Source of the DNA: Gammaproteobacteria bacterium
GTDB taxonomy: Bacteria > Pseudomonadota > Gammaproteobacteria > Pseudomonadales > Azotimanducaceae
Reading direction: 5' to 3'
Assembly: GCA_012269545.1 (NCBI GenBank)
Contig: JAAXKB010000056.1
Span: forward strand, 1 to 64,000
DNA length: 64,000 nt
This document shows, one piece after another, positions 1 through 64,000 of this stretch. The notes beneath the pieces are model-generated. The model was not told the origin of the DNA. It was given only the letters and a program-made list of their open reading frames with translations, and made no database searches. The position numbers and the translations under genes were made by a program. Within the stretch, counting starts at the first letter, position 1. Every line of letters begins with the position of its first letter.

Positions 1-63
1 TATTTTAGGCGAGCGATGAAGAATTTTGTCCATGGGCGGTACGCGATCGCAGGATTTATCGTC

Positions 64-501
64 TTACCCTGCCGCCGAAGGCGTGCTCAGGCGGCAAAAT
101 AGGTAGCCGCCCACGCCGCCAGCAAGGCCTTGGGCGAGCAATCCGACATGGGTCCGAGTGGGGGCTATGCCAGACAGTCCCAGTACCATCTTCATAATAA
201 CGGGCATGGCGATCATGGCGACAAAGCCGGCAAGCACGTAGCCTAGCATTCGCAGGTGAGGCTTTTTGCGGATGACTGCAAAAGCAACCGGCAGGCCAAG
301 CAGCAGGCTGACGCTTACCAGCGGGAGATAAATATCGGTCATGTTCACGATATCGTGCAGGGCCGCATCGAGCCGCTGTCCGCCGCTGACCTCAAAACCG
401 AGGGCCACCACTGAAGCGATGTTGCCCTGACTGACAAAAATAGCGCCGAGAACGTACGTAGCAAGTACCGCGCCGGCGAAGGAATAGATTGTTTTGATCA
501 C
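64..501 (-). CDS. Small four-helix membrane protein of unknown function
   Basis: I do not recognise the family. The 145-residue protein shows four hydrophobic segments, at about residues 7-27, 58-78, 86-107 and 118-138, with short polar links, so it is probably an inner-membrane protein. It starts 2 bases after the stop of the secreted sugar dehydrogenase on the same strand, so the two are almost certainly co-transcribed. No catalytic or metal-binding motif is visible. A role as a membrane partner of the dehydrogenase is inference from position only. Confidence 0.75.
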   Translation of the reverse strand: MIKTIYSFAGAVLATYVLGAIFVSQGNIASVVALGFEVSGGQRLDAALHDIVNMTDIYLPLVSVSLLLGLPVAFAVIRKKPHLRMLGYVLAGFVAMIAMPVIMKMVLGLSGIAPTRTHVGLLAQGLAGGVGGYLFCRLSTPSAAG

Positions 502-503
502 GG

Positions 504-1652
504 CTACTGTCCTTGTCCGGTTGTCATTGAGATGCCTAGACTCGCCTGATTTGGGGCATCGCTGGCCGGGACCACCCGAATAACCTTGCCTTGCTCGCTG
601 TCGGTGAGCAGATACAGCATGCCATCTGGGCCGGTTCGCACATCGCGGATACGCGCGCCGATTTCGCTGAATATGGCCTGCTCGTCTTTGACCTCGCCGT
701 CGCTGATCGTGAGCATGCGAACCTCTTCGTCAACCAGCGCCCCGATAAACAGTTTGCCTTGCCACTCGGGAAACGCATCGCCCTCATAAATCGCCAGTCC
801 GGATGCTCCGATACTTGGGTCCCAATAGGTCAATGGTTCTTCGATGCCGGGTGCGCTGCGCAGGGGTGAGACATAGGCGCCGGAATAATTGATGCCCTTG
901 GTGACCGCCGGCCAGCCGTAGTTCGCGGCTGGCTTGATCAGGTTGAGTTCGTCGCCTCCCTTAGCACCATGCTCATGGGAGTAAAGGCGTCCGGTCGTTT
1001 CATCCAGCACCAGACCTTGAGGATTACGGTGACCATAAGACCAAACCGCTGCATTGCCCAAACCGTTGCTCACATAGGGGTTATCGTCTGGAATGCTGCC
1101 GTCGCTGTTGATGCGGATGATCTTGCCCATCAGGTTGTAGGTGTCCTGCGCGGCCTCCCGGTACTCGAATCCATCGCCTGTGGTCATGACCAGCGTGTCG
1201 TCAGGAAGAAACAGCATTTTGCCACCGTAGTGCACGGCGGTGTCTTTGAGGGGCGAAACCGTGAAAATTGGCGTTACATTTTTCACCTGATTGCCCTCAA
1301 GAGTGCCTGAGACGATGCGGGTGCCGTTCTGTTCTGGTGTGCCGTAGGCGAAGGACAAGTAAATGCGCTGATTGTCGGCAAAATCTGGATCGAGGGTAAT
1401 GTCGAAGTAACCGCCCTGGCTCAGTACATAGCTAGCAGGTAAACCTTCAAGAGCAGGTGATACATCGCCGTCTGCCGAAATGCGACGCACCTCGCCGCTG
1501 CGCATGGCGACCAGATAGTCACCGTCTGGGGTGAATGCAATAGACCATGGGAAGTTTAAATCCTCTGCTACGGTTTCCAGTGTATAGCTGGCTTGAGCCA
1601 ATAGACTTGCATTCGATAACGCTAAGGCCAGCAAAAGAGACGTGAAACGCAT
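504..1652 (-). CDS. PQQ-dependent soluble aldose sugar dehydrogenase (YliI/Asd-like)
   Basis: Predicted periplasmic six-bladed beta-propeller that oxidises aldose sugars with pyrroloquinoline quinone. The 382-residue product begins with a signal peptide of about 21 residues. It carries PWSIAFTPDG near residue 35, VHYGGK with a His at about 141 (the catalytic-base position in soluble glucose dehydrogenase), YGHRNPQGL with Arg at about 209, and a YSHEHGAKGGDELN calcium/PQQ region near 224. Length fits the YliI family. The ATG is preceded by GAGG nine bases upstream. It is followed at 2 bp by a small membrane protein gene. No PQQ biosynthesis genes are in the window, so cofactor supply is unknown; the exact sugar cannot be read from sequence. 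Confidence 0.9.
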   Translation of the reverse strand: MRFTSLLLALALSNASLLAQASYTLETVAEDLNFPWSIAFTPDGDYLVAMRSGEVRRISADGDVSPALEGLPASYVLSQGGYFDITLDPDFADNQRIYLSFAYGTPEQNGTRIVSGTLEGNQVKNVTPIFTVSPLKDTAVHYGGKMLFLPDDTLVMTTGDGFEYREAAQDTYNLMGKIIRINSDGSIPDDNPYVSNGLGNAAVWSYGHRNPQGLVLDETTGRLYSHEHGAKGGDELNLIKPAANYGWPAVTKGINYSGAYVSPLRSAPGIEEPLTYWDPSIGASGLAIYEGDAFPEWQGKLFIGALVDEEVRMLTISDGEVKDEQAIFSEIGARIRDVRTGPDGMLYLLTDSEQGKVIRVVPASDAPNQASLGISMTTGQGQ

Positions 1653-1695
1653 GAACGAAACCTCATAAGAGTAGTTAGAGGTTGAGTATCCGACA

Positions 1696-4521
1696 TTAAG
1701 AACCGAATCGGTAGCGGATCTTAACCACGAGCTGGTCTGCGATGGGATCTGCCCATGCTCGGTCGAGTAAGTCGCTGAAATTGTCTTGGCCCAGGGGCCT
1801 AGCGATGTCGGATGCTTTCACGTAGACGATATACAAGTCAGACAACGGCGCAATTTCCCATCGGTAACGCGCCTGAAAGACGATGTCGGAAATTGCGAAA
1901 GAGTCTGAAGCGTCATTGGGTTTAGCGATTGGAATGAGCTTCCCGGGCGTCTCTGGGATGAGGTAGAACGCGTCTTCGTTGGCTTCGATGCCGATCCACT
2001 GCACAGAAATCTTGAATTGTTGTTTGGCACTCAGGAAGTATTCGGCAGTGATGTTCGGCTGCAGTCCGTCGCCTTCGAATGTGGTCATATTGCGGCCTCG
2101 CTGGTGCAGCAACCAGCCGTCACGATCATAGTAACTAAGCCCTGCCGACAGGTTTAAACCGTCCAGCGGACGCCAATTGACGGCGGCTTCGTATTTGAAG
2201 CTATCGCCGCCGAGCTCTTCTTCAAAATATCCTGTGCCTAACACAAAGCTTAGGGGTTTCGTCGTGTTGGATTCGAAATTAAGCCCGACCGCGGTGTTTT
2301 CGGTGGTTCGAAAAGCGCCGTTGCCAAAGCTGTTCAGGTCATCGTAGCGAGGGAAGGTATGGTCTAGGCGAGCGGTAACCGTAGTCAGATTTTTGAATGT
2401 TGTGCGATTAGCGAGCGAGATACCGCCGCGGGAGAAGTAACCGTCTCCGTTTTGCTGAAGATAACCGCGCACGTCGAATTGGTTGTTTCGCGCCCAGCTG
2501 AGATCAGAAGTGGTCCGGGTGTGTGCGCTGCGAATTTGGCGATAGTTGTTACGCGCCTGAAAGCCTAAGTCGTTGATTTCGACGTGCTCGTCGAAGTACT
2601 CGATGCCCAGTCGTTGCCTCACGCCCTGACGAAAGGTGTATTCGAAATCCAAAAAGCCGCCGTAGCCAACGTCAAGGTCATCAACGTCCGAGCGAAACAC
2701 CTGTCCGTCCATCTTCAACTTGCCGTCTTTCGTCAGCAGGTGCCAGTCAAGGCCCGTGACATAGGCGTCCCGATCATAGTGCTGTACTGCCGTAGTGAGC
2801 AGGCCGATTGCGCGATACCCATTGCTGTTGTTTTCATAGAGCAGGCGCGCGATACCGTAATCCGAGCCATCTTGGGTTAGCTGTACCTCCTGCCCGTTTT
2901 CAATGGCGTTAAGTCGCACTTCGTCTTCAAAAGCGGTGAGCACGCCATAGCGGAAACTGCCGATCTGCCCGGTTGCCTTGGCTGCCCCCAGTAATTCCGC
3001 GGGCAAGCCGCTTTCTCTGTCAGAAACGCTTTGGCCGGCTCGTAGCACCGGTGCTTGGGGGCGCCCCCCAATGCGCCGTGTGTTCACCAAGGTCGTTGGT
3101 AAACCCGTGTTGCCCACTCCGCTGCTGCGCGTGTCTGCGCGTGGGGATGCAACAAAAATTTCCTGGCCCTCAACGAAGAACAGGCGCTTTTCTTGAAAAA
3201 ACGTTTCTGTAGCAGACAGATTCACGACAGCGTCATCGGATTCCACGTTGCCAAAGTCTGGGTTCAGCGTTGCGTTCAGCTGGAAGTTGCTGGAAGGTCT
3301 CCAGAACACGTCGGCGCCAACCTGATAGCGTGTTTCATCGTCAATGCTGTCTTGAGCAACCGAGGCGAAGGGGTAAACGTTGTACTGCTGTCGCGGCGCG
3401 ATACCCGTCAACTCGATCGGCTGCAGAACGGATAGAAATTTTGGCTGGGTACTTGGAAGGGCCGGCCAGCCCCAGCGTTCGTCGAGGTACGCTACCTTAC
3501 GGGACATGTACACGCCCATGTTGCGGACGTCTCCGCTACTGGGCATGGAGATAGCGCTCCAAGGAATGAAAAATTCGGCAGACCAGCCTGTGTCAGTCTC
3601 AACCGATGCACCGCGCCAGGGGCCATCCCACTCGTTGGAGAATCGGTACTCTGGCAGCACGGTGCCGTCCATCAGCGAATCGCCAAGGTTGATCCCAAAC
3701 CAAAATCCGTAGAGTCCCTCCCCGGAGGTGTCTAGGGTGAGATTGATGCTGTCGCGATTCAATCCGGCATAAACGTCCCTACCGGAAAGCCGCTTGATTA
3801 AGGTGTCCTTGGGCTGTTCCAAGTCCGCGCCAATGTATAACCCCTCGTCGGTATAAGCGAATTTGATATGCGAAGCGTGGGGGACATCGGCCAAGGTATC
3901 CGGCTCTAACACCACAAATTTCCCGGTGTTTGGCAGCGAGCTCCAGATAGACTCACTGAGTTTGCCATCTACCGTGATTGCTGCGTCGGCCTCTGTGGTT
4001 TTTTGAATGCTGATGGCGTTGGAAGACGTGGTGGTGGATGCGGTGTTTTCTGACAACGTAACCGGCACACCCTGACTGCCATTGAGTGCCACCCTATTGG
4101 ATGGGGCGGTTCGGGAGGTCGGTTGTTGAACGGGTGTGTTATCTGTGACCTGAGGAGAGGTTGTCCGGACATCTTGAGGTGCAGTCTGGACGCGCTGCGA
4201 ACTGACAATCCAAGCACCGCTTATATTGTTGCGTCTGGCCGCTGCCACGGCACGTTGCGCGTCCTGTTTGCTCGCATAGGGACGGGATAGCACGCGATAA
4301 ACGTCGCCTTGCTGGGTTTCTGCGCGAAAAACTTGATGGCCGGCGCCCAACTCTGAGTTAGCCTTTTCTAAGGCTTGGCGCGCGTTCTCCAGCTGGGTGT
4401 AACTGCCAACGGAGACTTGAAAAACTGTTTCAGCGTTGCTCACGCCGCATACGATGCACAGCGCAACAAGGCCAAGAGCTGAACGAATCGAATGGAAAAA
4501 GCTGACGGCGAGTTGTTTCAA
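1696..4521 (-). CDS. SPOR domain / CBM9-like / DUF5916 outer-membrane beta-barrel protein
   Basis: A 941-residue exported protein. After a signal peptide (about 1-30) comes a SPOR-type domain at about 33-108 (FQVSVGSYTQLENA, then YRVLSRPYASKQDAQRAV), a Ser/Thr/Gln-rich linker to about 170, a family-9 carbohydrate-binding/DOMON-like domain at about 175-360, and a long beta-rich DUF5916 region ending in the terminal strand VVKIRYRFGS, which looks like an outer-membrane barrel signature. SPOR domains bind denuded peptidoglycan at division septa. DUF5916 proteins are usually outer-membrane proteins of unknown function with an N-terminal CBM9-like domain. The SPOR module at the front is the unusual part. 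The sugar dehydrogenase gene follows 43 bp downstream on the same strand. Confidence 0.85.
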   Translation of the reverse strand: MKQLAVSFFHSIRSALGLVALCIVCGVSNAETVFQVSVGSYTQLENARQALEKANSELGAGHQVFRAETQQGDVYRVLSRPYASKQDAQRAVAAARRNNISGAWIVSSQRVQTAPQDVRTTSPQVTDNTPVQQPTSRTAPSNRVALNGSQGVPVTLSENTASTTTSSNAISIQKTTEADAAITVDGKLSESIWSSLPNTGKFVVLEPDTLADVPHASHIKFAYTDEGLYIGADLEQPKDTLIKRLSGRDVYAGLNRDSINLTLDTSGEGLYGFWFGINLGDSLMDGTVLPEYRFSNEWDGPWRGASVETDTGWSAEFFIPWSAISMPSSGDVRNMGVYMSRKVAYLDERWGWPALPSTQPKFLSVLQPIELTGIAPRQQYNVYPFASVAQDSIDDETRYQVGADVFWRPSSNFQLNATLNPDFGNVESDDAVVNLSATETFFQEKRLFFVEGQEIFVASPRADTRSSGVGNTGLPTTLVNTRRIGGRPQAPVLRAGQSVSDRESGLPAELLGAAKATGQIGSFRYGVLTAFEDEVRLNAIENGQEVQLTQDGSDYGIARLLYENNSNGYRAIGLLTTAVQHYDRDAYVTGLDWHLLTKDGKLKMDGQVFRSDVDDLDVGYGGFLDFEYTFRQGVRQRLGIEYFDEHVEINDLGFQARNNYRQIRSAHTRTTSDLSWARNNQFDVRGYLQQNGDGYFSRGGISLANRTTFKNLTTVTARLDHTFPRYDDLNSFGNGAFRTTENTAVGLNFESNTTKPLSFVLGTGYFEEELGGDSFKYEAAVNWRPLDGLNLSAGLSYYDRDGWLLHQRGRNMTTFEGDGLQPNITAEYFLSAKQQFKISVQWIGIEANEDAFYLIPETPGKLIPIAKPNDASDSFAISDIVFQARYRWEIAPLSDLYIVYVKASDIARPLGQDNFSDLLDRAWADPIADQLVVKIRYRFGS

Positions 4522-4744
4522 TGAGGCTGACTCCCTCTTTTACGCGGCGGAATGGCGATAACTTTTTTATACAAAACGCAGTCTAACGCCAAAGGTGCGG
4601 CGGTGGAATCCAAAGCGAGACGAGGTCAGCCTCAGGGATGAGCCGCGGCCATGGCCGCAAACAGCAAGGAAACCTAGGTTTGCTCCAGCGCATGAAATCG
4701 CTACCATCAGGGTCGGGCAGTGGATTGGCTAACTTGCAGGGAAT

Positions 4745-4772
4745 TTGCGGTGCCGGCCGGTCAAGGTATAGA
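4745..4772 (+). promoter_or_regulatory. Possible sigma70-type promoter for the secreted protein gene at 4794
   Basis: TTGCGG (4745-4750) and TATAGA (4767-4772) are separated by 16 bases and lie about 21 bases before the ATG at 4794. Both hexamers match the consensus only in part, and the leader would be very short. Inferred from pattern only. Confidence 0.3.
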
Positions 4773-4793
4773 AATAACCTTTTGGGGTCGATA

Positions 4794-5873
4794 ATGAAAA
4801 TAAAACAAAGCGCGATATTGATGCTGGTCTGGTTGGCTTCGGTCACTACCGTGCAGGCAGATGTGCCGCGCACGCCCTCTGGTAAGCCTGATCTGTCAGG
4901 CACGTATGACACCGGAACATTAACTCCTCTTCAGCGTCCCGAGTTTTTGGGTGAGATCGAATACCTCTACGTTTGGGTGGCTGATTTGCTGAATTGGGCT
5001 GCGGGCATCGCAATCGAATGGACCTGGGAAGACGAAAGCGATCCAGATCGAGAGGCGCCGCCGAAGGGTGGTGATGGCAACAACACCGCTGGTGCTGGCG
5101 GGGTTGGAGGTTACAACGCCTTTTGGATTGATCCCGGCAGTGCGGTAACCGCAGTAGACGGAAAAATTCGCACGTCGATTATTTACGATCCACCCAACGG
5201 GCGGCAGCCTCAGACGCTGCCCGGGTTTGAGGCTCGAATGGGATCGCGCTACCAAAGTTTTATTCACGAAAACACGGGCAGGGCGACTTGGCTGGCCCAC
5301 GAGGGCGAGGGTCCTTTTGACGGCCCGGAAAGCCTCGCGCCAAGTGAGCGATGCTTGATCAGCTTTGGCGCAACGGTGCCCAATATTCCCAGTCTGTACA
5401 ACAACTACAAGCGCGTGGTGCAAACGGACACCCACGTCATGATTCTGCAGGAAATGGTGCACGACGCGCGCATTATCCGCATCGATTCCGAGCACGGTCC
5501 CGAGAGCAACCGTAAATGGATGGGTGACTCCATCGGCTATTGGGATGGTGATGTGCTGGTGGTGGAAAGCAAAAATTTCAAGCGCGTCAACGGATTGGTC
5601 GGCGCTGACGAAAATCTTCATGTGGTCGAGCGTTTTAGCCGCAAAGAGAACGGAAACTTGCACTACGACTTTACCGTCAACGACCCAACGGCTTGGGAGA
5701 CGAGTTGGAGCGGGAAGTACGAATGGCAGTCGAAGCCCGAGAGTAAGGTCTACGAATACGCCTGCCACGAGGGCAATTATGCGATGGGTAATATCCTGCG
5801 CGGCGCACGCCTGCTGGAAAGCGAGTGGCAGCCGGCGGCGGATACTGCTGATGGGGCCGAGGGTGCGGATTAA
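4794..5873 (+). CDS. Secreted protein of unknown function
   Basis: I chose the ATG at 4794, not the longer reading frame from 4638, because it begins a clean signal peptide of about 22 residues ending near VQA. The mature protein starts VPRTPSGKPDLSGTYDTGT, a start I associate with a family of periplasmic proteins of unknown function in proteobacteria and acidobacteria. The product is 359 residues, soluble-looking, rich in Trp, Tyr and acidic residues, with few Cys. No enzyme motif is visible. It is transcribed divergently from the SPOR/DUF5916 gene, with about 270 bp between them holding both promoters. Confidence 0.8.
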   Translation: MKIKQSAILMLVWLASVTTVQADVPRTPSGKPDLSGTYDTGTLTPLQRPEFLGEIEYLYVWVADLLNWAAGIAIEWTWEDESDPDREAPPKGGDGNNTAGAGGVGGYNAFWIDPGSAVTAVDGKIRTSIIYDPPNGRQPQTLPGFEARMGSRYQSFIHENTGRATWLAHEGEGPFDGPESLAPSERCLISFGATVPNIPSLYNNYKRVVQTDTHVMILQEMVHDARIIRIDSEHGPESNRKWMGDSIGYWDGDVLVVESKNFKRVNGLVGADENLHVVERFSRKENGNLHYDFTVNDPTAWETSWSGKYEWQSKPESKVYEYACHEGNYAMGNILRGARLLESEWQPAADTADGAEGAD

Positions 5874-5975
5874 GTAAAGACGTGCGCCGAAAGTGTCGAT
5901 TCTCACGAGTTTGTGATGGTGTGTCTTTGCTAAAGTTTGAGCAGCACATCAATGGAATGGCGGTGGATTGATCGC

Positions 5976-6677
5976 ATGAAGTATGTCTTTGGCGTATTGC
6001 TGACCCTGGGTATCTGGGCGAACGGATGGGCGAACGAGCCTGATCGACAACAAACTACCGGTGAAGGCGTCGCAGGAATCTCCTACGTGACCAAGATGGC
6101 CCTGATTCAAGGGCATCTATGGGTGGCGGCCCAACTGGTCGAGGCAGAGGAAATGGATCTTGGGGCAAAACACGCCAAGCACCCCCAGCAGGAGGTCTAT
6201 CAGGAACTTTTGCCTTTCTTTCTGCAGATCGGGTCTTCAGGGTTTGCTGATGAACTCGATGACATGGCCCAGCAACTCCACAATCCAAGCAAGGGCGACT
6301 TTCGCGCGTCCTATCTACGTGTCATGGCAGTGATCGACGACATTATTGCCGGCCAAGATCTCAATGATTCCGCCAAGTTAACGGTGGCTCAGGCGCTGAT
6401 TGCACAAGCCGCTGTCGAGTACCGCGCCGGAGTCGTTGACGGTGAGATCACAGATTTGCAAGAGTACCAAGACGCTCGGGGCTTTCTACAGATTGCCGAA
6501 ACGTTTGTGGCGCAGTGCGAAGAATCCCGGCGGCGCGACTCATTGCTTGAGCAATTCCAATCCGCAAAGGTTCTGTGGCCCGACCTCAACCTCGAGGGCG
6601 CACTAACCGAAGACGCGGCGAGGTTATCGCTGCTGGCGGACCAGCTTGCGGCGACGGGGGAACTTGCTTCACCCTAG
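5976..6677 (+). CDS. Secreted alpha-helical protein resembling the extracytoplasmic part of FTR1-type permeases
   Basis: The ATG at 5976 starts a signal peptide (MKYVFGVLLTLGIWANGWAN); an ATG at 5952 would add eight charged residues before it. The mature protein of about 213 residues is helical. It has a His-rich AKHAKHPQQEVY stretch, and further on AAVEYRAGVVDGEITDLQEYQDA, which resembles the soluble region before the membrane part of FTR1-family iron permeases. Unlike those, it has no membrane domain. A role in binding or delivering a metal in the periplasm is inference. It could equally be a distinct family that shares only a helical-bundle pattern. Gaps to both neighbours are about 100 bp. 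Confidence 0.75.
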   Translation: MKYVFGVLLTLGIWANGWANEPDRQQTTGEGVAGISYVTKMALIQGHLWVAAQLVEAEEMDLGAKHAKHPQQEVYQELLPFFLQIGSSGFADELDDMAQQLHNPSKGDFRASYLRVMAVIDDIIAGQDLNDSAKLTVAQALIAQAAVEYRAGVVDGEITDLQEYQDARGFLQIAETFVAQCEESRRRDSLLEQFQSAKVLWPDLNLEGALTEDAARLSLLADQLAATGELASP

Positions 6678-6771
6678 GTTTTCCGCATACATTTCCTTAG
6701 CGCGAATCCACTCATGTGGGTCCGCGTGCCTACGCGTAGATTAATCACGTCAAACACTGCGAGGATTAACC

Positions 6772-7383
6772 ATGTTGACACTGCACTTTGCCCCCAACTC
6801 CCGCGCTGGCCGAATCGTCTGGTTGCTGGAGGAATTGGCCTTGCCCTATGACATCAACAAAATGGCCTTTCACCCCCAAGATCTGAAGTCAGAGGCTCAT
6901 CGTGCTCGTCATCCGCTGGGTCGAGTGCCCGTGCTGGATGATGGTGATGTACGTATTTTCGAATCCGGTGCCATTGTGGAATATGTGTTGGCTCGACACA
7001 AAAACGGCGGGTTGAAACCGGCGGAGACCGCCGCTGAATTCCCAGAGTATTTGCAATGGTTCCATTACTGCGAAGGCATGGTGATGCCGCCGGTGAACAC
7101 CATTGTCGTGCAGACGGTTCTGTTACCGCCGGATCGTCGGGACGAAACGGCGCTAGCTCAAGCGCAACGTCTGCTTGCCAAGGCGCTCGAGCCTGTAAAC
7201 GCGGCGCTTGAAGGGCGAGACTATGTCGTTGGCGATTTTTCCGCGGCGGATATTATGCTGGGGCACGCCTGCTTCATGAGCAACCGTCTGGGCTGTGTTG
7301 GCGACGACATGCCTCATTTGAAGGCCTATGTTGAACGCATAGCGAATCGGCCAGCGTTTAAAACAGCGATTGAGATGCAGTAA
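6772..7383 (+). CDS. Glutathione S-transferase family protein
   Basis: Cytosolic GST of 203 residues. The N-terminal thioredoxin-like domain holds FAPNSRAGRIVWLLEEL, with the usual Ser/Arg active-site region at about residues 9-13, then GRVPVLDDGDVRIFESGAIVEYV, the cis-Pro and the Glu-Ser pair that bind glutathione. The helical C-terminal domain follows, with FSAADIMLGH near 160, the usual N-capping motif. The substrate cannot be told from sequence. A LysE-type exporter starts 15 bp downstream and is probably in the same operon. Confidence 0.9.
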   Translation: MLTLHFAPNSRAGRIVWLLEELALPYDINKMAFHPQDLKSEAHRARHPLGRVPVLDDGDVRIFESGAIVEYVLARHKNGGLKPAETAAEFPEYLQWFHYCEGMVMPPVNTIVVQTVLLPPDRRDETALAQAQRLLAKALEPVNAALEGRDYVVGDFSAADIMLGHACFMSNRLGCVGDDMPHLKAYVERIANRPAFKTAIEMQ

Positions 7384-7398
7384 CCGGACGTTACCGGT

Positions 7399-7983
7399 TT
7401 GGAACAGTATTTGCCTTTGTGGGCGTTTATCGTCCTGATGGTGGGCACCCCGGGACCGGCGAATCTGCTGATGATGAGCGCGGGCGCGCAGCACGGGTTC
7501 CGAGACTGCGTGCCCTTCGGCTTGGGATTGATCTCTGGAAAATTCCTGCTGAATCTGGCCATGGTGATTGGCCTTGGAACCTTGCTGACTCTTTACCCGT
7601 TGCTGGGAAGCGTTCTGGCCTATTTCAGTGCTCTTTACATGAGTTGGCTCGCCTTACGAGGCTGGAACGCGAGGCCTGAGCGAGCCAACTCACAGATTAA
7701 ACCGAGCTTCTATGAGGGACTGCTCGTGCACCCGCTCAATCCGAAGGCTTGGATGATGACCACCTTGGCGTTTTCTCAGTTCGGCGCGGGATTTGAGCAG
7801 CCGTGGCAGCGCTATATTTTGATTCCGCTAAGCTTTGCCGTGGCCCAAAGCATTTTGCATAGCGCATGGTGCGTGGCGGGGTCGGCCCTCAGCGCTTCTC
7901 TTGGCAGCAGTCTGGCGCTGAATCGCAGCCTGATCGTCATCACGCTGGCTACCGTGCTTTGGGCACTGGTCTGGTCTTCCTAG
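7399..7983 (+). CDS. LysE/RhtB-family amino-acid or metabolite exporter
   Basis: Inner-membrane exporter of 194 residues with five to six hydrophobic helices. It has the family's signature near the N-terminus (GTPGPANLLMMSAG, residues about 16-29) and the NPKAW motif of the middle helix near 114. The start is a TTG at 7399; no in-frame ATG fits without losing the first helix. It lies 15 bp after the GST gene and ends directly against the stop of the convergent serine hydrolase gene, with no base between the two stop codons. The exported substrate is unknown. Confidence 0.85.
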   Translation: MEQYLPLWAFIVLMVGTPGPANLLMMSAGAQHGFRDCVPFGLGLISGKFLLNLAMVIGLGTLLTLYPLLGSVLAYFSALYMSWLALRGWNARPERANSQIKPSFYEGLLVHPLNPKAWMMTTLAFSQFGAGFEQPWQRYILIPLSFAVAQSILHSAWCVAGSALSASLGSSLALNRSLIVITLATVLWALVWSS

Positions 7984-9159
7984 CTAATTGCCCTCGACAA
8001 CGTAGTCGGAAAGAGCCTGAATGAATGTTAAGGCGTGGGCTTCCATCTCTTCACTCCAAGCCTCGGGCCAGGCGCTTTGCAGCACCACAATCAGATCGCG
8101 ATTGGCATCGATCACAATGAACTGCCCGAATACGCCTTCAGCTGCATAAATGCCGTCATCGAGCAGCCACCAAAAGAAGCCGTAGCCTGTATAACCCTGT
8201 GATGGCGTTATGGATTGCTGCATCCAATTGTCGGTGAGACTGCCAGAGGATGGCATCAATGTATTCGCCAGCGCGAAGAGTCCAAGGCGGCCAAAGTCTC
8301 GCAGGCTGGCACTGATGCAGCATCCGGCAAATTCTTTTCCGTCAGGGCCATCAAGCAACCAGTTGGCGCCATTGGACAAGCCTCCCGGTAGGAAGATCTT
8401 CTCCGATGCGTATTCGCTCAAGGTTTTGCCCGTAGCCTCAGAGAGAATCACGCCAGCGATGTTGGTTTCTCCGGTGTTGTAGTTAAAGCGGGTGCCGGGG
8501 TCTGCGACTCGTGGCAATTGGTTCATGTACTGAAAACCTGCGGCTTGCTCCGTGGGCAGCATCACGATGTCTGAGGTTGGGTCCGCGTAGTCTTCATTCC
8601 ATGCGACACCGGAAGCCATTTGCAGGATATTTTTGATGGTTACGCCGGCGTAACTGCCAGTGGTAAAAACCGGGAGATATGTACTGATTGGCGTATCTAG
8701 AGATTCGATGAATCCATCCTGTATCGCTGCCCCATAGAGCATGCTGACAACAGATTTTGTGACCGAAAAAGAAACCCATGGTTTTTGCGGTAGATGTCCC
8801 AAGCCGTAGCGTTCTACCTTCAGATCTTTGTTGTGAATCACCAGTAGGCCCGCGGTGCGTTGGTTTTGCATATAGTCGGCAACGGTAAGTTCTTGCCCGT
8901 CGAGTTTGTATGTGAAACGGTCAAGATCGATCATTTTTTCAGGTAGAACAGAGGGGGTAGAGCGTCCCTGAATTCGACGCGTCGGGTAAAGGTCTGCAAT
9001 GCTTGAGTAACCGGTGATCTGCTGTTCTGGCGTCCAGAACAAAATGCCTGCGTCGCCGGTCAGATCGGGGCTAACAGCGGTTTCAGTGCCGGCTCGCTCA
9101 GATGCGTGCAGTGCTGATGTAACACACAGCACCAGGATGGTTAGGTAAAAGGATATCAT
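7984..9159 (-). CDS. Secreted serine hydrolase of the class C beta-lactamase fold
   Basis: A 391-residue protein with a signal peptide of about 19 residues. The nucleophile motif SVTK is at about residues 132-135 within PWVSFSVTKSVV, and the YNT catalytic tyrosine motif (FNYNTGETN) is near 228. This is the pattern of EstB-type esterases, D-amino-acid hydrolases and class C beta-lactamase relatives. Sequence does not distinguish esterase from peptidase; true antibiotic hydrolysis is unlikely on family grounds. It converges on the LysE gene with adjoining stop codons. Confidence 0.88.
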   Translation of the reverse strand: MISFYLTILVLCVTSALHASERAGTETAVSPDLTGDAGILFWTPEQQITGYSSIADLYPTRRIQGRSTPSVLPEKMIDLDRFTYKLDGQELTVADYMQNQRTAGLLVIHNKDLKVERYGLGHLPQKPWVSFSVTKSVVSMLYGAAIQDGFIESLDTPISTYLPVFTTGSYAGVTIKNILQMASGVAWNEDYADPTSDIVMLPTEQAAGFQYMNQLPRVADPGTRFNYNTGETNIAGVILSEATGKTLSEYASEKIFLPGGLSNGANWLLDGPDGKEFAGCCISASLRDFGRLGLFALANTLMPSSGSLTDNWMQQSITPSQGYTGYGFFWWLLDDGIYAAEGVFGQFIVIDANRDLIVVLQSAWPEAWSEEMEAHALTFIQALSDYVVEGN

Positions 9160-9216
9160 TGCAGTCTCTCAGTTGGCGGTTTTAGCGGTCTGGGCAAAAT
9201 GCCGAACCTGTGTTTG

Positions 9217-10512
9217 TTAGCGTTGGTTCAACCAGTCTTTTTGTTGCGTCATGATGCGTTTGCTGGCGGCCATGGTACTCATGTTTGGTTGTGTGGAACC
9301 GGTTTGTCCCAGTAGTTCCAGCTGTGCGTAATACCAAAATTGCACGCCAAACGTGGAAAGCGCTCGCAGGGCTTTAAATCGATTCAAAAATTCCAGCCAG
9401 GATGGAAAGAATTTAAGTTCAGATTCATAGCGTGGCAGTTCGTCTAAGTCAGACATCAAACGGTTCGGCGCGTCGGTCATAACACACATGGGCCGGCCAA
9501 TACCGATCACGTCGGCACCGTTTTGCAGTGCTTCCTCCATGGCTGATTTCAGGCGGAAACCGCCGGTAACCATCAACGGGACTGAGACTTCCTTCTGCAT
9601 GGCCAAGGCAAAATCGACGAAGTAGGCCTCCCTGGCGACGGTGCTCTCTTGCACATCTTGCGCGGCCACTTCCTCCATACCTTCTACGCCGAGCAATTGA
9701 GGCTGCTCGTAGGTGCCACCGGAAATCTCAATCAAATCGACGCTGGCCGCTTCCAGCCACTTGGCAACTTGAATGCTATCGGCAAATTCGAAGCCGCCTT
9801 TTTGAAAATCCGCGCTGTTGAGTTTCACCGCGATTGGAAAACCCGGACCCACTGCGCTGCGGATTGCAGCGACGACCTCAAGCAGCATGCGCGCACGGTT
9901 TTCCAGAGACCCACCGTATCGATCATTGCGCAGGTTTGTTCGAGGACTGAGGAACTGAGACAGCAAGTAGCCGTGGGCCGAGTGGATTTGGACGCCCGTG
10001 AATCCGGCTTCTTGGCACGCCTTAGCACAAATACCGAATCGCTCGATCAAGTCGACAATCTCCGATTCGGTGAGCGCGACGGGCTTGCCGAACTGGCCGC
10101 CGGGCAGACCTACGGTCACCGCCGAGGGCGCTTTAGGTGTTTTGTTCACGTTGGTTTGGGTCTGGCGGCCTGCATGGCTGATTTGTGCCCAAAAGTGATT
10201 GCCGTTGCGCGTGCCTGCTTCGGCCCAACGTGTCAAAGCGGCCTGCATTTCGTTGCTTGGCCTGCTGTCGACGATGACGTTGCCGGGGCGTTCGAGGTGA
10301 TCCTTATCGACCTGAATGTTGCCAGACAGTAGAATGCCTGCGCCGCCATCACTCCACAGGCCATACAGCCGATTGAGTTCCGGCGAAGGTAATCCCTGAG
10401 GCGTCGCCAGCCCTTCGGTCATGGCCGCTTTGCAGATACGATTTGGAACGGTCACGCCGCACGGGAGCGTCAGCGTTGAGGTGAGGGTGTTGGCGGTTGC
10501 TGCTTCGGTCAT
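9217..10512 (-). CDS. NADH:flavin oxidoreductase, Old Yellow Enzyme family
   Basis: FMN-dependent TIM-barrel oxidoreductase of 431 residues. Seen: an N-terminal LPCGVTVPNRICKAAMTEG segment, the substrate-binding region IHSAHGYLLSQFLSPRTNLRNDRYGGS near 190, and the FMN-phosphate segment GADVIGIGRPM near 345. This family reduces activated C=C bonds, for example in enones. I start at the ATG at 10512 because GGAG lies nine bases before it; an ATG five codons upstream overlaps that ribosome site. The C-terminal extension after 380 is typical of the larger family members. It seems to be a single-gene unit. Confidence 0.88.
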   Translation of the reverse strand: MTEAATANTLTSTLTLPCGVTVPNRICKAAMTEGLATPQGLPSPELNRLYGLWSDGGAGILLSGNIQVDKDHLERPGNVIVDSRPSNEMQAALTRWAEAGTRNGNHFWAQISHAGRQTQTNVNKTPKAPSAVTVGLPGGQFGKPVALTESEIVDLIERFGICAKACQEAGFTGVQIHSAHGYLLSQFLSPRTNLRNDRYGGSLENRARMLLEVVAAIRSAVGPGFPIAVKLNSADFQKGGFEFADSIQVAKWLEAASVDLIEISGGTYEQPQLLGVEGMEEVAAQDVQESTVAREAYFVDFALAMQKEVSVPLMVTGGFRLKSAMEEALQNGADVIGIGRPMCVMTDAPNRLMSDLDELPRYESELKFFPSWLEFLNRFKALRALSTFGVQFWYYAQLELLGQTGSTQPNMSTMAASKRIMTQQKDWLNQR

Positions 10513-10687
10513 TTCTCGCTGCTCCATTGGGATCGTTGCCCGCGCGGCTTTGGCTAGACCCAGCCGGGACTGTCAGCTTCAGCGAGCGCGGGTTATGGAC
10601 AAGAAAGATGCCTAAGTTTTGCAGAAACCGCTAGCGCAAAGGAGACATAAGAAGGGAGCGGGAGTTGCTAGAGATCCGTAGACCTAT

Positions 10688-10708
10688 GCCCCGGCCTGAG
10701 CCCGGGGC
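10688..10708. other. GC-rich hairpin
   Basis: GCCCCGG (10688-10694) and CCGGGGC (10702-10708) form a perfect 7-bp stem with a 7-base loop. It lies 22 bases past the stop of the 52-aa gene on the minus strand. It lacks a T-run, so it is a weak terminator candidate or an mRNA end stabiliser. Confidence 0.35.
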
Positions 10709-10729
10709 GAAGTGACAGGCCACAGCGGT

Positions 10730-10888
10730 CTAGTCTTGTCCCATGGACCACGTCTTGCTGGCTTGACGTGCTCTTTCGAACTCCGACAGCTCCTCGTCGA
10801 TACGTCGGAGCGGAAGACTCTTCTTGACCTCGGGAATCTCAATTTTAAAGTCTTGCGGAAGGACCTTTTCTATTGCTGGCTTTTGCAT
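10730..10888 (-). CDS. Small hydrophilic protein, 52 residues, unknown
   Basis: The frame could start further upstream, but AGGA six to seven bases before the ATG at 10888 marks that as the likely start. The product begins MQKPAIEKVLPQDFKIEIPE and ends in a charged helix (RRIDEELSEFERARQASKTW). It is rich in Glu, Lys and Arg, with no Cys and no membrane segment. It lies between the divergent Old Yellow Enzyme and amidohydrolase genes. I do not recognise the family. The clean ribosome site and protein-like composition argue for a real gene. Confidence 0.6.
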   Translation of the reverse strand: MQKPAIEKVLPQDFKIEIPEVKKSLPLRRIDEELSEFERARQASKTWSMGQD

Positions 10889-11109
10889 GATTTTTCCTAA
10901 CGATTCAGTGTTTGCGGCGATGCGATGGGGCGCAGTAAAGCGGAGGTGGTGTTGGGGGTAAAAGGAATAATTCAAAATAAATATATTCCATTTAAGAAAG
11001 TTTTTTTTTGGTTACTGACGAAATCTAGTCTGAAAGATATCTGGCGTAACTTGCTTGTTGGCGATTCAGCATTGATGATTCTGCATTCAGCAAAAGATGG
11101 AACAGTCTC

Positions 11110-12876
11110 ATGATCAACGTTGCTATCGGTCGCCGAAACGGCGTTTTTTTCTGGCTATTGCTGATGCTTACTTCCGTTAGCTGCACGCCGGCGCAAAACC
11201 CGCTTGACGAACGCACTGATCTTGGGCGTGTCAAGGCGGATACGATTCTGCTCGGTGGTGTTGTAGCCAGTATGGACTCTGAGGTTGTTGGCGCCACGGC
11301 AGTCGCCTTGCTTGACTACCGTATTGCTGCCGTTGGCTCTGACGATGAGATTCGATTGTGGGCCGGCGACGAGACACAGGTCATCGAATTAGGCGGGCGT
11401 CTGCTTGTGCCGGGATTGATCGAAGGCCATGGGCACTTTATGAGTTTTGGTCGCGCCCAACAGATCATTGATTTAAACGATATCCAGAATTGGCAGCAAG
11501 CAGTAGGCCGTGTCGCTGTCGCGGTCGATACGGCGGAGGCCGGTGAGTGGATTTTTGGTCGCGGCTGGCACCAAGAGAAGTGGGATCGGTTGCCGAGCGA
11601 CGCGGTTGAGGGCGTGCCGCTAAACCGGACACTGTCTCGTATCTCGCCAAACAATCCGGTGTTGCTAGGGCACGCCAGCGGTCATGCAGCGTTTGCGAAT
11701 GATGCGGCTATGGCTGCAGCAGGTATTACCGATTCGACCCCAAATCCGCAGGGCGGCACCATCGTCCGTGACAGCGCGGGCCGTGCCACCGGCTTGTTGC
11801 GAGAAACGGCTCAGCAGTTGGTCGCCAAAGCAGCGGAGGATGATCGGTCCCGGCGTCCCCTGACTGAACAGCGAGCTGAGCTGAGAGAACAGGTGTTGCT
11901 TGCAGGCGAGCAGGCGCTGGCTCACGGTATCACCTCGTTTCATGATGCGGGTGCCAGCTTCGCAACCATCGATTTCCTCAAAGAAATGGAGGCCGCTGGA
12001 GAGTTGCCCATTCGTCTCAACGTCATGGTGCGCGGCGAAAGCAACGAAGAACTGGCGGCAAAGCTGCCGGTTTATCGCATGGAGGCAGAAGAAAACGATT
12101 TCTTAACGGTGCGCTCCATCAAGCGTCAGGTGGATGGAGCCTTAGGTGCTCATGGGGCATGGCTGTTGGCGCCCTATACCGACCTGCCGGAAACAGACGG
12201 GTTGGTTTTGGAGTCCGTCGAGGAAATTGAGGAGACAGCAAGGCTTGCGATCATGCACGGATATCAGCTCAATACCCACGCTATCGGGGATCGCGCCAAT
12301 CGAGAGATTCTCGATCTGTACGAAAGAGCCTTTGACAACGCCGAGGTAGATGGCAAAACCCTGCGTTGGCGTATTGAGCATGCGCAACATATCGACCCGG
12401 TGGACGTGCCGAGGTTTGGGGAATTGGGTGTTATCGCTGCCTTTCAAGGCATTCACAGTGCGTCTGATGGACCGTGGATTCCATCTCGTTTGGGCGATGA
12501 GCGAGCGGCTCGCACGTCGTATCCGTGGCGGGATTTAATTGACAGCGGGGCGTTATTGGCGAACGGCACCGATGTGCCAGTTGAACCCATTGACGCCATC
12601 GCGTCGCTGTATGCAACTGTGTCTCGGCGTACGTCGCAGGGCGCGATGTTTTTCCCGGAGCAGGCCTTGACCCGGGAGGAAGCATTGGCGAGCTATACCA
12701 TCAATAATGCCACCGCCGCCTTTGAAGAGAGTGTAAAAGGTTCGATTACGCCGGGTAAGTGGGCGGATTTGGTGGTTTTGTCCCGGGACTTTTTTGCGGT
12801 GCCGGAAGCCGATATTCCGGATATTCAGATTGATATGACCATCGTAGGTGGACAGATCCGCTACCGCCGAAAGTGA
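11110..12876 (+). CDS. YtcJ-type metal-dependent amidohydrolase, probable lipoprotein
   Basis: A 588-residue member of the amidohydrolase superfamily (amidohydrolase 3 / YtcJ group). An export signal ends in a possible lipobox, SVSC at about 22-25. The first metal motif is GLIEGHGHFMSFG; HAIGD and the late GTDVPVEP segment give the other conserved metal and catalytic positions, and ADLVVLSRD closes the family's C-terminal beta-sandwich. Members hydrolyse diverse amides and cyclic C-N bonds, so substrate is unknown. The upstream 220 bp is AT-rich. A terminator follows 28 bp after the stop. Confidence 0.88.
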   Translation: MINVAIGRRNGVFFWLLLMLTSVSCTPAQNPLDERTDLGRVKADTILLGGVVASMDSEVVGATAVALLDYRIAAVGSDDEIRLWAGDETQVIELGGRLLVPGLIEGHGHFMSFGRAQQIIDLNDIQNWQQAVGRVAVAVDTAEAGEWIFGRGWHQEKWDRLPSDAVEGVPLNRTLSRISPNNPVLLGHASGHAAFANDAAMAAAGITDSTPNPQGGTIVRDSAGRATGLLRETAQQLVAKAAEDDRSRRPLTEQRAELREQVLLAGEQALAHGITSFHDAGASFATIDFLKEMEAAGELPIRLNVMVRGESNEELAAKLPVYRMEAEENDFLTVRSIKRQVDGALGAHGAWLLAPYTDLPETDGLVLESVEEIEETARLAIMHGYQLNTHAIGDRANREILDLYERAFDNAEVDGKTLRWRIEHAQHIDPVDVPRFGELGVIAAFQGIHSASDGPWIPSRLGDERAARTSYPWRDLIDSGALLANGTDVPVEPIDAIASLYATVSRRTSQGAMFFPEQALTREEALASYTINNATAAFEESVKGSITPGKWADLVVLSRDFFAVPEADIPDIQIDMTIVGGQIRYRRK

Positions 12877-12904
12877 CTCGATTGAGCGCCAAAAATCCTG
12901 AAAT

Positions 12905-12930
12905 TGCCGTCCGTGGGCCGGCATTTTTTT
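12905..12930 (+). terminator. Rho-independent terminator of the amidohydrolase gene
   Basis: TGCCG (12905-12909) pairs with CGGCA (12919-12923), with an inner CC/GG pair, followed by seven Ts (12924-12930). It lies 28 bases after the amidohydrolase stop. Confidence 0.75.
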
Positions 12931-13066
12931 CGATATTTCTTTAGCTCAACAGTGATAGCTCCAGCGCCGGCAGCTGCACCTTGGTGTTTAAGGTAACCGA
13001 CTGTTTTTTATGAAAATTTCACATAAGCCGCCCAAAAATACACAAATATTTCACAAAGATATCAAT

Positions 13067-13086
13067 TTGTTACTAAACCGTAACAA
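13067..13086. promoter_or_regulatory. 20-bp palindrome upstream of a TonB receptor gene, possible operator
   Basis: TTGTTAC, six spacer bases, then GTAACAA: a perfect 7-bp inverted repeat in the otherwise AT-rich 240-bp leader of the receptor gene, 84 bp before its start. Shape and position suit a repressor operator. A TGTTAC/GTAACA pair with a 5-base spacer recurs at 46182-46198. The cognate factor is unknown. Confidence 0.45.
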
Positions 13087-13170
13087 AAAGCTTTACAGAG
13101 AGCGTTTGAAGGCTAAAATTTCGTCCGTCGTCTAAGTGACGCCGTTTATCAATTTTTTGGAGATGGACTA

Positions 13171-15732
13171 TTGAATAAGAGCTCTTCCAGCGTTTTGCTG
13201 ACAGCACTTTCTATCGTGGTTTCTTTTTTCCTGACTTCAACTCAAGCCTTGGCAGCCGATATGGCGCAAGCAGACCCCGAAGTAATGGAAGAGGTAATCA
13301 CTATCGGTACACGGGGTAAGCCTCGATCCACTACCGATTCCACTGCGCCAGTTGATGTTGTGGCTGGTGATGATTTCTTGCAGCAAGGTGACGGTGATAC
13401 GAGCAATCTGCTGCGTAACCTAGTTCCTTCGCTGAACGTGAATGACCAGCCCATTAGCGACGCGGCAACTCTGGTGAGACCGGCTAATCTGCGAGGCTTG
13501 GCCCCTGACCATACGTTAGTGATGGTTAATGGCCGTCGTCGTCACCGTGCAGCCGTCATTACCTGGCTGGGTAACGGTATGGCTGACGGTTCTCAAGGCG
13601 CAGACATTTCTGCCATTCCTAGCCTGGCCCTACGCAACGTCGAAGTGTTGCGTGATGGCGCGGCCGCCCAGTACGGCTCCGACGCTATCGCTGGAGTAAT
13701 CAACTTTAACCTGAAGGATTCTGATTCTGACGGTGCGGTTGAGATCAAGTTCGGGGAATACTCTGCGGGAGACGGCGCGCAAACCGTTATTGCCGTCAAC
13801 AAAGGTTTTGCTCTTGGCAGTGACGGGTTCATAAACCTGACAGCTGAATGGGCTGAAGCAGATGCAACGGATCGATCAGTACAGCGTCAAGACGCTGCGA
13901 ATCTGATTGCGGCCGGCTATCAAAACGTGAGCAACCCAGCACAAGTTTGGGGCACACCTGAAGTGGCAGACGACTATAAGTTGTGGGCCAATTTTGGTGG
14001 CGATCTGTCCGATAATGTTGAGTTCTTTGGTAACGCGAACTACAACAATAAGGAAGTCACCGGTGGTTTCTACTACCGAAATCCAACGAATCGTGGAGGT
14101 GTTTACAGCGCTGACGGCGGAGCGACTTTGCTGATTGGTGACCTGACTCCAGGTGCTGTAGGTACAGACAACAGTGCATTTCCCGCCCTGTCAGCTGGCG
14201 ATGGTGTTGCGTGCCCGACGGTTGCGTTGAACGGTCTCATACCTGACGCAGCGGCGATGGCTCAGGTGCAAGCAGATCCAAACTGCTTCAGCTTTCAAGA
14301 GATGATCACTGGCGGCTTCACGCCAAACTTCGGCGGTGAAATAACCGACTATGCAATTTTGGTTGGTCTGCGTGGTGAAACCGACAGCGGTATGTTTTGG
14401 AGCGTGAGCGCCTACAACGGTAGCAATGAAGCAGACTTCTTCATCAACAACACCGTGAACGCAAGCTTGGGGCCATTGACTCCACGCAACTTTGATGCGG
14501 GTTCTTATGAGCAAGAGGACATGGGCTTTAATGCCGATTTCTCCATGACTTTGTCCGATACCATGTCTCTGGCGTTCGGCGCAGAGTATCGAATCGAAGA
14601 ATTCTCGATTGGCGCGGGTCAGGCAGAATCCTACATCGACGGCGGTCTGGGTAGCCAAGGCTTCAGCACGTCAACCAACGGCTTCCCAGGATTTTCTCCT
14701 GCGATCTCGGGTTCATGGGAGCGTAAAAACTACGCGGTCTATGGTGACCTAGAATGGACGCCATCGGAAGAACTGCTGGTTGCGGGCGCTCTGCGTTTCG
14801 AAGATTTTGATACCTTTGGCACCACGACCAATGTTCGCTTGGGCGCAAACTATGCCTTCAGCGACAATCTGGGGTTCCGCGCTACGGTAAGCACGGGCTT
14901 CAAGGCGCCAACCCCCGGGCAATCGAATGCGTCCAATATCTCGACGCAGATCGTTGGCGGCGTGCTGACTAATCAGGGTGTGATTCCATCCACCAGCGCT
15001 CCAGCAGCACTGAAGGGCGGCAGCGAGTTGGATCCTGAAGAGTCTTTGAACTTCACCGTGGGTGTCTATGGTTCTATTGGTGACTTTGACATCACCGTTG
15101 ACTACTTCGACATTGATCTGGATGACCGATTGAGCCTGTCCAGCGATTTCGCACTCACCGCAGCTGATCAGGCTACGTTGACCGGTCAAGGGATCGACGC
15201 GTCCGATATCTCGGAGTTTCGTTTCTTCACCAACCAATTCGACACTAACACGTCTGGCCTGGATGTTGTTGTTAGCACGGAAACAGAGTGGCTTTCCGGC
15301 GTAACCAACTGGAGCTTGGCCTACAACCGCACGTCTACGACGGTAACCGACCGCAATGCTGCACTGCTGGGCGATAGTCGAGTTCTTCTGATTGAAGACG
15401 GCGTGCCTAATTCCCGCTGGGTGATGACGGCACAGCACGATATGGGTCAACTGGATTATCTGCTGCGCGTTAGCTACTACGGAAAGTACTTCGACAACGA
15501 AGCGGGTGGCATATTTGACGACGCGATGCTGGTCGATTTCGAAATGGGATACGACGTCTACGACAACCTTCGTGGTTCCTTCGGCGTACGTAACGCGACC
15601 AATGAAAAAGGCTGCAGCACCAATTCCTGCGGAACGACGGGCCCAACGGTTCTGGGTCTGCCCTACAGCCAATTTACCCCTTTCGGGTTTAATGGCGCGT
15701 TCATGTATGGACGTCTGAGCTACAGCTTCTAA
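13171..15732 (+). CDS. TonB-dependent outer-membrane receptor
   Basis: A 853-residue active-transport barrel. Seen: signal peptide to about residue 29, a TonB-box-like EEVITIGTR at about 40-48, plug domain (DFLQQGDGDTSNLLRNLVPS, LVMVNGRRRHR, VEVLRDGAAAQYGSDAIAGVINF), then a long beta-barrel ending in the aromatic strand FMYGRLSYSF. The start is TTG at 13171, eight bases after a GGAG site; the ATG at 13163 is in another frame and stops at once. A Cys pair (GCSTNSCG) sits in the last extracellular region. The substrate is not evident. A palindrome lies in the promoter region and a strong terminator follows. Confidence 0.93.
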   Translation: MNKSSSSVLLTALSIVVSFFLTSTQALAADMAQADPEVMEEVITIGTRGKPRSTTDSTAPVDVVAGDDFLQQGDGDTSNLLRNLVPSLNVNDQPISDAATLVRPANLRGLAPDHTLVMVNGRRRHRAAVITWLGNGMADGSQGADISAIPSLALRNVEVLRDGAAAQYGSDAIAGVINFNLKDSDSDGAVEIKFGEYSAGDGAQTVIAVNKGFALGSDGFINLTAEWAEADATDRSVQRQDAANLIAAGYQNVSNPAQVWGTPEVADDYKLWANFGGDLSDNVEFFGNANYNNKEVTGGFYYRNPTNRGGVYSADGGATLLIGDLTPGAVGTDNSAFPALSAGDGVACPTVALNGLIPDAAAMAQVQADPNCFSFQEMITGGFTPNFGGEITDYAILVGLRGETDSGMFWSVSAYNGSNEADFFINNTVNASLGPLTPRNFDAGSYEQEDMGFNADFSMTLSDTMSLAFGAEYRIEEFSIGAGQAESYIDGGLGSQGFSTSTNGFPGFSPAISGSWERKNYAVYGDLEWTPSEELLVAGALRFEDFDTFGTTTNVRLGANYAFSDNLGFRATVSTGFKAPTPGQSNASNISTQIVGGVLTNQGVIPSTSAPAALKGGSELDPEESLNFTVGVYGSIGDFDITVDYFDIDLDDRLSLSSDFALTAADQATLTGQGIDASDISEFRFFTNQFDTNTSGLDVVVSTETEWLSGVTNWSLAYNRTSTTVTDRNAALLGDSRVLLIEDGVPNSRWVMTAQHDMGQLDYLLRVSYYGKYFDNEAGGIFDDAMLVDFEMGYDVYDNLRGSFGVRNATNEKGCSTNSCGTTGPTVLGLPYSQFTPFGFNGAFMYGRLSYSF

Positions 15733-15750
15733 GAAGCATTTGCTCAAGAA

Positions 15751-15777
15751 AAGCGGGCTTTATGCCCGCTTTTTTTT
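15751..15777 (+). terminator. Rho-independent terminator of the TonB receptor gene
   Basis: AAGCGGGC (15751-15758), five-base loop, GCCCGCTT (15764-15771), then a T-run to 15777. An A-run before the stem may also let it work for minus-strand transcripts from the convergent DUF3445 gene. Confidence 0.9.
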
Positions 15778-15831
15778 GTCTGGATTTTGGGCAGGAACTT
15801 TGCGGACACCCGTATCAGCTTGCGGTGCCGT

Positions 15832-16650
15832 CTAACGCAAACCCTTGAGATAGTCGCCAAGACGCTGGTGTTTGGCACTGCCACCAAAGTATTCGATTTC
15901 ATCAGCATCAAAGCTCGACAGTGATGTGGTCAGATCCGCAAGCGCGTGTGGGTACTGGGCGATGTCTCGCAAGGGTGCGAAGCGAACATTGATCGTAAAC
16001 AATAAGTAATCGTCGTGAAAACGGCATAGCGTTTCTCGTTCGGATCTGAGAAACCATGCCTCTGGCGGTCCCTCGATCTCGCCCTCAGCGGCTAAGTGCA
16101 TGCGCTGTCGGTTACCGTGCACAAACCAATTACTGCGTTCAAAGGGTGTCATTAGCGGTGCCTTAGCGATGAAGCGTTGAATTTGGCTGCCGATTTTTTG
16201 CTGCAACGACGTTACGGGCCGGTGTATGTCCGACAGGGACAAACCGATTTTGTCTTTAATGTTCCAATAGCTGGGTGAGCAGACGCTGGCAGCAATCAGC
16301 CGTTGTTCACCGCCAGTCTGCATTAGGCATAAATCGTCTGAAACCTGCAGTGAAAGTGCTGCGATGAGGTCTGGGTAGTCGCTAGCGTCGCCACTGGCCT
16401 CGTCATACCAGCCATGGGAATGCATTTGCCGGCCCAGTAGCGCCTGAGCGTCACGGGCTTCGGGCATGGTCTGCACGACCTGCTCATAGTTTCTTTTCAG
16501 CAAGCTGTACTTGTGGACCCGAAGATCCGGTGACGGCCGATCTTGAAACCAGTGCTCTAGGGAAATAGGTCTCATACCCAGTCGGTATTTAGCTGTGCCT
16601 CCGTGCCAAGGAGTGCGCTGCCATGGGAAGTTGCCGATGATCGATTGCAT
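15832..16650 (-). CDS. DUF3445 family, heme-dependent oxidative N-demethylase-like protein
   Basis: A 272-residue cytosolic protein. It matches the DUF3445 pattern: RLGMRPISLEHWFQ near the N-terminus, then SPSYWNIKDKIGLSLSDIHRPV in the middle and FVHGNRQRMHLAAEG with FLRSERETLCRF later. The family's studied members are heme-dependent oxidative N-demethylases using a PAS-like heme domain; the His in DIHRPV is the one most likely to matter for heme or substrate. Whether this protein demethylates dimethylamine or another amine is not visible. It starts 114 bp from the divergent small gene at 16765 and is probably monocistronic. Confidence 0.82.
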   Translation of the reverse strand: MQSIIGNFPWQRTPWHGGTAKYRLGMRPISLEHWFQDRPSPDLRVHKYSLLKRNYEQVVQTMPEARDAQALLGRQMHSHGWYDEASGDASDYPDLIAALSLQVSDDLCLMQTGGEQRLIAASVCSPSYWNIKDKIGLSLSDIHRPVTSLQQKIGSQIQRFIAKAPLMTPFERSNWFVHGNRQRMHLAAEGEIEGPPEAWFLRSERETLCRFHDDYLLFTINVRFAPLRDIAQYPHALADLTTSLSSFDADEIEYFGGSAKHQRLGDYLKGLR

Positions 16651-16764
16651 GGCGGAATGCTATCAGAAACTGCGTCCGGCACTGATTTGGCTTTGCGTTA
16701 TCGAAAAGTAGACGTGCTAGTATCTTGTGCATCAGTTGAAGACGCGATTTACAAGGAGCAACTT

Positions 16765-17022
16765 ATGCCTGAAGGTATTGGTTACAGCAGCCCGGTGGCG
16801 GGCGGCAGCGCGAACCCATCGACCCAGCGAACGAACTCAAGTGAGCGCAGTGAAGGTGCGCGCAATGAGTCTCTTACTCGAGAACAGGCACGCCCCGGTC
16901 GAGAAACAAGGGCTGAGGGCGGAGTGGATGTGCAAATCAGTGAACGCGCAAGAGCGGGCGCACAAGCCCCGCAAGCACAAAGTGATACCTATGAGGACCC
17001 GCGGGCGCGTCGTCGAGGTTGA
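16765..17022 (+). CDS. Small hydrophilic protein, 85 residues, unknown
   Basis: The start at 16765 follows a strong AAGGAG site, which decides it over longer in-frame starts. The product is low in hydrophobic residues and rich in Ser, Arg, Gln, Ala and Gly: MPEGIGYSSPVAGGSA, then repeated charged stretches, a VDVQISERARAG segment and a basic DPRARRRG end. It looks disordered. The DVQISERAR segment recalls short sigma-binding or FlgM-like motifs, but that is too weak to assign. It is divergent from the DUF3445 gene, and the 180 bp after it hold an inverted repeat. Confidence 0.65.
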   Translation: MPEGIGYSSPVAGGSANPSTQRTNSSERSEGARNESLTREQARPGRETRAEGGVDVQISERARAGAQAPQAQSDTYEDPRARRRG

Positions 17023-17131
17023 TTTCACCGTCCAAACGGTAAAAGGCGAGCTGGGCTTCACTGAAGTCGGAATCACCCCAATTGGCTTTGAGGTACATCG
17101 CTGCTGATGTCACTGGCCACGCGAAGCATCA

Positions 17132-17162
17132 CCCTCTCGCGCCAACAGTTCGCTCGAGAGGG
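17132..17162. other. Inverted repeat between convergent genes
   Basis: CCCTCTCG (17132-17139) and CGAGAGGG (17155-17162) form an 8-bp perfect stem with a 15-base loop that can pair further inside. It lies between the convergent 85-aa gene and the DUF3604 gene. There is no T-run. It may be a factor-assisted or bidirectional terminator. Confidence 0.4.
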
Positions 17163-17204
17163 CAAGAAGCGAGAGTGCAGAATCTGGCAACGTTACGGTA
17201 GTCC

Positions 17205-19238
17205 TTAGCTTGCCGGCATGACCCAAATCGGCGACGTCCAAGCTCTTTCCTGCAGCGTCTTATGCAGATCTGGGCGTGGCGGTACGCCCGCTTTGATAGC
17301 GTCCCAAGTGGACCACCGGCAGGTAGGATTCTCCAGCGCGCGAACGTAGTAAAAGGCTCGGTGCTGCGGATTGTGGTTAGGGTCCTGCCATTCCGCTTCG
17401 AGGACGGACGCTCCCACATTCTTGGTTATTGAGCAGTCGCTGACGTTAACTTTCGCGCCGTTATCTGGGCACCGATGAGTTTCCGGGTTGACCATCCCGC
17501 CATCGGAACACGCAACATCGTAAACTTGCTCGTAGGTTTCTCCCTTCTCAATCCAGCCCTTGACTATCTGCAGGCGCTGCAAAGAAGCAGAGTTTGGGTC
17601 CTTTAGCGCGCTTGCGACAAAGGTTGGCGAACGACCATCTGCGCCATGAAGCTCGGCACCCATCGGCACACCCTTGGCGTATCTGTCGGCAATGCTGTCA
17701 TCCTCCGCATAATCATAGCCAGCAAACAGACGAACCTTGATCCTTGGGCCTGACGTGGCGAAAACTTCCTTTCTTCGAAGTGCGGCATACAGGGCGCTCC
17801 GCGTATTCTCCTCGGCCCAAATGCCCGTAAGGCCAGATGCACTCCAAGTCTCGTAGGCCCCGGTGACGTATTCACGACCGTCGATTTCTTGAATGTTTGC
17901 GCGACCAGCTGAGCGAACAATTTCAACTTCACCCTTGCTCATTGGCACGGAACCGCGACGGGCGCCGTCAGCGTCTAACAGCCCTACCTTCGAGAAGAAG
18001 TTCGATTCGTCAAGAGACGAGGCCCCGACGTGGGTGTCAGTCGCTCCCACAAATCCGAATTGATAGGCGTTCGTTATGCCGGCATCTGCAAGCGCTAAGC
18101 CATCTAGGAGTGCTTCACGCGCATAAGACCCCTTAGGCTCGCTGGGCCAGGTAGTTGCGACTCGATAAGGCATTATTTCAAAGTCGGCAAACTCATCAGA
18201 GTCAGAAAGCATGGGATGTGTTTCTGAGGTGCCCTTGACTTGGGTAATCTCCACTAAGGGTTCGTTGCGGATTCGCTTTTGAGCCCATTCGTCATCGACA
18301 GGCTTGCCGGCCCAGTCGACGAGCCTAAACATTTGTCCGTTGGAGCCGTTAGAGTTGTGCGGTATCGCCAAAGCTTCAATGCCGTTTTTTCTCAGACCGT
18401 CCATCCAGTCCCACAGGCCCTCGGGATTTTGACTGTGAAAGCGCGAAAATGGCATGGCGGGTAGCCGGTCGGCACTTTGAAAAATCACGTTTCGATGCAA
18501 GTTTCCTCTGTCATCCGTTGACGACGTGTACTCATAGGCGACAAAAGTCGTAAAAGTTCCGGGGCGATTGAACGTTTCAGCCGCAACAATCGTGTCCGAC
18601 CAAGCGTTCTTGGCAATGTTATCCACCGTCTGGGAATCGAGGCTGCCGTCGCCTATCTTCGCCAGAGTTTCGGGCAAGAAAGTGGTAAACGCTGCAACCC
18701 GCTGGGGCAAACTCTCAAAATTCTGATTCTCTGGCGCGTTCAAGTTGTGAAGCGGTTGCACGTGGTCGTAACGGGAAAAATCGGTCGCTGTATTGGCGGC
18801 TTCTTTGACAGCCCCCAAGAACATCGCGTGGTCGGTGACGGCGTAGAAGTCCAGAGGGGCCCGCAGTTGAATATCAAAACCGGCAGGATGTTTAATCGCC
18901 TCCCCCTGAGCGAAACGATAGGCATCAAAAGGTGATGCAACTGTGCCGAAGGCGAATGCATCAAAAGAATAATTCGTATGCACATGTAAATCGCCAAAAT
19001 AGGCATTTCGAGCCGCGTTGCTCTCCGGGCTAGCATTGAGCGTTTCGGTGGGCATTTTAAGCTCGATGGGTGCGAATCGAGGCGTAACTGTTTCACCTCC
19101 CGCAGATTCGGTTGCATCCGAAGCAGCCCCGGCTGCGCGATCGTCGGCGGTTTTGACCTCACCGCAGCCAAATGCGATGAGTGCGCTAGTAGCTAGCGCG
19201 ACAAACGTTTTAGAACTCAAATTTTTTGCTGTTGCCAT
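17205..19238 (-). CDS. DUF3604 protein with PHP-like metal motifs, exported
   Basis: A 677-residue protein starting at the ATG at 19238, which follows AGGAGGGG; a longer frame to 19322 lacks such a site. The N-terminus is an export signal ending AFGC at about residue 25, so it may be a lipoprotein. Likely metal ligands lie in GDLHVHTNYS, VTDHAMFLG, PHNSNGSNG and ATDTHVG, the order expected for a PHP-type metallohydrolase fold. DUF3604 proteins have no settled function. It is divergent from a PpiC-like protein and a HupE/UreJ protein; I recall this trio as a recurrent neighbourhood in marine gammaproteobacteria. A secreted phosphoesterase-type role is inference. Confidence 0.85.
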   Translation of the reverse strand: MATAKNLSSKTFVALATSALIAFGCGEVKTADDRAAGAASDATESAGGETVTPRFAPIELKMPTETLNASPESNAARNAYFGDLHVHTNYSFDAFAFGTVASPFDAYRFAQGEAIKHPAGFDIQLRAPLDFYAVTDHAMFLGAVKEAANTATDFSRYDHVQPLHNLNAPENQNFESLPQRVAAFTTFLPETLAKIGDGSLDSQTVDNIAKNAWSDTIVAAETFNRPGTFTTFVAYEYTSSTDDRGNLHRNVIFQSADRLPAMPFSRFHSQNPEGLWDWMDGLRKNGIEALAIPHNSNGSNGQMFRLVDWAGKPVDDEWAQKRIRNEPLVEITQVKGTSETHPMLSDSDEFADFEIMPYRVATTWPSEPKGSYAREALLDGLALADAGITNAYQFGFVGATDTHVGASSLDESNFFSKVGLLDADGARRGSVPMSKGEVEIVRSAGRANIQEIDGREYVTGAYETWSASGLTGIWAEENTRSALYAALRRKEVFATSGPRIKVRLFAGYDYAEDDSIADRYAKGVPMGAELHGADGRSPTFVASALKDPNSASLQRLQIVKGWIEKGETYEQVYDVACSDGGMVNPETHRCPDNGAKVNVSDCSITKNVGASVLEAEWQDPNHNPQHRAFYYVRALENPTCRWSTWDAIKAGVPPRPDLHKTLQERAWTSPIWVMPAS

Positions 19239-19516
19239 TTTCCCCTCCTGCCGAATCTTTTGCGATGTTAAGGAGGCTGTCCACTCCACGAAGACTGCTT
19301 CAATAACCCACTGGCCAGTCAACTCCCCGAAAAGGCGGAAGCAGCTCTCTCGGCTAAGCGCGTGCGATTAACGATCAAGTTGAGGAAACGATAGTACCCC
19401 ATGTGGTAACTTTCAAGTGACTCGGGTCCGGGCTGACGGCGAGTGCTGGTTCGCTGGCGAAAGGCTCAAGCTTTGATCGGTAGACTGTCCGTTGGGACGT
19501 GTTTTGGGTTGGCAAG

Positions 19517-20341
19517 ATGAAGCGAATAATTACTTGGCTGAGGGATCCTGTCGTCTCGTTTGTAACGGCAGGAGCATTCATTTTTTTACTGTCTGCGACT
19601 TTTTCAGGCTCGAACAGCTCTGCGGTTATAGAGATTACGGAAGCAGACATTGCGAGACTAACGTACAACTGGAAGGTTCAGAAAAATGGTGATCCTTCCC
19701 CTGCCGAATTGAGAGACATCGTTGAAAGTTTTGTAAAGGATGAAATTTACTTTCGAGAATCCAAGCAACTTGGGCTGCATATCAATGATTCGATCGTAAG
19801 ACGCCGTTTGGTCCAAAAACTAACGTTCCTCACGGAAGATGTCGTCCGCATGCAGCCCAGCGATGACGCGGCGAGAAAAGAATTTTTCACCCAAAACCAA
19901 GAGACTTACAGGGTTCCCGCCCGCTTCTCATTTTCGCATCGTTTCTTTTCTGACGATCTTCGCACTGACGCCAAAGCTGATGCCGCAGCATCCTTAGGCA
20001 AATCCAGTCCCGTGGGCGACAAATTTATGCTGCAGAACGACTACCAGGGTCTGACACTCGGGCAAATAGCTGGCTTTTTCGGGCAAGAATTCGCTGATTC
20101 CATAGCAAGGTTAGAGAGGGATCCTCAGTGGCAGGGTCCAATCAAATCGGCCTACGGATGGCATGCGATAAAGCTCGATAACATCGAGCAATCCTATATC
20201 CCAAGTTATGCCGATGTAGCGCCACAAGTTGCGTCTGACGCAGCATCGTCCGCGAGCGCCTCCGCCAAAAATGCGTATTACGAAGATCTCAAGCAGAGGT
20301 ACGAGGTAATTTATCCAGCGTCGATCCGGCGCTTGAAGTAA
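19517..20341 (+). CDS. Membrane-anchored PpiC/SurA-like peptidyl-prolyl isomerase
   Basis: A 274-residue protein with one N-terminal membrane anchor (about 13-32), so the rest faces the periplasm. A SurA/PpiC-type helical chaperone region follows (FVKDEIYFRESKQLGL, RRRLVQKLTFL), then a parvulin-like segment ending GPIKSAYGWHAIKLDNIEQS at about 212-231. That ending matches parvulin domains, but the isomerase core is short and divergent, so activity may be lost. I start at ATG 19517, not GTG 19499. Its stop overlaps the HupE/UreJ start by one base (TAATG), implying coupled translation. Confidence 0.8.
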   Translation: MKRIITWLRDPVVSFVTAGAFIFLLSATFSGSNSSAVIEITEADIARLTYNWKVQKNGDPSPAELRDIVESFVKDEIYFRESKQLGLHINDSIVRRRLVQKLTFLTEDVVRMQPSDDAARKEFFTQNQETYRVPARFSFSHRFFSDDLRTDAKADAAASLGKSSPVGDKFMLQNDYQGLTLGQIAGFFGQEFADSIARLERDPQWQGPIKSAYGWHAIKLDNIEQSYIPSYADVAPQVASDAASSASASAKNAYYEDLKQRYEVIYPASIRRLK

Positions 20342-21327
20342 TGCTGCACGTTAGCAAAGCCTTGGCCCATCTCACGATGCTCATTGCAAGTTGGGCGCTG
20401 TCGCCCGCGCTGGCTCACGAGTTCCGGCCCGGGCACTTGCAGCTGGTCGAGAGCTCAGAAACGTCAGCAAGTTACCATGTGATTTGGAAGAAGCCCGTAC
20501 TGCTCAACACCAATATAGAACTGGCCCCTGTCTTTCCCGATGAGTGTCGGTTTTCAGATGTTGCGCCGCCTAAGTTCGGCAATGCGGCCATTATCTATCA
20601 TTGGCGTACAACCTGTGATCTTGCGAAAGGGTCGATAGCAATAAAAGGGTTGCCTTTCAGCCATACCGACGTTTTGGTTTCGTTGCTTCGTCTGGATGGC
20701 GAGAGGTCCAGATACGTACTTCGACCAGATTCGCCCTCGTTAAATCTTCAAGAGCAAGCGTTGCCAGTATTCGATTATTTTTTGATCGGCATAGAGCATT
20801 TGGTTTTCGGCATTGATCATGTGTTGTTCGTGATCGGACTGTTCTTGTTCATTCCAAGTCCAATCGCGCTGATCAAGACGATTACGGCTTTTACGGTATC
20901 CCACAGCATTACGTTAGCACTCTCGGTTTTGGAATTGGTAAAGCTAGATCAGCAGGCAACGGAGGCTGTGATCGCATTATCGATTTTCTTCCTAGCCCGC
21001 GAGTTGGTTCAGGAAAAAAGTGCTCGCTCTCGTTTGACCCAGGGGCGGCCGTGGGTAATGGCGTTCGTTTTTGGACTGCTGCACGGATTGGGTTTTGCTG
21101 GTGCGTTAGCTGATATCGGATTGCCGAAGGAGGAACTTTGGTTGTCTCTTCTACTCTTCAACGTAGGGATCGAAGCAGGGCAGGTGTTTGTCATTGCCGT
21201 GCTCTATGCCTTCGCATGGTTGTTGGCACGTATCGGTAAGCAGGCACAGTTTTATCAATCCGCAGCGTGGAGTATGGGCTGCCTCGCTACCTTTTGGACC
21301 ATAGACCGAACTTTGTTGCTGGTTTGA
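20341..21327 (+). CDS. HupE/UreJ-family membrane protein with periplasmic N-domain
   Basis: A 328-residue protein. A signal peptide (about 1-25) and a beta-rich extracytoplasmic domain of about 120 residues precede a six- to seven-helix membrane domain. Conserved histidines appear as FLIGIEHLVFGIDHVLFVIG near 150-168, TVSHSITLAL near 187 and LLHGLGFAGAL near 239, the HupE_UreJ_2 pattern. Classical HupE/UreJ proteins carry nickel or cobalt; those with this long front domain are not biochemically defined. Translation is coupled to the PpiC-like gene. Metal or small-molecule transport that supports the divergent DUF3604 enzyme is an inference. Confidence 0.88.
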   Translation: MLHVSKALAHLTMLIASWALSPALAHEFRPGHLQLVESSETSASYHVIWKKPVLLNTNIELAPVFPDECRFSDVAPPKFGNAAIIYHWRTTCDLAKGSIAIKGLPFSHTDVLVSLLRLDGERSRYVLRPDSPSLNLQEQALPVFDYFLIGIEHLVFGIDHVLFVIGLFLFIPSPIALIKTITAFTVSHSITLALSVLELVKLDQQATEAVIALSIFFLARELVQEKSARSRLTQGRPWVMAFVFGLLHGLGFAGALADIGLPKEELWLSLLLFNVGIEAGQVFVIAVLYAFAWLLARIGKQAQFYQSAAWSMGCLATFWTIDRTLLLV

Positions 21328-21571
21328 TTTTAGATTTGAAAATCCTCAATGCGCTGCAAAGCAATCAGCTTTCGTAAGGCACGACGGTCAATGTTCCGTT
21401 ACCGCGCGGTATCAGATAGCTAATGGATTTCAATTGGTGAGGTATGGCAAAATCGGGCGCCTCGCTTGGGCACAAAATTTCAGGGGAGCGTGAAGAAATT
21501 CTTATGCCCAGCCTTGTCGGTAACCCTCCTCGATTTTTTCGAATTCATGCCTTACCAGTGGAAGCTCAGTT

Positions 21572-22936
21572 ATGAAAGACAATTACAAAATACTCTTAGA
21601 CGAAAGCGAAATGCCTACACAGTGGTATAACATCGTCGCCGACCTGCCCGAGCCGCCACCGCCTGCATTGCATCCGGGTACGCATGAACCGGCAACAGCA
21701 GAAGATTTTGGCCCGTTGTTTCCCAAGGCTCTGATTGAGCAGGAGATGTCGACAGAGCGCTATATTGATATTCCCGGTGATGTGCTGGATGTTTATCGGT
21801 TGTGGCGCCCCAGCCCATTGTTTCGTGCGCGCCGTTTGGAAAAATTACTCGATACGCCGGCAAAGATTTACTACAAGTACGAAGGCGTTAGCCCCGCAGG
21901 CTCGCATAAACCGAATACCGCGGTGCCGCAAGTTTGGTACAACGCCCAAGAAGGTATCCGCAAGCTGACCACCGAGACCGGTGCCGGACAATGGGGCAGC
22001 TCGTTGGCATTCGCTTGCGCGCAATTTGGTTTGGAGTGCGAAGTTTGGCAGGTTGCGGCGTCCTATCTGGCCAAACCCTACCGCCGCACGATGATGGAAG
22101 TTTGGGGCGGCAAAGTGCACTCAAGCCCGTCGCCGGTGACGGAATTTGGTCGCAGCTTGTTAGCCGAAAACGCCGATCATCCGGGCTCATTGGGTATCGC
22201 CATTTCTGAAGCCGTCAGTGAGGCCGTTGAAGATCCGCATGTGCGTTATGCCTTAGGCAGCGTCTTAAATCATGTTCTGCTGCATCAAACAATTATTGGT
22301 GAAGAAGCATTGCTGCAATTGGCCAAGGTGGACGCGGTGCCGGATGTGCTTGTGGGCTGTACCGGTGGCGGCTCTAACTTTGGCGGTTTGGCATTTCCAT
22401 TTTTGCGCGAAAAACTGGCGGGTCGGATGAACCCTATCATTCGCTGCGTGGAACCCGCCGCCTGTCCAACATTGACCAAGGGCGAATACCGTTATGACTT
22501 TGGCGATACCGCAGGTATGACGCCAATGATGAAAATGCACACCCTCGGCCACGGCTTTATTCCTGAGCCCATCCACGCAGGGGGCTTGCGTTACCACGGC
22601 ATGGCGCCGCTGGTTTCCCATGTCTATGAACTGGGCATGGTTGAAGCGATAGCGATTCCACAGAGCGAGTGCTTTGCCGGAGCCTTGGACTTTGCCCGTA
22701 TGGAAGGCATCGTGCCAGCGCCTGAGCCGACTCACGCGATAGCGGCAGCCGTGCGCGAAGCTCTGGCCTGCAAAGAATCTGGAGAAGAAAAAGTGATCTT
22801 GACTGCGTTGTGCGGCCACGGTCACTTGGACCTCGCATCTTATGACAAGTACATCAACGGTGAAATGGTAGACGCAGACTTGTCAGATGACGTGATTGCG
22901 CAAGCGATGCAAGCGGTGCCGGTAGTCAACGGCTAA
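21572..22936 (+). CDS. TrpB2-type tryptophan synthase beta-like PLP enzyme
   Basis: Fold-type II PLP enzyme of 454 residues. The Schiff-base lysine is about Lys113 in [11 protein letters not shown], and the phosphate-binding loop is [11 protein letters not shown]. The N-terminal extension (residues 1-75, with [20 protein letters not shown]) is typical of the TrpB2 subgroup rather than TrpB1. TrpB2 condenses serine and indole and does not form the usual tight complex with TrpA. No trpA or other trp gene is near. A TonB receptor gene follows 65 bp later, possibly in the same transcript. GGAAG precedes the ATG by nine bases. Confidence 0.92.
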
Positions 22937-23001
22937 ACCGGCCGCATCGGATGCAGTGTTGAAGGATCGAGTGAAACGGCTTTAGTACGAGGAGAGACGT
23001 A

Positions 23002-25407
23002 ATGTTAAAGCGATGGTACACCCTGGCATTTGCCACGGGAGCAATGAGTATCGGCCTAGCCGCGGCGGTGAATGCTGAAGAAAAGGCAGAGCGCACGGGC
23101 GCGGATGCCATGATTGAAGAAGTTGTTGTAACGGCACGACGCCGTGAAGAGGGGCTGCAAAGTGCCCCTATCGCGATATCTGCTTACACCGGTGATTCGC
23201 TGGATTATCGCGGTGTCACACGGTTGGATCAGATCGCCAAGTTTGCCCCCGGGCTGACTCTGGAAAACAACCCGAGTTTTGGTGGCGCATCGAACTCCGC
23301 TGCGATTTACCTGCGGGGTATTGGTCAAAAAGAATTTTTGCCGACGACAGAGCCGGGTGTGGGACTGTATGTGGATGGCGTTTACGTCGCCCGCTCGGTT
23401 GGCGCGATTTTGGACATTGTCGACGTGGAACGAATCGAAGTGTTGCGTGGTCCTCAGGGCACATTGTTTGGCCGCAACACGATTGGCGGCGCGATCTCCG
23501 TTGTGACGCGTCAGCCTGAAATCGGCGGTGATGTGCAAGGCTCAATTGGCGCCAGTGTTGGTAACGACAGCCTACTGAATTTAAATGCCAGCATCGAAGG
23601 GACATTAAGCGATACTGCGGCAGCCCGTTTAAGCGTTGCCTCGTTTAACCAAGACGGATACGTGCAGCGCGCCGACGGTATTGATCTGGGCGATGACGAC
23701 ACGCTTACCGCCCGTCTGGCAGTAAACTGGCAGCCCACAGATGCGCTATCAGGGCAGATCAGTGTGGACATGACAAGAGATCGTGAGAATGGTCCGGCCA
23801 TGCAGTTGATCGGCATCGATTTTACCGATTTGAGTCAGCTGGCTGGCGTCGTCGCGGCTCCACCTCCGCCCATGGCCTTTATTCATAACGTAACGACAGC
23901 CGCTTTGGGGCCGGGCCAGCCATGCGCAGCGACCAATACGGCAGGTCAGGGCGTCACCTCGAATCCTGTATCGGCAAACTGCTATGACTCTCGTTACATC
24001 GGCGCAGATGGCCAGAATGAGGGTACCGCACCCGCATTTTCTGAAACGGACTTGCTGGGTTTTGCTGCAACGTTTACTTACGAGCTATCCGACTCGCTGA
24101 CGCTGAAGTCGATTACGGCCTCGCGCAGCCTAGAGTCACAGTTCGCGCGTGACGGCGATCATTCTCCTCACCGCATCTCCCAGTTTCACGATGATCTGGA
24201 GCAGGATCAGTTCTCACAGGAACTGCAGCTGCTGGGTTCAGCGGAAAAGCTGGAGTGGATTCTGGGTGCCTACTACTTCAATGAGGACGGTTTCAACGAG
24301 AACACCTTGGATTTCACAGTCTCCAATTTCCGCTCTGGCGGCTCCTTCGATAACGAAGCGTGGGCGGCATTCGCGCAAGCGACATACGACCTAACGGATG
24401 CCTTGCACCTGACCTTGGGAGGGCGTTTCACCGACGAGCAGAAGTCGTTTACGCCTGATCAAATCATCTACCAGAACTACTACGCGGGCTTCAGTAACCT
24501 AGTGCCGGCGGATAATCCATTGGCGGCCCTGGACGCTCCGTTCTTGCAGGCTGGCGAGCGGATTTTGCCGCTGTTGGAAAAAGACATCGATATCTCAGAG
24601 TTTACGCCCATGGCGAACCTCGCTTTTGATCTGTCGGACGACATCATGGTTTACCTGAGTTACTCAGAGGGCTTCAAGTCCGGTGGCTTCACCCAACGCG
24701 TATTTCCGCCGATCGTTGCGCCGTTTACGGCGCCAGCGGGCACTCCGGATATCGACCTGATTCCCACCTACGATCCTGAATTCGTAGAAGTTCTTGAGTT
24801 GGGCTTTAAGGGCACGTTTATGGACGGCCGGGTTCGCGTAAATGGCGCTTTGTTCACCACCGACTACGAAGATCTGCAAGTGCAGGTGTTCAATAGCGTT
24901 GCACCGGTGACCCAGAATATAGGTGAGGCGTCGATCGAGGGACTTGAGCTGGAAGTGGTGGCCTCTCCCGGAAACGGTTGGTTCGCTGAAGCGAGCTTAT
25001 CCTTGCTGGATGCTAACTATGATGAGATCGATACCGGCAACACGTTGATCGCCCGCGACAACGACTTCGAGCGCGTGCCTGAAACTGCAGCCAGCCTTGG
25101 ACTTTCGCGCGAGCTGCTGTTGGGAGACAACGGCACGCTGATTCTGCGCGGCGATTGGAGCTATCGGTCCAAGACATTCAATGACGCCTACAACACTGCC
25201 TTGCTTGAAACCGATTCGACGGATTTGATTGATGCAAGTGTGCGTTGGTTGAGTGCTGATGAAGCGTGGACCGTGACGCTTAGCGGCATCAACCTGACTG
25301 ACGAAGAGTATTTGGTGTCGGGTGTCTACGGTACCGCGTTCCAGTCCTTTGAAGGTTTGTTTGATCGCGGGCGCGAGCTGCGTCTGGAAGTGCGTCGGGA
25401 CTTTTGA
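23002..25407 (+). CDS. TonB-dependent outer-membrane receptor (sphingomonad-type)
   Basis: An 801-residue barrel with signal peptide (about 1-24), TonB box at about 38-44 (EEVVVTARRRE), plug with PGLTLENNPSFGG, IYLRGIGQKEF, VGLYVDGVYVAR and VEVLRGPQGTLFGRNTIGGAISV, and a barrel ending in LRLEVRRDF. This is the large receptor group abundant in sphingomonads and marine gammaproteobacteria that use hydrophobic or complex organic substrates; no specific substrate can be read. An AhpD-like gene starts 77 bp downstream and TrpB2 ends 65 bp upstream. No terminator is seen on either side. Confidence 0.93.
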   Translation: MLKRWYTLAFATGAMSIGLAAAVNAEEKAERTGADAMIEEVVVTARRREEGLQSAPIAISAYTGDSLDYRGVTRLDQIAKFAPGLTLENNPSFGGASNSAAIYLRGIGQKEFLPTTEPGVGLYVDGVYVARSVGAILDIVDVERIEVLRGPQGTLFGRNTIGGAISVVTRQPEIGGDVQGSIGASVGNDSLLNLNASIEGTLSDTAAARLSVASFNQDGYVQRADGIDLGDDDTLTARLAVNWQPTDALSGQISVDMTRDRENGPAMQLIGIDFTDLSQLAGVVAAPPPPMAFIHNVTTAALGPGQPCAATNTAGQGVTSNPVSANCYDSRYIGADGQNEGTAPAFSETDLLGFAATFTYELSDSLTLKSITASRSLESQFARDGDHSPHRISQFHDDLEQDQFSQELQLLGSAEKLEWILGAYYFNEDGFNENTLDFTVSNFRSGGSFDNEAWAAFAQATYDLTDALHLTLGGRFTDEQKSFTPDQIIYQNYYAGFSNLVPADNPLAALDAPFLQAGERILPLLEKDIDISEFTPMANLAFDLSDDIMVYLSYSEGFKSGGFTQRVFPPIVAPFTAPAGTPDIDLIPTYDPEFVEVLELGFKGTFMDGRVRVNGALFTTDYEDLQVQVFNSVAPVTQNIGEASIEGLELEVVASPGNGWFAEASLSLLDANYDEIDTGNTLIARDNDFERVPETAASLGLSRELLLGDNGTLILRGDWSYRSKTFNDAYNTALLETDSTDLIDASVRWLSADEAWTVTLSGINLTDEEYLVSGVYGTAFQSFEGLFDRGRELRLEVRRDF

Positions 25408-25484
25408 ACCACGCACTGAGACCTGTGCATGGGCGTGTCGGTGGCTCGCTCATGCACTCATCGGAATAAATCAGGGGAGTCCTT

Positions 25485-26060
25485 GTGGCCAGAGTGAAGA
25501 TAGCGAAGCCTGACTCTGTCGAAGATCCGGCAGTTGCAGGTATTTTTGAATGGGTCACGCAAATGGAAGGCAGTGTGCCAAACCACTTCTATGTCGAACT
25601 TAACTTTCCTGCCTTTTTTACCGCCAAGCTGGGCGCAACGAAAGTGCTTTGGGAAGAGGGTGAGTTGTCCATGGAAGAGATTCAGCATATTGGCATTTTA
25701 GTATCCCAAGCCAATGGCTGTGCTTATTGCACGGCTGCCTTCTGCACGATATTGAACTACGGCTTGAATAGTCCTGAAAATACTGTGGGGGAATTGCTGA
25801 CCGAGGGGGTTGATGCGGTCCGGCAACCTCGTTTGCGGGCGCTGCTAGACTATGCTTTGAAGGTTAATTTGGATGCTGCTTCCATCACCGATGCGGACGT
25901 GGATGCCCTGCGCGACGTTGGGCTAACGGATTTGGGTATTGTGCAGATAACGCACATTGTGAGCGATTTTGCTGCCTACAATCGCTTGAATCTGGCTCTG
26001 GACACGGACTACGACTACCGCAGCTTTTGGCAGCAAATCGCCTTTCCATCCAGCCACTAA
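25485..26060 (+). CDS. Carboxymuconolactone decarboxylase / AhpD-like protein
   Basis: A 191-residue all-helical protein of the AhpD/CMD fold. The CxxC redox pair is Cys79-Cys82 in NGCAYCTAAFC. In AhpD the proton-relay His lies four residues after the second Cys; here that place is Phe86, followed by Cys87, so the peroxidase relay looks altered. The start is GTG at 25485 after AGGGGAG. It follows a TonB receptor and converges on tesB. An oxidative or disulfide-exchange role is plausible; decarboxylase activity is unlikely because the CxxC points to the AhpD side of the family. Confidence 0.85.
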   Translation: MARVKIAKPDSVEDPAVAGIFEWVTQMEGSVPNHFYVELNFPAFFTAKLGATKVLWEEGELSMEEIQHIGILVSQANGCAYCTAAFCTILNYGLNSPENTVGELLTEGVDAVRQPRLRALLDYALKVNLDAASITDADVDALRDVGLTDLGIVQITHIVSDFAAYNRLNLALDTDYDYRSFWQQIAFPSSH

Positions 26061-26074
26061 ACGGTGTAGCTGAA

Positions 26075-26935
26075 TTACTCTGGGTGAATTCTCACCAGCC
26101 CCTCTTGGGTTGTTGAGGCAACGAGTTCACCTGCCAGGTTGTAAATCAGACCACGATTAAAGCCGCGGGCACCATTGGCGCTGGGGCTGTCTTGGTCGTA
26201 GAGCAGCCATTCGTCTGCTCGAAATGGGCGATGGAACCACATGGCGTGATCTAGGCTGGCCACCTGCACATTGTCCTGCATAAAGCTCACGGCATGTGGT
26301 CGTGTGGCGGTGTCCAATAGCGACCAGTCTGACAGATAGGCCAGTACGCACTGATGAATGCGCGGATCGTCAGGCAGCTTTTCACCGCAGCGCATCCAGC
26401 AGCGTTGAACCGGCGGGGCTGGTTCTGGGTGCAGCATATCGACAGGGTCGATGGGTCTTACTTGTATGGCCGTTGAGCCTACAAAGCTGTCCTGAAATTC
26501 CGCTGGCCAGTTTTTGGACTGCTGCTGACGAATTTCTTCGTCTGTCTGCAGCGCATCAGGCAGCGGCACATCGGGCATATCGAACTGATGATCCAAGCCT
26601 TCCTCATCAATCTGAAACGATATGGACATGGTGAAAATAGCTTGGCCTCGCTGCACCGCAACAACGCGTCGTGTGGTGAAGCTCTTACCGTCTCGAATAC
26701 GATCCACCTTATATAAAATGGGGATGTCAGTGTCGCCCGCACGCAAAAAGTAGCCGTGCAGGCTGTGCGCGCTGCGATCGGTAGATACCGTGCGGGACGC
26801 GGCAACCAGTGCCTGACCAATGACCTGACCGCCATAAACGCGCTGCCAACCCTCGTTGGGACTGGTAGCCAGATAGTGGTTCAACTCGATCTCTTCTAGA
26901 TCGAGTGTTTCGATGATTTTATTGAGCGGTTGCAT
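26075..26935 (-). CDS. tesB: Acyl-CoA thioesterase II
   Basis: A 286-residue double hot-dog thioesterase that hydrolyses acyl-CoA to free acid and CoA in the cytoplasm. Seen: LNHYLATSPNEGWQRVYGGQVIGQAL at the start, HSLHGYFLRAGD near 79, and in the second half VASLDHAMWFHRPFRADEWLLYDQDSPSANGARG, typical of TesB. Length matches the E. coli enzyme (286). It lies 28 bp downstream of ahcY on the same strand; the link is probably only read-through. It converges on the AhpD-like gene 14 bp away. Confidence 0.95.
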   Translation of the reverse strand: MQPLNKIIETLDLEEIELNHYLATSPNEGWQRVYGGQVIGQALVAASRTVSTDRSAHSLHGYFLRAGDTDIPILYKVDRIRDGKSFTTRRVVAVQRGQAIFTMSISFQIDEEGLDHQFDMPDVPLPDALQTDEEIRQQQSKNWPAEFQDSFVGSTAIQVRPIDPVDMLHPEPAPPVQRCWMRCGEKLPDDPRIHQCVLAYLSDWSLLDTATRPHAVSFMQDNVQVASLDHAMWFHRPFRADEWLLYDQDSPSANGARGFNRGLIYNLAGELVASTTQEGLVRIHPE

Positions 26936-26963
26936 AGGCTGTCTGTAGAGCTCGACTCAAAGT

Positions 26964-28325
26964 TTAGTATTTGTAAGATTCCAGCTTGAAGGGGCCCTGC
27001 TCTGCAACACCGATGTAATCTGCCTGTGCCTTGGTCAGACGAGTCATCACACCACCAAAGCCCTCGACCATCAGTTCCGCCACCTCTTCGTCCAGTTTTT
27101 TTGGCAGCACTTCGACGCTGACGGGCTGGCGTTGATTTTCATCTTGCTTGGCCCAGCCTTGCTCAAACAGGTACATTTGCGCCAGCACCTGATTCGCAAA
27201 GGATCCATCCATAATCCGAGAAGGGTGGCCCATGGCGTTGCCCAAATTCACCAAACGGCCCTCGGACAGCAGGATGAGGTAGTCCCCGCCTTGCTCTGAA
27301 CGATAGACCATGTGCACTTGCTCTTTCACTTGGTCCCAGCGCCAGTGTTCGCGCATAAAAGCAGTGTCAATCTCATTGTCAAAATGGCCGATGTTGCATA
27401 CCACCGCTCCCTTTTTCAGGGTGCTGAGAATGGCCGAGTCGCAGACGTTAGCATTGCCAGTGCAGGTCACCAAAATGTCAGTGTCTTGCATCAGACGAAC
27501 ATCAATGTCTTCGACTTTCCCGGTGTTGACGCCGCCTTGATATGGCGACACAACTTCGTAGCCATCCATGCAAGCCTGCATCGCGCAGATGGGATCTACT
27601 TCCGTTACGCGTACGATCATCCCTTCTTGACGCAAACTTTGGGCTGAGCCCTTGCCAACATCGCCGTAGCCTATGACTAACGCCCGCTTGCCAGCCATCA
27701 ACATATCCGTTGCGCGCTTGATGGCGTCGTTTAGGCTGTGCCGGCAACCGTATTTGTTGTCATTCTTTGACTTAGTCACAGAGTCGTTCACGTTGATAGC
27801 GGGTATACGCAGCTGACCATCACGCATCATTTCGTACAGTCTGTGAACTCCCGTTGTGGTTTCCTCGCTGATGCCATGAATATGGTCCAACATTTGGGGA
27901 TATTTTTCGTGGATGATCAACGTCAGGTCGCCGCCGTCATCCAACAGCATGTTGGCATCCCAAGGTTCGCCCCCCTGCAAAATGGTCTGTTCGATACACC
28001 ACTCGTACTCTTCTTCTGTCTCACCTTTCCACGCGAACACGGGTATGCCGTTGGCAGCCATGGCGGCAGCGGCGTGGTCTTGAGTAGAGAAAATGTTGCA
28101 TGAAGACCAGCGAACTTCCGCGCCTAACTCGGTTAGTGTCTCGATCAGTACGGCGGTCTGAATGGTCATGTGAATGCAGCCAATAATCCTGGCGCCTGCC
28201 AGCGGCTGCTCTTTCGCGTAGCGTCGTCGCAGTGCCATGAGTGCAGGCATTTCAGCTTCGGCTAGGGTGATTTCCTTGCGTCCAAAGTCTGCTAATTTGA
28301 TATCGGCTACCTTATAGTCGCTCAT
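26964..28325 (-). CDS. ahcY: Adenosylhomocysteinase (SAH hydrolase)
   Basis: NAD-dependent cytosolic enzyme that splits S-adenosylhomocysteine into adenosine and homocysteine, keeping methylation going. The start [15 protein letters not shown] at 28325 follows a GGAGA site; the frame extends upstream without a family match. Seen: [26 protein letters not shown], the NAD-binding [13 protein letters not shown] and the ending [10 protein letters not shown], typical of AhcY. At 453 residues it is a normal bacterial length. The gene faces the aminotransferase/omega-amidase pair across about 250 bp. Its leader has a GC-rich hairpin, but I find no SAH riboswitch core. Confidence 0.97.
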
Positions 28326-28578
28326 GCATGTCTCCGTGTGATGTGTTGATTTGTCCCAACAGGGCGAGGCGCGGGGGTGGTTTCCCGCGTCGAAAAAGAT
28401 CGCGCATACTACCAGCGGCCACCGCAAGGAACAAAGTCATTCGTTGTGATGGCCGACCCTTGGCCAAGGTTTGCGTGCACATCCCGCTGTGCGTATGGTT
28501 TTGTTCGATCGGGCCGTATCACTTGACTGCATGGCCATGGCAGCGCAGAGACCGTCACCCTGAGACTTTAAGGATGTT

Positions 28579-29742
28579 ATGAATTCACCCGGCAACCCGA
28601 TCAGCAAGCTTCCCGATGTGGGCACGACAATTTTTACCGTGATGAGCGCCCTTGCGGCCGAGCGGAATGCTCTCAATCTGTCACAGGGGTTTCCGGATTT
28701 TGACGGGCCTGAAGCCCTTCTTGAGCGGGTCAACGCCCACATGCGCAGTGGCCAGAATCAATATCCGCCGATGGCAGGAGTGGCGGTATTGCGTCAGGCC
28801 ATCGCCAAAAAGGTTGATGACCTTTACGGCCTGAATTGCGACCCGGAAACGGAGGTGACGGTTACCGCCGGAGCGACGGAGGCATTGTTTTGCGCCATTG
28901 CCGCGGTGGTGCATGCCGGCGATGAGGTCATTGTGCTGGACCCCGCTTATGACAGTTATGATCCGGTAATACGTTTACAGGGTGGTGTGGCGGTACATGT
29001 GCCGCTGACCGCTCCCTCCTATCGGATCGACTGGGAGCGTATTGAGGCTGCCGTTACGGCGCGTACGCGATTGTTGATTTTGAACAGTCCGCATAACCCG
29101 ACTGGCATGGTTATGCAGGAGGCGGATATCGTCGCGTTGTCGGCGCTGTGCGCTCGACACGATATTTACCTGATCGGCGACGAGGTCTACGAACACATGG
29201 TATTTGATCAGTGCGAGCATCTCAGCCTTTGTGCGTATGCTGATCTGTATGCCCGAAGCTTTGTTGTTTCCTCTTTTGGTAAGACCTATCACGTGACGGG
29301 CTGGAAAGTAGGCTACTGTGTTGCTCCTCCCCAACTGACGCGGGAGTTCAGACGGGTGCATCAGTACGTGACGTTTACTGTGAATACGCCTGTGCAGTTG
29401 GGCATTGCCGATTTTTTGCATCGGCATCCAGAGCATCACAAGCAACTGCCTGCGTTCTATCAGGCGAAACGCGATGTTTTCTGCGGGCTGCTGGAGGGTT
29501 CCCGATTTCATATTGTGCCCAGTCAGGGCACCTATTTTCAGCTGCTTGGGTATGCAGACGTATCCAAGGAGGGCGATGTTGAGCTTGCTCGCCGATGGAC
29601 CTGTGAGGCAGGTATTGCCTCAATTCCGATCAGTGTTTTCTATCAAAATCCGAGTGATTGCGAACATCGGGCACTGCGCTTCTGTTTTGCCAAAGACGAC
29701 AGCACGCTCGCTCAGGCTGCGGAGATTTTATGTCGTCTTTGA
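28579..29742 (+). CDS. Methionine/glutamine-type aminotransferase (YbdL/KYAT-like)
   Basis: Fold-type I PLP aminotransferase of 387 residues. The Schiff-base lysine is Lys235 in SSFGKTYHVTGWKVGY. Other conserved parts are NLSQGFPDFDGP, NSPHNPTG and IGDEVYEHMVFD. It is closest to YbdL and the kynurenine aminotransferase / glutamine transaminase K group, which use methionine, glutamine and aromatic amino acids. The next gene, an omega-amidase, overlaps it by 13 bases, which fits the glutamine transaminase / omega-amidase pathway: the 2-oxo acid of methionine is aminated from glutamine and the resulting oxoglutaramate is hydrolysed. Confidence 0.92.
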   Translation: MNSPGNPISKLPDVGTTIFTVMSALAAERNALNLSQGFPDFDGPEALLERVNAHMRSGQNQYPPMAGVAVLRQAIAKKVDDLYGLNCDPETEVTVTAGATEALFCAIAAVVHAGDEVIVLDPAYDSYDPVIRLQGGVAVHVPLTAPSYRIDWERIEAAVTARTRLLILNSPHNPTGMVMQEADIVALSALCARHDIYLIGDEVYEHMVFDQCEHLSLCAYADLYARSFVVSSFGKTYHVTGWKVGYCVAPPQLTREFRRVHQYVTFTVNTPVQLGIADFLHRHPEHHKQLPAFYQAKRDVFCGLLEGSRFHIVPSQGTYFQLLGYADVSKEGDVELARRWTCEAGIASIPISVFYQNPSDCEHRALRFCFAKDDSTLAQAAEILCRL

Positions 29743-30542
29743 CCATTAACTTGATCCAAGCTGCGACTCGTTGGCATGACCCGGCGGGCAATCGTGATGA
29801 TTTTGAACCTCTACTGGCATCCGGTACATCCGCTGACGTCATCATGCTGCCGGAAATGTTCAATACGGGGTTTACCATGGAATCCAAGGCATTGGCGGAA
29901 CCGATGGATGGCCCCACGGTCCTGTGGATGCGAGAGCGTTCGGTGGCTCTTGGCTCGGTGATTGCTGGTAGCCTGATCATTGATGACGGTGGGTATTTTA
30001 ATCGTTTGATTTGGGCTACGCCGGATGGGGCGCTACAGTCTTACGACAAGCGGCATTTGTTTCGCATGGCGGGCGAAGACCAGTATTTCACTGCGGGAGA
30101 CGAGCGTGTCATCGTTTCCTATCAAGGGTGGCGCCTGTGCTTGAGCGTTTGCTACGACCTGCGTTTTCCGGTTTGGCTGCGTAATCGCAGCGATTACGAT
30201 GCTCTTGTCTGCGTAGCGAATTGGCCAGCGGTTAGGGCGGCTGCTTGGCAGACCCTACTGCGGGCCCGTGCGATTGAAAATCAGGCCTATTGCATTGGTT
30301 TGAATATTGTCGGGCGTGACGGCAGAGGTTTGGACTATGCGGGGGGCAGTGCCGTTTACGCACCGGATGGCGAGACCTTGGTTGAGGCAGGCGATAACGC
30401 TTGTCAGGTTGAGGCCACATTGGACTCCGCTGTTTTGACGGCCTTGCGACAGGCCTTTCCTGTCGCCTTAGATGCCGATAGTTTCGCACTTGCGGGCGCG
30501 CGTCCGCTGCGGAAGCCTCGACCGGGGTATGATGACGCTTAG
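29730..30542 (+). CDS. Omega-amidase / YafV-like carbon-nitrogen hydrolase
   Basis: Nitrilase-superfamily amidase of 270 residues with the catalytic triad Glu42 (MLPEMFNTGF), Lys107 (YDKRHLF) and Cys141 (SVCYDLRFP). These contexts match YafV and Nit2, which hydrolyse 2-oxoglutaramate and 2-oxosuccinamate. I start at ATG 29730, inside the last codons of the aminotransferase gene (13-base overlap), because the N-terminal beta-strand TINLIQAAT begins there. Coupling to the aminotransferase supports joint action that makes transamination from glutamine irreversible. Confidence 0.92.
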   Translation: MSSLTINLIQAATRWHDPAGNRDDFEPLLASGTSADVIMLPEMFNTGFTMESKALAEPMDGPTVLWMRERSVALGSVIAGSLIIDDGGYFNRLIWATPDGALQSYDKRHLFRMAGEDQYFTAGDERVIVSYQGWRLCLSVCYDLRFPVWLRNRSDYDALVCVANWPAVRAAAWQTLLRARAIENQAYCIGLNIVGRDGRGLDYAGGSAVYAPDGETLVEAGDNACQVEATLDSAVLTALRQAFPVALDADSFALAGARPLRKPRPGYDDA

Positions 30543-30557
30543 GCAAAGGAGACTGAT

Positions 30558-30914
30558 GTGAAGGTGGTGATTTCGTTTTTAAACAAAGTGACGGTTGTAG
30601 GTGTTGTCGCCTATTTGGCAGCTTGCTCGTCTGATCCGGCTGAGTCCTTGGCGGATGTGCATCCTGGCCAGTCGACTTACAACGAGGCGTGCATCTCTTG
30701 TCACAACCCCGGCATTGGCGGGGCTCCTCGGTTAGGGGATTTGGACGCATGGCAACCACGAGCGGCGAAAGGCCGTCAGGCTTTGGTGACATCCACGATT
30801 AATGGCCTGAACGGTATGCCAGCCAAGGGTATGTGCTGGCAGTGCAGCGACGAGCAACTCGGCTATGCAGTAGATTTCATGCTGGAACAGGCTGAGGTGA
30901 CCGCAACGCCATGA
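30558..30914 (+). CDS. Cytochrome c5-type monoheme lipoprotein
   Basis: A 118-residue c-type cytochrome. Heme attaches at C45-I-S-C48-H49 (NEACISCHNPGIGGAP); the axial Met is probably Met87 in GLNGMPAKG; the Cys93/Cys96 pair (CWQC) is the extra conserved pair of cytochrome c5. The signal ends in LAAC (Cys23), so it is likely a lipoprotein on the periplasmic side. It starts at GTG 30558 after AAAGGAGA, 15 bp from the omega-amidase gene. Its end overlaps the oxyR start (ATGA), tying it to oxyR translation. Confidence 0.92.
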   Translation: MKVVISFLNKVTVVGVVAYLAACSSDPAESLADVHPGQSTYNEACISCHNPGIGGAPRLGDLDAWQPRAAKGRQALVTSTINGLNGMPAKGMCWQCSDEQLGYAVDFMLEQAEVTATP

Positions 30915-31813
30915 ACCTGCGCGACTTACGTTATCTGGTTGCAGTTGCGGAACATCGTCACTTTGGCCGGGCAGCAGAATCATGTTTTGTCAGTCAGCCG
31001 ACGCTTTCGACGCAGCTGAAGAAACTTGAAGAAACGTTGGGCGTTGTACTTCTCGAGCGCAGTAACCGGCGCGTTATGCTGACGCCTGAGGGAGAGCAAA
31101 TCGTCAAGCAGACCCAACGAATATTGATTGAGGTCAACTCGCTCACAACGCTGTCTGAGCAGTTGCGAGACCCCATGGGTGGAGACCTGAGGGTGGGTAT
31201 TATTCCAACCATGGCCCCCTATCTACTGCCCAAGGTGCTGCCACGGTTGCGCGAGGCATTCCCGAATTTAAGGGTCCAGCTGACTGAAGCCCAGACGTCG
31301 AATATTACGCGCATGCTCAAGCAAGGAGACTTGGATGCGACGCTTCTTGCTCTGCCGCTGGGCGAAGAAAATATCCAAGAGGTGGCCTTGTGCGATGAGC
31401 CCTTCGTGCTCGCCGTACCTGCAGACCACCCCAAGGCGGACTGGGAAGAAGTTTTTACCGAAGACCTTGAAGGAGAAGAGGTCCTTCTGCTGGAAGACGG
31501 CCATTGCTTTCGGGATCAGGCGTTGGAAGTCTGTCAGGCGCATCACGGTATCGAGAGCAAAAACTTTAGCGCGACCAGCCTAGAGACACTGCGTCAGCTG
31601 GTGGCCGCCGGAGTTGGCGTGACGCTGATTCCTCAACTGGCAGTGCCTGCGGATGCCGCAAAGGAGGGGCCCGTGCGCTATATACCCTTCACTGCCAAGG
31701 GTTCGAACAGTCCAAGACGCACCCTCGGTCTGTGCTGGCGCACGACCTCAACTCGTCGCGATTTGCTTGAGCAAGCCGCCAATACCCTGCGCGAGTGCAT
31801 GGCGGATCTTTAG
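30911..31813 (+). CDS. oxyR: Hydrogen-peroxide sensor and LysR-type regulator OxyR
   Basis: A 300-residue LysR-type activator. The N-terminal winged helix-turn-helix is at about 1-60 (HFGRAAESCFVSQPTLSTQLKKLE). The redox cysteines are Cys199 and Cys208 in GHCFRDQALEVC, the same numbering and spacing as in E. coli, so a peroxide-formed disulfide switch should work. It overlaps the cytochrome gene by four bases. The convergent DUF3501 gene ends 5 bp away. The rubrerythrin operon promoter carries a site matching the OxyR consensus half-site, so local regulation is likely. Confidence 0.97.
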   Translation: MNLRDLRYLVAVAEHRHFGRAAESCFVSQPTLSTQLKKLEETLGVVLLERSNRRVMLTPEGEQIVKQTQRILIEVNSLTTLSEQLRDPMGGDLRVGIIPTMAPYLLPKVLPRLREAFPNLRVQLTEAQTSNITRMLKQGDLDATLLALPLGEENIQEVALCDEPFVLAVPADHPKADWEEVFTEDLEGEEVLLLEDGHCFRDQALEVCQAHHGIESKNFSATSLETLRQLVAAGVGVTLIPQLAVPADAAKEGPVRYIPFTAKGSNSPRRTLGLCWRTTSTRRDLLEQAANTLRECMADL

Positions 31814-31818
31814 GGAGG

Positions 31819-32400
31819 TCAGGCAAGGTCGGCGAGTAATGCGGCTCGTTGATCTGACGGCACTTCGTAACTGCCCGGCAGCGAGGCATGGTCAATGCCC
31901 ATAAATAAACGCTCGCCGGCTTTGAGATTGGCTATGTCGGCAGCACTGAGCTCAAAACGCATGAAGTGTACTGCCGCGGCTTTTTCATCGCGGGTGCGGT
32001 CCATATCTTCATTAGTGATGGCAAAGATTTTTTCGCCGGAATCGCCCACCTGAACCCACACCGTTTGTTCAATTCCGCCCATGGTCGCCAGCGCGGTTTT
32101 GCGCTCTTCGATATCACCATATTCGATCATAAAGGTGGCTTTCCAGTTGCTGCCGTTTGGAATCAGCGGATTGTAAGATGCCAGCTCTTCTTCGATTTCT
32201 GCGGCCTCAAAAATTCTCTCAACTCGCAGCATTTCCTGAATTTGATAGCGCATGGTGAGTTCGTCTTCAAAGTAGAGGGTTGCATGCGGCCCGAGGGCGA
32301 TGTTTCGACGTTTTTTGTGCGCTATTACCTGAGTGCGGAACTCTTGGCGGCGTCCAGCGTATTCTTCGAGTGACCAAAGATCGGATCGTGTAAGTGTCAT
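31819..32400 (-). CDS. DUF3501 family protein
   Basis: A 193-residue cytosolic protein beginning MTLTRSDLWSLEEYAGRRQEFR at the ATG at 32400, which follows a GGAGA site. The family is named only by number. In my knowledge it sits next to rubrerythrin and a heterodisulfide-reductase-like Fe-S protein in many proteobacteria, as it does here. It has no Cys cluster and no membrane segment; Glu, Met and His residues are frequent (YFEDELTMRYQIQEMLRVERIFE). A structural or electron-transfer accessory role in peroxide defence is inference from neighbours. Confidence 0.85.
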   Translation of the reverse strand: MTLTRSDLWSLEEYAGRRQEFRTQVIAHKKRRNIALGPHATLYFEDELTMRYQIQEMLRVERIFEAAEIEEELASYNPLIPNGSNWKATFMIEYGDIEERKTALATMGGIEQTVWVQVGDSGEKIFAITNEDMDRTRDEKAAAVHFMRFELSAADIANLKAGERLFMGIDHASLPGSYEVPSDQRAALLADLA

Positions 32401-32440
32401 GTGTCTGTCTCCAATTAATCTGGCATAACCCGACGGCGGG

Positions 32441-33769
32441 CTAAATGCCGTATGCTTTGCGAACCATGCTGATCGGGTGTTGGGCATCACCTTCTTCCAC
32501 GCCGTCGGCAATCAGGCGGCCTGCCATTGGGCAGTCTGAGCCAAACGTATCGGCCTGGCTGTCCTTGACACGTTTCACCACCGGTCGCGCAATTTTCTTG
32601 GCTTTTGCATAGGTTTCTGCCTTCACTGCATAGGTGCCATCGTGCCCGGAACAACGTTCGATAGCGGTTACCTCAGTATCTGGAATGAGTTCCAAAAATT
32701 CCCGGGTCTTCATGCCAAAGTTTTGTACCCGCTGGTGGCACGCGACGTGGTAGGCCACTTTGCCGAGTGGCTGTTTGAATGCGGTATCGATCAGCGAGTC
32801 CTTATGCCTGAGCATCAGGTATTCAAACGGGTCAAAAAAGTGAGCCTTAACCTCGGCGATATCGTCATCGTCGGGAAACATCAGTGGCAGCTCTTGCTTA
32901 TACATCAGCACGCAGGAAGGGATCGGCGCGATGATGTCATAGCCTTCGGCAATCGCCTGCGTAAATACAGGAATGTTAGCGTCCTTCATTTTTTCAACTT
33001 TTTTCAGGTCGCCCAGCTCCAGTTTTGGCATGCCGCAACACTTTGCATCCTGCAGGACTTTTACGGGAACGTTGTTGTGTTTGAGCACCGCGATCAGGTC
33101 TTCGACCATTTGAGGCTCGTTGTGATCGCCATAGCAGGTGACGTAAATTGCGACTTTGCCTTGGGTGCGGTCTGTGCTTGTTGCGGGCAACTCATCGCCA
33201 ATGAGCGGTGGCAATTGCTTGGTCAGCGCCTTGGCGCTGAAGTGCGGCAGAGGTGCATCCTGATGCAGGCCAAATAAGGCTTCACCTGCTTTTCGCAGTG
33301 TTTTAGATCCCGCTGCAGCGTTGGCCAGTTGTGCGACCCCCGGGGTTGATATCGCATCGAAAATCGGATCAGTGGACGTGATGATTCTGTCTCGCCATTT
33401 GGTATCGTTTTTTTCAAACTTTTGCGCCTTGGCGCGCAGCATCAAATGGGGAAAGTCCAGTGCCCACTCGTGAGGTGGAAGATAAGGACACTTGGTCTCT
33501 GCGCACAAATCGCACAGGAAGCATTGGTCGACGACTTTGCCGTAATCGGCTTTGTCTACGCCATCAACCTCGAAGGTGTCGGATTCGTCGATGAGATCGA
33601 AGAGCGTGGGGAAGGAATCGCAGAGGCTAACGCAGCGGCGGCAGCCATGGCAGACATCGAAGACTCGTTCCATTTCGGCATGCAAGGATGTCTCGTCGTA
33701 GAACTCTGGGTTTTTCCAGTCTAGGGGCGCGCGCTTTGGCGCTTGTAGATTACCCTCTTTTGTACTCAT
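32441..33769 (-). CDS. Double 4Fe-4S / CCG-domain iron-sulfur oxidoreductase (GlpC/HdrD-like)
   Basis: A 442-residue protein. Two ferredoxin-type cluster motifs are visible: CHGCRRCVSLC near residue 39 and CFLCDLCAETKCPY near 83. Two CCG-type domains follow: CYGDH with DAKCCGMPKLELG around 210-250, and ACHQRVQNFG with ERCSGHDG around 345-370, where the second CCG reads CSG. The layout is like GlpC and HdrD subunits that pass electrons from quinones or dehydrogenases. Encoded between rubrerythrin and DUF3501, it is a good candidate electron donor for rubrerythrin, which here lacks a rubredoxin domain. Confidence 0.88.
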   Translation of the reverse strand: MSTKEGNLQAPKRAPLDWKNPEFYDETSLHAEMERVFDVCHGCRRCVSLCDSFPTLFDLIDESDTFEVDGVDKADYGKVVDQCFLCDLCAETKCPYLPPHEWALDFPHLMLRAKAQKFEKNDTKWRDRIITSTDPIFDAISTPGVAQLANAAAGSKTLRKAGEALFGLHQDAPLPHFSAKALTKQLPPLIGDELPATSTDRTQGKVAIYVTCYGDHNEPQMVEDLIAVLKHNNVPVKVLQDAKCCGMPKLELGDLKKVEKMKDANIPVFTQAIAEGYDIIAPIPSCVLMYKQELPLMFPDDDDIAEVKAHFFDPFEYLMLRHKDSLIDTAFKQPLGKVAYHVACHQRVQNFGMKTREFLELIPDTEVTAIERCSGHDGTYAVKAETYAKAKKIARPVVKRVKDSQADTFGSDCPMAGRLIADGVEEGDAQHPISMVRKAYGI

Positions 33770-33817
33770 TAAAGACCTCTATCAATTTGATTAATGGTGG
33801 CTATCTTTGTCTTTCCA

Positions 33818-33843
33818 ATAAAAAAGGGGCTGATTGCAGCCCC
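33818..33843 (-). terminator. Rho-independent terminator after the rubrerythrin gene
   Basis: On the minus strand GGGGCTG (33843-33837), loop CAAT, CAGCCCC (33832-33826), then a run of Us (33825-33818). It lies 27 bases after the rubrerythrin stop and 49 bases before the Fe-S gene start, so it may reduce read-through rather than end the operon. Confidence 0.85.
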
Positions 33844-33869
33844 TCTCATCAGTCGCGTCACAATGGGGT

Positions 33870-34286
33870 TTAGCCCATTGCGTCGAGAGCTTTTTGGAAT
33901 CGGTTAGCGTGAGACCGCTCGGCTTTCGCCAAGGTTTCGAACCAATCTGCGATTTCCTCAAAGCCTTCATCTCGCGCTGTTTTAGCCATGCCCGGGTACA
34001 TGTCAGTGTACTCGTGGGTTTCGCCAGCCACGGATGCCCGCAGATTGTCCGCGGTGTTGCCCATGGGCAAGCCGGTTGCTGGGTCGCCAACGGCTTCCAT
34101 GTATTCTAGGTGACCGTGGGCGTGGCCAGTTTCGCCCTCAGCGGTTGAGCGGAAAACCGCCGCGACGTCATTCTCGCCTTCAACGTCAGCTTTCGCTGCG
34201 AAGTACAGGTAGCGACGGTTGGCCTGAGACTCGCCTGCAAAGGCGTCCTTCAGGTTTTGTAATGTTTCGCTGTCTTTAAGATCCAT
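33870..34286 (-). CDS. Rubrerythrin, short form without rubredoxin domain
   Basis: A 138-residue diiron four-helix protein. Diiron ligands lie in [36 protein letters not shown] and [11 protein letters not shown]. The C-terminal rubredoxin domain of classical rubrerythrin is absent. It would reduce hydrogen peroxide in the cytosol with electrons from a partner, here possibly the Fe-S protein encoded next. I start at ATG 34286, nine bases from a GGAG site; ATGs just upstream are too close to it. Candidate promoter, OxyR and Fur sites lie in the 100-210 bp upstream. Confidence 0.93.
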
Positions 34287-34381
34287 TTGCATGAACTCCA
34301 TAATCGTTAAGTGGTTCGTTTGGTTGAACCGGTAGTCAAAGACTCTTTGAGTCATCGGCGAACGGTCTACCGATGCGCTGC

Positions 34382-34387
34382 AGTATA
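34382..34387 (-). promoter_or_regulatory. Possible -10 element of the rubrerythrin promoter
   Basis: TATACT on the minus strand, about 96 bases before the rubrerythrin start, with no good -35 hexamer 17 bases upstream. That is what an activator-dependent promoter would show, and the OxyR-like site ends just above it. Confidence 0.35.
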
Positions 34388-34409
34388 GGTGCTTAGAGCA
34401 ATCTTTCTA

Positions 34410-34446
34410 TTTGAATGTTTAGATCATTACTATAGATATTATCTAT
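34410..34446. promoter_or_regulatory. Candidate OxyR-binding site
   Basis: ATAGATATTATCTAT (34432-34446) is a full match to the published half-site ATAG-N-T-N3-A-N-CTAT. The neighbouring half toward the rubrerythrin promoter (34410-34424) matches only about half of the fixed positions at the expected 11-base spacing. It is placed just upstream of a -10-like TATACT. Confidence 0.55.
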
Positions 34447-34473
34447 CGAAAATTCGCTTACGATTGTTTTTGA

Positions 34474-34494
34474 AAATGATAATGATTCCCATTT
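34474..34494. promoter_or_regulatory. Candidate Fur box
   Basis: A 21-bp imperfect palindrome, AAATGATAATG...CCCATTT. The 19-bp window 34472-34490 agrees at 15 positions with the classical Fur consensus. It lies between the rubrerythrin and MATE genes, 74 bp before the MATE start, so either gene could be iron-regulated. Confidence 0.6.
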
Positions 34495-34567
34495 AGCTGC
34501 CGCAAGCTGAGGCCGTGCGCGCGCAAGCAGGAAAGATGCGTACAATCGCGCCTCACCCTCGCTTACC

Positions 34568-35944
34568 ATGAACGCTATGCGACAGGAAAACAGCACACCC
34601 GGCGGCTCACGTTACGAATTGATCCAATTGATTCGTTTGGCTTTGCCCTTGGTTGCTGCGCAATTGGCGCAGATGGGCATGGGCGTTGTCGATACGATTA
34701 TGGCGGGTCAGGTCGGTGCTTTAGAGCTTGCCGGCGTCGCGTTGGGTGGCGCGGTTCTTTGGCCCACGCTGATGTTGTTCAGCGGTGTAGTGATGTCCAT
34801 GATCCCAATGATTGCCCAGCTTAATGGCGCCGGAAAAGACTCTCAGGTGGGAGAAATTGCGCGTCAGGGTCTTTGGGTTGCGCTGGGATTGGGCATTTTG
34901 CTGACGGCTGCGCTAAAAAATGCTGGCCCGGTTTATCTGGCGTTGGGCATTGAAGCATCGATCGTCGATGTGACAATGGGGTATTTGGGTGCAGCGAGTT
35001 GGGGCATGGTTCCTGTGCTTGGATACTTTGCGCTGCGCTATTTCTGCGAAGGCCTGTCGTGGACCAAGCCCGCCATGTTGATTGCAGGGATTGGTTTGCT
35101 GGTAAAAATACCGCTGAACTACTGGTTAGTATTTGGTGGACTGGGCGTCGAGCCCATGGGTGCCGAGGGTTGTGGTTGGGCCACCGCTTGGGTCATGTTC
35201 TTGGAACTTATAGCCATGATTGGTGTTGTGGTGTTCTCGCGTGTCTCGCGCTTGGGGCCCTTTACTCAATTTAGCCTGCCGAGTACTCATCAAATTGCGA
35301 CGCTGTTTCGAGTAGGTTTGCCGATCGGGCTCGCAACGTTTGTTGAATTCGGGTTTTTCGCGGTGGTGACGCTGTTGATCGGGCGATTGGGGCCGGAAAC
35401 CGTTGCGGCTCACCAAATCATCAACAATTTGAGCGGCCTAATCTTCATGGTGCCCTTGGGTCTTGGTATGGCCACCTCGATTCGCGTGGGCTTTAATGTT
35501 GGAGCCGGCGATGTGGCGTCGGCCCGCCGCGTTGGCTGGTTAGCCATGGCGACCAGCGCGGGTTTTGCGACGGTTTCTATCGTTGTCCTGTTGTTGGCCG
35601 GCCCTACATTGGTTGGCCTCTACACTCAGCAGGCCGAAGTCATTGATATTGCGACGAGCCTGTTAGGCATCGTCGCCTGTTTCCTGATTTTCGATGGCAT
35701 CCAAGTCAATGCAATGGGTGCTCTGCGTGGCTTCAAAGACACCGCTGTGCCATTCGTCATAGCCTTCAGCTGTTACTGGCTGTTCGGCTTTCCCATCGCC
35801 TGGATCCTGGGCTTTGGTTTCTTTGCGGGTCTGGACTACGGTGTGTTGGGATACTGGTCTGGTCTTGCAGCCGGGCTCGTCGCTGCATCGGCTGCGCTTG
35901 CTCTGCGTTTCAATAAAATTTCCGAACGGGCGCAGAGTCGTTGA
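34568..35944 (+). CDS. MATE-family multidrug efflux transporter (NorM-like)
   Basis: A 458-residue inner-membrane antiporter with about 12 hydrophobic helices in two repeats. Family features: LALPLVAAQLAQMGMGVVDTIMAGQVG in the first helix, PLGLGMATSIRVGFNVGAGD in the middle loop and GALRGFKDTAVPF near 387. NorM-type proteins export cationic drugs with sodium or protons. A Fur-like palindrome precedes it. Its stop overlaps the start of the DMT transporter (TGATG), so the two are translated together. Confidence 0.92.
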   Translation: MNAMRQENSTPGGSRYELIQLIRLALPLVAAQLAQMGMGVVDTIMAGQVGALELAGVALGGAVLWPTLMLFSGVVMSMIPMIAQLNGAGKDSQVGEIARQGLWVALGLGILLTAALKNAGPVYLALGIEASIVDVTMGYLGAASWGMVPVLGYFALRYFCEGLSWTKPAMLIAGIGLLVKIPLNYWLVFGGLGVEPMGAEGCGWATAWVMFLELIAMIGVVVFSRVSRLGPFTQFSLPSTHQIATLFRVGLPIGLATFVEFGFFAVVTLLIGRLGPETVAAHQIINNLSGLIFMVPLGLGMATSIRVGFNVGAGDVASARRVGWLAMATSAGFATVSIVVLLLAGPTLVGLYTQQAEVIDIATSLLGIVACFLIFDGIQVNAMGALRGFKDTAVPFVIAFSCYWLFGFPIAWILGFGFFAGLDYGVLGYWSGLAAGLVAASAALALRFNKISERAQSR

Positions 35945-36867
35945 TGAGTGCTTGGATCCTGCTGACCATTGCCGGGGCGTTTCTACAAAACCTGCGTTCT
36001 CTGCTGCAGCGGCGTTTGACAGGAAATTTGTCGGTAAACGGGGCAGCCTATGTCCGCTTCCTGTTTGCGCTGCCCTTTGCGTGGTTCTTTTTTGGTGTCA
36101 TAGCAGACCTCTCCGGTACCTCCAGCGAGCTTGTGCCAAATCAGCGGTTTTTTCTCTTCGTCAGCGTTGGGGCAATAGCACAAATGGTCGCGACCTCTGC
36201 CTTGGTAGCTGCTGTGAGCGGTTCTCACTTTGCGCTGGGTACCGCTCTGAGCAAAACCGAAGCGGTTCAGGCGGCACTGCTGGGCCTGATTCTGCTTGGC
36301 GAAGGTGTTAGCCCCCAAGCGCTTGGCGGCATCGGTATCAGCTTGGCGGGCGTTTTTTTGCTCTCCGGCAATATTCGCCCCAAAGACTTGGTTCGAGCCG
36401 ACCGGCGGGTCTGGTTCGGGGTGCTGGCCGCAACGTTTTTGGCGCTGTGCGCCATTTGCTATCGGGGTGCGAGCTTGGCGCTCTTAGCCCCAATGATGAC
36501 CAGCCCAGAGTTAGTCGAAGCCAGCTTTAATCAGGCCCTGTTGGTTGCCTCTTTTACCTTGGCTGTTTCCGTAACATTGCAGACCTTGTTGATGGGTTGT
36601 TACCTTGCATTATCTGAGCCGGGTCAGCTCAGTCAGGTACTTCTACACTGGCGCCCGGCGCTGTTAGTTGGGTGTATTGCCATGGTGGCCTCGGCATGTT
36701 GGTTTACAGCGATGGCGCTCTACAATGCGGCAATGGTCAGGGCCTTGGGTCAGATTGAACTGCTCTTTACGCTCATCACGTCGATTTGGCTGCTAAACGA
36801 ACGAGTGAGCCGGCGTGAAGTGCTTGGTATGGTCCTGCTGGTGCTCGGTATATTGATGTTGTTTTAA
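35944..36867 (+). CDS. EamA/DMT-family membrane transporter
   Basis: A 307-residue protein of ten predicted helices in two EamA repeats (about 1-140 and 150-300). Typical parts are FALPFAWFF, ALSKTEAVQAALLGLILLGE at the end of repeat one and ALGQIELLFTLITSIWLLNERVSRRE at the end of repeat two. I start at ATG 35944, overlapping the MATE stop by one base, rather than the TTG at 35941. The substrate is unknown; the family exports amino acids and small metabolites. Confidence 0.88.
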   Translation: MSAWILLTIAGAFLQNLRSLLQRRLTGNLSVNGAAYVRFLFALPFAWFFFGVIADLSGTSSELVPNQRFFLFVSVGAIAQMVATSALVAAVSGSHFALGTALSKTEAVQAALLGLILLGEGVSPQALGGIGISLAGVFLLSGNIRPKDLVRADRRVWFGVLAATFLALCAICYRGASLALLAPMMTSPELVEASFNQALLVASFTLAVSVTLQTLLMGCYLALSEPGQLSQVLLHWRPALLVGCIAMVASACWFTAMALYNAAMVRALGQIELLFTLITSIWLLNERVSRREVLGMVLLVLGILMLF

Positions 36868-36874
36868 CGGGGGG

Positions 36875-37642
36875 ATGATGACGAATCTATTGCAGGGGAA
36901 CGATACGGTGTGGGTGGCCAAACACCAAGCGGAAGAGGGTTCGTGCTGGGGAGAAGTTATGCTCAATCGACCCGAGCGGAAAAACGCCATTGTCGGACCG
37001 CTTGGTCTTGGTTTAGCTGAGGGTATCGCGGCGTTGGATGCGGATCCAGACGTTCAGGCTATCGTCCTGCGAGGTGCCGGTGGCGGCTTTTGCTCAGGTT
37101 TGGATCTGGCAGCATTTAACGATAAGCCTGAGCCTGAATGGTTGCCTGATTTCCAACACATATGGCGCGGGGCTCATCGTGCGCTATTTGAATGCAGCAC
37201 GCCGCTGATTGGCGCTATGGAACGCTATGCGATCAATGGAGGCGCTGCGCTGGCCATTGCCTGTGACTATTTAGTGGTTGGCGAGAAATCGTTTCTGCAA
37301 GTAGGGGAGGTGCAAATCGGCATGGCGGCGCCCTACAACATGGCGTGGTTGAATCTGCGTCATAGCGAAAGCGTGATTGCGCAAGTGACCTTAATTGGTG
37401 ACCGCATTCCCGGCACGGAATTGATGCGCTTGGGCTTAGCCACTCAGTGTGTGGACGATGCTCAGGTGGCAGCATGCGCGATAGATTTGGCAAAACGACT
37501 GGCGAGTTTTCCGTCGGGCACGACGTCGAAAATCAAACGCGGTATGCGGGCTCGATTGGGTGAGACAGCAGATCAATGGTTTGATCGGCATACCCGAGTG
37601 GCCGGACCTTCGGTGAAGCCCAGCACCATGAAGAGCCGCTAA
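36875..37642 (+). CDS. Enoyl-CoA hydratase/isomerase family protein
   Basis: A 255-residue crotonase-fold protein starting at tandem ATG codons after GGGGG. Seen: LNRPERKNAI, the oxyanion-hole strand GAGGGFCSGLDLAAF near 69-83, and INGGAALAIACDYLV near 120. The usual acid/base Glu of the GxxPxxG region is not clear (VQIGMAAPYN), so true hydratase activity is uncertain; an isomerase or related role is possible. It is 7 bp after the DMT transporter and probably co-transcribed. A hairpin straddles its stop codon. Confidence 0.85.
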   Translation: MMTNLLQGNDTVWVAKHQAEEGSCWGEVMLNRPERKNAIVGPLGLGLAEGIAALDADPDVQAIVLRGAGGGFCSGLDLAAFNDKPEPEWLPDFQHIWRGAHRALFECSTPLIGAMERYAINGGAALAIACDYLVVGEKSFLQVGEVQIGMAAPYNMAWLNLRHSESVIAQVTLIGDRIPGTELMRLGLATQCVDDAQVAACAIDLAKRLASFPSGTTSKIKRGMRARLGETADQWFDRHTRVAGPSVKPSTMKSR

Positions 37643-37650
37643 CAGCGGCT
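37634..37650. other. Hairpin across a stop codon
   Basis: AGCCGCT (37634-37640), AAC, AGCGGCT (37644-37650): a perfect 7-bp stem spanning the crotonase TAA. A second stem-like repeat (TTGC-CTC/GAG-CAA) follows. No T-run; possibly a factor-assisted terminator between convergent genes. Confidence 0.4.
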
Positions 37651-37675
37651 TGCGCTCCGGCGAGCAAAGGGTGAA

Positions 37676-38236
37676 CTAGACGTAGCCCAGAGACTTCAGC
37701 TGCTGCCATTCCATGGCAAACCATGGGGTGGTGGGTTGCTGATCATCGGCCAATATCTGATCGACCTCAGCGGCGCTCAACCAGCGGTAATCGCTGATTT
37801 CTTCCGAGTTGATGCGTGGTTCGCCGTCGTACTGACCGACAAACACAGAGCAAAGCTCGTGTTCCGTGCCGATGTCCCTGAAGTGCGCCGTGTATTCGAA
37901 TTTGTAAACGAAACGCATGTTGGTTGTGAAGCCCAGCTCCTCCTCGCTGCGGCGAGCGATGGCTTCTTCAATGGATTCACCGACGCGCGGGTGCGAACAG
38001 CAGGAATTGGTCCAGAATCCCCCCCATAGGGGTTTACTGTCGGCGCGCTGATGAACCAGCAGCTCATTCGATGAATTGAATATGAACAGCGAAAATGCGC
38101 GGTGGAGCCGCCCGCCGCGTTGGTGACAGTCGGCTTTTAGCATTTCCCCGACCGCTTCATCGTGGGAATTCACCAAAATCAGCGGTTCTGAGTCGAAGGA
38201 AACGATTTCGGCTCGCCTCGTCGGTGGATTAGTCAT
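37676..38236 (-). CDS. idi: Isopentenyl-diphosphate delta-isomerase, type 1
   Basis: A 186-residue Nudix-fold enzyme that interconverts isopentenyl and dimethylallyl diphosphate. Active-site features: Cys80 in WTNSCCSHP, the Glu pair near 125-127 in GTEHELC, and His ligands in HQRGGRLHRAF. Length and motifs match bacterial type 1 IDI. No other isoprenoid or carotenoid gene is in the window. It converges on a crotonase gene and is divergent, across 144 bp, from an alpha/beta hydrolase. Confidence 0.95.
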   Translation of the reverse strand: MTNPPTRRAEIVSFDSEPLILVNSHDEAVGEMLKADCHQRGGRLHRAFSLFIFNSSNELLVHQRADSKPLWGGFWTNSCCSHPRVGESIEEAIARRSEEELGFTTNMRFVYKFEYTAHFRDIGTEHELCSVFVGQYDGEPRINSEEISDYRWLSAAEVDQILADDQQPTTPWFAMEWQQLKSLGYV

Positions 38237-38380
38237 CGTTATTTGCCAGGATTGTCGGAAGCGCTTTGATGGCAGAAGTCTAACTCCATTTCTGTACTTT
38301 CACCTACGGACTACAATCCGCGTCTTAGACTCTACTGCACCGGAATGCCCGGCAAAATCGCGTTTAACTGAGTAAAGTCA

Positions 38381-39280
38381 ATGTCTAAGTCGCCCAAAGA
38401 ACATCTGATTCGTTTTCCCGATGTCGATCTCTGTGTATTTGAATGGGGAAAGCCGGGCGGGCAGCAGGTGCTGTTGGTCCATGCTACAGGGTTTCATGCC
38501 CGCTGCTGGGATCAGGTCGTTGCCAAGCTGCCTGAGGACTGGCATATCTACGCCGTCGACATGCGCGGTCATGGCCGCTCTTCGAATGCAGAGCCCTTTA
38601 CCTGGGGGCAGTTTGGAGATGATTTGATTCGGGTTAGCCAGGCGCTGGCGCTGAAAGATGCCATCGGGGTAGGCCATTCCATGGGCGGACACTGCGTCAC
38701 TCATGCAGCTGGACACCATGCGGAGTTTTTCAAGCATCTGATCTTAGTAGATCCGGTCATTTTTTCACCGGACGTTTACCAAGACCGCGGCATGGAAGGG
38801 TTTGCATCGGTGGAAGATCATCCCGTTGCGCGTCGACGCGGTCATTTTGCTTCGGTAGATGAAATGCGCCAGCGCTACGCCGATCGCATGCCCTACAAAA
38901 TTTGGCAGCGCGCGGTATTTGACGACTACTGTGAATACGGTTTGTTGCCGGCGTCCTCAGGCGAGGGCTTCGAGCTTGCCTGTCCCGGCTACGTAGAAGC
39001 CTCAATTTATATGGGAAATTTTGACGCCAATTTGTATCGGCTTCTGCCCAACATCAAGGTGCCGGTGATTGTCCTGCGAGCGAATCCCAGGGACCCAGAC
39101 ACTCAGGAAATGGACTTTTCGGCGTCGCCAACCTGGCCGGCGTTAGCGGATCAATTTACCTACGGTCAGGATGTGCACTTACCCGATTTGACGCACTTTA
39201 TCGTCATGCAGGATCCTGAGTTGGTCGCCGACTTCATTCGAGCAGGTGGTGATTCTCAAGAAGTTAGCGCCGTTGGCTAA
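38381..39280 (+). CDS. Alpha/beta hydrolase
   Basis: A 299-residue hydrolase. Nucleophile elbow GHSMGG with Ser100, oxyanion region VHATGFHARCWD near 34, DMRGHGRSS near 60, and a late DLTHFIVMQDPE that gives the catalytic His. The substrate is unknown. It is 32 bp upstream of an LLM-type oxidoreductase on the same strand, so a two-gene catabolic unit is likely. Confidence 0.88.
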   Translation: MSKSPKEHLIRFPDVDLCVFEWGKPGGQQVLLVHATGFHARCWDQVVAKLPEDWHIYAVDMRGHGRSSNAEPFTWGQFGDDLIRVSQALALKDAIGVGHSMGGHCVTHAAGHHAEFFKHLILVDPVIFSPDVYQDRGMEGFASVEDHPVARRRGHFASVDEMRQRYADRMPYKIWQRAVFDDYCEYGLLPASSGEGFELACPGYVEASIYMGNFDANLYRLLPNIKVPVIVLRANPRDPDTQEMDFSASPTWPALADQFTYGQDVHLPDLTHFIVMQDPELVADFIRAGGDSQEVSAVG

Positions 39281-39312
39281 AACGATATATCCACGATGAT
39301 GAGGGGAAACTC

Positions 39313-40173
39313 ATGAAAATTAGCGTAGCGATGGCTTTTAACGAATTCACAACGCCTGAGTTGATCAAGGCAGCGGTGCAAATGGCTGAAGCAAAAGGGG
39401 TGCATGGGATCTGGGTGCCGGAACATGTGTTGTTTTTTTCCGAATACGCGTCGACCTATCCTTATTCAGAGGACGGCCGCTTGCCCGGAGACCCGGAAGG
39501 TCTGCTGGATCCCTTCAGTGCTCTGACGTTTATTGCGGCCCATACGGAACGGGTCCGGCTGGGGACGGGCATTTGTCTCGTACCTCAGCGACAGCCGGTC
39601 TACACGGCGAAGATGGTGTCAGATCTGGATTATCTGTCTGGTGGCCGGGTCGATTTTGGCGTCGGCATCGGCTGGTTGAAAGAAGAATTCGAGAATCTAG
39701 GTATGGATTTCAGTACTCGGGCAGCGCGAACCGAAGAATACTTGCTTGCCATGAAAGCGCTGTGGTCAGACGGGGTGGCTGAGTTCTCGGGCGAGACGGT
39801 GACGCTCAAGCCCTGCCATTTTAACCCTAAGCCCGTTCAGCGTCCTCATCCGCCCGTCATCTTTGGCGGCGAATCGGACGCGGCGATGCGTCGGGTAGCT
39901 CGTCTGGGTGACGGCTGGTATGGCTATGATCTGACGCCGGAAGGCTTGCACGATCGACTCAACAGTTTGGACGCAGCCTTGGCGGGTAGCGGTCGCCGCC
40001 GCGCAGATGTACAGGTGATCGTGGGGCCCAATCGACATCCGGTGACGCCGCAAACCTTGGCCGATTACGCGGCCGAAGGCGCGGATGAGATCGTGGTGCC
40101 TCTTTTCGCCAGAAGCGTGTCGAAGCTTGAGCAGCGATTGGATGCCTTAATGAGGATGCAACCAGCCGCTTAG
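39313..40173 (+). CDS. LLM-class flavin-dependent oxidoreductase
   Basis: A 286-residue TIM-barrel protein of the luciferase-like group. Seen: HGIWVPEHVLFFSEYASTYPY, LTFIAAHTERVRLGTGICLVPQRQPVYTAK, GRVDFGVGIGWLKEEFENLG and PPVIFGGESDAAMRRVARLGDGWYGY. Such proteins are often labelled F420-dependent, but gammaproteobacteria generally use FMN, so an FMN monooxygenase is more likely here. It follows the alpha/beta hydrolase gene and faces a second LLM gene tail to tail, 8 bp away. Confidence 0.88.
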   Translation: MKISVAMAFNEFTTPELIKAAVQMAEAKGVHGIWVPEHVLFFSEYASTYPYSEDGRLPGDPEGLLDPFSALTFIAAHTERVRLGTGICLVPQRQPVYTAKMVSDLDYLSGGRVDFGVGIGWLKEEFENLGMDFSTRAARTEEYLLAMKALWSDGVAEFSGETVTLKPCHFNPKPVQRPHPPVIFGGESDAAMRRVARLGDGWYGYDLTPEGLHDRLNSLDAALAGSGRRRADVQVIVGPNRHPVTPQTLADYAAEGADEIVVPLFARSVSKLEQRLDALMRMQPAA

Positions 40174-40181
40174 CCCATTTC

Positions 40182-41060
40182 TCAGTTAGCGAGAGCCTGC
40201 TGATATTCGGCAATTCTTGCCAGATGGCCATCCACATTGGTGTCTCCCGCATTGTGGGTGGCGATCGCTAAATGGGTACATCCCATCGCTTGCCACGCCT
40301 TGGCATGCTTGACCCAGCGCTCTGGGTTACCACCGGCATACTGCGCTTGAGCTTGAATACCGAAACCGTCCATGCTTTTGCCGATGGCTTCACGGCCGTT
40401 TTTGATGCGATCAATGCAGGCTTGGGCTTTCTCATTTGCCCCCATTAAGGGGATCCAGCCGTCGCCCAATCTTGCGCAACGATCGAGTAGTGCCGGAGCT
40501 GAACCGCCAAACCAGATAGGAATGTCCTTGCTGGGTCTGGGCTTGATGCCGGCTTTGTCGATCCGATGGAATTCGCCGTGGTAGTCCAGCGAGTCCTCCG
40601 ACCACAGTCGGCGCATTAATTCGACTTGCTCGCTTTGACGTTTGCCTCGGTTGCGGAACTCTTCGTTCAAACCCACGTACTCCACTTCATTCCAGCCAAC
40701 GCCAATACCCATTTTGAAGCGATTGTTGGAGAGCAGGGCAACCTGGGCGGCTTGCTTGGCCGCAAGCACAGTCTGACGCTGGGGCAGAATCATTATCGTG
40801 GTGATCATCTCCAGCCGCTCGGTCACAGCGGCAATAAAGGCAAAAGTAGTCAGTGGTTCATGGAAGGCCACGTCTTTATCGTAGGGGCCGCGAAAGCCGC
40901 CTTCACGATCTGGGTCGGCGCCAAGCACGTGGTCGTAGATCAGCAGATGGGAAATACCCAGTGCTTCCACGCCTAGGGCGAACGCCTTGATGTCCGCTGG
41001 ATCGGTTCCTATTTCGTTGTGCGGAAACACCGCGCCCAGTTGCATGCCGTTCAAATCCAT
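40182..41060 (-). CDS. LLM-class flavin-dependent oxidoreductase (second copy)
   Basis: A 292-residue luciferase-like protein starting at MDLNGMQLGAVFPHNEIG (ATG 41060) after AAGGAGAGG. Family parts: SHLLIYDHVLGADP, FAFIAAVTERLEMITTIMILPQRQTVLAAKQAAQ, FKMGIGVGWNEVEYVGLN and IPIWFGGSAPALLDRCARLGDGWIPL. It is a distant paralogue of the LLM gene ending 8 bp away on the other strand. Most probably FMN-dependent; the substrate is unknown. It is divergent from ileS. Confidence 0.88.
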   Translation of the reverse strand: MDLNGMQLGAVFPHNEIGTDPADIKAFALGVEALGISHLLIYDHVLGADPDREGGFRGPYDKDVAFHEPLTTFAFIAAVTERLEMITTIMILPQRQTVLAAKQAAQVALLSNNRFKMGIGVGWNEVEYVGLNEEFRNRGKRQSEQVELMRRLWSEDSLDYHGEFHRIDKAGIKPRPSKDIPIWFGGSAPALLDRCARLGDGWIPLMGANEKAQACIDRIKNGREAIGKSMDGFGIQAQAQYAGGNPERWVKHAKAWQAMGCTHLAIATHNAGDTNVDGHLARIAEYQQALAN

Positions 41061-41173
41061 AGTCCTCTCCTTTAGCAAGTTACTCTCAACGAAGTCATAT
41101 TTGCCGAGCAGTGGTCGGCAACTCATTCGTAAAGCGGTTACTATAGCGCCCTGTTTTAGTTAGAGCTTCCCAA

Positions 41174-44100
41174 ATGTCCGATCCCGCAGAAAACGGTGCG
41201 TTTTCCTTTGTTGATATGGAGCACCAGATCCTCGAGTTATGGGAGGAAACCGATGCATTCAAACAGTCGTTGAAAAAGACCAAGGACAAACCACCGTTTA
41301 TCTTTTACGACGGGCCGCCTTTTGCGACGGGTTTACCGCATCACGGACATCTGGTGGCCAGTACGATCAAGGACATCGTGCCTCGTTACTGGACCATGAA
41401 AGGCCGTTACGTCATGCGTCGTTTTGGCTGGGATTGTCATGGCCTACCCATTGAGCATGAGATCGACAAGCAATTGGGTATGTCCGCGCAGGACGCCGTG
41501 GCAAAGCTGGGCGTTGCCGGCTACAACGACGAGTGTCGAGCGATCGTGCAGCGTTATGTCAAGGAGTGGCGGCACACTGTGACCCGCATCGGCCGCTGGA
41601 TAGATTTCGACGATGACTACAAAACCATGGATACCTGGTACATGGAATCCGTCTGGTGGGTGTTTAAACAGCTCTGGGATAAGGGCCTGATTTATCAGGG
41701 AGTCAAAGTGGTGCCTTTGTCCACGGCTCTGGGGACGCCGCTGGCGAATTTTGAAGCCACGTCGAATTATCAGGACGTTCAGGACCCGGCGGTTACCGTG
41801 CTGGTGAAGCTGCGTGAAGAAGACGCCTATCTGGCGATCTGGACTACGACCCCCTGGACGCTACCATCAAATTTGGCGGTCTGCGTTGGTTCGGACATCG
41901 ATTATCAGCTCGTGCAGGACGGTGACCGCCGCATTTATTTTGCAAAAGAGCGGGTTGGCTATTACTTGGGTGACGAGGCTCAAGTGGTCAAAGAAGTAAA
42001 GGGCGCTGAGTTGGTTGGGCTCGCCTACGAGCCGATTTTTGCTTACTTTGCAGATCAACGGGACTCAGGTGCTTTCGTGGTGGTCAGCGATGATTACGTG
42101 AGTACCGACAGCGGCACCGGTCTGGTGCATCAGGCGCCGGCATTTGGTGAGGATGATAATCGCGTGCTTAAGTCCCATGGCATTAATGCCTTGGTGTGTC
42201 CGGTGACGTTGACCGGTGAGTTTACGGATGAAGTCCCGGATTTTGCTGGTCAGCACGTCAAAGATGCAGACAAGGGCATCATCGCTTTGTTGAAAAACGC
42301 GGGCAGCCTCTATCGGCAGGAAGTCATTCAGCACAGCTATCCTTATTGCTACCGCTCAAACACGCCGCTGATTTATCGCGCAATTCCCTCTTGGTACGTT
42401 CGCGTCACCGCAATCAAAGACAAATTGTTAGAGGCCAATGCTCAGATCAACTGGGTTCCGGAGCACATCAAAGATGGGCGCTTTGGTAAGTGGCTGGACG
42501 GTGCAATTGATTGGGCTGTATCGCGTAATCGCGTTTGGGGCACGCCGCTGCCGGTCTGGATTAACGACGTAACGGGTAAGGCGCTTTGTATGGGCTCTGT
42601 TGACGAGTTGGAGCAGTACAGTGGGGTGCGGGTCACTGATCTGCACCGCGAACACGTCGACGGTCTTGAGTTCGCCTTGCAGGGTGAAGTAGGGGTCTAT
42701 CGCCGAATCGAAGAGGTGCTCGACTGCTGGTTCGAATCGGGTTCCATGCCTTATGCACAGCTGCATTATCCTTTTGAGAACAAGGATGTTTTTGCTGCAG
42801 GCTTTCCCGCGGAGTTTATCGCTGAAGGCTTAGACCAGACGCGGGGATGGTTCTATACCCTCACCGTGTTGGGCGCGGCTTTGTTTGATAAGCCGGCCTT
42901 CAGAAACGTCATTGTCAACGGCATGGTCATGGCCGAAGACGGCAAAAAAATGTCAAAGAGTCTGCGTAACTACACGCCTCCCGATGACCTGATGGAGGCT
43001 TACGGCGCCGATGCATTGCGGCTCTATGCCATCAATTCGGGTTTGGTCAAAGGCGAGGAACAGCGCTTTGCCGATGCCGGCGTGCGCGACATGGTGCGCC
43101 GTGCGCTGCTGCCTTGGTACAACGCTTTCTCGTTTTTGCGTACCTATGCGGCTATCGACGGTTGGTCGCCGGACACTGGATTGCACGGTGGAGACAATGT
43201 GCTGGACCAGTGGCTGCTGTCACGGCTGCAAACACTCAAGAGCACGGTCGCAAGAGAGATGGAAGCCTATCGACTGTACAACGTGGTGCCGCAATTGTTC
43301 GGCTTCATCGAAGATCTGACCAATTGGTATATCCGTCTAAACCGCGGGCGGTTCTGGGGTGAGGCGATGACGCCGGATAAAGTTGCCGCCTACAGTACGC
43401 TTTATCAAGTCCTGCTCGAGTTGGCTAAGCTGATGGCACCCTTTGCGCCGTTTTTGTCAGAATATCTTTACCAGCAATTGGAAGCCCTAGCGGATCGTCC
43501 CCCATCGCCGAGTTCGGTTCATCTGTGCGACTATCCTCTGCCACATGCCGATCAGATTCGACCGAATTTGGAAGTGGCAGTTGATCGTATGCAGCAGGTG
43601 ATTTTGCTCGGACGACAGAAGCGGGAGGAGGTGAAAATCGGCCTGCGAACGCCGCTTGCGAGGCTCACCATCATTCACCGCGACCAAAACCTGCTGCAGG
43701 ATATGCGTTCATTAGAAGGCTATTTGCGCGATGAGCTGAACGTCATGGCGATCGACTACAGTACGGACGAAGCGGATTACATTGATCTTCAGGCGAAACC
43801 AAATTTTCCCCTGCTCGGCAAACGTTTGGGTAAGCGCATGAAAGCCTTCGCCCAGCAGATTGGCCAACTGGGCGATGAGCAAATCGCCCAGTTACAAGAT
43901 CGGGGCGCGTTGACCCTCGAAGCCGGCGGAGAAACAGAAACGTTTACCGTCGAGGAAATTGAAGTAAAGCAGCAGGCGAAGGCTGGTACTAATACGATTT
44001 CCAATAGCCAGATAAGCGTGGATCTCGATTGTGAACTGACGCCGGAATTGGTTCGACGCGGTTACGGCCGCGAGGTGGTCAATCGAATCCAGCGGGAACG

Positions 44101-44305
44101 TAAAGAGAGGGGCTATTCTGTGAGTGACCGCATTAGTGTGGCGTTCTATGCGGACGACGTATTGGCTCAGGCAATTGCGGAGCACAGGGAGTACATCATG
44201 GGCGAAACCTTGTGTTTGCATATGGAAGAATCGACGGCCTCACTGGAGGTAACCGCCGACGTGGACGGTAACCGCTTTAGTTTCCAGCTTGGGTTGGCGG
44301 GTTAA
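41174..44305 (+). CDS. ileS: Isoleucyl-tRNA synthetase, eukaryote-like (type 2)
   Basis: Cytosolic class Ia synthetase of 1043 residues. The HIGH motif reads HHGH at about 56-59 in [13 protein letters not shown]; KMSKS is at about 592-596. The opening ([16 protein letters not shown], then [21 protein letters not shown]) and the length of over 1,000 residues mark the type 2 group shared with eukaryotes, rather than the about 940-residue type 1 enzyme usual in gammaproteobacteria. Type 2 enzymes are poorly inhibited by pseudomonic acid. The HxGH form is the ordinary type 2 motif. The downstream Rieske-domain gene starts 34 bp later. Confidence 0.96.
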   Translation: [1043 protein letters not shown]

Positions 44306-44339
44306 CAGCACCGCCCATGCGCCAGTTGAGGCATTCGTT

Positions 44340-45170
44340 ATGAAACATGAATTCGCGCCAGCCTCCTCGGATTCCCATTTGAATCACGTAGGCAGCTACC
44401 GTCGCCGCTTGCCGGTGAGCTTGGATCGCATGTACGAAAATGCACTGGACTGGCAGCACTTACCGCATTTGCACAGCAGCAGCTTTGAGTCCATCAACTG
44501 CGAAAGTGCTGGCGGATGGGGTTGGCGGGCCACGGTGACGTCGGGGAAGGGTGAGGCCTTAATCGTAAGCGAACTGGAGTTGTGTTTGGATCGCGACGCC
44601 CGGCGCTGGATTACCCGAAACCTGTCAGGGCCAAATGCCGGTGTAGAGATATGGACCCACGTCTTCGTTGTTGCTGATCGTGTTCTGGACATCGTCGTGG
44701 ACTTTTTTGTCCCCAACGTGCCCGTAGAGGCTCGAGAAAAAGTTGGTCGGGCATACGCCCGGGCCTACGAGGTCTTGTATGACGAAGACGTTGACATGAT
44801 GACTGAACGACAAAAGCAATTGGATTTACGCCTTGATGGGGTCGACGAATCCGAAGTGCTAGGTCTGTCGTCACAAACGCTGGCGTCATTACCGGCAAAG
44901 GTCGCCATGTCAGGACGCAGTTTCGTCGTCGATAAGCTGGGGACAGCCGAGTCAGATGACGGCGCCTGGGTCGTATACCCGGCGCAATGTCCGCATCAGT
45001 TAGGCCCCTTGGACGAAATGTCGATGGATCGGGGCACGGTGCGTTGCCCTTGGCACGGTTATGTGTTCGATGTTCGAACTGGTGAGTGTGTGAGCGGCAG
45101 TCACTGTCGATTGGGCCGCGTGCCGCGTGTGCTGGAGTCTGAGGGGCGTGTCGAGCTCCGCTGGCTGTAA
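44340..45170 (+). CDS. Protein with C-terminal Rieske [2Fe-2S] domain
   Basis: A 276-residue protein. The Rieske motif lies at the C-terminus: C217-P-H219 and C236-P-W-H239 (PAQCPHQLGPLDE ... VRCPWHGYVFD). The first 150 residues look like a START/SRPBCC-type domain (DRMYENALDWQHLPHLHSSSF, a beta-rich middle, a helix at about 130-147). Ring-hydroxylating oxygenase alpha subunits have the opposite order and a mononuclear iron site, which is not evident here. I start at ATG 44340, nine bases after a GAGG-like site. It is likely co-transcribed with ileS; function unknown. Confidence 0.85.
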   Translation: MKHEFAPASSDSHLNHVGSYRRRLPVSLDRMYENALDWQHLPHLHSSSFESINCESAGGWGWRATVTSGKGEALIVSELELCLDRDARRWITRNLSGPNAGVEIWTHVFVVADRVLDIVVDFFVPNVPVEAREKVGRAYARAYEVLYDEDVDMMTERQKQLDLRLDGVDESEVLGLSSQTLASLPAKVAMSGRSFVVDKLGTAESDDGAWVVYPAQCPHQLGPLDEMSMDRGTVRCPWHGYVFDVRTGECVSGSHCRLGRVPRVLESEGRVELRWL

Positions 45171-45977
45171 TCAATCGCCTCTAAACTCTCCAGTCTGCTT
45201 GCGTTGCTGAGCGTCAATGGCAGTGCGCCTGTCGCGGGTGCTGGCGGCTAGCAAGTTCTGATCGATGTCCATGTGCATGATAGCGCTGCCCAGGGCATGG
45301 GCCAGTTCGTTCGTAGATTGCTTGATCATTTGAACGGCTATCGGCGGTTTGCTTGCATAGAGATCGGCCATTTCCTGTGCTTTGCTGCTCAGATGCTGAT
45401 CTGTTGTAAGGTGGTCCAAAATTCCCCAGTCGTAAAGTGTCTCTGCCTTTACGCGTTCGCCCCCAGCGACCAAGCGCTTGGTTTTGGCTGGGCCGACCAA
45501 GGCTAATATCAGTGGCAAGCTCTTCCACATGAGATTGATACCCAGATTCACTTCCGGATATTCCATGAATGCGCTGTTGCTGCCGACACGAAAATCGCAG
45601 GCGGTCGCAACGCAGGCTCCGCCGCCCATGGCCGCGCCGCGCCACGCTGCAATCGTGATTTGATCGATGCCCAGAATGGCCTCTATTGCCCGTTGACCCA
45701 TGCGGGCCCTGCGGCGACGTTGTACTAAGGGCATGTCGGCGGGAGCAGCAGCGTCTTGGAGGTCCGCTCCGGATGAGAAATGTTTGCCTGCTCCGGTGAT
45801 GATTATGGCGCGAACCTCGGGTTCGTCACGAAAAGACAGGGCAGCAGTCTCGAGCTCGGCCAGATGGTCGTGGTTCAATGCGTTGGCGCGGTCTGGTCGA
45901 GATAGCGTAATGGTAGCTACGGCATCATTTCGGGAAACGGCCAAGTGTTTGTAGTTGTGAGAGTCCGGGGCAATCAT
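45171..45977 (-). CDS. Enoyl-CoA hydratase/isomerase family protein
   Basis: A 268-residue crotonase. Seen: LSRPDRANALNHDHLAEL, oxyanion region GAGKHFSSGADLQDAA near 63-78, RGAAMGGGACVATACDFRVGS near 115 and MEYPEVNLGINL with a candidate catalytic Glu near 145. It stops directly against the stop of the Rieske-domain gene with no base between. A terminator-like hairpin lies 75 bases before its start on the same strand, discussed under the small RNA; if that is an attenuator it would control this gene. Confidence 0.88.
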   Translation of the reverse strand: MIAPDSHNYKHLAVSRNDAVATITLSRPDRANALNHDHLAELETAALSFRDEPEVRAIIITGAGKHFSSGADLQDAAAPADMPLVQRRRRARMGQRAIEAILGIDQITIAAWRGAAMGGGACVATACDFRVGSNSAFMEYPEVNLGINLMWKSLPLILALVGPAKTKRLVAGGERVKAETLYDWGILDHLTTDQHLSSKAQEMADLYASKPPIAVQMIKQSTNELAHALGSAIMHMDIDQNLLAASTRDRRTAIDAQQRKQTGEFRGD

Positions 45978-46047
45978 CTGTACATACTACGATGCCTGAC
46001 CGCCAGTGTAACGACCCGGCTTGTTGGAAATGCTGGAGGTTTACGGT

Positions 46048-46082
46048 AAATAAAAAGGCGGAGGATCTTGCGATCCCCCGCC
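46048..46082 (-). terminator. Strong rho-independent terminator on the minus strand
   Basis: On the minus strand GGCGGGGGATC (46082-46072), a GCAA tetraloop, GATCCTCCGCC (46067-46057; one mismatch in 11 pairs), then TTTTTATTT. No annotated gene lies upstream of it on this strand for at least 400 bases, so it ends an unannotated transcript or works as an attenuator. Confidence 0.85.
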
Positions 46083-46198
46083 TTCGAAGGATGGGAACTC
46101 CCGAGGAGGGGAGGGGAGAGGAGTTTCGGAAATTCCCGTATTCCAGCGGGGTGTTGCCACTTGGCCGCCGAATGAAGTCATTGTTACCTCAAGTAACA
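46052..46198 (-). ncRNA. Candidate small RNA with C-rich, anti-Shine-Dalgarno loop
   Basis: Minus-strand element of about 145 bases. From 5' to 3': a 6-bp hairpin TGTTAC / TTGAG loop / GTAACA (46198-46182); a linker; a hairpin with stem AACUCC (46125-46120) and GGAGUU (46101-46096) whose 18-base loop is almost all C and U and holds CUCCCCUCCCCUCC, with repeated CCUCC; then the terminator. A -10-like TGTAAT (46207-46202) lies upstream, with a weak -35. C-rich hairpin loops that pair with ribosome-binding sites are known from several bacterial sRNA families. I do not recognise this one. Alternatives are an attenuator leader for the downstream crotonase gene, or a 46-codon frame (46181 to 46041) that reads through the terminator and is therefore less likely. 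Confidence 0.55.
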
Positions 46199-46207
46199 CG
46201 AATTACA

Positions 46208-46479
46208 AGCATTTTGTGTACTTAAGTAGCTTATTTTTGGAAAAATGCGCCATTTATGTGCTTTGATCGACAAATATCGTCTTAATCAGCGTGATTTTGC
46301 CGGCGAAAAGCGGTTTCGGAATGAAAAATTCGCTGTGTTTAGCGTCTCCACCTCTTTCTTACCACCCTTTTTCATTCCCAAGTCGAGTCATCGCCGATGA
46401 ACGGTGTAGTAACATATGCGGCTTTTCATACGCTGCGCGCGCTGTGCCGCCGTATTCTGTTTTTGATTTAGGAGTTTAG
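46208..46479. other. Intergenic stretch with no recognised gene
   Basis: This stretch lies between the candidate small RNA and the alpha/beta hydrolase gene. A frame from 46291 to 46479 has no ribosome site and no protein-like pattern. AGGAG seven bases before the ATG at 46480 is the only clear signal. Promoters for the two divergent transcripts probably lie here, but I cannot place them. Confidence 0.5.
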
Positions 46480-47373
46480 ATGTCTGCGTTGTCACCCAAC
46501 GGACTTTCCCCGACGTCACACCGATATTTTTCCCAGCGCCTTCGCATGCACTTTGTGGAATGGGGCTCGCGACAGGCACCAACGATTGTTCTAGTTCACG
46601 GTGTGCGGGATCATTGCCGGACCTGGGATGACCTGGTTGGTAGGCTGTCTCGGCATGACGATTACCATTTTGTGGCGCCGGATTTGCGCGGTCATGGTGA
46701 CTCCGATTGGGTGCAGGGGTCGGGCTATCGTTATTTCGATTATCTTTATGACCTCCAGCAACTCATCGAACAGAATGATCTAGGTCCGGTCACGCTAGCG
46801 GGCCACAGTTTGGGTGGCGCAATTGCGTCATTCTTTACCGCCGTCTTTCCCGAACTGGTAAGCAAATTAGTGGTACTTGAAGGCATTGGTTTGTGGTCTC
46901 GTGAGAATGCGGAAGCTGGAATCGCGCAGCAGATACGCGATTGGGCTGAGATCACGCGCACTCTTGCAGGGCGTGAGCCCCGCCGCTATCCAGATTTACA
47001 GACAGCCTATCAGCGCATGCAGGCAGCCAATCCGCGGTTGAGCGAGGCGCAAGCCTTTCATCTTACCCAGCACGGCGCGGTACAACTTGAGGATGGGCAA
47101 TTCACTTGGAAGTACGACCAGTACACCTATAATTTTCACGGCGTTGGTTTGTCTGAAGACGAAATTATTGCGCTCTGGCAAAATATCAGTGTGCCTACGC
47201 TTCTGATCAATGCCGACCAGGGTTTGCAAAATCGCACCGGTCAAGACGACACGCTGCAGTACTTTCGGCGAGCGCAGCTGCACAACGTGACGGCTGCGGG
47301 ACATTGGATACATCACGATCAGCCAGAGGAAGTTACGGCACTGATCGCGGAATTTCTTGGCGGCGAATCCTAG
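46480..47373 (+). CDS. Alpha/beta hydrolase
   Basis: A 297-residue hydrolase starting at ATG 46480 after AGGAG. The nucleophile elbow is GHSLGG with Ser110; the oxyanion loop is VHGVRDHCRTWD near 39; PDLRGHGDSDW follows near 67; the catalytic His is in AAGHWIHHDQPEEV near 275. The family covers esterases, haloalkane dehalogenases and C-C hydrolases, and nothing fixes the substrate. It converges on selU. Confidence 0.88.
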   Translation: MSALSPNGLSPTSHRYFSQRLRMHFVEWGSRQAPTIVLVHGVRDHCRTWDDLVGRLSRHDDYHFVAPDLRGHGDSDWVQGSGYRYFDYLYDLQQLIEQNDLGPVTLAGHSLGGAIASFFTAVFPELVSKLVVLEGIGLWSRENAEAGIAQQIRDWAEITRTLAGREPRRYPDLQTAYQRMQAANPRLSEAQAFHLTQHGAVQLEDGQFTWKYDQYTYNFHGVGLSEDEIIALWQNISVPTLLINADQGLQNRTGQDDTLQYFRRAQLHNVTAAGHWIHHDQPEEVTALIAEFLGGES

Positions 47374-47427
47374 CTCATGGGTCAGGTCAACTCGGTCTTC
47401 GCTCTGCGCTTAGAGCCGCTGGTGGGT

Positions 47428-48492
47428 TCAGGGTTGCTCCATTAAGAACGCCTGGACTTCCTGCCGAGATCCTCGAAATTGCACACGATCCGCTTTTCGC
47501 TGTAGCTGAAAGTCATACATGGGGTCGTAGTATTCCCGCAGCAGATAACTGATCCAGTCGCGGTGGTCACCTTGATGAGAAAATGCTTGCTGAATTTTCT
47601 GAGTCAATTCAGCGACCCGCACACCGCCAAGCCTGCGTTTGATGCGGTGCACGGCACCTTCGTAGTGGGCCTGCAGATCAGTCTCTGGCAGTTTGGCGGC
47701 AGCATACTCAACTAGGGCGTCCTGCACATATTCTTTGTGAATGTGCTCAACGCGCTCCTCCAGCGTTGCTTCAACCAAGGCAATGGGTGCTTGCTGCATT
47801 TGCGCGTGCCAGGCCAGTGGCAGGCCGATTCGACCGATCGTGCGGCTTTCGTCTTCGACGATCAAAGATTCAAAGCCGTGCTGCAAATACCTTACAGCCA
47901 GCGCGTTCTCGAAGGTAACTGGCGTTGGCTGGGGCGTAAGGCGTCGACCGAATGCAGAGCCTCGGTGATTAGCCAGACCCTCTAGGTCTACGCTTTGGCG
48001 AAGCGTTTGAATCAGCACCGTTTTTGCCGAACCTGTGCGACCACTGACGAGCCACCAATTTTTACGAGGATCATCCAAAATTTGTAAGCAGGTCTTGCGA
48101 AGAGTCTTAAATCCGCCGGGCACTCTCTTGTGTGTCAGGCCCGCCTCCGCAAGCCACTGCTGGGCAAGCTCAGAGCGTTGACCGCCTCGCCAGCACATGA
48201 TGAAAGCCTCGGGATTGGCGTGGCAGAAGTCCTGCCACGCCGCTATTCGCATGGCCTTGGTTTCGCCGCTGACGAGTCGGTGGCCGAGGGCAACGGCCGC
48301 ATCGTGGCCATGCTGCTTATAGGCGGTGCCCACTTGCGCTCGTTCTTCATCGTTCAAAATTGGGGCATTGAAGCTGTTGGGCAGTTGGCCAAGTTGAAAC
48401 TCGCTAGGCGCGCGCACATCCAGCAGGGGCTGCTGTTGTTTGAGCAGCGCTAATGCCCATTCATCAGGGCGCTCATTCGGTGATGTTTGCAC
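47428..48492 (-). CDS. selU: tRNA 2-selenouridine synthase (SelU/MnmH)
   Basis: Replaces sulfur by selenium in 2-thiouridine at the tRNA wobble position, through a geranylated intermediate. The rhodanese domain holds the active Cys100 in FIMCWRGGQRS; the P-loop is GRTGSAKT at about 151-158. The best start is GTG 48492, giving 354 residues, close to E. coli SelU (364). This start lies inside the end of the Sel1-repeat gene (20-base overlap). The longer frame upstream has no ribosome site. SelD, needed to supply selenophosphate, is not in the window. Confidence 0.9.
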   Translation of the reverse strand: MQTSPNERPDEWALALLKQQQPLLDVRAPSEFQLGQLPNSFNAPILNDEERAQVGTAYKQHGHDAAVALGHRLVSGETKAMRIAAWQDFCHANPEAFIMCWRGGQRSELAQQWLAEAGLTHKRVPGGFKTLRKTCLQILDDPRKNWWLVSGRTGSAKTVLIQTLRQSVDLEGLANHRGSAFGRRLTPQPTPVTFENALAVRYLQHGFESLIVEDESRTIGRIGLPLAWHAQMQQAPIALVEATLEERVEHIHKEYVQDALVEYAAAKLPETDLQAHYEGAVHRIKRRLGGVRVAELTQKIQQAFSHQGDHRDWISYLLREYYDPMYDFQLQRKADRVQFRGSRQEVQAFLMEQP

Positions 48493-50176
48493 CGGCCTCG
48501 AAGGATTCCAGATGAGTTTGCAAAATATCGATAACGTCCGTTCGGTCTTGTATTCGGGCGTAGTGCAAAGCGCGTTTTTGCAGTTCGATGGCCTTAACGA
48601 AGTTGCCGTTCGCGGCATAAGTAGCGGCCCAAGTATCCAAATACTCAGGGTGGTTTTGAACCTGTTTATTGGTCCGCATCATGGTGTCCATGATTGCTTG
48701 CGCGTAGCCGGGTTTCAGCAGACCCTTTTGATTCGAAACGGTTAAGGTCCATGCCACTTCATTGACGATGGCTGCGTTGCCGTGATGACTGGCTTGGACG
48801 CGAGTAACGGCTTTTTTGTACCATCTCACTGCCCTGCGCGGGGACCGATTTATGCTAATACCCTTAGCGTAGAGATTGCCCAAAACCACCATGGCCTCGG
48901 CATTGCCCTCATCAGCCAGCTCCTCGAGCAGCGGAATCAGCGGAGTCTTGGGCTGACGTTCAGGCGACGCCGCGATGTATCTTGCATAGCTGATGATCGC
49001 CTTGGGGTTTCTCAAATTAGCGGCCTGAGCAAATAGGCGATTAGCCTGGTCATCGCTGGCGGGTAACAATGCGCCGCGCCGGTACTGACTGGCCAGATAG
49101 AGCAGGGATTCCGCATGGCCAAGGCTGCCTGCTTGTTCGAGCAAACCTACAGCGTGATCTCTTTTGGTCTGAGCGCCAAAGACGGGCGAATTGCCTTGGT
49201 CGATAGCCGGCATGTTGGAGTCTTCAAGCAAAAGACGCCCCAGCGTGTACATGGACTCTGTAGAGCCCAGACCAATGGCTTTGATGTGGTGGTCGACGGC
49301 CAGCTGCGTGAGTTCCTCGGTGGTTTTGAGTGTCGTATCAGCTTGCACGCTGGCAGATTCTGAGTTGGTCAAGCCGGATTGATACCAAAAAATTCGGGCC
49401 AATAGGGTATGCGCCAGCAGATTGTCGCCTCTGCTGGCCAACTGTAACCACCCAATAGCAGACTCATAGCGTCGTTGTTTAGCAAGATAGGCTCCAATGG
49501 CAGCGCGGGCGGCTGAATCTTCACTGTCGGCAAGAATCCGTAAAGTATCCCATGGGTTGCCTGTTGAGGCTGGATCGACATCCTCCCCGCTCATAGCAGG
49601 AAGCAACTGCGACAGATCGAAGTAGTCGCTGTTGACCGGGCTTGTAGTGTTCGCTCTGGAAAGTAGCAACAGCTGCAATGCGGCCGATTCGTTGCTCTGA
49701 TAAATACCGCCAACAATCGACCGACCCTTACTGCGCACCAATAACTCGGCGTCGGCTTTGCTGAGCAGGCGGTAAGGGCGTTCTGAGCTACCGTCGCCGG
49801 ATGCCAGAATGTGCCTCTTCAAAAGCTGAAACGATTCTTCGTGCCGTCTGGCTGCATCTTGGGCATCAACACGCTGATAAAAGCGGGCTAATGCGTGATG
49901 TCCGGTAAGGCTGGCTGGATTGATTTCGACTAAGGCAGAACTCGGAGCACCCAGTCCCAAGGGTTCTTCGCTGCCCAGAGCGATAACGCGTGTTTCCAGA
50001 GCAGTGACCTGTCTCAGCTGCTCCGAAAAATCAGTTTGCGTGAGATACGTTGCATAGCTCTTAGTCAGCTCACCGTGCGGCAGGTTGCTGATGCCCACGC
50101 TTTTCGTGGTGGCGCAGGCGGCGAGCATCAGCGAGCTACTGAGCAGCAGGAGGGTCGATTTCAAGGTCGTACGCAT
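48473..50176 (-). CDS. Sel1/TPR-repeat lipoprotein
   Basis: A 567-residue protein with a lipoprotein signal (LMLAACATT, Cys at about 22). The rest is helical repeats. Sel1-type repeats are clear at about 300-450 (AVGLLEQAGSLGHAESLLYLASQYRRG and AEAMVVLGNLYAKGISINRSPRRAVRWYKKA); a TPR-like C-terminus follows. It resembles AlgK-type scaffold lipoproteins in layout, but no alginate genes are nearby, so that assignment is not supported. selU starts within its last codons. It is divergent from msrA. Confidence 0.82.
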   Translation of the reverse strand: MRTTLKSTLLLLSSSLMLAACATTKSVGISNLPHGELTKSYATYLTQTDFSEQLRQVTALETRVIALGSEEPLGLGAPSSALVEINPASLTGHHALARFYQRVDAQDAARRHEESFQLLKRHILASGDGSSERPYRLLSKADAELLVRSKGRSIVGGIYQSNESAALQLLLLSRANTTSPVNSDYFDLSQLLPAMSGEDVDPASTGNPWDTLRILADSEDSAARAAIGAYLAKQRRYESAIGWLQLASRGDNLLAHTLLARIFWYQSGLTNSESASVQADTTLKTTEELTQLAVDHHIKAIGLGSTESMYTLGRLLLEDSNMPAIDQGNSPVFGAQTKRDHAVGLLEQAGSLGHAESLLYLASQYRRGALLPASDDQANRLFAQAANLRNPKAIISYARYIAASPERQPKTPLIPLLEELADEGNAEAMVVLGNLYAKGISINRSPRRAVRWYKKAVTRVQASHHGNAAIVNEVAWTLTVSNQKGLLKPGYAQAIMDTMMRTNKQVQNHPEYLDTWAATYAANGNFVKAIELQKRALHYARIQDRTDVIDILQTHLESFEAGANITE

Positions 50177-50340
50177 AGAAGGGTTATAGCATTGTGGCTT
50201 AGCTGATGAAATACGTCTGGCCTTCGCGTTGAAATTTAGGGTCCAACGTCTGACGTGTCAGCCAGAATGATGGTTTGTCCCTTGTTGTGGGATTCGCTCT
50301 ACAGGTTACACTGTCGTGACGGAACGTATTGAGCAAAGCT

Positions 50341-51006
50341 ATGAATTTTGGATCTAAGATGCAGGTGCCCAGTGTCGAATCGGCGTTGCCAGGGCGCCCC
50401 GAAACCATGCCCGTGCCGCCCAGCCACTTTGTTTTGGGCCATCCGCTAGTCGGGCCCTTTCCCAGTCACATGAAAATGGTGCAGTTCGGTATGGGTTGTT
50501 TTTGGGGGGCGGAGCGACGCTTCTGGCAAATGGAAGGGGTATATACCACCGCCGCAGGGTATTCGGGCGGGGTGACGGAAAATCCCACCTATGAAGAAGT
50601 CTGCTCTGGCGGCACGGGCCATACGGAAACCGTATTGGTGGTTTACGACGAGACGGTGGTGAGTTTGATGACCTTGCTCAAAATGTTTTGGGAAAGCCAC
50701 GATCCCACTCAAGGCATGCGTCAGGGGAATGATTTGGGTACTCAGTATCGGTCGGCCATTTATACCTTCGATGAAGAGCAGGCAGCATTGGCGCAGGCGA
50801 GCGCAGCGCTTTTTCAGCAAGGGCTTACGGCTGCAGGCTACGGTCAGATCACGTCTGAAGTGCGGATGTCAGGACCGTTTTACTACGCAGAACACTATCA
50901 TCAGCAATATTTGGCCAAGGTGCCTAATGGTTATTGCGGCCTTAATGGGACCGGTGTGGGGTGTGATATTGCTGCTTTGGCTGAGCTGGCAGTAGAGCCT
51001 AACTGA
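50341..51006 (+). CDS. msrA: Peptide-methionine (S)-S-oxide reductase MsrA
   Basis: Cytosolic repair enzyme of 221 residues. The nucleophile is Cys53 in [14 protein letters not shown]; resolving cysteines are Cys199 and Cys208 in [14 protein letters not shown]; also [24 protein letters not shown]. It uses thioredoxin to reduce methionine-S-sulfoxide. I prefer ATG 50341; TTG 50329 is possible. The N-terminal 45 residues match the longer E. coli-type enzyme. The convergent small gene overlaps its last 8 bases. Confidence 0.96.
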
Positions 51007-51193
51007 CTCGGGTCCGGGTGGTATTGCAGCGCGTGCAGCGTTGCACACTCACTAAGCGTCCTTGTTTCACGTCAAATTGTTTGGCCTCGTCGTCTTTCCA
51101 CTGATGAAAACCAGAGCGGCACAAGGTGCTGCCGGAACCTCGCTCTTTGCGGCGACGCTTGCGAAACTTGTTCAGGTCAGTGGGCTTTTCCAT
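50999..51193 (-). CDS. Small zinc-ribbon-like protein, 64 residues
   Basis: A basic protein beginning [19 protein letters not shown]. Cys25, His30, Cys53 and Cys56 ([10 protein letters not shown] ... QRCTRCNTT) could bind one zinc. The Lys/Arg-rich start suggests nucleic-acid binding. I do not know the family name. It overlaps the end of msrA by 8 bases and is divergent from yegD, 138 bp away. Confidence 0.7.
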
Positions 51194-51331
51194 CTCAACA
51201 TTGCCGAATGAATACTGGGCACATCTTTCTCTCAGCTGCCAATTGTACGCTTCTGGGGATCAGTTGGAACTCGGTTGGCGCTGGATAGCGTCGCAGGTAA
51301 GATGCGGCCGCATCACAGACCGGGTATTTTT

Positions 51332-52729
51332 ATGACCAAAGGCATAGGGATCGATTTTGGTACGAGTAATTCTGCCGCTGCAATATTCGACGGCGATGAA
51401 TTGAAATTGGTTCAGCTGGAAAGCGCCGACCCTATTATTCCCTCGGCAACCTACATCGATCGTGCTCTAACCTCTAAAACCGGCCAACTGGCAGTAGAAC
51501 AATACATTGCTGACAACACCGGCCGCACTGTGGAACTGGTGCCTGAGGTCATTGGCGAGACCAGTCAGTTTGTCGAGGGTGGCGGTGAAGATGGCGGTCC
51601 CGGGGAGGTGGAGACAGCGACGGAGAAGGTTTACGGCGCGGCGGTAACAGACAGTAGTTTGCAGGGAAGACTTTTCCGCGGCACGAAGCGCCTGCTCGGT
51701 GACGAACATGTCCGCCGCTTGATGGTCTTTGATCATCCGTTTCGACTGGTGGCGCTGATCACCCCGCTGTTGCTGAGGATTCGGCAAAGTATTGAGGCCG
51801 AGGCGGGAACGGTCACCAGCGCCAATTTAGGCTACCCAGTAAATTTTGAAGGGCGTGACGAGTTTTCAAACCAGTTAGCGTTAAGTCGTTTGGGCGAGGC
51901 ATTTGGTTACGCTGGTATCAAGCAACAGCACTTTTATCCCGAACCGATTGCGGCGGCCGTCAGTTTCTTGCACAGCAATGCAGGGGCGCAGGGCGAATCC
52001 CTGCTTTGCCTGGACTTTGGCGGCGGCACACTGGACTTTTGTGTGCTTCGACGTGAGGGTCAGAATTTCTCTGTCGTCGCCACGCACGGTATCGGGTTGG
52101 GCGGTGATCATCTGGATCAGATCCTGTTTCGTGAGTTGCTTTTCCCGGAGTTGGGCAAGGGCGAGATGTGGCGTCGTCGCGGATTCGACCGCGAAATTGA
52201 AACACGTTTTCCCTTTGAAGATTTCGAAGAATTGCTGGTTAATTGGGCGGTAACCTATACCTTGAATCAAAATCGGTTCACCACGCCGGTAATGGAACGT
52301 ATTGCATCGGGCGGACCGGCGGCGCACAAGTTCGAACGCCTGCGAGATGTGATCAAACACAACCTAAGCTACCTGATATTTGCCCGGATCAAGACCTTAA
52401 AGGCCGATCTTTCCAGTCAGCAGTCTGCCTACTTGGACGTCCCGGAAATCGATCTACGAGTGCCGCTGAGTCGGAAGGATTTCGAAGGTCTCATAGCGGA
52501 ACCGCTTGCACGAGTGGCGCGGGCGCTAGACGAAACTGTCGCCAAGGCGGGCATGGCGCATGGCGATATCGATATTGTTCTGGGTACCGGCGGTTCCAGC
52601 CTGATACCGGCAGTGAAGCAACTGTTGGAAGAGCGCTTTCCGCATCGGGTGGTCGAACACGACCCGTTTACCAGTGTGGCCGCGGGTCTGGCCATTGCCA
52701 ATTTCCGGGGATTGACCTTTCAGTCTTGA
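51332..52729 (+). CDS. yegD: Hsp70-like chaperone, YegD type
   Basis: A 465-residue protein with the actin/Hsp70 nucleotide-binding fold. The phosphate-1 motif is GIGIDFGTSNSAAAI at about 4-18; the connect-1/phosphate-2 region is LCLDFGGGTLDFCVLRR near 230; the adenosine motif is VLGTGGSSLIPAVKQLL near 428. It lacks a long C-terminal substrate domain, as YegD proteins do. Start at ATG 51332, where the fold begins; the ribosome site is weak. Its stop lies 3 bp from the convergent Nudix gene. Confidence 0.92.
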   Translation: MTKGIGIDFGTSNSAAAIFDGDELKLVQLESADPIIPSATYIDRALTSKTGQLAVEQYIADNTGRTVELVPEVIGETSQFVEGGGEDGGPGEVETATEKVYGAAVTDSSLQGRLFRGTKRLLGDEHVRRLMVFDHPFRLVALITPLLLRIRQSIEAEAGTVTSANLGYPVNFEGRDEFSNQLALSRLGEAFGYAGIKQQHFYPEPIAAAVSFLHSNAGAQGESLLCLDFGGGTLDFCVLRREGQNFSVVATHGIGLGGDHLDQILFRELLFPELGKGEMWRRRGFDREIETRFPFEDFEELLVNWAVTYTLNQNRFTTPVMERIASGGPAAHKFERLRDVIKHNLSYLIFARIKTLKADLSSQQSAYLDVPEIDLRVPLSRKDFEGLIAEPLARVARALDETVAKAGMAHGDIDIVLGTGGSSLIPAVKQLLEERFPHRVVEHDPFTSVAAGLAIANFRGLTFQS

Positions 52730-52732
52730 CGC

Positions 52733-53350
52733 TCAGTCGATTTCCTTCGGCGGCTGCCAGCGTTGGTCCACGGCGGTGAAAAAAGTCTTTAGCATCCGAT
52801 AGGTCAGTCCCCAGACAAAGTGCCCTCCGCTCAGCCGATAGCCATTGAAGACTGTCGGGTTACCGGCCATCGGCAGGGTTTGCGTGTCGTGTAGCGAATT
52901 ACCGGCCAAGGTAGACAGCGGGGCCCAAACCACATCGGCAACCTCCCGATTGGGGATGAAGTCGGGCGTGTCCCGGGTGATAAATACGTGGGGAGCCACC
53001 AGCATGTTTAACGTTTTTCCCCGAGGCCTCGCTTCTTGGTGACTCAAGGCTCCCAAGTACTCGGCAGTGGCCAAGCTCAAACCGATTTCTTCGTGCGTTT
53101 CGCGCATAGCGGCTGCCATCAGGCTTGGGTCGTCGGGTTCTCGATGCCCTCCCGGAAACGCCATTTGCCCGGACCACGGATCGCCGTCTCGATTAGCACG
53201 CTGAATGAACAACATATCGCTTTGTCCGGTTTGCTCATCGTGCTCGCGTAAGATGATGGCCACCGCGGCCTGCCGCGTGTTCGCACCGGGAGTGACTAAG
53301 GATGGCTTATGCGCTTCTAAGGCGTCGCGAATTTGCGTGGTGGTGTACAT
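52733..53350 (-). CDS. Nudix hydrolase, CoA-pyrophosphatase type (NudL-like)
   Basis: A 205-residue Nudix enzyme. The box is GGHREPDDPSLMAAAMRETHEEIGL at about 67-91, the CoA-diphosphatase variant, with UPF0035-like GDPWSGQMAFPGG before it. These enzymes cleave CoA or its derivatives to 3',5'-ADP and phosphopantetheine. Convergent with yegD (3 bp between stops). No CoA synthesis gene is nearby. Confidence 0.9.
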   Translation of the reverse strand: MYTTTQIRDALEAHKPSLVTPGANTRQAAVAIILREHDEQTGQSDMLFIQRANRDGDPWSGQMAFPGGHREPDDPSLMAAAMRETHEEIGLSLATAEYLGALSHQEARPRGKTLNMLVAPHVFITRDTPDFIPNREVADVVWAPLSTLAGNSLHDTQTLPMAGNPTVFNGYRLSGGHFVWGLTYRMLKTFFTAVDQRWQPPKEID

Positions 53351-53522
53351 TTGCTGCGTCAGACGGCCTCAACGGTTTGGAATTGCAGTGGGTCGCCGGA
53401 TATTGGACCTCACAAAAAACCGTCATGATAGCGGACTATGGCCGTCTGGTGGGCGGTCAAATGCGTCTTTCGGGATCGCGATGTGCAGAGCTGTTGCCGA
53501 ATTAATTCATCAGGGAGATCTA

Positions 53523-53960
53523 ATGAACAAAGACCAAGCTGAAAAACGCGCCGAACAGTTGGCCAGTGCAAGCAATCACTGTTTTGTCTGTGGTCCGGCT
53601 AACCCTATCGGATTAGGCGTCGTCTTCGTCCTAGACGAAGATGTTTGTCGCGGTGAATTTACGCCGGGACCGGAACATATGGGATACGACCAAGTCACTC
53701 ATGGTGGCATCGTGTTCAGTTTACTCGATGATGTGATGGCCAATTGGGTTTGGTTGCAGGGTGAACGCTGCTTTACTGCGAAAGCCGATATCCGCTATCG
53801 CGCAGAGCTTCCCGTGGGAACACCAATTCGTCTTGAGGGTCGTTGCGTCAAACGCAAGGGTCGTTTGGCGCAAATGGAAGGGAAATTGATTCGCAAAGCT
53901 GACGATTTTATCGTGGCGGAAGCGTCCGGTGCGTTTATGATTCCTGTCGATCCAAGTTAA
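53523..53960 (+). CDS. PaaI-type hot-dog thioesterase
   Basis: A 145-residue single hot-dog protein. It has the NHCFVCGPANPIGLG motif near the start and GYDQVTHGGIVFSLLDDVMANW near 57, where the Asp is the likely base. It is expected to hydrolyse a small acyl-CoA thioester. Start at ATG 53523 after GGGAG; the upstream frame extends without similarity. The MAPEG gene starts 40 bp later on the same strand. Confidence 0.88.
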   Translation: MNKDQAEKRAEQLASASNHCFVCGPANPIGLGVVFVLDEDVCRGEFTPGPEHMGYDQVTHGGIVFSLLDDVMANWVWLQGERCFTAKADIRYRAELPVGTPIRLEGRCVKRKGRLAQMEGKLIRKADDFIVAEASGAFMIPVDPS

Positions 53961-54000
53961 GTTAGCTTGAGCCTTTAACAGCAAAAATCGGGGAGAAAAA

Positions 54001-54387
54001 ATGGAATATGTAATAGCCGTCGTGATGCTTGCCTTGCTGCAGTACACGTGGTTCGGCATCGAAGTGGGACGCGCCCGTGGACGTTTCGAGGTGCCAGCGC
54101 CCGCGACTACGGGTAACGAGAATTTTGAGCGTTTTTTTCGCGCCCACCAAAACACCACTGAGCAGCTGGTGGTATTTCTGCCGGCAATTTTTGCCTGCGC
54201 TTACTTTGTGAGCGAAACCCTTGCAGCCGCCATGGGTCTGATCTTCGTGGTCGGTCGCATGATGTATTTCCGTGGCTATACCGATCCTGAGAAAAGTCGC
54301 AGCCTCGGCTTTGGCTTGGGTCTTATCGCAAACACGATACTGATTTTAGCGAGCCTGTATCAGATAGGTATCGCAGCGGTTGGTTAG
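54001..54387 (+). CDS. MAPEG-family membrane protein
   Basis: A 128-residue protein with four helices and the MAPEG pattern FERFFRAHQNTTEQLVVFLPAI near 40-61 and GRMMYFRGYTDPEKSRSLGF near 84. The human members are glutathione-dependent leukotriene and prostaglandin enzymes; bacterial members are thought to have membrane glutathione transferase activity. ATG 54001 follows GGGGAG. Likely in one unit with the thioesterase upstream. Confidence 0.92.
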   Translation: MEYVIAVVMLALLQYTWFGIEVGRARGRFEVPAPATTGNENFERFFRAHQNTTEQLVVFLPAIFACAYFVSETLAAAMGLIFVVGRMMYFRGYTDPEKSRSLGFGLGLIANTILILASLYQIGIAAVG

Positions 54388-54464
54388 TTCGTACTTGCCC
54401 GAGCACAGCAGGCTGGCAATGGCGTCAACTCGCGTGCTCGTGCACTGACCTTGGCCGAGGCGTA

Positions 54465-55412
54465 TCAGCCAGCGTAATAACGTCCCAGCCATTGCAAGAT
54501 GGCCTGATTGGTTTCTTTCGGCATCTCCTGCTGTATCCAGTGGCCGCACGGCAACTCGACGACCTCCAACGTGCTCACCCGCTCTGCCAGCGTTTTGGAT
54601 TTAGGCACCATGTCGTAGTCGCCGAAAATCGCCAGAGTGGGCTGGTAAATGTGTTGCTCGTAGGCTCCCATCGTTTTCCAGTTGCGGCTTAGATTGCGGT
54701 ACCAATTGATCCCACCGGTAAAACCCGACAGCGCGAACGCATCCAAAAATACCTGTAATTCCTCGTCGCTCATAATGGGGTCCCCCGGCACGCCATCGGC
54801 AAGTGCAGGGTCTTGAGCCATATTTATCATGTTCATGCCCGGGCCGAGGTCCAGTTTCGGGTGCTGCCATTGGTTGGTGCGGTACATGTTGCCCAGGAAT
54901 TGCTTGGCGTTGTTTGCAAACACCTCGTCAGCCACGCCGGGCTGGCGGTTAAAGTGCACCATGTAAAAGTCTGGGCCGAGCATTTTTTCCCAGAATCCAA
55001 TCCACTCTGTGTCACCCCTCTCCATGAAAGGCACGCTGAGATTGATGACCCGAGATACCCGCTCGCGGTACATCATGGCCAAATTCCAAACGATGATGGC
55101 ACCCCAATCGTGTCCAATAAAACAGGCGTCGTCGTAACCGAAGTGATCGAGCAGGCCGATCAGGTCTCCGGTCAGGTGCTCGATAGCGTAGTCAGTGACG
55201 TTGTCGGGTTTGGTGGAATGGCCGTAGCCCCGTTGGTTCGGCACGATGACATGATAGCCGGCTTGGACCAACGGCTGAATCTGATGACGCCAAGAGAATG
55301 CATGTTCAGGCCAGCCGTGGCTGAGCACAATGGGTCTCCCGGTGCCTGCGGTAAATACCTCAAGTTCCACGCCGTTGACGGCAATCATTTGTGGTTTTGG
55401 GAAATCCATCAT
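54465..55412 (-). CDS. Epoxide-hydrolase-like alpha/beta hydrolase
   Basis: A 315-residue enzyme with Asp102 as nucleophile in FIGHDWGA, the epoxide-hydrolase/dehalogenase form of the elbow. HGWPE at about 32-36 is the epoxide-hydrolase oxyanion motif; PNQRGYGHSTKP follows; the His is in PCGHWIQQEMPKE. It would open epoxides to diols. I start at ATG 55412, eight bases after GAGG; an upstream extension is possible but not protein-like. Divergent from a methyltransferase. Confidence 0.9.
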   Translation of the reverse strand: MMDFPKPQMIAVNGVELEVFTAGTGRPIVLSHGWPEHAFSWRHQIQPLVQAGYHVIVPNQRGYGHSTKPDNVTDYAIEHLTGDLIGLLDHFGYDDACFIGHDWGAIIVWNLAMMYRERVSRVINLSVPFMERGDTEWIGFWEKMLGPDFYMVHFNRQPGVADEVFANNAKQFLGNMYRTNQWQHPKLDLGPGMNMINMAQDPALADGVPGDPIMSDEELQVFLDAFALSGFTGGINWYRNLSRNWKTMGAYEQHIYQPTLAIFGDYDMVPKSKTLAERVSTLEVVELPCGHWIQQEMPKETNQAILQWLGRYYAG

Positions 55413-55507
55413 GTTGGAAACCTCTATAAATGCTTGGAGCGATAGATTAGCGTGATGTCCGCATGCTGACACCTGTCGTGTTTTGAAATGGAACTTAAGG
55501 GGAAGAT

Positions 55508-56581
55508 ATGAGAGCAATTGACGAGGACAAGCTGGGCCTCTTTTTAAAGCAAACCGGTGGCATGGTGGCCGCGAGCTTCAATTGTGCCATTACCGTGCTT
55601 GGCGACCGGCTAGGTCTGTATCGTGCACTGGCAGAGTTAGGGCCATGCTCTAGTGAGGCATTGGCCGCGCATCTGATGCTGCATGAACGCTGGGTGAGAG
55701 AGTGGCTCTACCAGCAAGCCTGTATCGGTCAACTGGATTACGTCGAGGATTCTGGTCAATTCTCCATTTCCCCGGAGGCATTTGCGGTGCTGGCAGATGC
55801 CGATCATCCTGCGTATTTGATGGGCGGTTTCGATTCGGCGCTCGCTGTTTTTCCTGCGGTCAGCAAACTGGAAGAAGCCTTTCGCACCGGCATTGGTATG
55901 AGCTATGACGAGCATGGCCCGAACTGCGCCTGCGGGATCGAACGCATGGGCGCATTTACTAAGAAAAACCGTTTAGTCGCAGAAATGATTCCTCTTATCC
56001 CCGGTATGCACGATCGCTTGTGGGCAGGGGGGCATGTTGCCGATGTTGGCTGTGGGGGCGGGTTGGCGACTATTGCACTGGCGCAGGCCTATCCACAGAG
56101 CAGCTTTGTGGGCTACGACACATCCGATGAGGCGTTGGCGCGTGCGCGGGCAAATTTACAGGAGACAGGCCTGACGAACGTTCGGTTCTGTAACCCTTTC
56201 CAAGAGCCTTTGCCGCAAACGCGTGCTTTTGATCTCATCACCACTTTCGACGTCATTCACGATACGCCCTACCCGCAAGACTTAATTGACCAGATTTACG
56301 CTGCCTTGCAAGACGATGGGCGGTGGCTATGTGAGGACATCAAAGGGTTCGACAGCTTTGAAGACAATCTAAAGCATCATCCAATAGCGGCACTGCTCTA
56401 CGGGTTTTCCGTGACCGTGTGCATGAATAGCGGACTGTCCGCTGCTGACGGTGCGGGCCTGGGTACGCTAGGATTTACCGAGTCCGTGGCTCGAGAAATG
56501 ACAGGCCGAGCAGGGTTTCGCGAATTTGAATTGCTCGAGATTGAAAACCCGATGAATAATTATTATCTGCTCGGCAAATAG
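55508..56581 (+). CDS. Class I SAM-dependent methyltransferase with winged-helix N-domain
   Basis: A 357-residue protein. The N-terminal 100 residues form a dimerisation/winged-helix domain (LGLYRALAELGPCSSEALAAHL). The SAM-binding site is VADVGCGGGLATIAL near 177, then GYDTSDEALARARANL and TTFDVIHDTPYP. Similar to small-molecule methyltransferases of the Rv2258c type; the substrate is unknown. The MetY-like gene follows 22 bp later, so the two share a transcript. Confidence 0.88.
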   Translation: MRAIDEDKLGLFLKQTGGMVAASFNCAITVLGDRLGLYRALAELGPCSSEALAAHLMLHERWVREWLYQQACIGQLDYVEDSGQFSISPEAFAVLADADHPAYLMGGFDSALAVFPAVSKLEEAFRTGIGMSYDEHGPNCACGIERMGAFTKKNRLVAEMIPLIPGMHDRLWAGGHVADVGCGGGLATIALAQAYPQSSFVGYDTSDEALARARANLQETGLTNVRFCNPFQEPLPQTRAFDLITTFDVIHDTPYPQDLIDQIYAALQDDGRWLCEDIKGFDSFEDNLKHHPIAALLYGFSVTVCMNSGLSAADGAGLGTLGFTESVAREMTGRAGFREFELLEIENPMNNYYLLGK

Positions 56582-56603
56582 CGGCTATTTAGAAGGACAT
56601 AAC

Positions 56604-57953
56604 ATGACAGACTCAAAGCACCGCGGCCCCCAGGGTATGGGGTTTGACACGCTATCGCTTCACGCAGGCCAAGTGCCGGATCCCACCACTGGAGCAAGGG
56701 CGACGCCGATTTATCAAAGCGCAGCGTTCGTTTTTCCAGATTCCGATGTCGCTGCAGGCCTGTTTAATATTGAGCGAGCAGGACACGTTTACTCGCGGCT
56801 GTCCAATCCGACTAACGCGGTGTTGGAAGAGCGCATGGCGGCACTGGATCATGGCGTGGGCTCGGTGGTGACTGCCAGTGGTCAGGCGGCGTTACATCTC
56901 GCCATAACGACGATTTTGAGCGCCGGCGACCATATTGTTTCCTCGCGCTCAGTTTATGGAGGCACACACAACCTTTTGGAATACACGATGTCTCGCTTCG
57001 GGATATCCACAACCTTTGTGGACCCTCGAGACATGGCTGCCTTTAGCGACGCGATTCAACCCAATACCAAACTCGTATTTGGTGAAGTGCTTGGTAATCC
57101 CGGACTGGAAGTGCTGGATATTCCCGCTCTTTCAGAACTGGCTCACACCCATCATCTGCCTTTGTTAATTGACGCGACCTTTGTCACGCCCTACCTGTGT
57201 CAGCCCATCGAGCTAGGGGCCGATTTGGTGGTGCATTCGGCAACGAAATTTCTCAGTGGTCACGGTGTGGTTGTGGGAGGTGTAGTCGTGGACGGCGGCA
57301 CGTTTGACTGGCAAAGCAGCGATAAATTCCCAACACTGAGCGAGCCCTATGTCGGTTTCCACAATTTGGTGTTTGCTGATGAATTTGGTCCTGCAGCTTT
57401 TATCACGCGGGCGCGCAAAGAGGGTATTCGCGACTTTGGTGCCTGTATGGCGCCCATGACAGCCTTCCAGATTCTTCAGGGTTTGGAAACGCTTCCGCTG
57501 CGTATGCAAAAACATGTGGCGAACGCGATGGAAGTTGCGGCGTATCTCGAACAGCACGCCATGGTCGAGTCGGTATCTTATCCGGGCTTACCCAGTCATC
57601 CAGACTATGAACTGGCGCAAAAGATGTTGCCGAAGGGCTGCGGCGCAGTGTTCAGTTTCGAGATTAAGGGGGGACGAGAGGCCGGGCGTGCCTTTATCGA
57701 AAGCCTAAATGTCTTCTCTCATCTGGCCAACGTGGGCGATGCCAAATCCTTGGTGATACATCCGGCAAGCACCACGCACCATCGCGTTGACGAAGAAAGT
57801 TTGCTGGCCTCAGGAATTGGCCCGGGGTTGGTGCGCCTGAGCGTCGGCCTAGAAGATGCCAAAGATCTGATTAATGACCTCAAGGCAGGGCTTCGGGTCG
57901 TGGAAAAAATGCACGAACAGGCTGCAGCTCAGCAGGCGGAGAAGGTGTCTTGA
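56604..57953 (+). CDS. Cys/Met-metabolism PLP enzyme, O-acetylhomoserine sulfhydrylase-like
   Basis: A 449-residue fold-type I PLP enzyme. The Schiff-base lysine is Lys215 in VVHSATKFLSGHG; Asp190 (LLIDATFVTPYL) binds the pyridine nitrogen. The length, the start FDTLSLHAGQVPDPTTGARATPIYQSAAF and HPASTTHHRVDEE near the end match the MetY group, which makes homocysteine from O-acetylhomoserine and sulfide, over cystathionine gamma-synthase. A close relative could use another sulfur donor. It lies between a methyltransferase and a hydrolase that overlaps its stop. Confidence 0.9.
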   Translation: MTDSKHRGPQGMGFDTLSLHAGQVPDPTTGARATPIYQSAAFVFPDSDVAAGLFNIERAGHVYSRLSNPTNAVLEERMAALDHGVGSVVTASGQAALHLAITTILSAGDHIVSSRSVYGGTHNLLEYTMSRFGISTTFVDPRDMAAFSDAIQPNTKLVFGEVLGNPGLEVLDIPALSELAHTHHLPLLIDATFVTPYLCQPIELGADLVVHSATKFLSGHGVVVGGVVVDGGTFDWQSSDKFPTLSEPYVGFHNLVFADEFGPAAFITRARKEGIRDFGACMAPMTAFQILQGLETLPLRMQKHVANAMEVAAYLEQHAMVESVSYPGLPSHPDYELAQKMLPKGCGAVFSFEIKGGREAGRAFIESLNVFSHLANVGDAKSLVIHPASTTHHRVDEESLLASGIGPGLVRLSVGLEDAKDLINDLKAGLRVVEKMHEQAAAQQAEKVS

Positions 57954-58744
57954 TTATTCAGCTGGACGGTAAAAATGTTGGATTCAGTAATGGCAGCGGC
58001 CATCCGGCAGAGAGTGCACCGGCGATCTTTTTTGTCCATGGCGCGGGCATGGATCACTCGGTATGGGTTATGCCCGCTCGATACTTCGCTCGTCATGGAT
58101 ACCGTGTCATGGCACTGGATTTGCCCGGGCATGGCAGGTCGGAAGGACCGGCACTGGACTCAGTGGATGCTATGGCCGATTGGTTGGCGCGTGTGATCGA
58201 AATATCGGCGGCTCATGCCAAGGAAGTCACGGTGGTCGGTCACAGCATGGGGAGTTTGGTCGGCATGAGCCTCGCGGCACGGCACCCGGAACGGATTGAT
58301 CGATTGGTTCTGCTTGGCACGTCGGCGCCCATGCCGGTAGCAGACGTTTTGCTCAATGCAGCACAAGATAATGATCACGCTGCCATTGATATGGCCAACA
58401 CCTGGAGTCATGGACAACGAAGCCAACTGGGTGCCAGCGATAATCCGGGGACATCAAATTTACACATGGGTGAGCGTTTATTGGAGCGAGTGGCTGACGA
58501 TGTTTACTTCAAAGACTTTTCCGCATGCAATGGTTTTACTACGAAAGACTATGCACCGATCCTTGCGCCAACGCTGGTGATGACCGGCGACGAAGATAAG
58601 ATGACGCCACCAAGGGCAGGTATGGCGGTCGCCGGTATGCTGAAAAGCAGCCAGGTGACGCATTTGCGCGGGTGCGGGCATTCGATGCTAAGTGAGCAAC
58701 CTAATCAGGTGCTCGATGCCCTGTCGGCTTTTATTCGCGGATAA
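57950..58744 (+). CDS. Alpha/beta hydrolase
   Basis: A 264-residue hydrolase. Ser99 is in VVGHSMGS; oxyanion HGAGMDHSVW near 30; DLPGHGRSEG near 58; His in LRGCGHSMLSEQP near 240. The start is TTG at 57950, overlapping the upstream stop by three bases (TTGA) after GGAGAAGG, so it is coupled to the MetY-like gene. It ends 14 bases inside the convergent hydrolase gene. It may process a product of the operon; this is inference. Confidence 0.87.
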   Translation: MIIQLDGKNVGFSNGSGHPAESAPAIFFVHGAGMDHSVWVMPARYFARHGYRVMALDLPGHGRSEGPALDSVDAMADWLARVIEISAAHAKEVTVVGHSMGSLVGMSLAARHPERIDRLVLLGTSAPMPVADVLLNAAQDNDHAAIDMANTWSHGQRSQLGASDNPGTSNLHMGERLLERVADDVYFKDFSACNGFTTKDYAPILAPTLVMTGDEDKMTPPRAGMAVAGMLKSSQVTHLRGCGHSMLSEQPNQVLDALSAFIRG

Positions 58745-59384
58745 TCTCTCCAGTCAGCGCGAAGACAACGGCCGACGCGAGGTTGTCTCCTTGCCCGGCG
58801 AAGAAGTGACCGCCGCCTGCAAGCGTCGAACACTGTATGTCAGAGTGGTTGGCAAAGTAGTTGGCATCGACGAAGTCATCGTCATCGCACCAGACCGAGT
58901 GAATGCGCCCCGGCGATAAGTTGTCAACGGTTTGGAAGGTCATCGCGGCTGTGGGCGGCGCGATTAACAATACCCGCTTCGCTGAGAGCAACGGCAGGGC
59001 ATGCCACAACACATGCGCTCCGAAGGAATAGCCCGCGCAAAGCGATGCTTGTGCGCCATGTTCGTTCATCAGCCAGCGAGAGACCGCCAACAAGTCTCCA
59101 ACTTCCGGCGGCGCATAAGGCCGCGCCGTTTTTTCATCGGCAGTGGGTTTTCCGCTAATGCCTTGGCTTGCTCCCACCCCGCGAAAATTAAAGCGCACGA
59201 CGCCAACATTGCGTTGCAGCAATGCTTCAGCTGCGACCTGCAGCACGCTGTCGTGCATGGTGCCGCCGTACAGCGGGTGGGGGTGACAAAGCACTGCGAT
59301 GTTGTTCGGCTGATCTGGCAGGACCATGTCCAATTCAATCTCGCCCGCGGGCCCGCTTACGTTTGTCTGTGTTTTTTGATGCAT
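58731..59384 (-). CDS. Alpha/beta hydrolase of the COG2945 type
   Basis: A 217-residue hydrolase. Typical of this group are LCHPHPLYGGTMHDSVLQ near 32-49, VVRFNFRGVGASQG near 62 and the elbow CAGYSFGAHV with Ser120. Catalytic His is in LAGGGHFFAGQ near 193. Function unknown. It overlaps the end of the convergent hydrolase gene by 14 bases. Divergent from a GST gene. Confidence 0.88.
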   Translation of the reverse strand: MHQKTQTNVSGPAGEIELDMVLPDQPNNIAVLCHPHPLYGGTMHDSVLQVAAEALLQRNVGVVRFNFRGVGASQGISGKPTADEKTARPYAPPEVGDLLAVSRWLMNEHGAQASLCAGYSFGAHVLWHALPLLSAKRVLLIAPPTAAMTFQTVDNLSPGRIHSVWCDDDDFVDANYFANHSDIQCSTLAGGGHFFAGQGDNLASAVVFALTGEIIRE

Positions 59385-59516
59385 GGAGTTGTCGCATAAA
59401 TTGCCGTACGTAAGTGTGCTTTAATTTAACCCCGTCGTACTAGGCCTCTGAGACTCTTTGCCGAAACGACGTAAACAAAGACAACACTGAGAAGATAACA
59501 AGCAGAGGTAAGCCCA

Positions 59517-60158
59517 ATGATTGACTTGTACACTTGGCCTACGCCCAACGGACGAAAAGTCTCCATCGCGCTGGAGGAAATGGGTCTGGCTTATCGTTGT
59601 CACGCGGTCAATCTGCAAGAGCAAGAACAGTTCAATCCTGACTTTCTCGCTATTTCCCCGAACAACAAAATTCCGGCAATCGTTGATAAAGAGAGCCGTC
59701 AGTCGCTGATGGAATCTGGCGCAATTTTGCTGTATCTCGCGGATAAATGCGGGCAGTTTTGGGGAGATGAGCGCTACGCAACGCTGCAGTGGTTAATGTG
59801 GCAGATGGGCGGGCTGGGTCCCATGCTTGGTCAAGTGCACTATTTCAAGAAGTACAACGCTGGTAAGTCGGTGTATGCCGAAGAGCGCTTTTTCAGTGAG
59901 GCATTACGCCTGTACACGGTTTTGGATCAAAGATTGGCCGCGACCGAATATTTGTCGGGCTCCTACTCGATCGCTGATATGGCGGTTTGGCCCTGGGTTT
60001 CCCGGTTTGAATGGCAAGGCATCAATTTAACAGACTTTGCCAATGTCCAGCGTTGGTACGAGGCGATTGCCGTGCGACCCGCGGTGCAACGGGGATACGA
60101 TCAGCCCATGCACGTAAATGACATTCCCCGGGTTTTCATCAAGGGTTCAATTAAGTAG
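59517..60158 (+). CDS. Glutathione S-transferase, YfcG/Nu-type
   Basis: A 213-residue GST. The N-terminal WPTPNGRKVSIALEEMGL (residues 7-24) and ISPNNKIPAIVD followed by MESGAILLYLA match the Nu-class YfcG/YghU proteins, which have disulfide-bond reductase activity with glutathione. The C-terminal domain has YSIADMAVWPWVSRF near 156. Its last 12 bases overlap the convergent HIT gene. Confidence 0.92.
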   Translation: MIDLYTWPTPNGRKVSIALEEMGLAYRCHAVNLQEQEQFNPDFLAISPNNKIPAIVDKESRQSLMESGAILLYLADKCGQFWGDERYATLQWLMWQMGGLGPMLGQVHYFKKYNAGKSVYAEERFFSEALRLYTVLDQRLAATEYLSGSYSIADMAVWPWVSRFEWQGINLTDFANVQRWYEAIAVRPAVQRGYDQPMHVNDIPRVFIKGSIK

Positions 60159-60557
60159 CTCCTCTCGCAGTGTCGCTATCAGGACCTTTAGCTCTTCTTC
60201 CGTATAGGCTTCTGGGGCATCAACACCCCACACCGGGGCCGGCCAAGACGCATCGTTTTCTCTGCGCGCAATGATATGAATGTGTAGCTGGGGCACCATA
60301 TTGCCCAGCGCAGCGACGTTCATTTTTGGGGCCCCGCTCAGAGATTGAAGGCGACGACTGGTTTGCTTGATGATCTGGGTAACGGCGGTAAATTGGTCAT
60401 CGGACAAATCGTGCAGCTCACGCAAACCCTCCTGTTCAGGCACCAAGATCAGCCAGGGATAGCGCGCATCCTTCATCAGCAACAGCAGGCAGTCGCCAAT
60501 TTTACCGATCAAAGCAGTGTCCTTGGCCAATTGGGGGTGCAGGACGAACGTTTTCAT
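60147..60557 (-). CDS. HIT-family hydrolase
   Basis: A 136-residue HIT protein starting at ATG 60557, which overlaps the TauD-like stop (ATGA). The signature is PQLHIHIIARREND at about 89-102, where the first His of HxHxH is Gln; His92 is the expected catalytic residue. WPAPVWG follows, typical of the bacterial HIT group acting on dinucleoside polyphosphates or other nucleotide conjugates. Confidence 0.9.
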   Translation of the reverse strand: MKTFVLHPQLAKDTALIGKIGDCLLLLMKDARYPWLILVPEQEGLRELHDLSDDQFTAVTQIIKQTSRRLQSLSGAPKMNVAALGNMVPQLHIHIIARRENDASWPAPVWGVDAPEAYTEEELKVLIATLREELLN

Positions 60558-61417
60558 GAGAACTCTTCCGGTCGAATAGGCACAGTGCCCGCCACGGTTG
60601 TTCGGTGCATTACGCGGCGGTGACCCGCATAACCACCTTGAGCGCAATGCATGACCGAGCGGTTGTCCCACATCACCAGCATATTTTCTTCCCAGCAATG
60701 TTTGTAGATGAATTCGGCCTGTAGCATGTGCTGGAATAAACGGGCTAGCAAGTCGGCGCTTTCTGACGGGTCCATGTCATCTATGGCGATGGTATAGACA
60801 GGGTTAATCCATAGTGCGTCTCGTCCAGACTCTGGATGGGCGCGGATGATGGGGTGACTTTGAGTCTGCCAGGCATCATCGCTGGGGACAATTTTCATAC
60901 TGGTGCGCCTGCCGCCGGCACGATACCCGGCGTGGCTGTAGGGTCTTCGCGCACTGTGAATTGCACATCGGCCATGAATTGCACGCCTCAGTTCGACAGG
61001 CAAGGTGGCCAACGCGCGTATGCCGTCTGCGAAATGGGTGCCACCGCCAATAGGCGGGATGACCTTGGAGTGAAGGATCGTGGCGCTTGGTGGGGCGGCT
61101 TGAAACGACCAGTCCGAATGCCAGCTGCTGCCAAAGGGTACAACGTCTTCTTCGGGTTCCCTTCGGACTTCAAGAATGTGTCGGTGCCCACTCATAGCGG
61201 TTACGAACGGATCGTGGCCGTACGCCCCGAAGGTTTCAGTGAAGCGTTCCAGTTGGTGGTGGGTGAGAGCTTGATCAGGAAAATAAAGAACCTGATAGCG
61301 CAGCCACAGAGCTCGGATTCGCTCAGCGTCGGTCTGGCAAAGGGCTGCCCTTAAATTGACGCCCCTGATGCAGGCGGCAAAATCGTTGGCATGGGGCGAA
61401 ACTTGAATGTCCGACAT
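60554..61417 (-). CDS. TauD/TfdA-family Fe(II)/2-oxoglutarate dioxygenase
   Basis: A 287-residue dioxygenase. The iron ligands are His100 and Asp102 in SSWHSDWSF and a distal His in WDNRSVMHCAQGG near 255; the 2-oxoglutarate Arg is in RRVMHRTTV. It is close to TauD/AtsK enzymes that split sulfonates or sulfate esters, but the substrate is not fixed by sequence. I start at MSDIQVSPHAND (ATG 61417) after AAGG. The HIT gene overlaps its stop, and a small membrane protein gene ends 37 bp upstream. Confidence 0.92.
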   Translation of the reverse strand: MSDIQVSPHANDFAACIRGVNLRAALCQTDAERIRALWLRYQVLYFPDQALTHHQLERFTETFGAYGHDPFVTAMSGHRHILEVRREPEEDVVPFGSSWHSDWSFQAAPPSATILHSKVIPPIGGGTHFADGIRALATLPVELRRAIHGRCAIHSARRPYSHAGYRAGGRRTSMKIVPSDDAWQTQSHPIIRAHPESGRDALWINPVYTIAIDDMDPSESADLLARLFQHMLQAEFIYKHCWEENMLVMWDNRSVMHCAQGGYAGHRRVMHRTTVAGTVPIRPEEFS

Positions 61418-61454
61418 GGGAGCCTTATCGACGAGACGATAAGAGAAGCTAAAA

Positions 61455-61622
61455 TCAAAACAGCAAAAGGGCAAGCGCCCCAGCGATGACACAACCTATA
61501 CCCAGGGTTTGCAGTGCCTTTACCATTGTGGACGGCTCCTGTTGACGCCATCGGTTGATGCAAAGCGCGAGTGCGACGATGCTGGCCGCTACGAAAACGA
61601 TCGGAAGAAGTGTTTTTAGCAT
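61455..61622 (-). CDS. Two-helix small membrane protein, 55 residues
   Basis: Read by hand: MLKTLLPIVFVAASIVALAL, a short basic loop (CINRWRQQEPSTMVK), then ALQTLGIGCVIAGALALLLF and a stop at 61457-61455. Two clean membrane helices with a positive loop look like a real inner-membrane protein, although the ribosome site is weak. It lies 37 bp before the TauD-like gene on the same strand and would lead that operon. Family unknown; a toxin-like or regulatory membrane peptide is one possibility among others. Confidence 0.55.
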   Translation of the reverse strand: MLKTLLPIVFVAASIVALALCINRWRQQEPSTMVKALQTLGIGCVIAGALALLLF

Positions 61623-61844
61623 GGTATTTTAGTTTTTGGCGCCTGCCATCACCGGGTGGTCCTGAAAAAGTCGAAACCTAGTGAAATTTTCCGTCCTCAA
61701 AGGCTAGTGCATAACGACATCACTTGTCGCACAATGCGGCAACTCAAATGTGACCAAGCCCAAGAAACCTGCATGTTTTAAGGCTGAGGGGCACACATAA
61801 TTTGGCAAAGTTAGTAAGCTAACGGATTCCGATACGGAGGCATA

Positions 61845-63104
61845 GTGACCAAATCGACGGCAACGCAGCAGCTATCAGCTTCGGAGCGAGACGCTCCTAT
61901 TTATAAAAATTTTAGCGAGCTCAAGGATCACGGTTTTCGCCTCGCGCCAGGAATTTGTGTGTTTATCGCAGGTGTGCACATAGCTGCATTGGTCTTGGGC
62001 ATCTGGCTCTACAGTACTGCTCCTGCCGAATGGATGTGGGCGGGGACGCTATGGCTGATAACGCATTTTTTCTTGGGTTCTGTATCAACAACTCTCTACA
62101 GTCACCGTTTAATCACGCACAATGCTGTCAAGCACGTCAGTCTGCCCGTGCATTTGTTCTTCAATGTCTTCGGTCAGATCTTTAGTGTTCAAGGCAGTGT
62201 TCGTCGCTGGTCGGCAAATCATGCTCTGCATCACGGCGTGGATCGTCACGGCAAGAAAGAATTGGACCCTTACAGCGCGACTTGGTTCCCTGATCCGCTG
62301 CGTAATTTTTTGTGGTCGCACACGCTAACCCATCTCTACGACCATCCGGAGTCTGAGGAGTATCTGCGTTCGCATAACGCCAAGCGGCACGCGGTCATTA
62401 TGTGGCAAGACCGATGGTACGGGTTGTTGACGACGTTTTGGGTGTTCTTCTTTCCAATGGGGTTAGGCTATGCCTTGGGTGGCTTCGTGGGGTTGTTTGC
62501 ACTCACCGCAGGATCGATGCTTGGCACCGTGGCCGTGCAGCACAACACGTGGACCGTCAACAGCGTCACGCATTTATGGGGTTTCACGCCGGGTGTTAAA
62601 AGTTCAGCGACCAACAACTACGTCTGGATGGGACCGCTTGGTGAAGGTAACCATCATGGCGACCATCATGATTTCCCACGAGACTACCGCAACGGCTTCG
62701 GACTATCTGGTTGGCTGTTGGACCCAACGCGCTATGGCATTTTAGCCCTTAACCTGCTCGGGCTTGTGCGTGGACTGAACTCTGCATCCAAGCACGAAGA
62801 AGCAGAAATCATAGCGCAGCGAAAGTTGGCGGAGTTGAGCGTGTTGAAACCGATTACGCGTGAGGCTGAGGTACTACGCGAACAGTTGGAAAAAACAGCT
62901 CTTAACCTGAAGAACGAGTGGGTAGAGGCCTTGGCGCATTTGGAAAAACTGAAGAAACAGTCCCAGTTGCTGCAGCGCGCGCGAGCCGGCCGTGAGGAGC
63001 TAATCCGTGATTTGGAATTGGCTAAACTAGCGGTGGCGAAGCAAAAAGAAGCCTTCTATGAGGCGGTCGAGCGACTGCGACAACACGCAGAGGTGTACGC
63101 TTAA
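61845..63104 (+). CDS. Membrane fatty acid desaturase with C-terminal coiled coil
   Basis: A 419-residue delta-9-type acyl desaturase. His boxes: HRLITH (87-92), HALHH (126-130) and HHGDHH (270-275), with HNTWTVNSVTHLWG before the last. Four membrane helices at about 34-57, 65-84, 192-213 and 214-230. After residue 316 there is about 100 residues of Glu/Lys/Leu/Ala-rich coiled coil (REQLEKTALNLKNEW, LAHLEKLKKQSQLLQRA), which plain desaturases lack. The start is GTG 61845 after CGGAGG. The symporter gene follows 48 bp later. Confidence 0.92.
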   Translation: MTKSTATQQLSASERDAPIYKNFSELKDHGFRLAPGICVFIAGVHIAALVLGIWLYSTAPAEWMWAGTLWLITHFFLGSVSTTLYSHRLITHNAVKHVSLPVHLFFNVFGQIFSVQGSVRRWSANHALHHGVDRHGKKELDPYSATWFPDPLRNFLWSHTLTHLYDHPESEEYLRSHNAKRHAVIMWQDRWYGLLTTFWVFFFPMGLGYALGGFVGLFALTAGSMLGTVAVQHNTWTVNSVTHLWGFTPGVKSSATNNYVWMGPLGEGNHHGDHHDFPRDYRNGFGLSGWLLDPTRYGILALNLLGLVRGLNSASKHEEAEIIAQRKLAELSVLKPITREAEVLREQLEKTALNLKNEWVEALAHLEKLKKQSQLLQRARAGREELIRDLELAKLAVAKQKEAFYEAVERLRQHAEVYA

Positions 63105-63152
63105 CCGCGACACACGCGTTTCCCGACTGACTTTGAGCAAAGCGTCTACTCG

Positions 63153-64000
63153 GTGACGGATTGGTTATTAGATCACTGGCTGGCCGTCACACTTTTTGGC
63201 ATGTACACCATCGCTCTGATGGTCAACGCCTTGGCTGGGATGCGGGCTAGCGCATCGTTAGAAGGCTTTTATGTTGGTAGTCGGAACCTCTCCGGCCCGC
63301 TGATCGGGCTTTCATTTTTCGCCACTTTCGCCTCCACCAATAGCTACATCGGTCATGCCGGAAAAGGCTACGAGTACGGTTTAGCGTGGATGGTGATGCC
63401 GTGCATGTTGGTTGTATTCACCTATATTTCTTGGCGCTGGATAGGACCCAGAACCCGTGTATTGGCTCGAAATTTTGATGCCATGACGCTGCCAGATTTT
63501 TTGGCCGCGCGCTTTATTGCGATGGACCATAATGGACGGCACCCGTTACGAGTTGTCTCGGCCTTGGTCGTCATGCTCTGCAGCTTGCTGTATTTGGTGG
63601 CGATTTTTAAGGGCGCGGGACATCTGTTTGAACGGTTCTTCAACGTACCTTACGACGTCGCGATTGGTTTGGCCCTTGTCGTCGTAATGATCTATACATC
63701 AATCGGGGGATTTGTGTCTGTCGTGCGTACGGATGCTCTGCAGGGCGTACTCATGATGGTTGGTGCGGTGCTGATCTTCTATTTCGTTACCAGCGCAGCA
63801 GGGGGAATTGGCGCCATTGCCGATCTGTCAGTTATGCCAGATAAGCAGTTTCTCTTTGAGATTAATGGAGGCATCCCCTTCGTCGTGCTGCTTGGAATCA
63901 GCTTGTCGGGATCCTTAAAACTCATCGTCGATCCTCGTCAGACGTCGCGTTTTTTCGCGCTCAAGGACGAGGCAGCACTTCGCTCGGGCATGTGGGTGGC
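63153..64000 (+). CDS. Sodium:solute symporter family protein (cut by window end)
   Basis: Partial: the first 282 residues, reading to the last base with no stop. Start read by hand as GTG 63153, the first sensible start after the desaturase stop in the same frame. The SSS pattern is seen in LFGMYTIALMVNAL, FYVGSRNLSGPLIGLSFFATFASTNSYIGH near 47-74 and IGGFVSVVRTDALQGVLM near 194-211. About seven helices fall in the visible part. Substrate unknown; PutP-like symporters carry amino acids, acetate or sugars with sodium. Confidence 0.88.
   Translation, partial: MTDWLLDHWLAVTLFGMYTIALMVNALAGMRASASLEGFYVGSRNLSGPLIGLSFFATFASTNSYIGHAGKGYEYGLAWMVMPCMLVVFTYISWRWIGPRTRVLARNFDAMTLPDFLAARFIAMDHNGRHPLRVVSALVVMLCSLLYLVAIFKGAGHLFERFFNVPYDVAIGLALVVVMIYTSIGGFVSVVRTDALQGVLMMVGAVLIFYFVTSAAGGIGAIADLSVMPDKQFLFEINGGIPFVVLLGISLSGSLKLIVDPRQTSRFFALKDEAALRSGMWV

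What the first reader, a model, noticed from the sequence alone, without database searches (positions are those of the whole stretch)
46048..46207. Unannotated minus-strand small RNA with an anti-Shine-Dalgarno loop
About 145 bases without a good protein gene show a compact RNA architecture: 5' hairpin (TGTTAC/GTAACA), a stem-loop displaying an 18-base C/U loop with repeated CCUCC, and an 11-bp GNRA-loop terminator with a U-run. C-rich loops of this sort in other sRNA families (UCCC or CCUCC loops) pair with ribosome-binding sites. There is no gene upstream on this strand for the terminator to serve. A leader/attenuator of the crotonase gene 75 bases downstream is the main alternative.
Basis: partly seen in the sequence, partly recalled or inferred. 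Interest (0 to 1): 0.75.

Follow-up and report, generated by a model that had tools for sequence, protein, structure and literature searches.

The report
New ribosome-site-pairing small RNA family
A stretch of DNA without a protein gene in a probably marine bacterium very probably makes a small regulatory RNA, of a family not found in the RNA-family library searched, whose exposed C/U loop could block the protein-start sites of metabolic genes.

Summary
The minus-strand element is real, conserved, and very probably an independent small-RNA gene. Its C/U-loop hairpin is present in 55 copies read from 50 genomes of one bacterial family; the stem covaries (96.3% of cells pair; 10 of 12 pairs change on both sides). 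Rfam has no match at its cut-offs.

The '5' hairpin' TGTTAC/GTAACA shows 13 pair-breaking and no compensatory changes in 53 copies and lies 16-17 bases from a TTGC-like box. It is better read as promoter/operator DNA; in 19 genomes the exact motif had 8 matches, all at this locus.

The crotonase-leader alternative fails: in 13 of 54 loci the next gene is a convergent Rieske, MFS or IleRS gene, and seven tandem copies each have their own promoter. In 28 of 54 loci a LysR regulator lies upstream, divergently oriented.

Most likely action, inferred: the loop pairs with Shine-Dalgarno regions. In this genome GAGGGGAGAGG occurs opposite the element and at three other places, each 0-3 bases before an ATG. 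But its count equals a reversed control, and the best target site is not well conserved. No transcript has been shown.

The parts
46203..46208 (-). -35-like box TTGTAA (family form TTGC-like)
   Evidence: A TTGC/TGGC-like box 16 or 17 nt from TAACA in 52 of 53 copies with enough upstream DNA; weak sigma-70 match, not listed by the generic scan
46182..46198 (-).
   Evidence: Near-invariant arms, 13 broken and 0 compensatory cells in the six outer pairs of 53 copies; exact motif at this locus only, 8 of 8 matches in 19 genomes
46181..46186 (-). -10-like box TAACAA overlapping the palindrome (family form TAACAT)
   Evidence: Sequence; fixed spacing to the -35-like box; assignment as -10 is inferred
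46051..46174 (-). Inferred transcript of about 124 nt
   Evidence: Start about 7 nt after the -10-like box and end in the T-run: inferred, no transcript data
46142..46172 (-). Imperfect first stem
   Evidence: Minimum-free-energy fold; this region is variable in length across the family, covariation not tested
46093..46137 (-). 12-bp stem that presents the C/U loop
   Evidence: Fold; 96.3% of 600 cells paired, 10 of 12 pairs with two-sided change in 55 copies
46105..46125 (-). 21-nt loop AACUCCUCUCCCCUCCCCUCC, proposed anti-Shine-Dalgarno seed
   Evidence: Nearly invariant in the 18 genus copies of A1; C/U-rich in all 55 copies of A5
46052..46085 (-). Terminator: 14-bp stem, GCAA loop, T-run
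   Evidence: a strict terminator was found in 30 of 55 copies, many of the other 25 show interrupted hairpins by eye
45171..45977 (-). Crotonase gene (neighbour, not part of the element)
   Evidence: ECH_1 E 6.3e-40; next downstream gene in 26 of 54 loci
46480..47373 (+). Alpha/beta hydrolase gene (upstream, divergent neighbour; not part of the element)
   Evidence: Abhydrolase_6 E 1.2e-22

Best explanation
The element is a free-standing gene for a trans-acting small RNA of about 125 nt. As far as searched, its family is confined to one gammaproteobacterial family, the one that holds the K189A/HTCC2089 clade. It is transcribed from its own regulated promoter, which carries a TGTTAC-N5-GTAACA operator over the -10-like box, and ends at its own terminator. 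A covarying stem presents a C/U loop that pairs with purine-rich Shine-Dalgarno/start regions of mRNAs and blocks their translation. Shown by comparison: conserved gene, hairpin, promoter-like block, independence from the crotonase gene. Inferred: transcription, start site, pairing, repression. In about half of the loci examined a divergent LysR regulator, the likely controller, lies upstream; it was not found in the window's subclade.
For: Hits in 32 of 40 genus genomes (30 upheld on reading) and 57 of 200 family genomes. Covariation: 10 of 12 pairs, 96.3% of cells paired. Promoter-like block in 52 of 53 testable copies; the exact motif at this locus only, 8 of 8 matches in 19 genomes, reversed control 0. 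Convergent Rieske/MFS/IleRS gene next in 13 of 54 loci. Seven tandem copies in three arrays each with its own promoter. GAGGGGAGAGG 0-3 nt before ATG at 3 of 3 places of G000 outside the element. SDR start region -37.5 kcal/mol against -10.0 +/- 4.1 for 52 window genes, best -19.4. GAGGGGAG before ATG 59 against 8 reversed in 8 genomes, control word 60 against 46.
Against: No expression data. The generic scan lists no promoter here. The 11-mer outside the element is no commoner than its reversed word, 6 and 6 in 8 genomes. At ordinary start regions the real loop is hardly better than shuffled C/U loops: mean -9.98 against -9.38 +/- 0.43, 8 of 100 shuffles as good. The SDR site is not conserved in most orthologues read. 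A strict terminator was found in only 30 of 55 copies. G-rich purine words favour Shine-Dalgarno positions anyway.
Confidence: 0.72

Rival explanations
1. The same independent small RNA, but the C/U loop is a decoy or sponge that captures a purine-rich RNA (another sRNA) or an RNA-binding protein, rather than mRNA start sites.
For: C/U anti-SD sRNAs of the alpha-r8 family are themselves bound by a G/A-rich sponge, CrfA (PMC12559287, passages). Candidate mRNA sites are weakly conserved, and the loop is hardly better than shuffled loops at ordinary start regions.
Against: In the window's genome the 11-mer outside the element lies at start codons at 3 of 3 places. No partner RNA was searched for, so this is weak evidence against.
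Confidence: 0.2
2. A leader/attenuator of the crotonase gene 74 nt downstream.
For: The crotonase is the next gene on the same strand in the window and in 26 of 54 loci.
Against: In 13 of 54 loci the next gene is a convergent Rieske, MFS or IleRS gene, and the element with its promoter persists there. Tandem copies have separate promoters.
Confidence: 0.04
3. A gene for a small protein.
For: An ATG frame spans the hairpin in the window copy and in L002-L004.
Against: No spanning ATG frame in L005, L006 and L008 of the same subclade; only 24 of 55 copies have one, mostly with unrelated sequences. The loop length varies and the stem covaries.
Confidence: 0.02
4. Chance fold or a plain terminator without a gene of its own.
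For: The generic scan finds no more terminator-like sites than shuffles.
Against: Fold z -4.9; covariation in 55 copies; promoter-like block in 52 of 53.
Confidence: 0.01

Closest known systems
alpha-r8 family: suhB/MmgR (Rfam RF00519), SisA-D of Caulobacter
   Same: C/U anti-Shine-Dalgarno core (UUUCCUCCCU), terminator hairpin, often several copies (PMC12559287, passages). It is the nearest Rfam model.
   Different: 28.1 bits against a gathering score of 41; of five relative loci only one gave any match, 24.5 bits. Alphaproteobacterial; its 10-mer is described as a single-stranded stretch downstream of a weak hairpin, whereas here the C/U run is the loop of a strong stem.
alpha-r14 family: NfeR1/SmelA075, also called cuckoo RNAs
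   Same: An unvarying C/U anti-SD motif shown by hairpins whose stems drift; NfeR1 is activated by a LysR-type regulator and represses mRNAs at translation starts (PMC10746234 and PMC3927594, passages).
   Different: Three or four hairpins each with CCUCCUCCC; here one C/U-loop hairpin with a longer loop that lacks CCUCCUCCC in the window copy. Alphaproteobacterial. No Rfam match here.
OxyR/OxyS and GcvA/GcvB (recalled, no call)
   Same: A LysR regulator and an sRNA gene that diverge from one intergenic region.
   Different: Different sRNAs and, as recalled, a different GcvA sequence; no homology tested.
B11/6C RNA of actinobacteria (seen only in a search listing; the 6C identity is recalled)
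   Same: C-rich loops, by the listing and recall.
   Different: Actinobacteria; no Rfam match here at the gathering threshold.

Membership tests
suhB/MmgR (RF00519) | Covariance-model score at or above the gathering score of 41 bits | tested here: not met
   28.1 bits in the window; 24.5 bits in one of five relative loci
alpha-r14 / cuckoo RNAs | Three or more hairpins each with a CCUCCUCCC loop | tested here: not met
   One C/U-loop hairpin in the window fold, loop AACUCCUCUCCCCUCCCCUCC; definition from passages
Any family in Rfam 15 | A match at the family's gathering score | tested here: not met
   0 matches in the 64-kb window
cis-acting leader of the crotonase gene | The same gene downstream on the same strand | tested here: not met
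   Crotonase next in 26 of 54 loci only; convergent Rieske/MFS/IleRS next in 13
trans-acting base-pairing sRNA (kind) | Own promoter and terminator, independent of neighbours | tested here: met
   Promoter-like block in 52 of 53 copies, strict terminator in 30 of 55, variable neighbours; by sequence only
trans-acting base-pairing sRNA (kind) | Discrete transcript | not testable with these tools
   No expression data held
trans-acting base-pairing sRNA (kind) | Pairing with and regulation of target mRNAs | tested here: inconclusive
   Strong candidate sites in G000; weak conservation; counts no higher than the reversed control
Hfq-dependent sRNA | Binding by Hfq | not testable with these tools
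   A U-run is present; binding needs an experiment, and the Hfq gene itself was not searched for

The most novel reading that the evidence does not exclude
A dedicated LysR-operator-sRNA switch that acts as a global brake on acyl-CoA and fatty-acid catabolism in this bacterial family. The LysR serves this one promoter through a GTTGC/GTTAC array, and the sRNA silences CoA-transferases, enoyl-CoA hydratases, biotin carboxylase, thiolase partners and SDRs through their GAGGGGAG start regions. In the window's subclade the RNA has outlived the loss of its regulator.
Probability: 0.2. Interest if true: 0.75.

Novelty: new member of a known kind. Interest (0 to 1): 0.55.

Why it matters
It adds a well-supported small-RNA family, with a conserved promoter found at this locus alone in the genomes searched, to a little-studied bacterial lineage. 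My paper searches (open PMC only, listings only, poorly targeted) listed no report of it. It looks like the 'constant C/U loop on a drifting stem' design outside the alphaproteobacteria, possibly of independent origin, and gives a concrete test of whether one loop can control a set of catabolic genes.

Tried and rejected
Rejected: crotonase leader, small protein, chance fold, membership of an Rfam family, 5' hairpin as RNA.

The SDR gene as a conserved target was not upheld. Matches at E<=1e-60 lie in 22 of 40 genomes, 23 loci; the script printed the start region of 19 of the 23 loci, own copy included, and by eye only a few have long purine runs (G039's is the clearest).

Functional trend of GAGGGGAG-ATG genes: 49 of 59 sites open a frame of at least 60 codons; Pfam gives SDR 6, CoA-transferase III 4, ECH 4, biotin carboxylase 4 and ChsH2-type OB 4 of 49. 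For the control word GAAGGAGA I read 30 of its 60 sites, 18 with such frames: ECH 2, ribosomal protein S17 2 and others. A trend only: the background of such genes was not measured, orthologues are counted repeatedly, and 4 of the G001 sites repeat others on duplicate contigs.

Order-wide scan with model R2: 5 of 390 genomes (strict filters); the one outside the family, G244, is a terminator with a C-run in its loop and no such promoter by eye. Plasmid collection: no match. The exact-pattern scan of genome contigs gave 37 stretches: 15 have the promoter-like and terminator flanks and one (L038) is cut short; these 16 have titles with Gammaproteobacteria, Pseudomonadales, Proteobacteria, K189A or HTCC2089; the other 21 look like chance. 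A first alignment mixed strands and was redone.

Rows dropped: L015 (cut short) from A1; L133, L137 and L138 (no promoter, other neighbours) from A5, so 55 of 58 places were kept and L109's bounds were set by hand; L015 and L122 from the promoter count (too little upstream). L124 lacks the -35-like box, and its value was left out of the spacer counts.

Full report
WHAT IS THERE. On the minus strand the element reads: a TTGTAA box (46208-46203), a 17-bp palindrome TGTTAC-TTGAG-GTAACA (46198-46182) whose right half overlaps a -10-like TAACAA (46186-46181), an imperfect stem (46172-46142), a 12-bp stem with a 21-nt C/U loop (46137-46093), and a 14-bp GCAA-loop terminator with a T-run (46085-46052). 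Its fold is much more stable than shuffles (z -4.9, 0 of 200). The next gene downstream, 45977-45171, is a crotonase; upstream and divergent is an alpha/beta hydrolase, 46480-47373.

CONSERVATION. Blastn found matches in 22 of 97 relatives (own genome included) at E<=0.1, several of them short and doubtful. Oriented alignment of 18 copies (17 of them from that search, one) showed an almost invariant C/U loop and changing stems. Model R1 then matched 32 of 40 genomes of the genus (19 of 21 good ones) and 57 of 200 sampled genomes of the family, in 11 of 37 genera; the family sample includes genus members. I read 40 further stretches. The hits in G023 and G038 and the second hit in G026 lack the promoter and the neighbourhood; leaving them out, 30 of 40 genus genomes remain. 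Of the 30 hit genomes outside the genus I read 20, and all 20 have the promoter-like block. Two of the eight genus genomes without a match, G005 and G035, carry the LysR neighbour, partial in G005 and 240 bases from a contig start in G035, so the miss may be due to assembly. In an order sample 5 of 390 genomes matched; four are of the genus and the fifth is unconvincing. The clade name comes from titles of records that hold the same contigs, one titled K189A clade and one HTCC2089 (lineages).

STRUCTURE. In 55 copies from 50 genomes (50 distinct rows) the 12-bp stem pairs in 96.3% of 600 cells against 86.0 +/- 0.7 in shuffles. It has 70 cells with two-sided change against 20.9 +/- 3.5, and 10 of 12 pairs with such change; no slid version passes 57.5% paired. 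Shuffles ignore relatedness. The loop stays C/U-rich, about 19-26 nt in the script's hairpin search.

THE '5' HAIRPIN' IS MOST LIKELY DNA. In 53 copies the arms of the palindrome are near-invariant. Of 318 cells in the six outer pairs, 13 break pairing and none is compensatory; the seventh pair is unpaired in 24 of 53. A TTGC-like box lies upstream with a spacer of 16 (42 copies) or 17 (10 copies); one copy, L124, has no such box. The C/U hairpin begins about 15 to 128 nt after the palindrome. The pattern TTG-N7-TGTTAC-N5-GTAACA has 8 matches in 19 genomes, each at this locus, none for the reversed control; it does not catch copies with other spacing. A GTTGC-N5..7-GCAAC-like palindrome lies further upstream in 30 of 53. 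I infer a dedicated, regulated promoter. The boxes are weak sigma-70 matches and the generic scan did not list them, which would fit an activator-dependent promoter.

INDEPENDENCE. Across 54 loci (three of them the doubtful hits above) the next downstream gene is the crotonase in 26, a convergent Rieske, MFS or IleRS gene in 13, another convergent ORF in 11 and another same-strand ORF in 4. Names come from Pfam on one member of each cluster; 'other' ORFs were not annotated and may include spurious frames. G021 has three copies in a row, G017 two in a row plus one on another contig, and G039 two; the seven copies in these arrays each have the promoter-like block. A strict terminator was found in 30 of 55 copies, and in 6 of the 7 array copies. 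A crotonase leader is excluded for the family and very unlikely here.

REGULATOR. A LysR-type gene (HTH_1 E 5.9e-20), divergent from the RNA, lies upstream in 28 of 54 loci and is the immediate neighbour in 26. A search with one such protein at E<=1e-20 found it in 7 of 16 chosen genomes and in none of the 8 of the window's subclade, of which G000 is 99% complete and three are 68-81% complete. The subclade's upstream sequence also lacks the GTTGC palindrome in the alignment. That LysR controls the RNA is inference from position; OxyR/OxyS and GcvA/GcvB are recalled precedents.

TARGETS. Complement of the loop in this genome with up to 2 mismatches: two overlapping matches opposite the element, two overlapping matches at one place over the Shine-Dalgarno and AUG of an SDR gene, and three matches elsewhere that I did not link to a start; the reversed control had 4. 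The 11-mer GAGGGGAGAGG occurs four times in G000: opposite the element, and 0-3 nt before the ATG of a 271-codon SDR, a 341-codon amidohydrolase and a 304-codon SDR (starts are predicted). In seven relatives there are nine matches: six opposite the element, one (G024) at the start of an ECH-type gene, one before a 35-codon frame, one not at a start. Outside the element that makes 6 matches, the same as for the reversed word (6), so only location speaks for targets, and purine-rich words favour such locations anyway. Duplex energies: SDR -37.5, SDR304 -26.3, amidohydrolase -24.4, ECH -21.9, biotin carboxylase -19.5, against a mean of -10.0 (sd 4.1), best -19.4, for 52 window genes; at those 52 starts the real loop (-9.98) is hardly better than shuffled C/U loops (-9.38 +/- 0.43; 8 of 100 as good). 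GAGGGGAG-N1..8-ATG occurs 59 times in 8 genomes against 8 reversed, GAAGGAGA 60 against 46; G001's count is inflated by four duplicate sites. Genes after GAGGGGAG lean to acyl-CoA metabolism, a trend without a measured background. The SDR site is not conserved in most of the orthologue starts read.

COMPARISON. Rfam has no match at its thresholds in the window; the nearest is suhB/MmgR at 28.1 bits against 41. Its C/U anti-SD 10-mer and multicopy habit are similar (PMC12559287, passages). Alpha-r14/NfeR1 shares loop-displayed anti-SD motifs and drifting stems (PMC3927594 and PMC10746234, passages) and LysR control (PMC10746234). Neither membership test is met; the working principle is probably the same. 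Searches for earlier reports listed nothing on this element; only listings were seen, and mainly ranked general sRNA papers.

VERDICT. An unannotated sRNA gene of a new family of a known kind; anti-Shine-Dalgarno action is likely but unproven.

Noticed in passing
L133 (G023:C8:7490-7599) and L137 (G038:C38:10970-11075): Model hits with a similar hairpin and terminator but no GTTGC/GTTAC promoter and with other neighbours, in front of a 508-codon gene; a paralogue or a convergent element.
   Followed up: partly
Subclade of the window (G000, G001, G011, G012, G020, G024, G029, G030): The LysR gene that lies beside the RNA in other genus members was not found, while the RNA and its palindrome remain.
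   Followed up: partly
L119, L120, L121 (G021, G039, G017): Tandem arrays of two or three copies with diverged loops, each with a promoter-like block.
   Followed up: partly
G001 contigs C25/C47, C25/C49, C26/C46, C42/C60: Near-identical target sites on different contigs of one genome: probably redundancy of that assembly (listed with 7% contamination).
   Followed up: no
L274 (G244:C2:259453-259492): A terminator with a C-run in its loop in another family of the order; no such promoter by eye, probably unrelated.
   Followed up: partly
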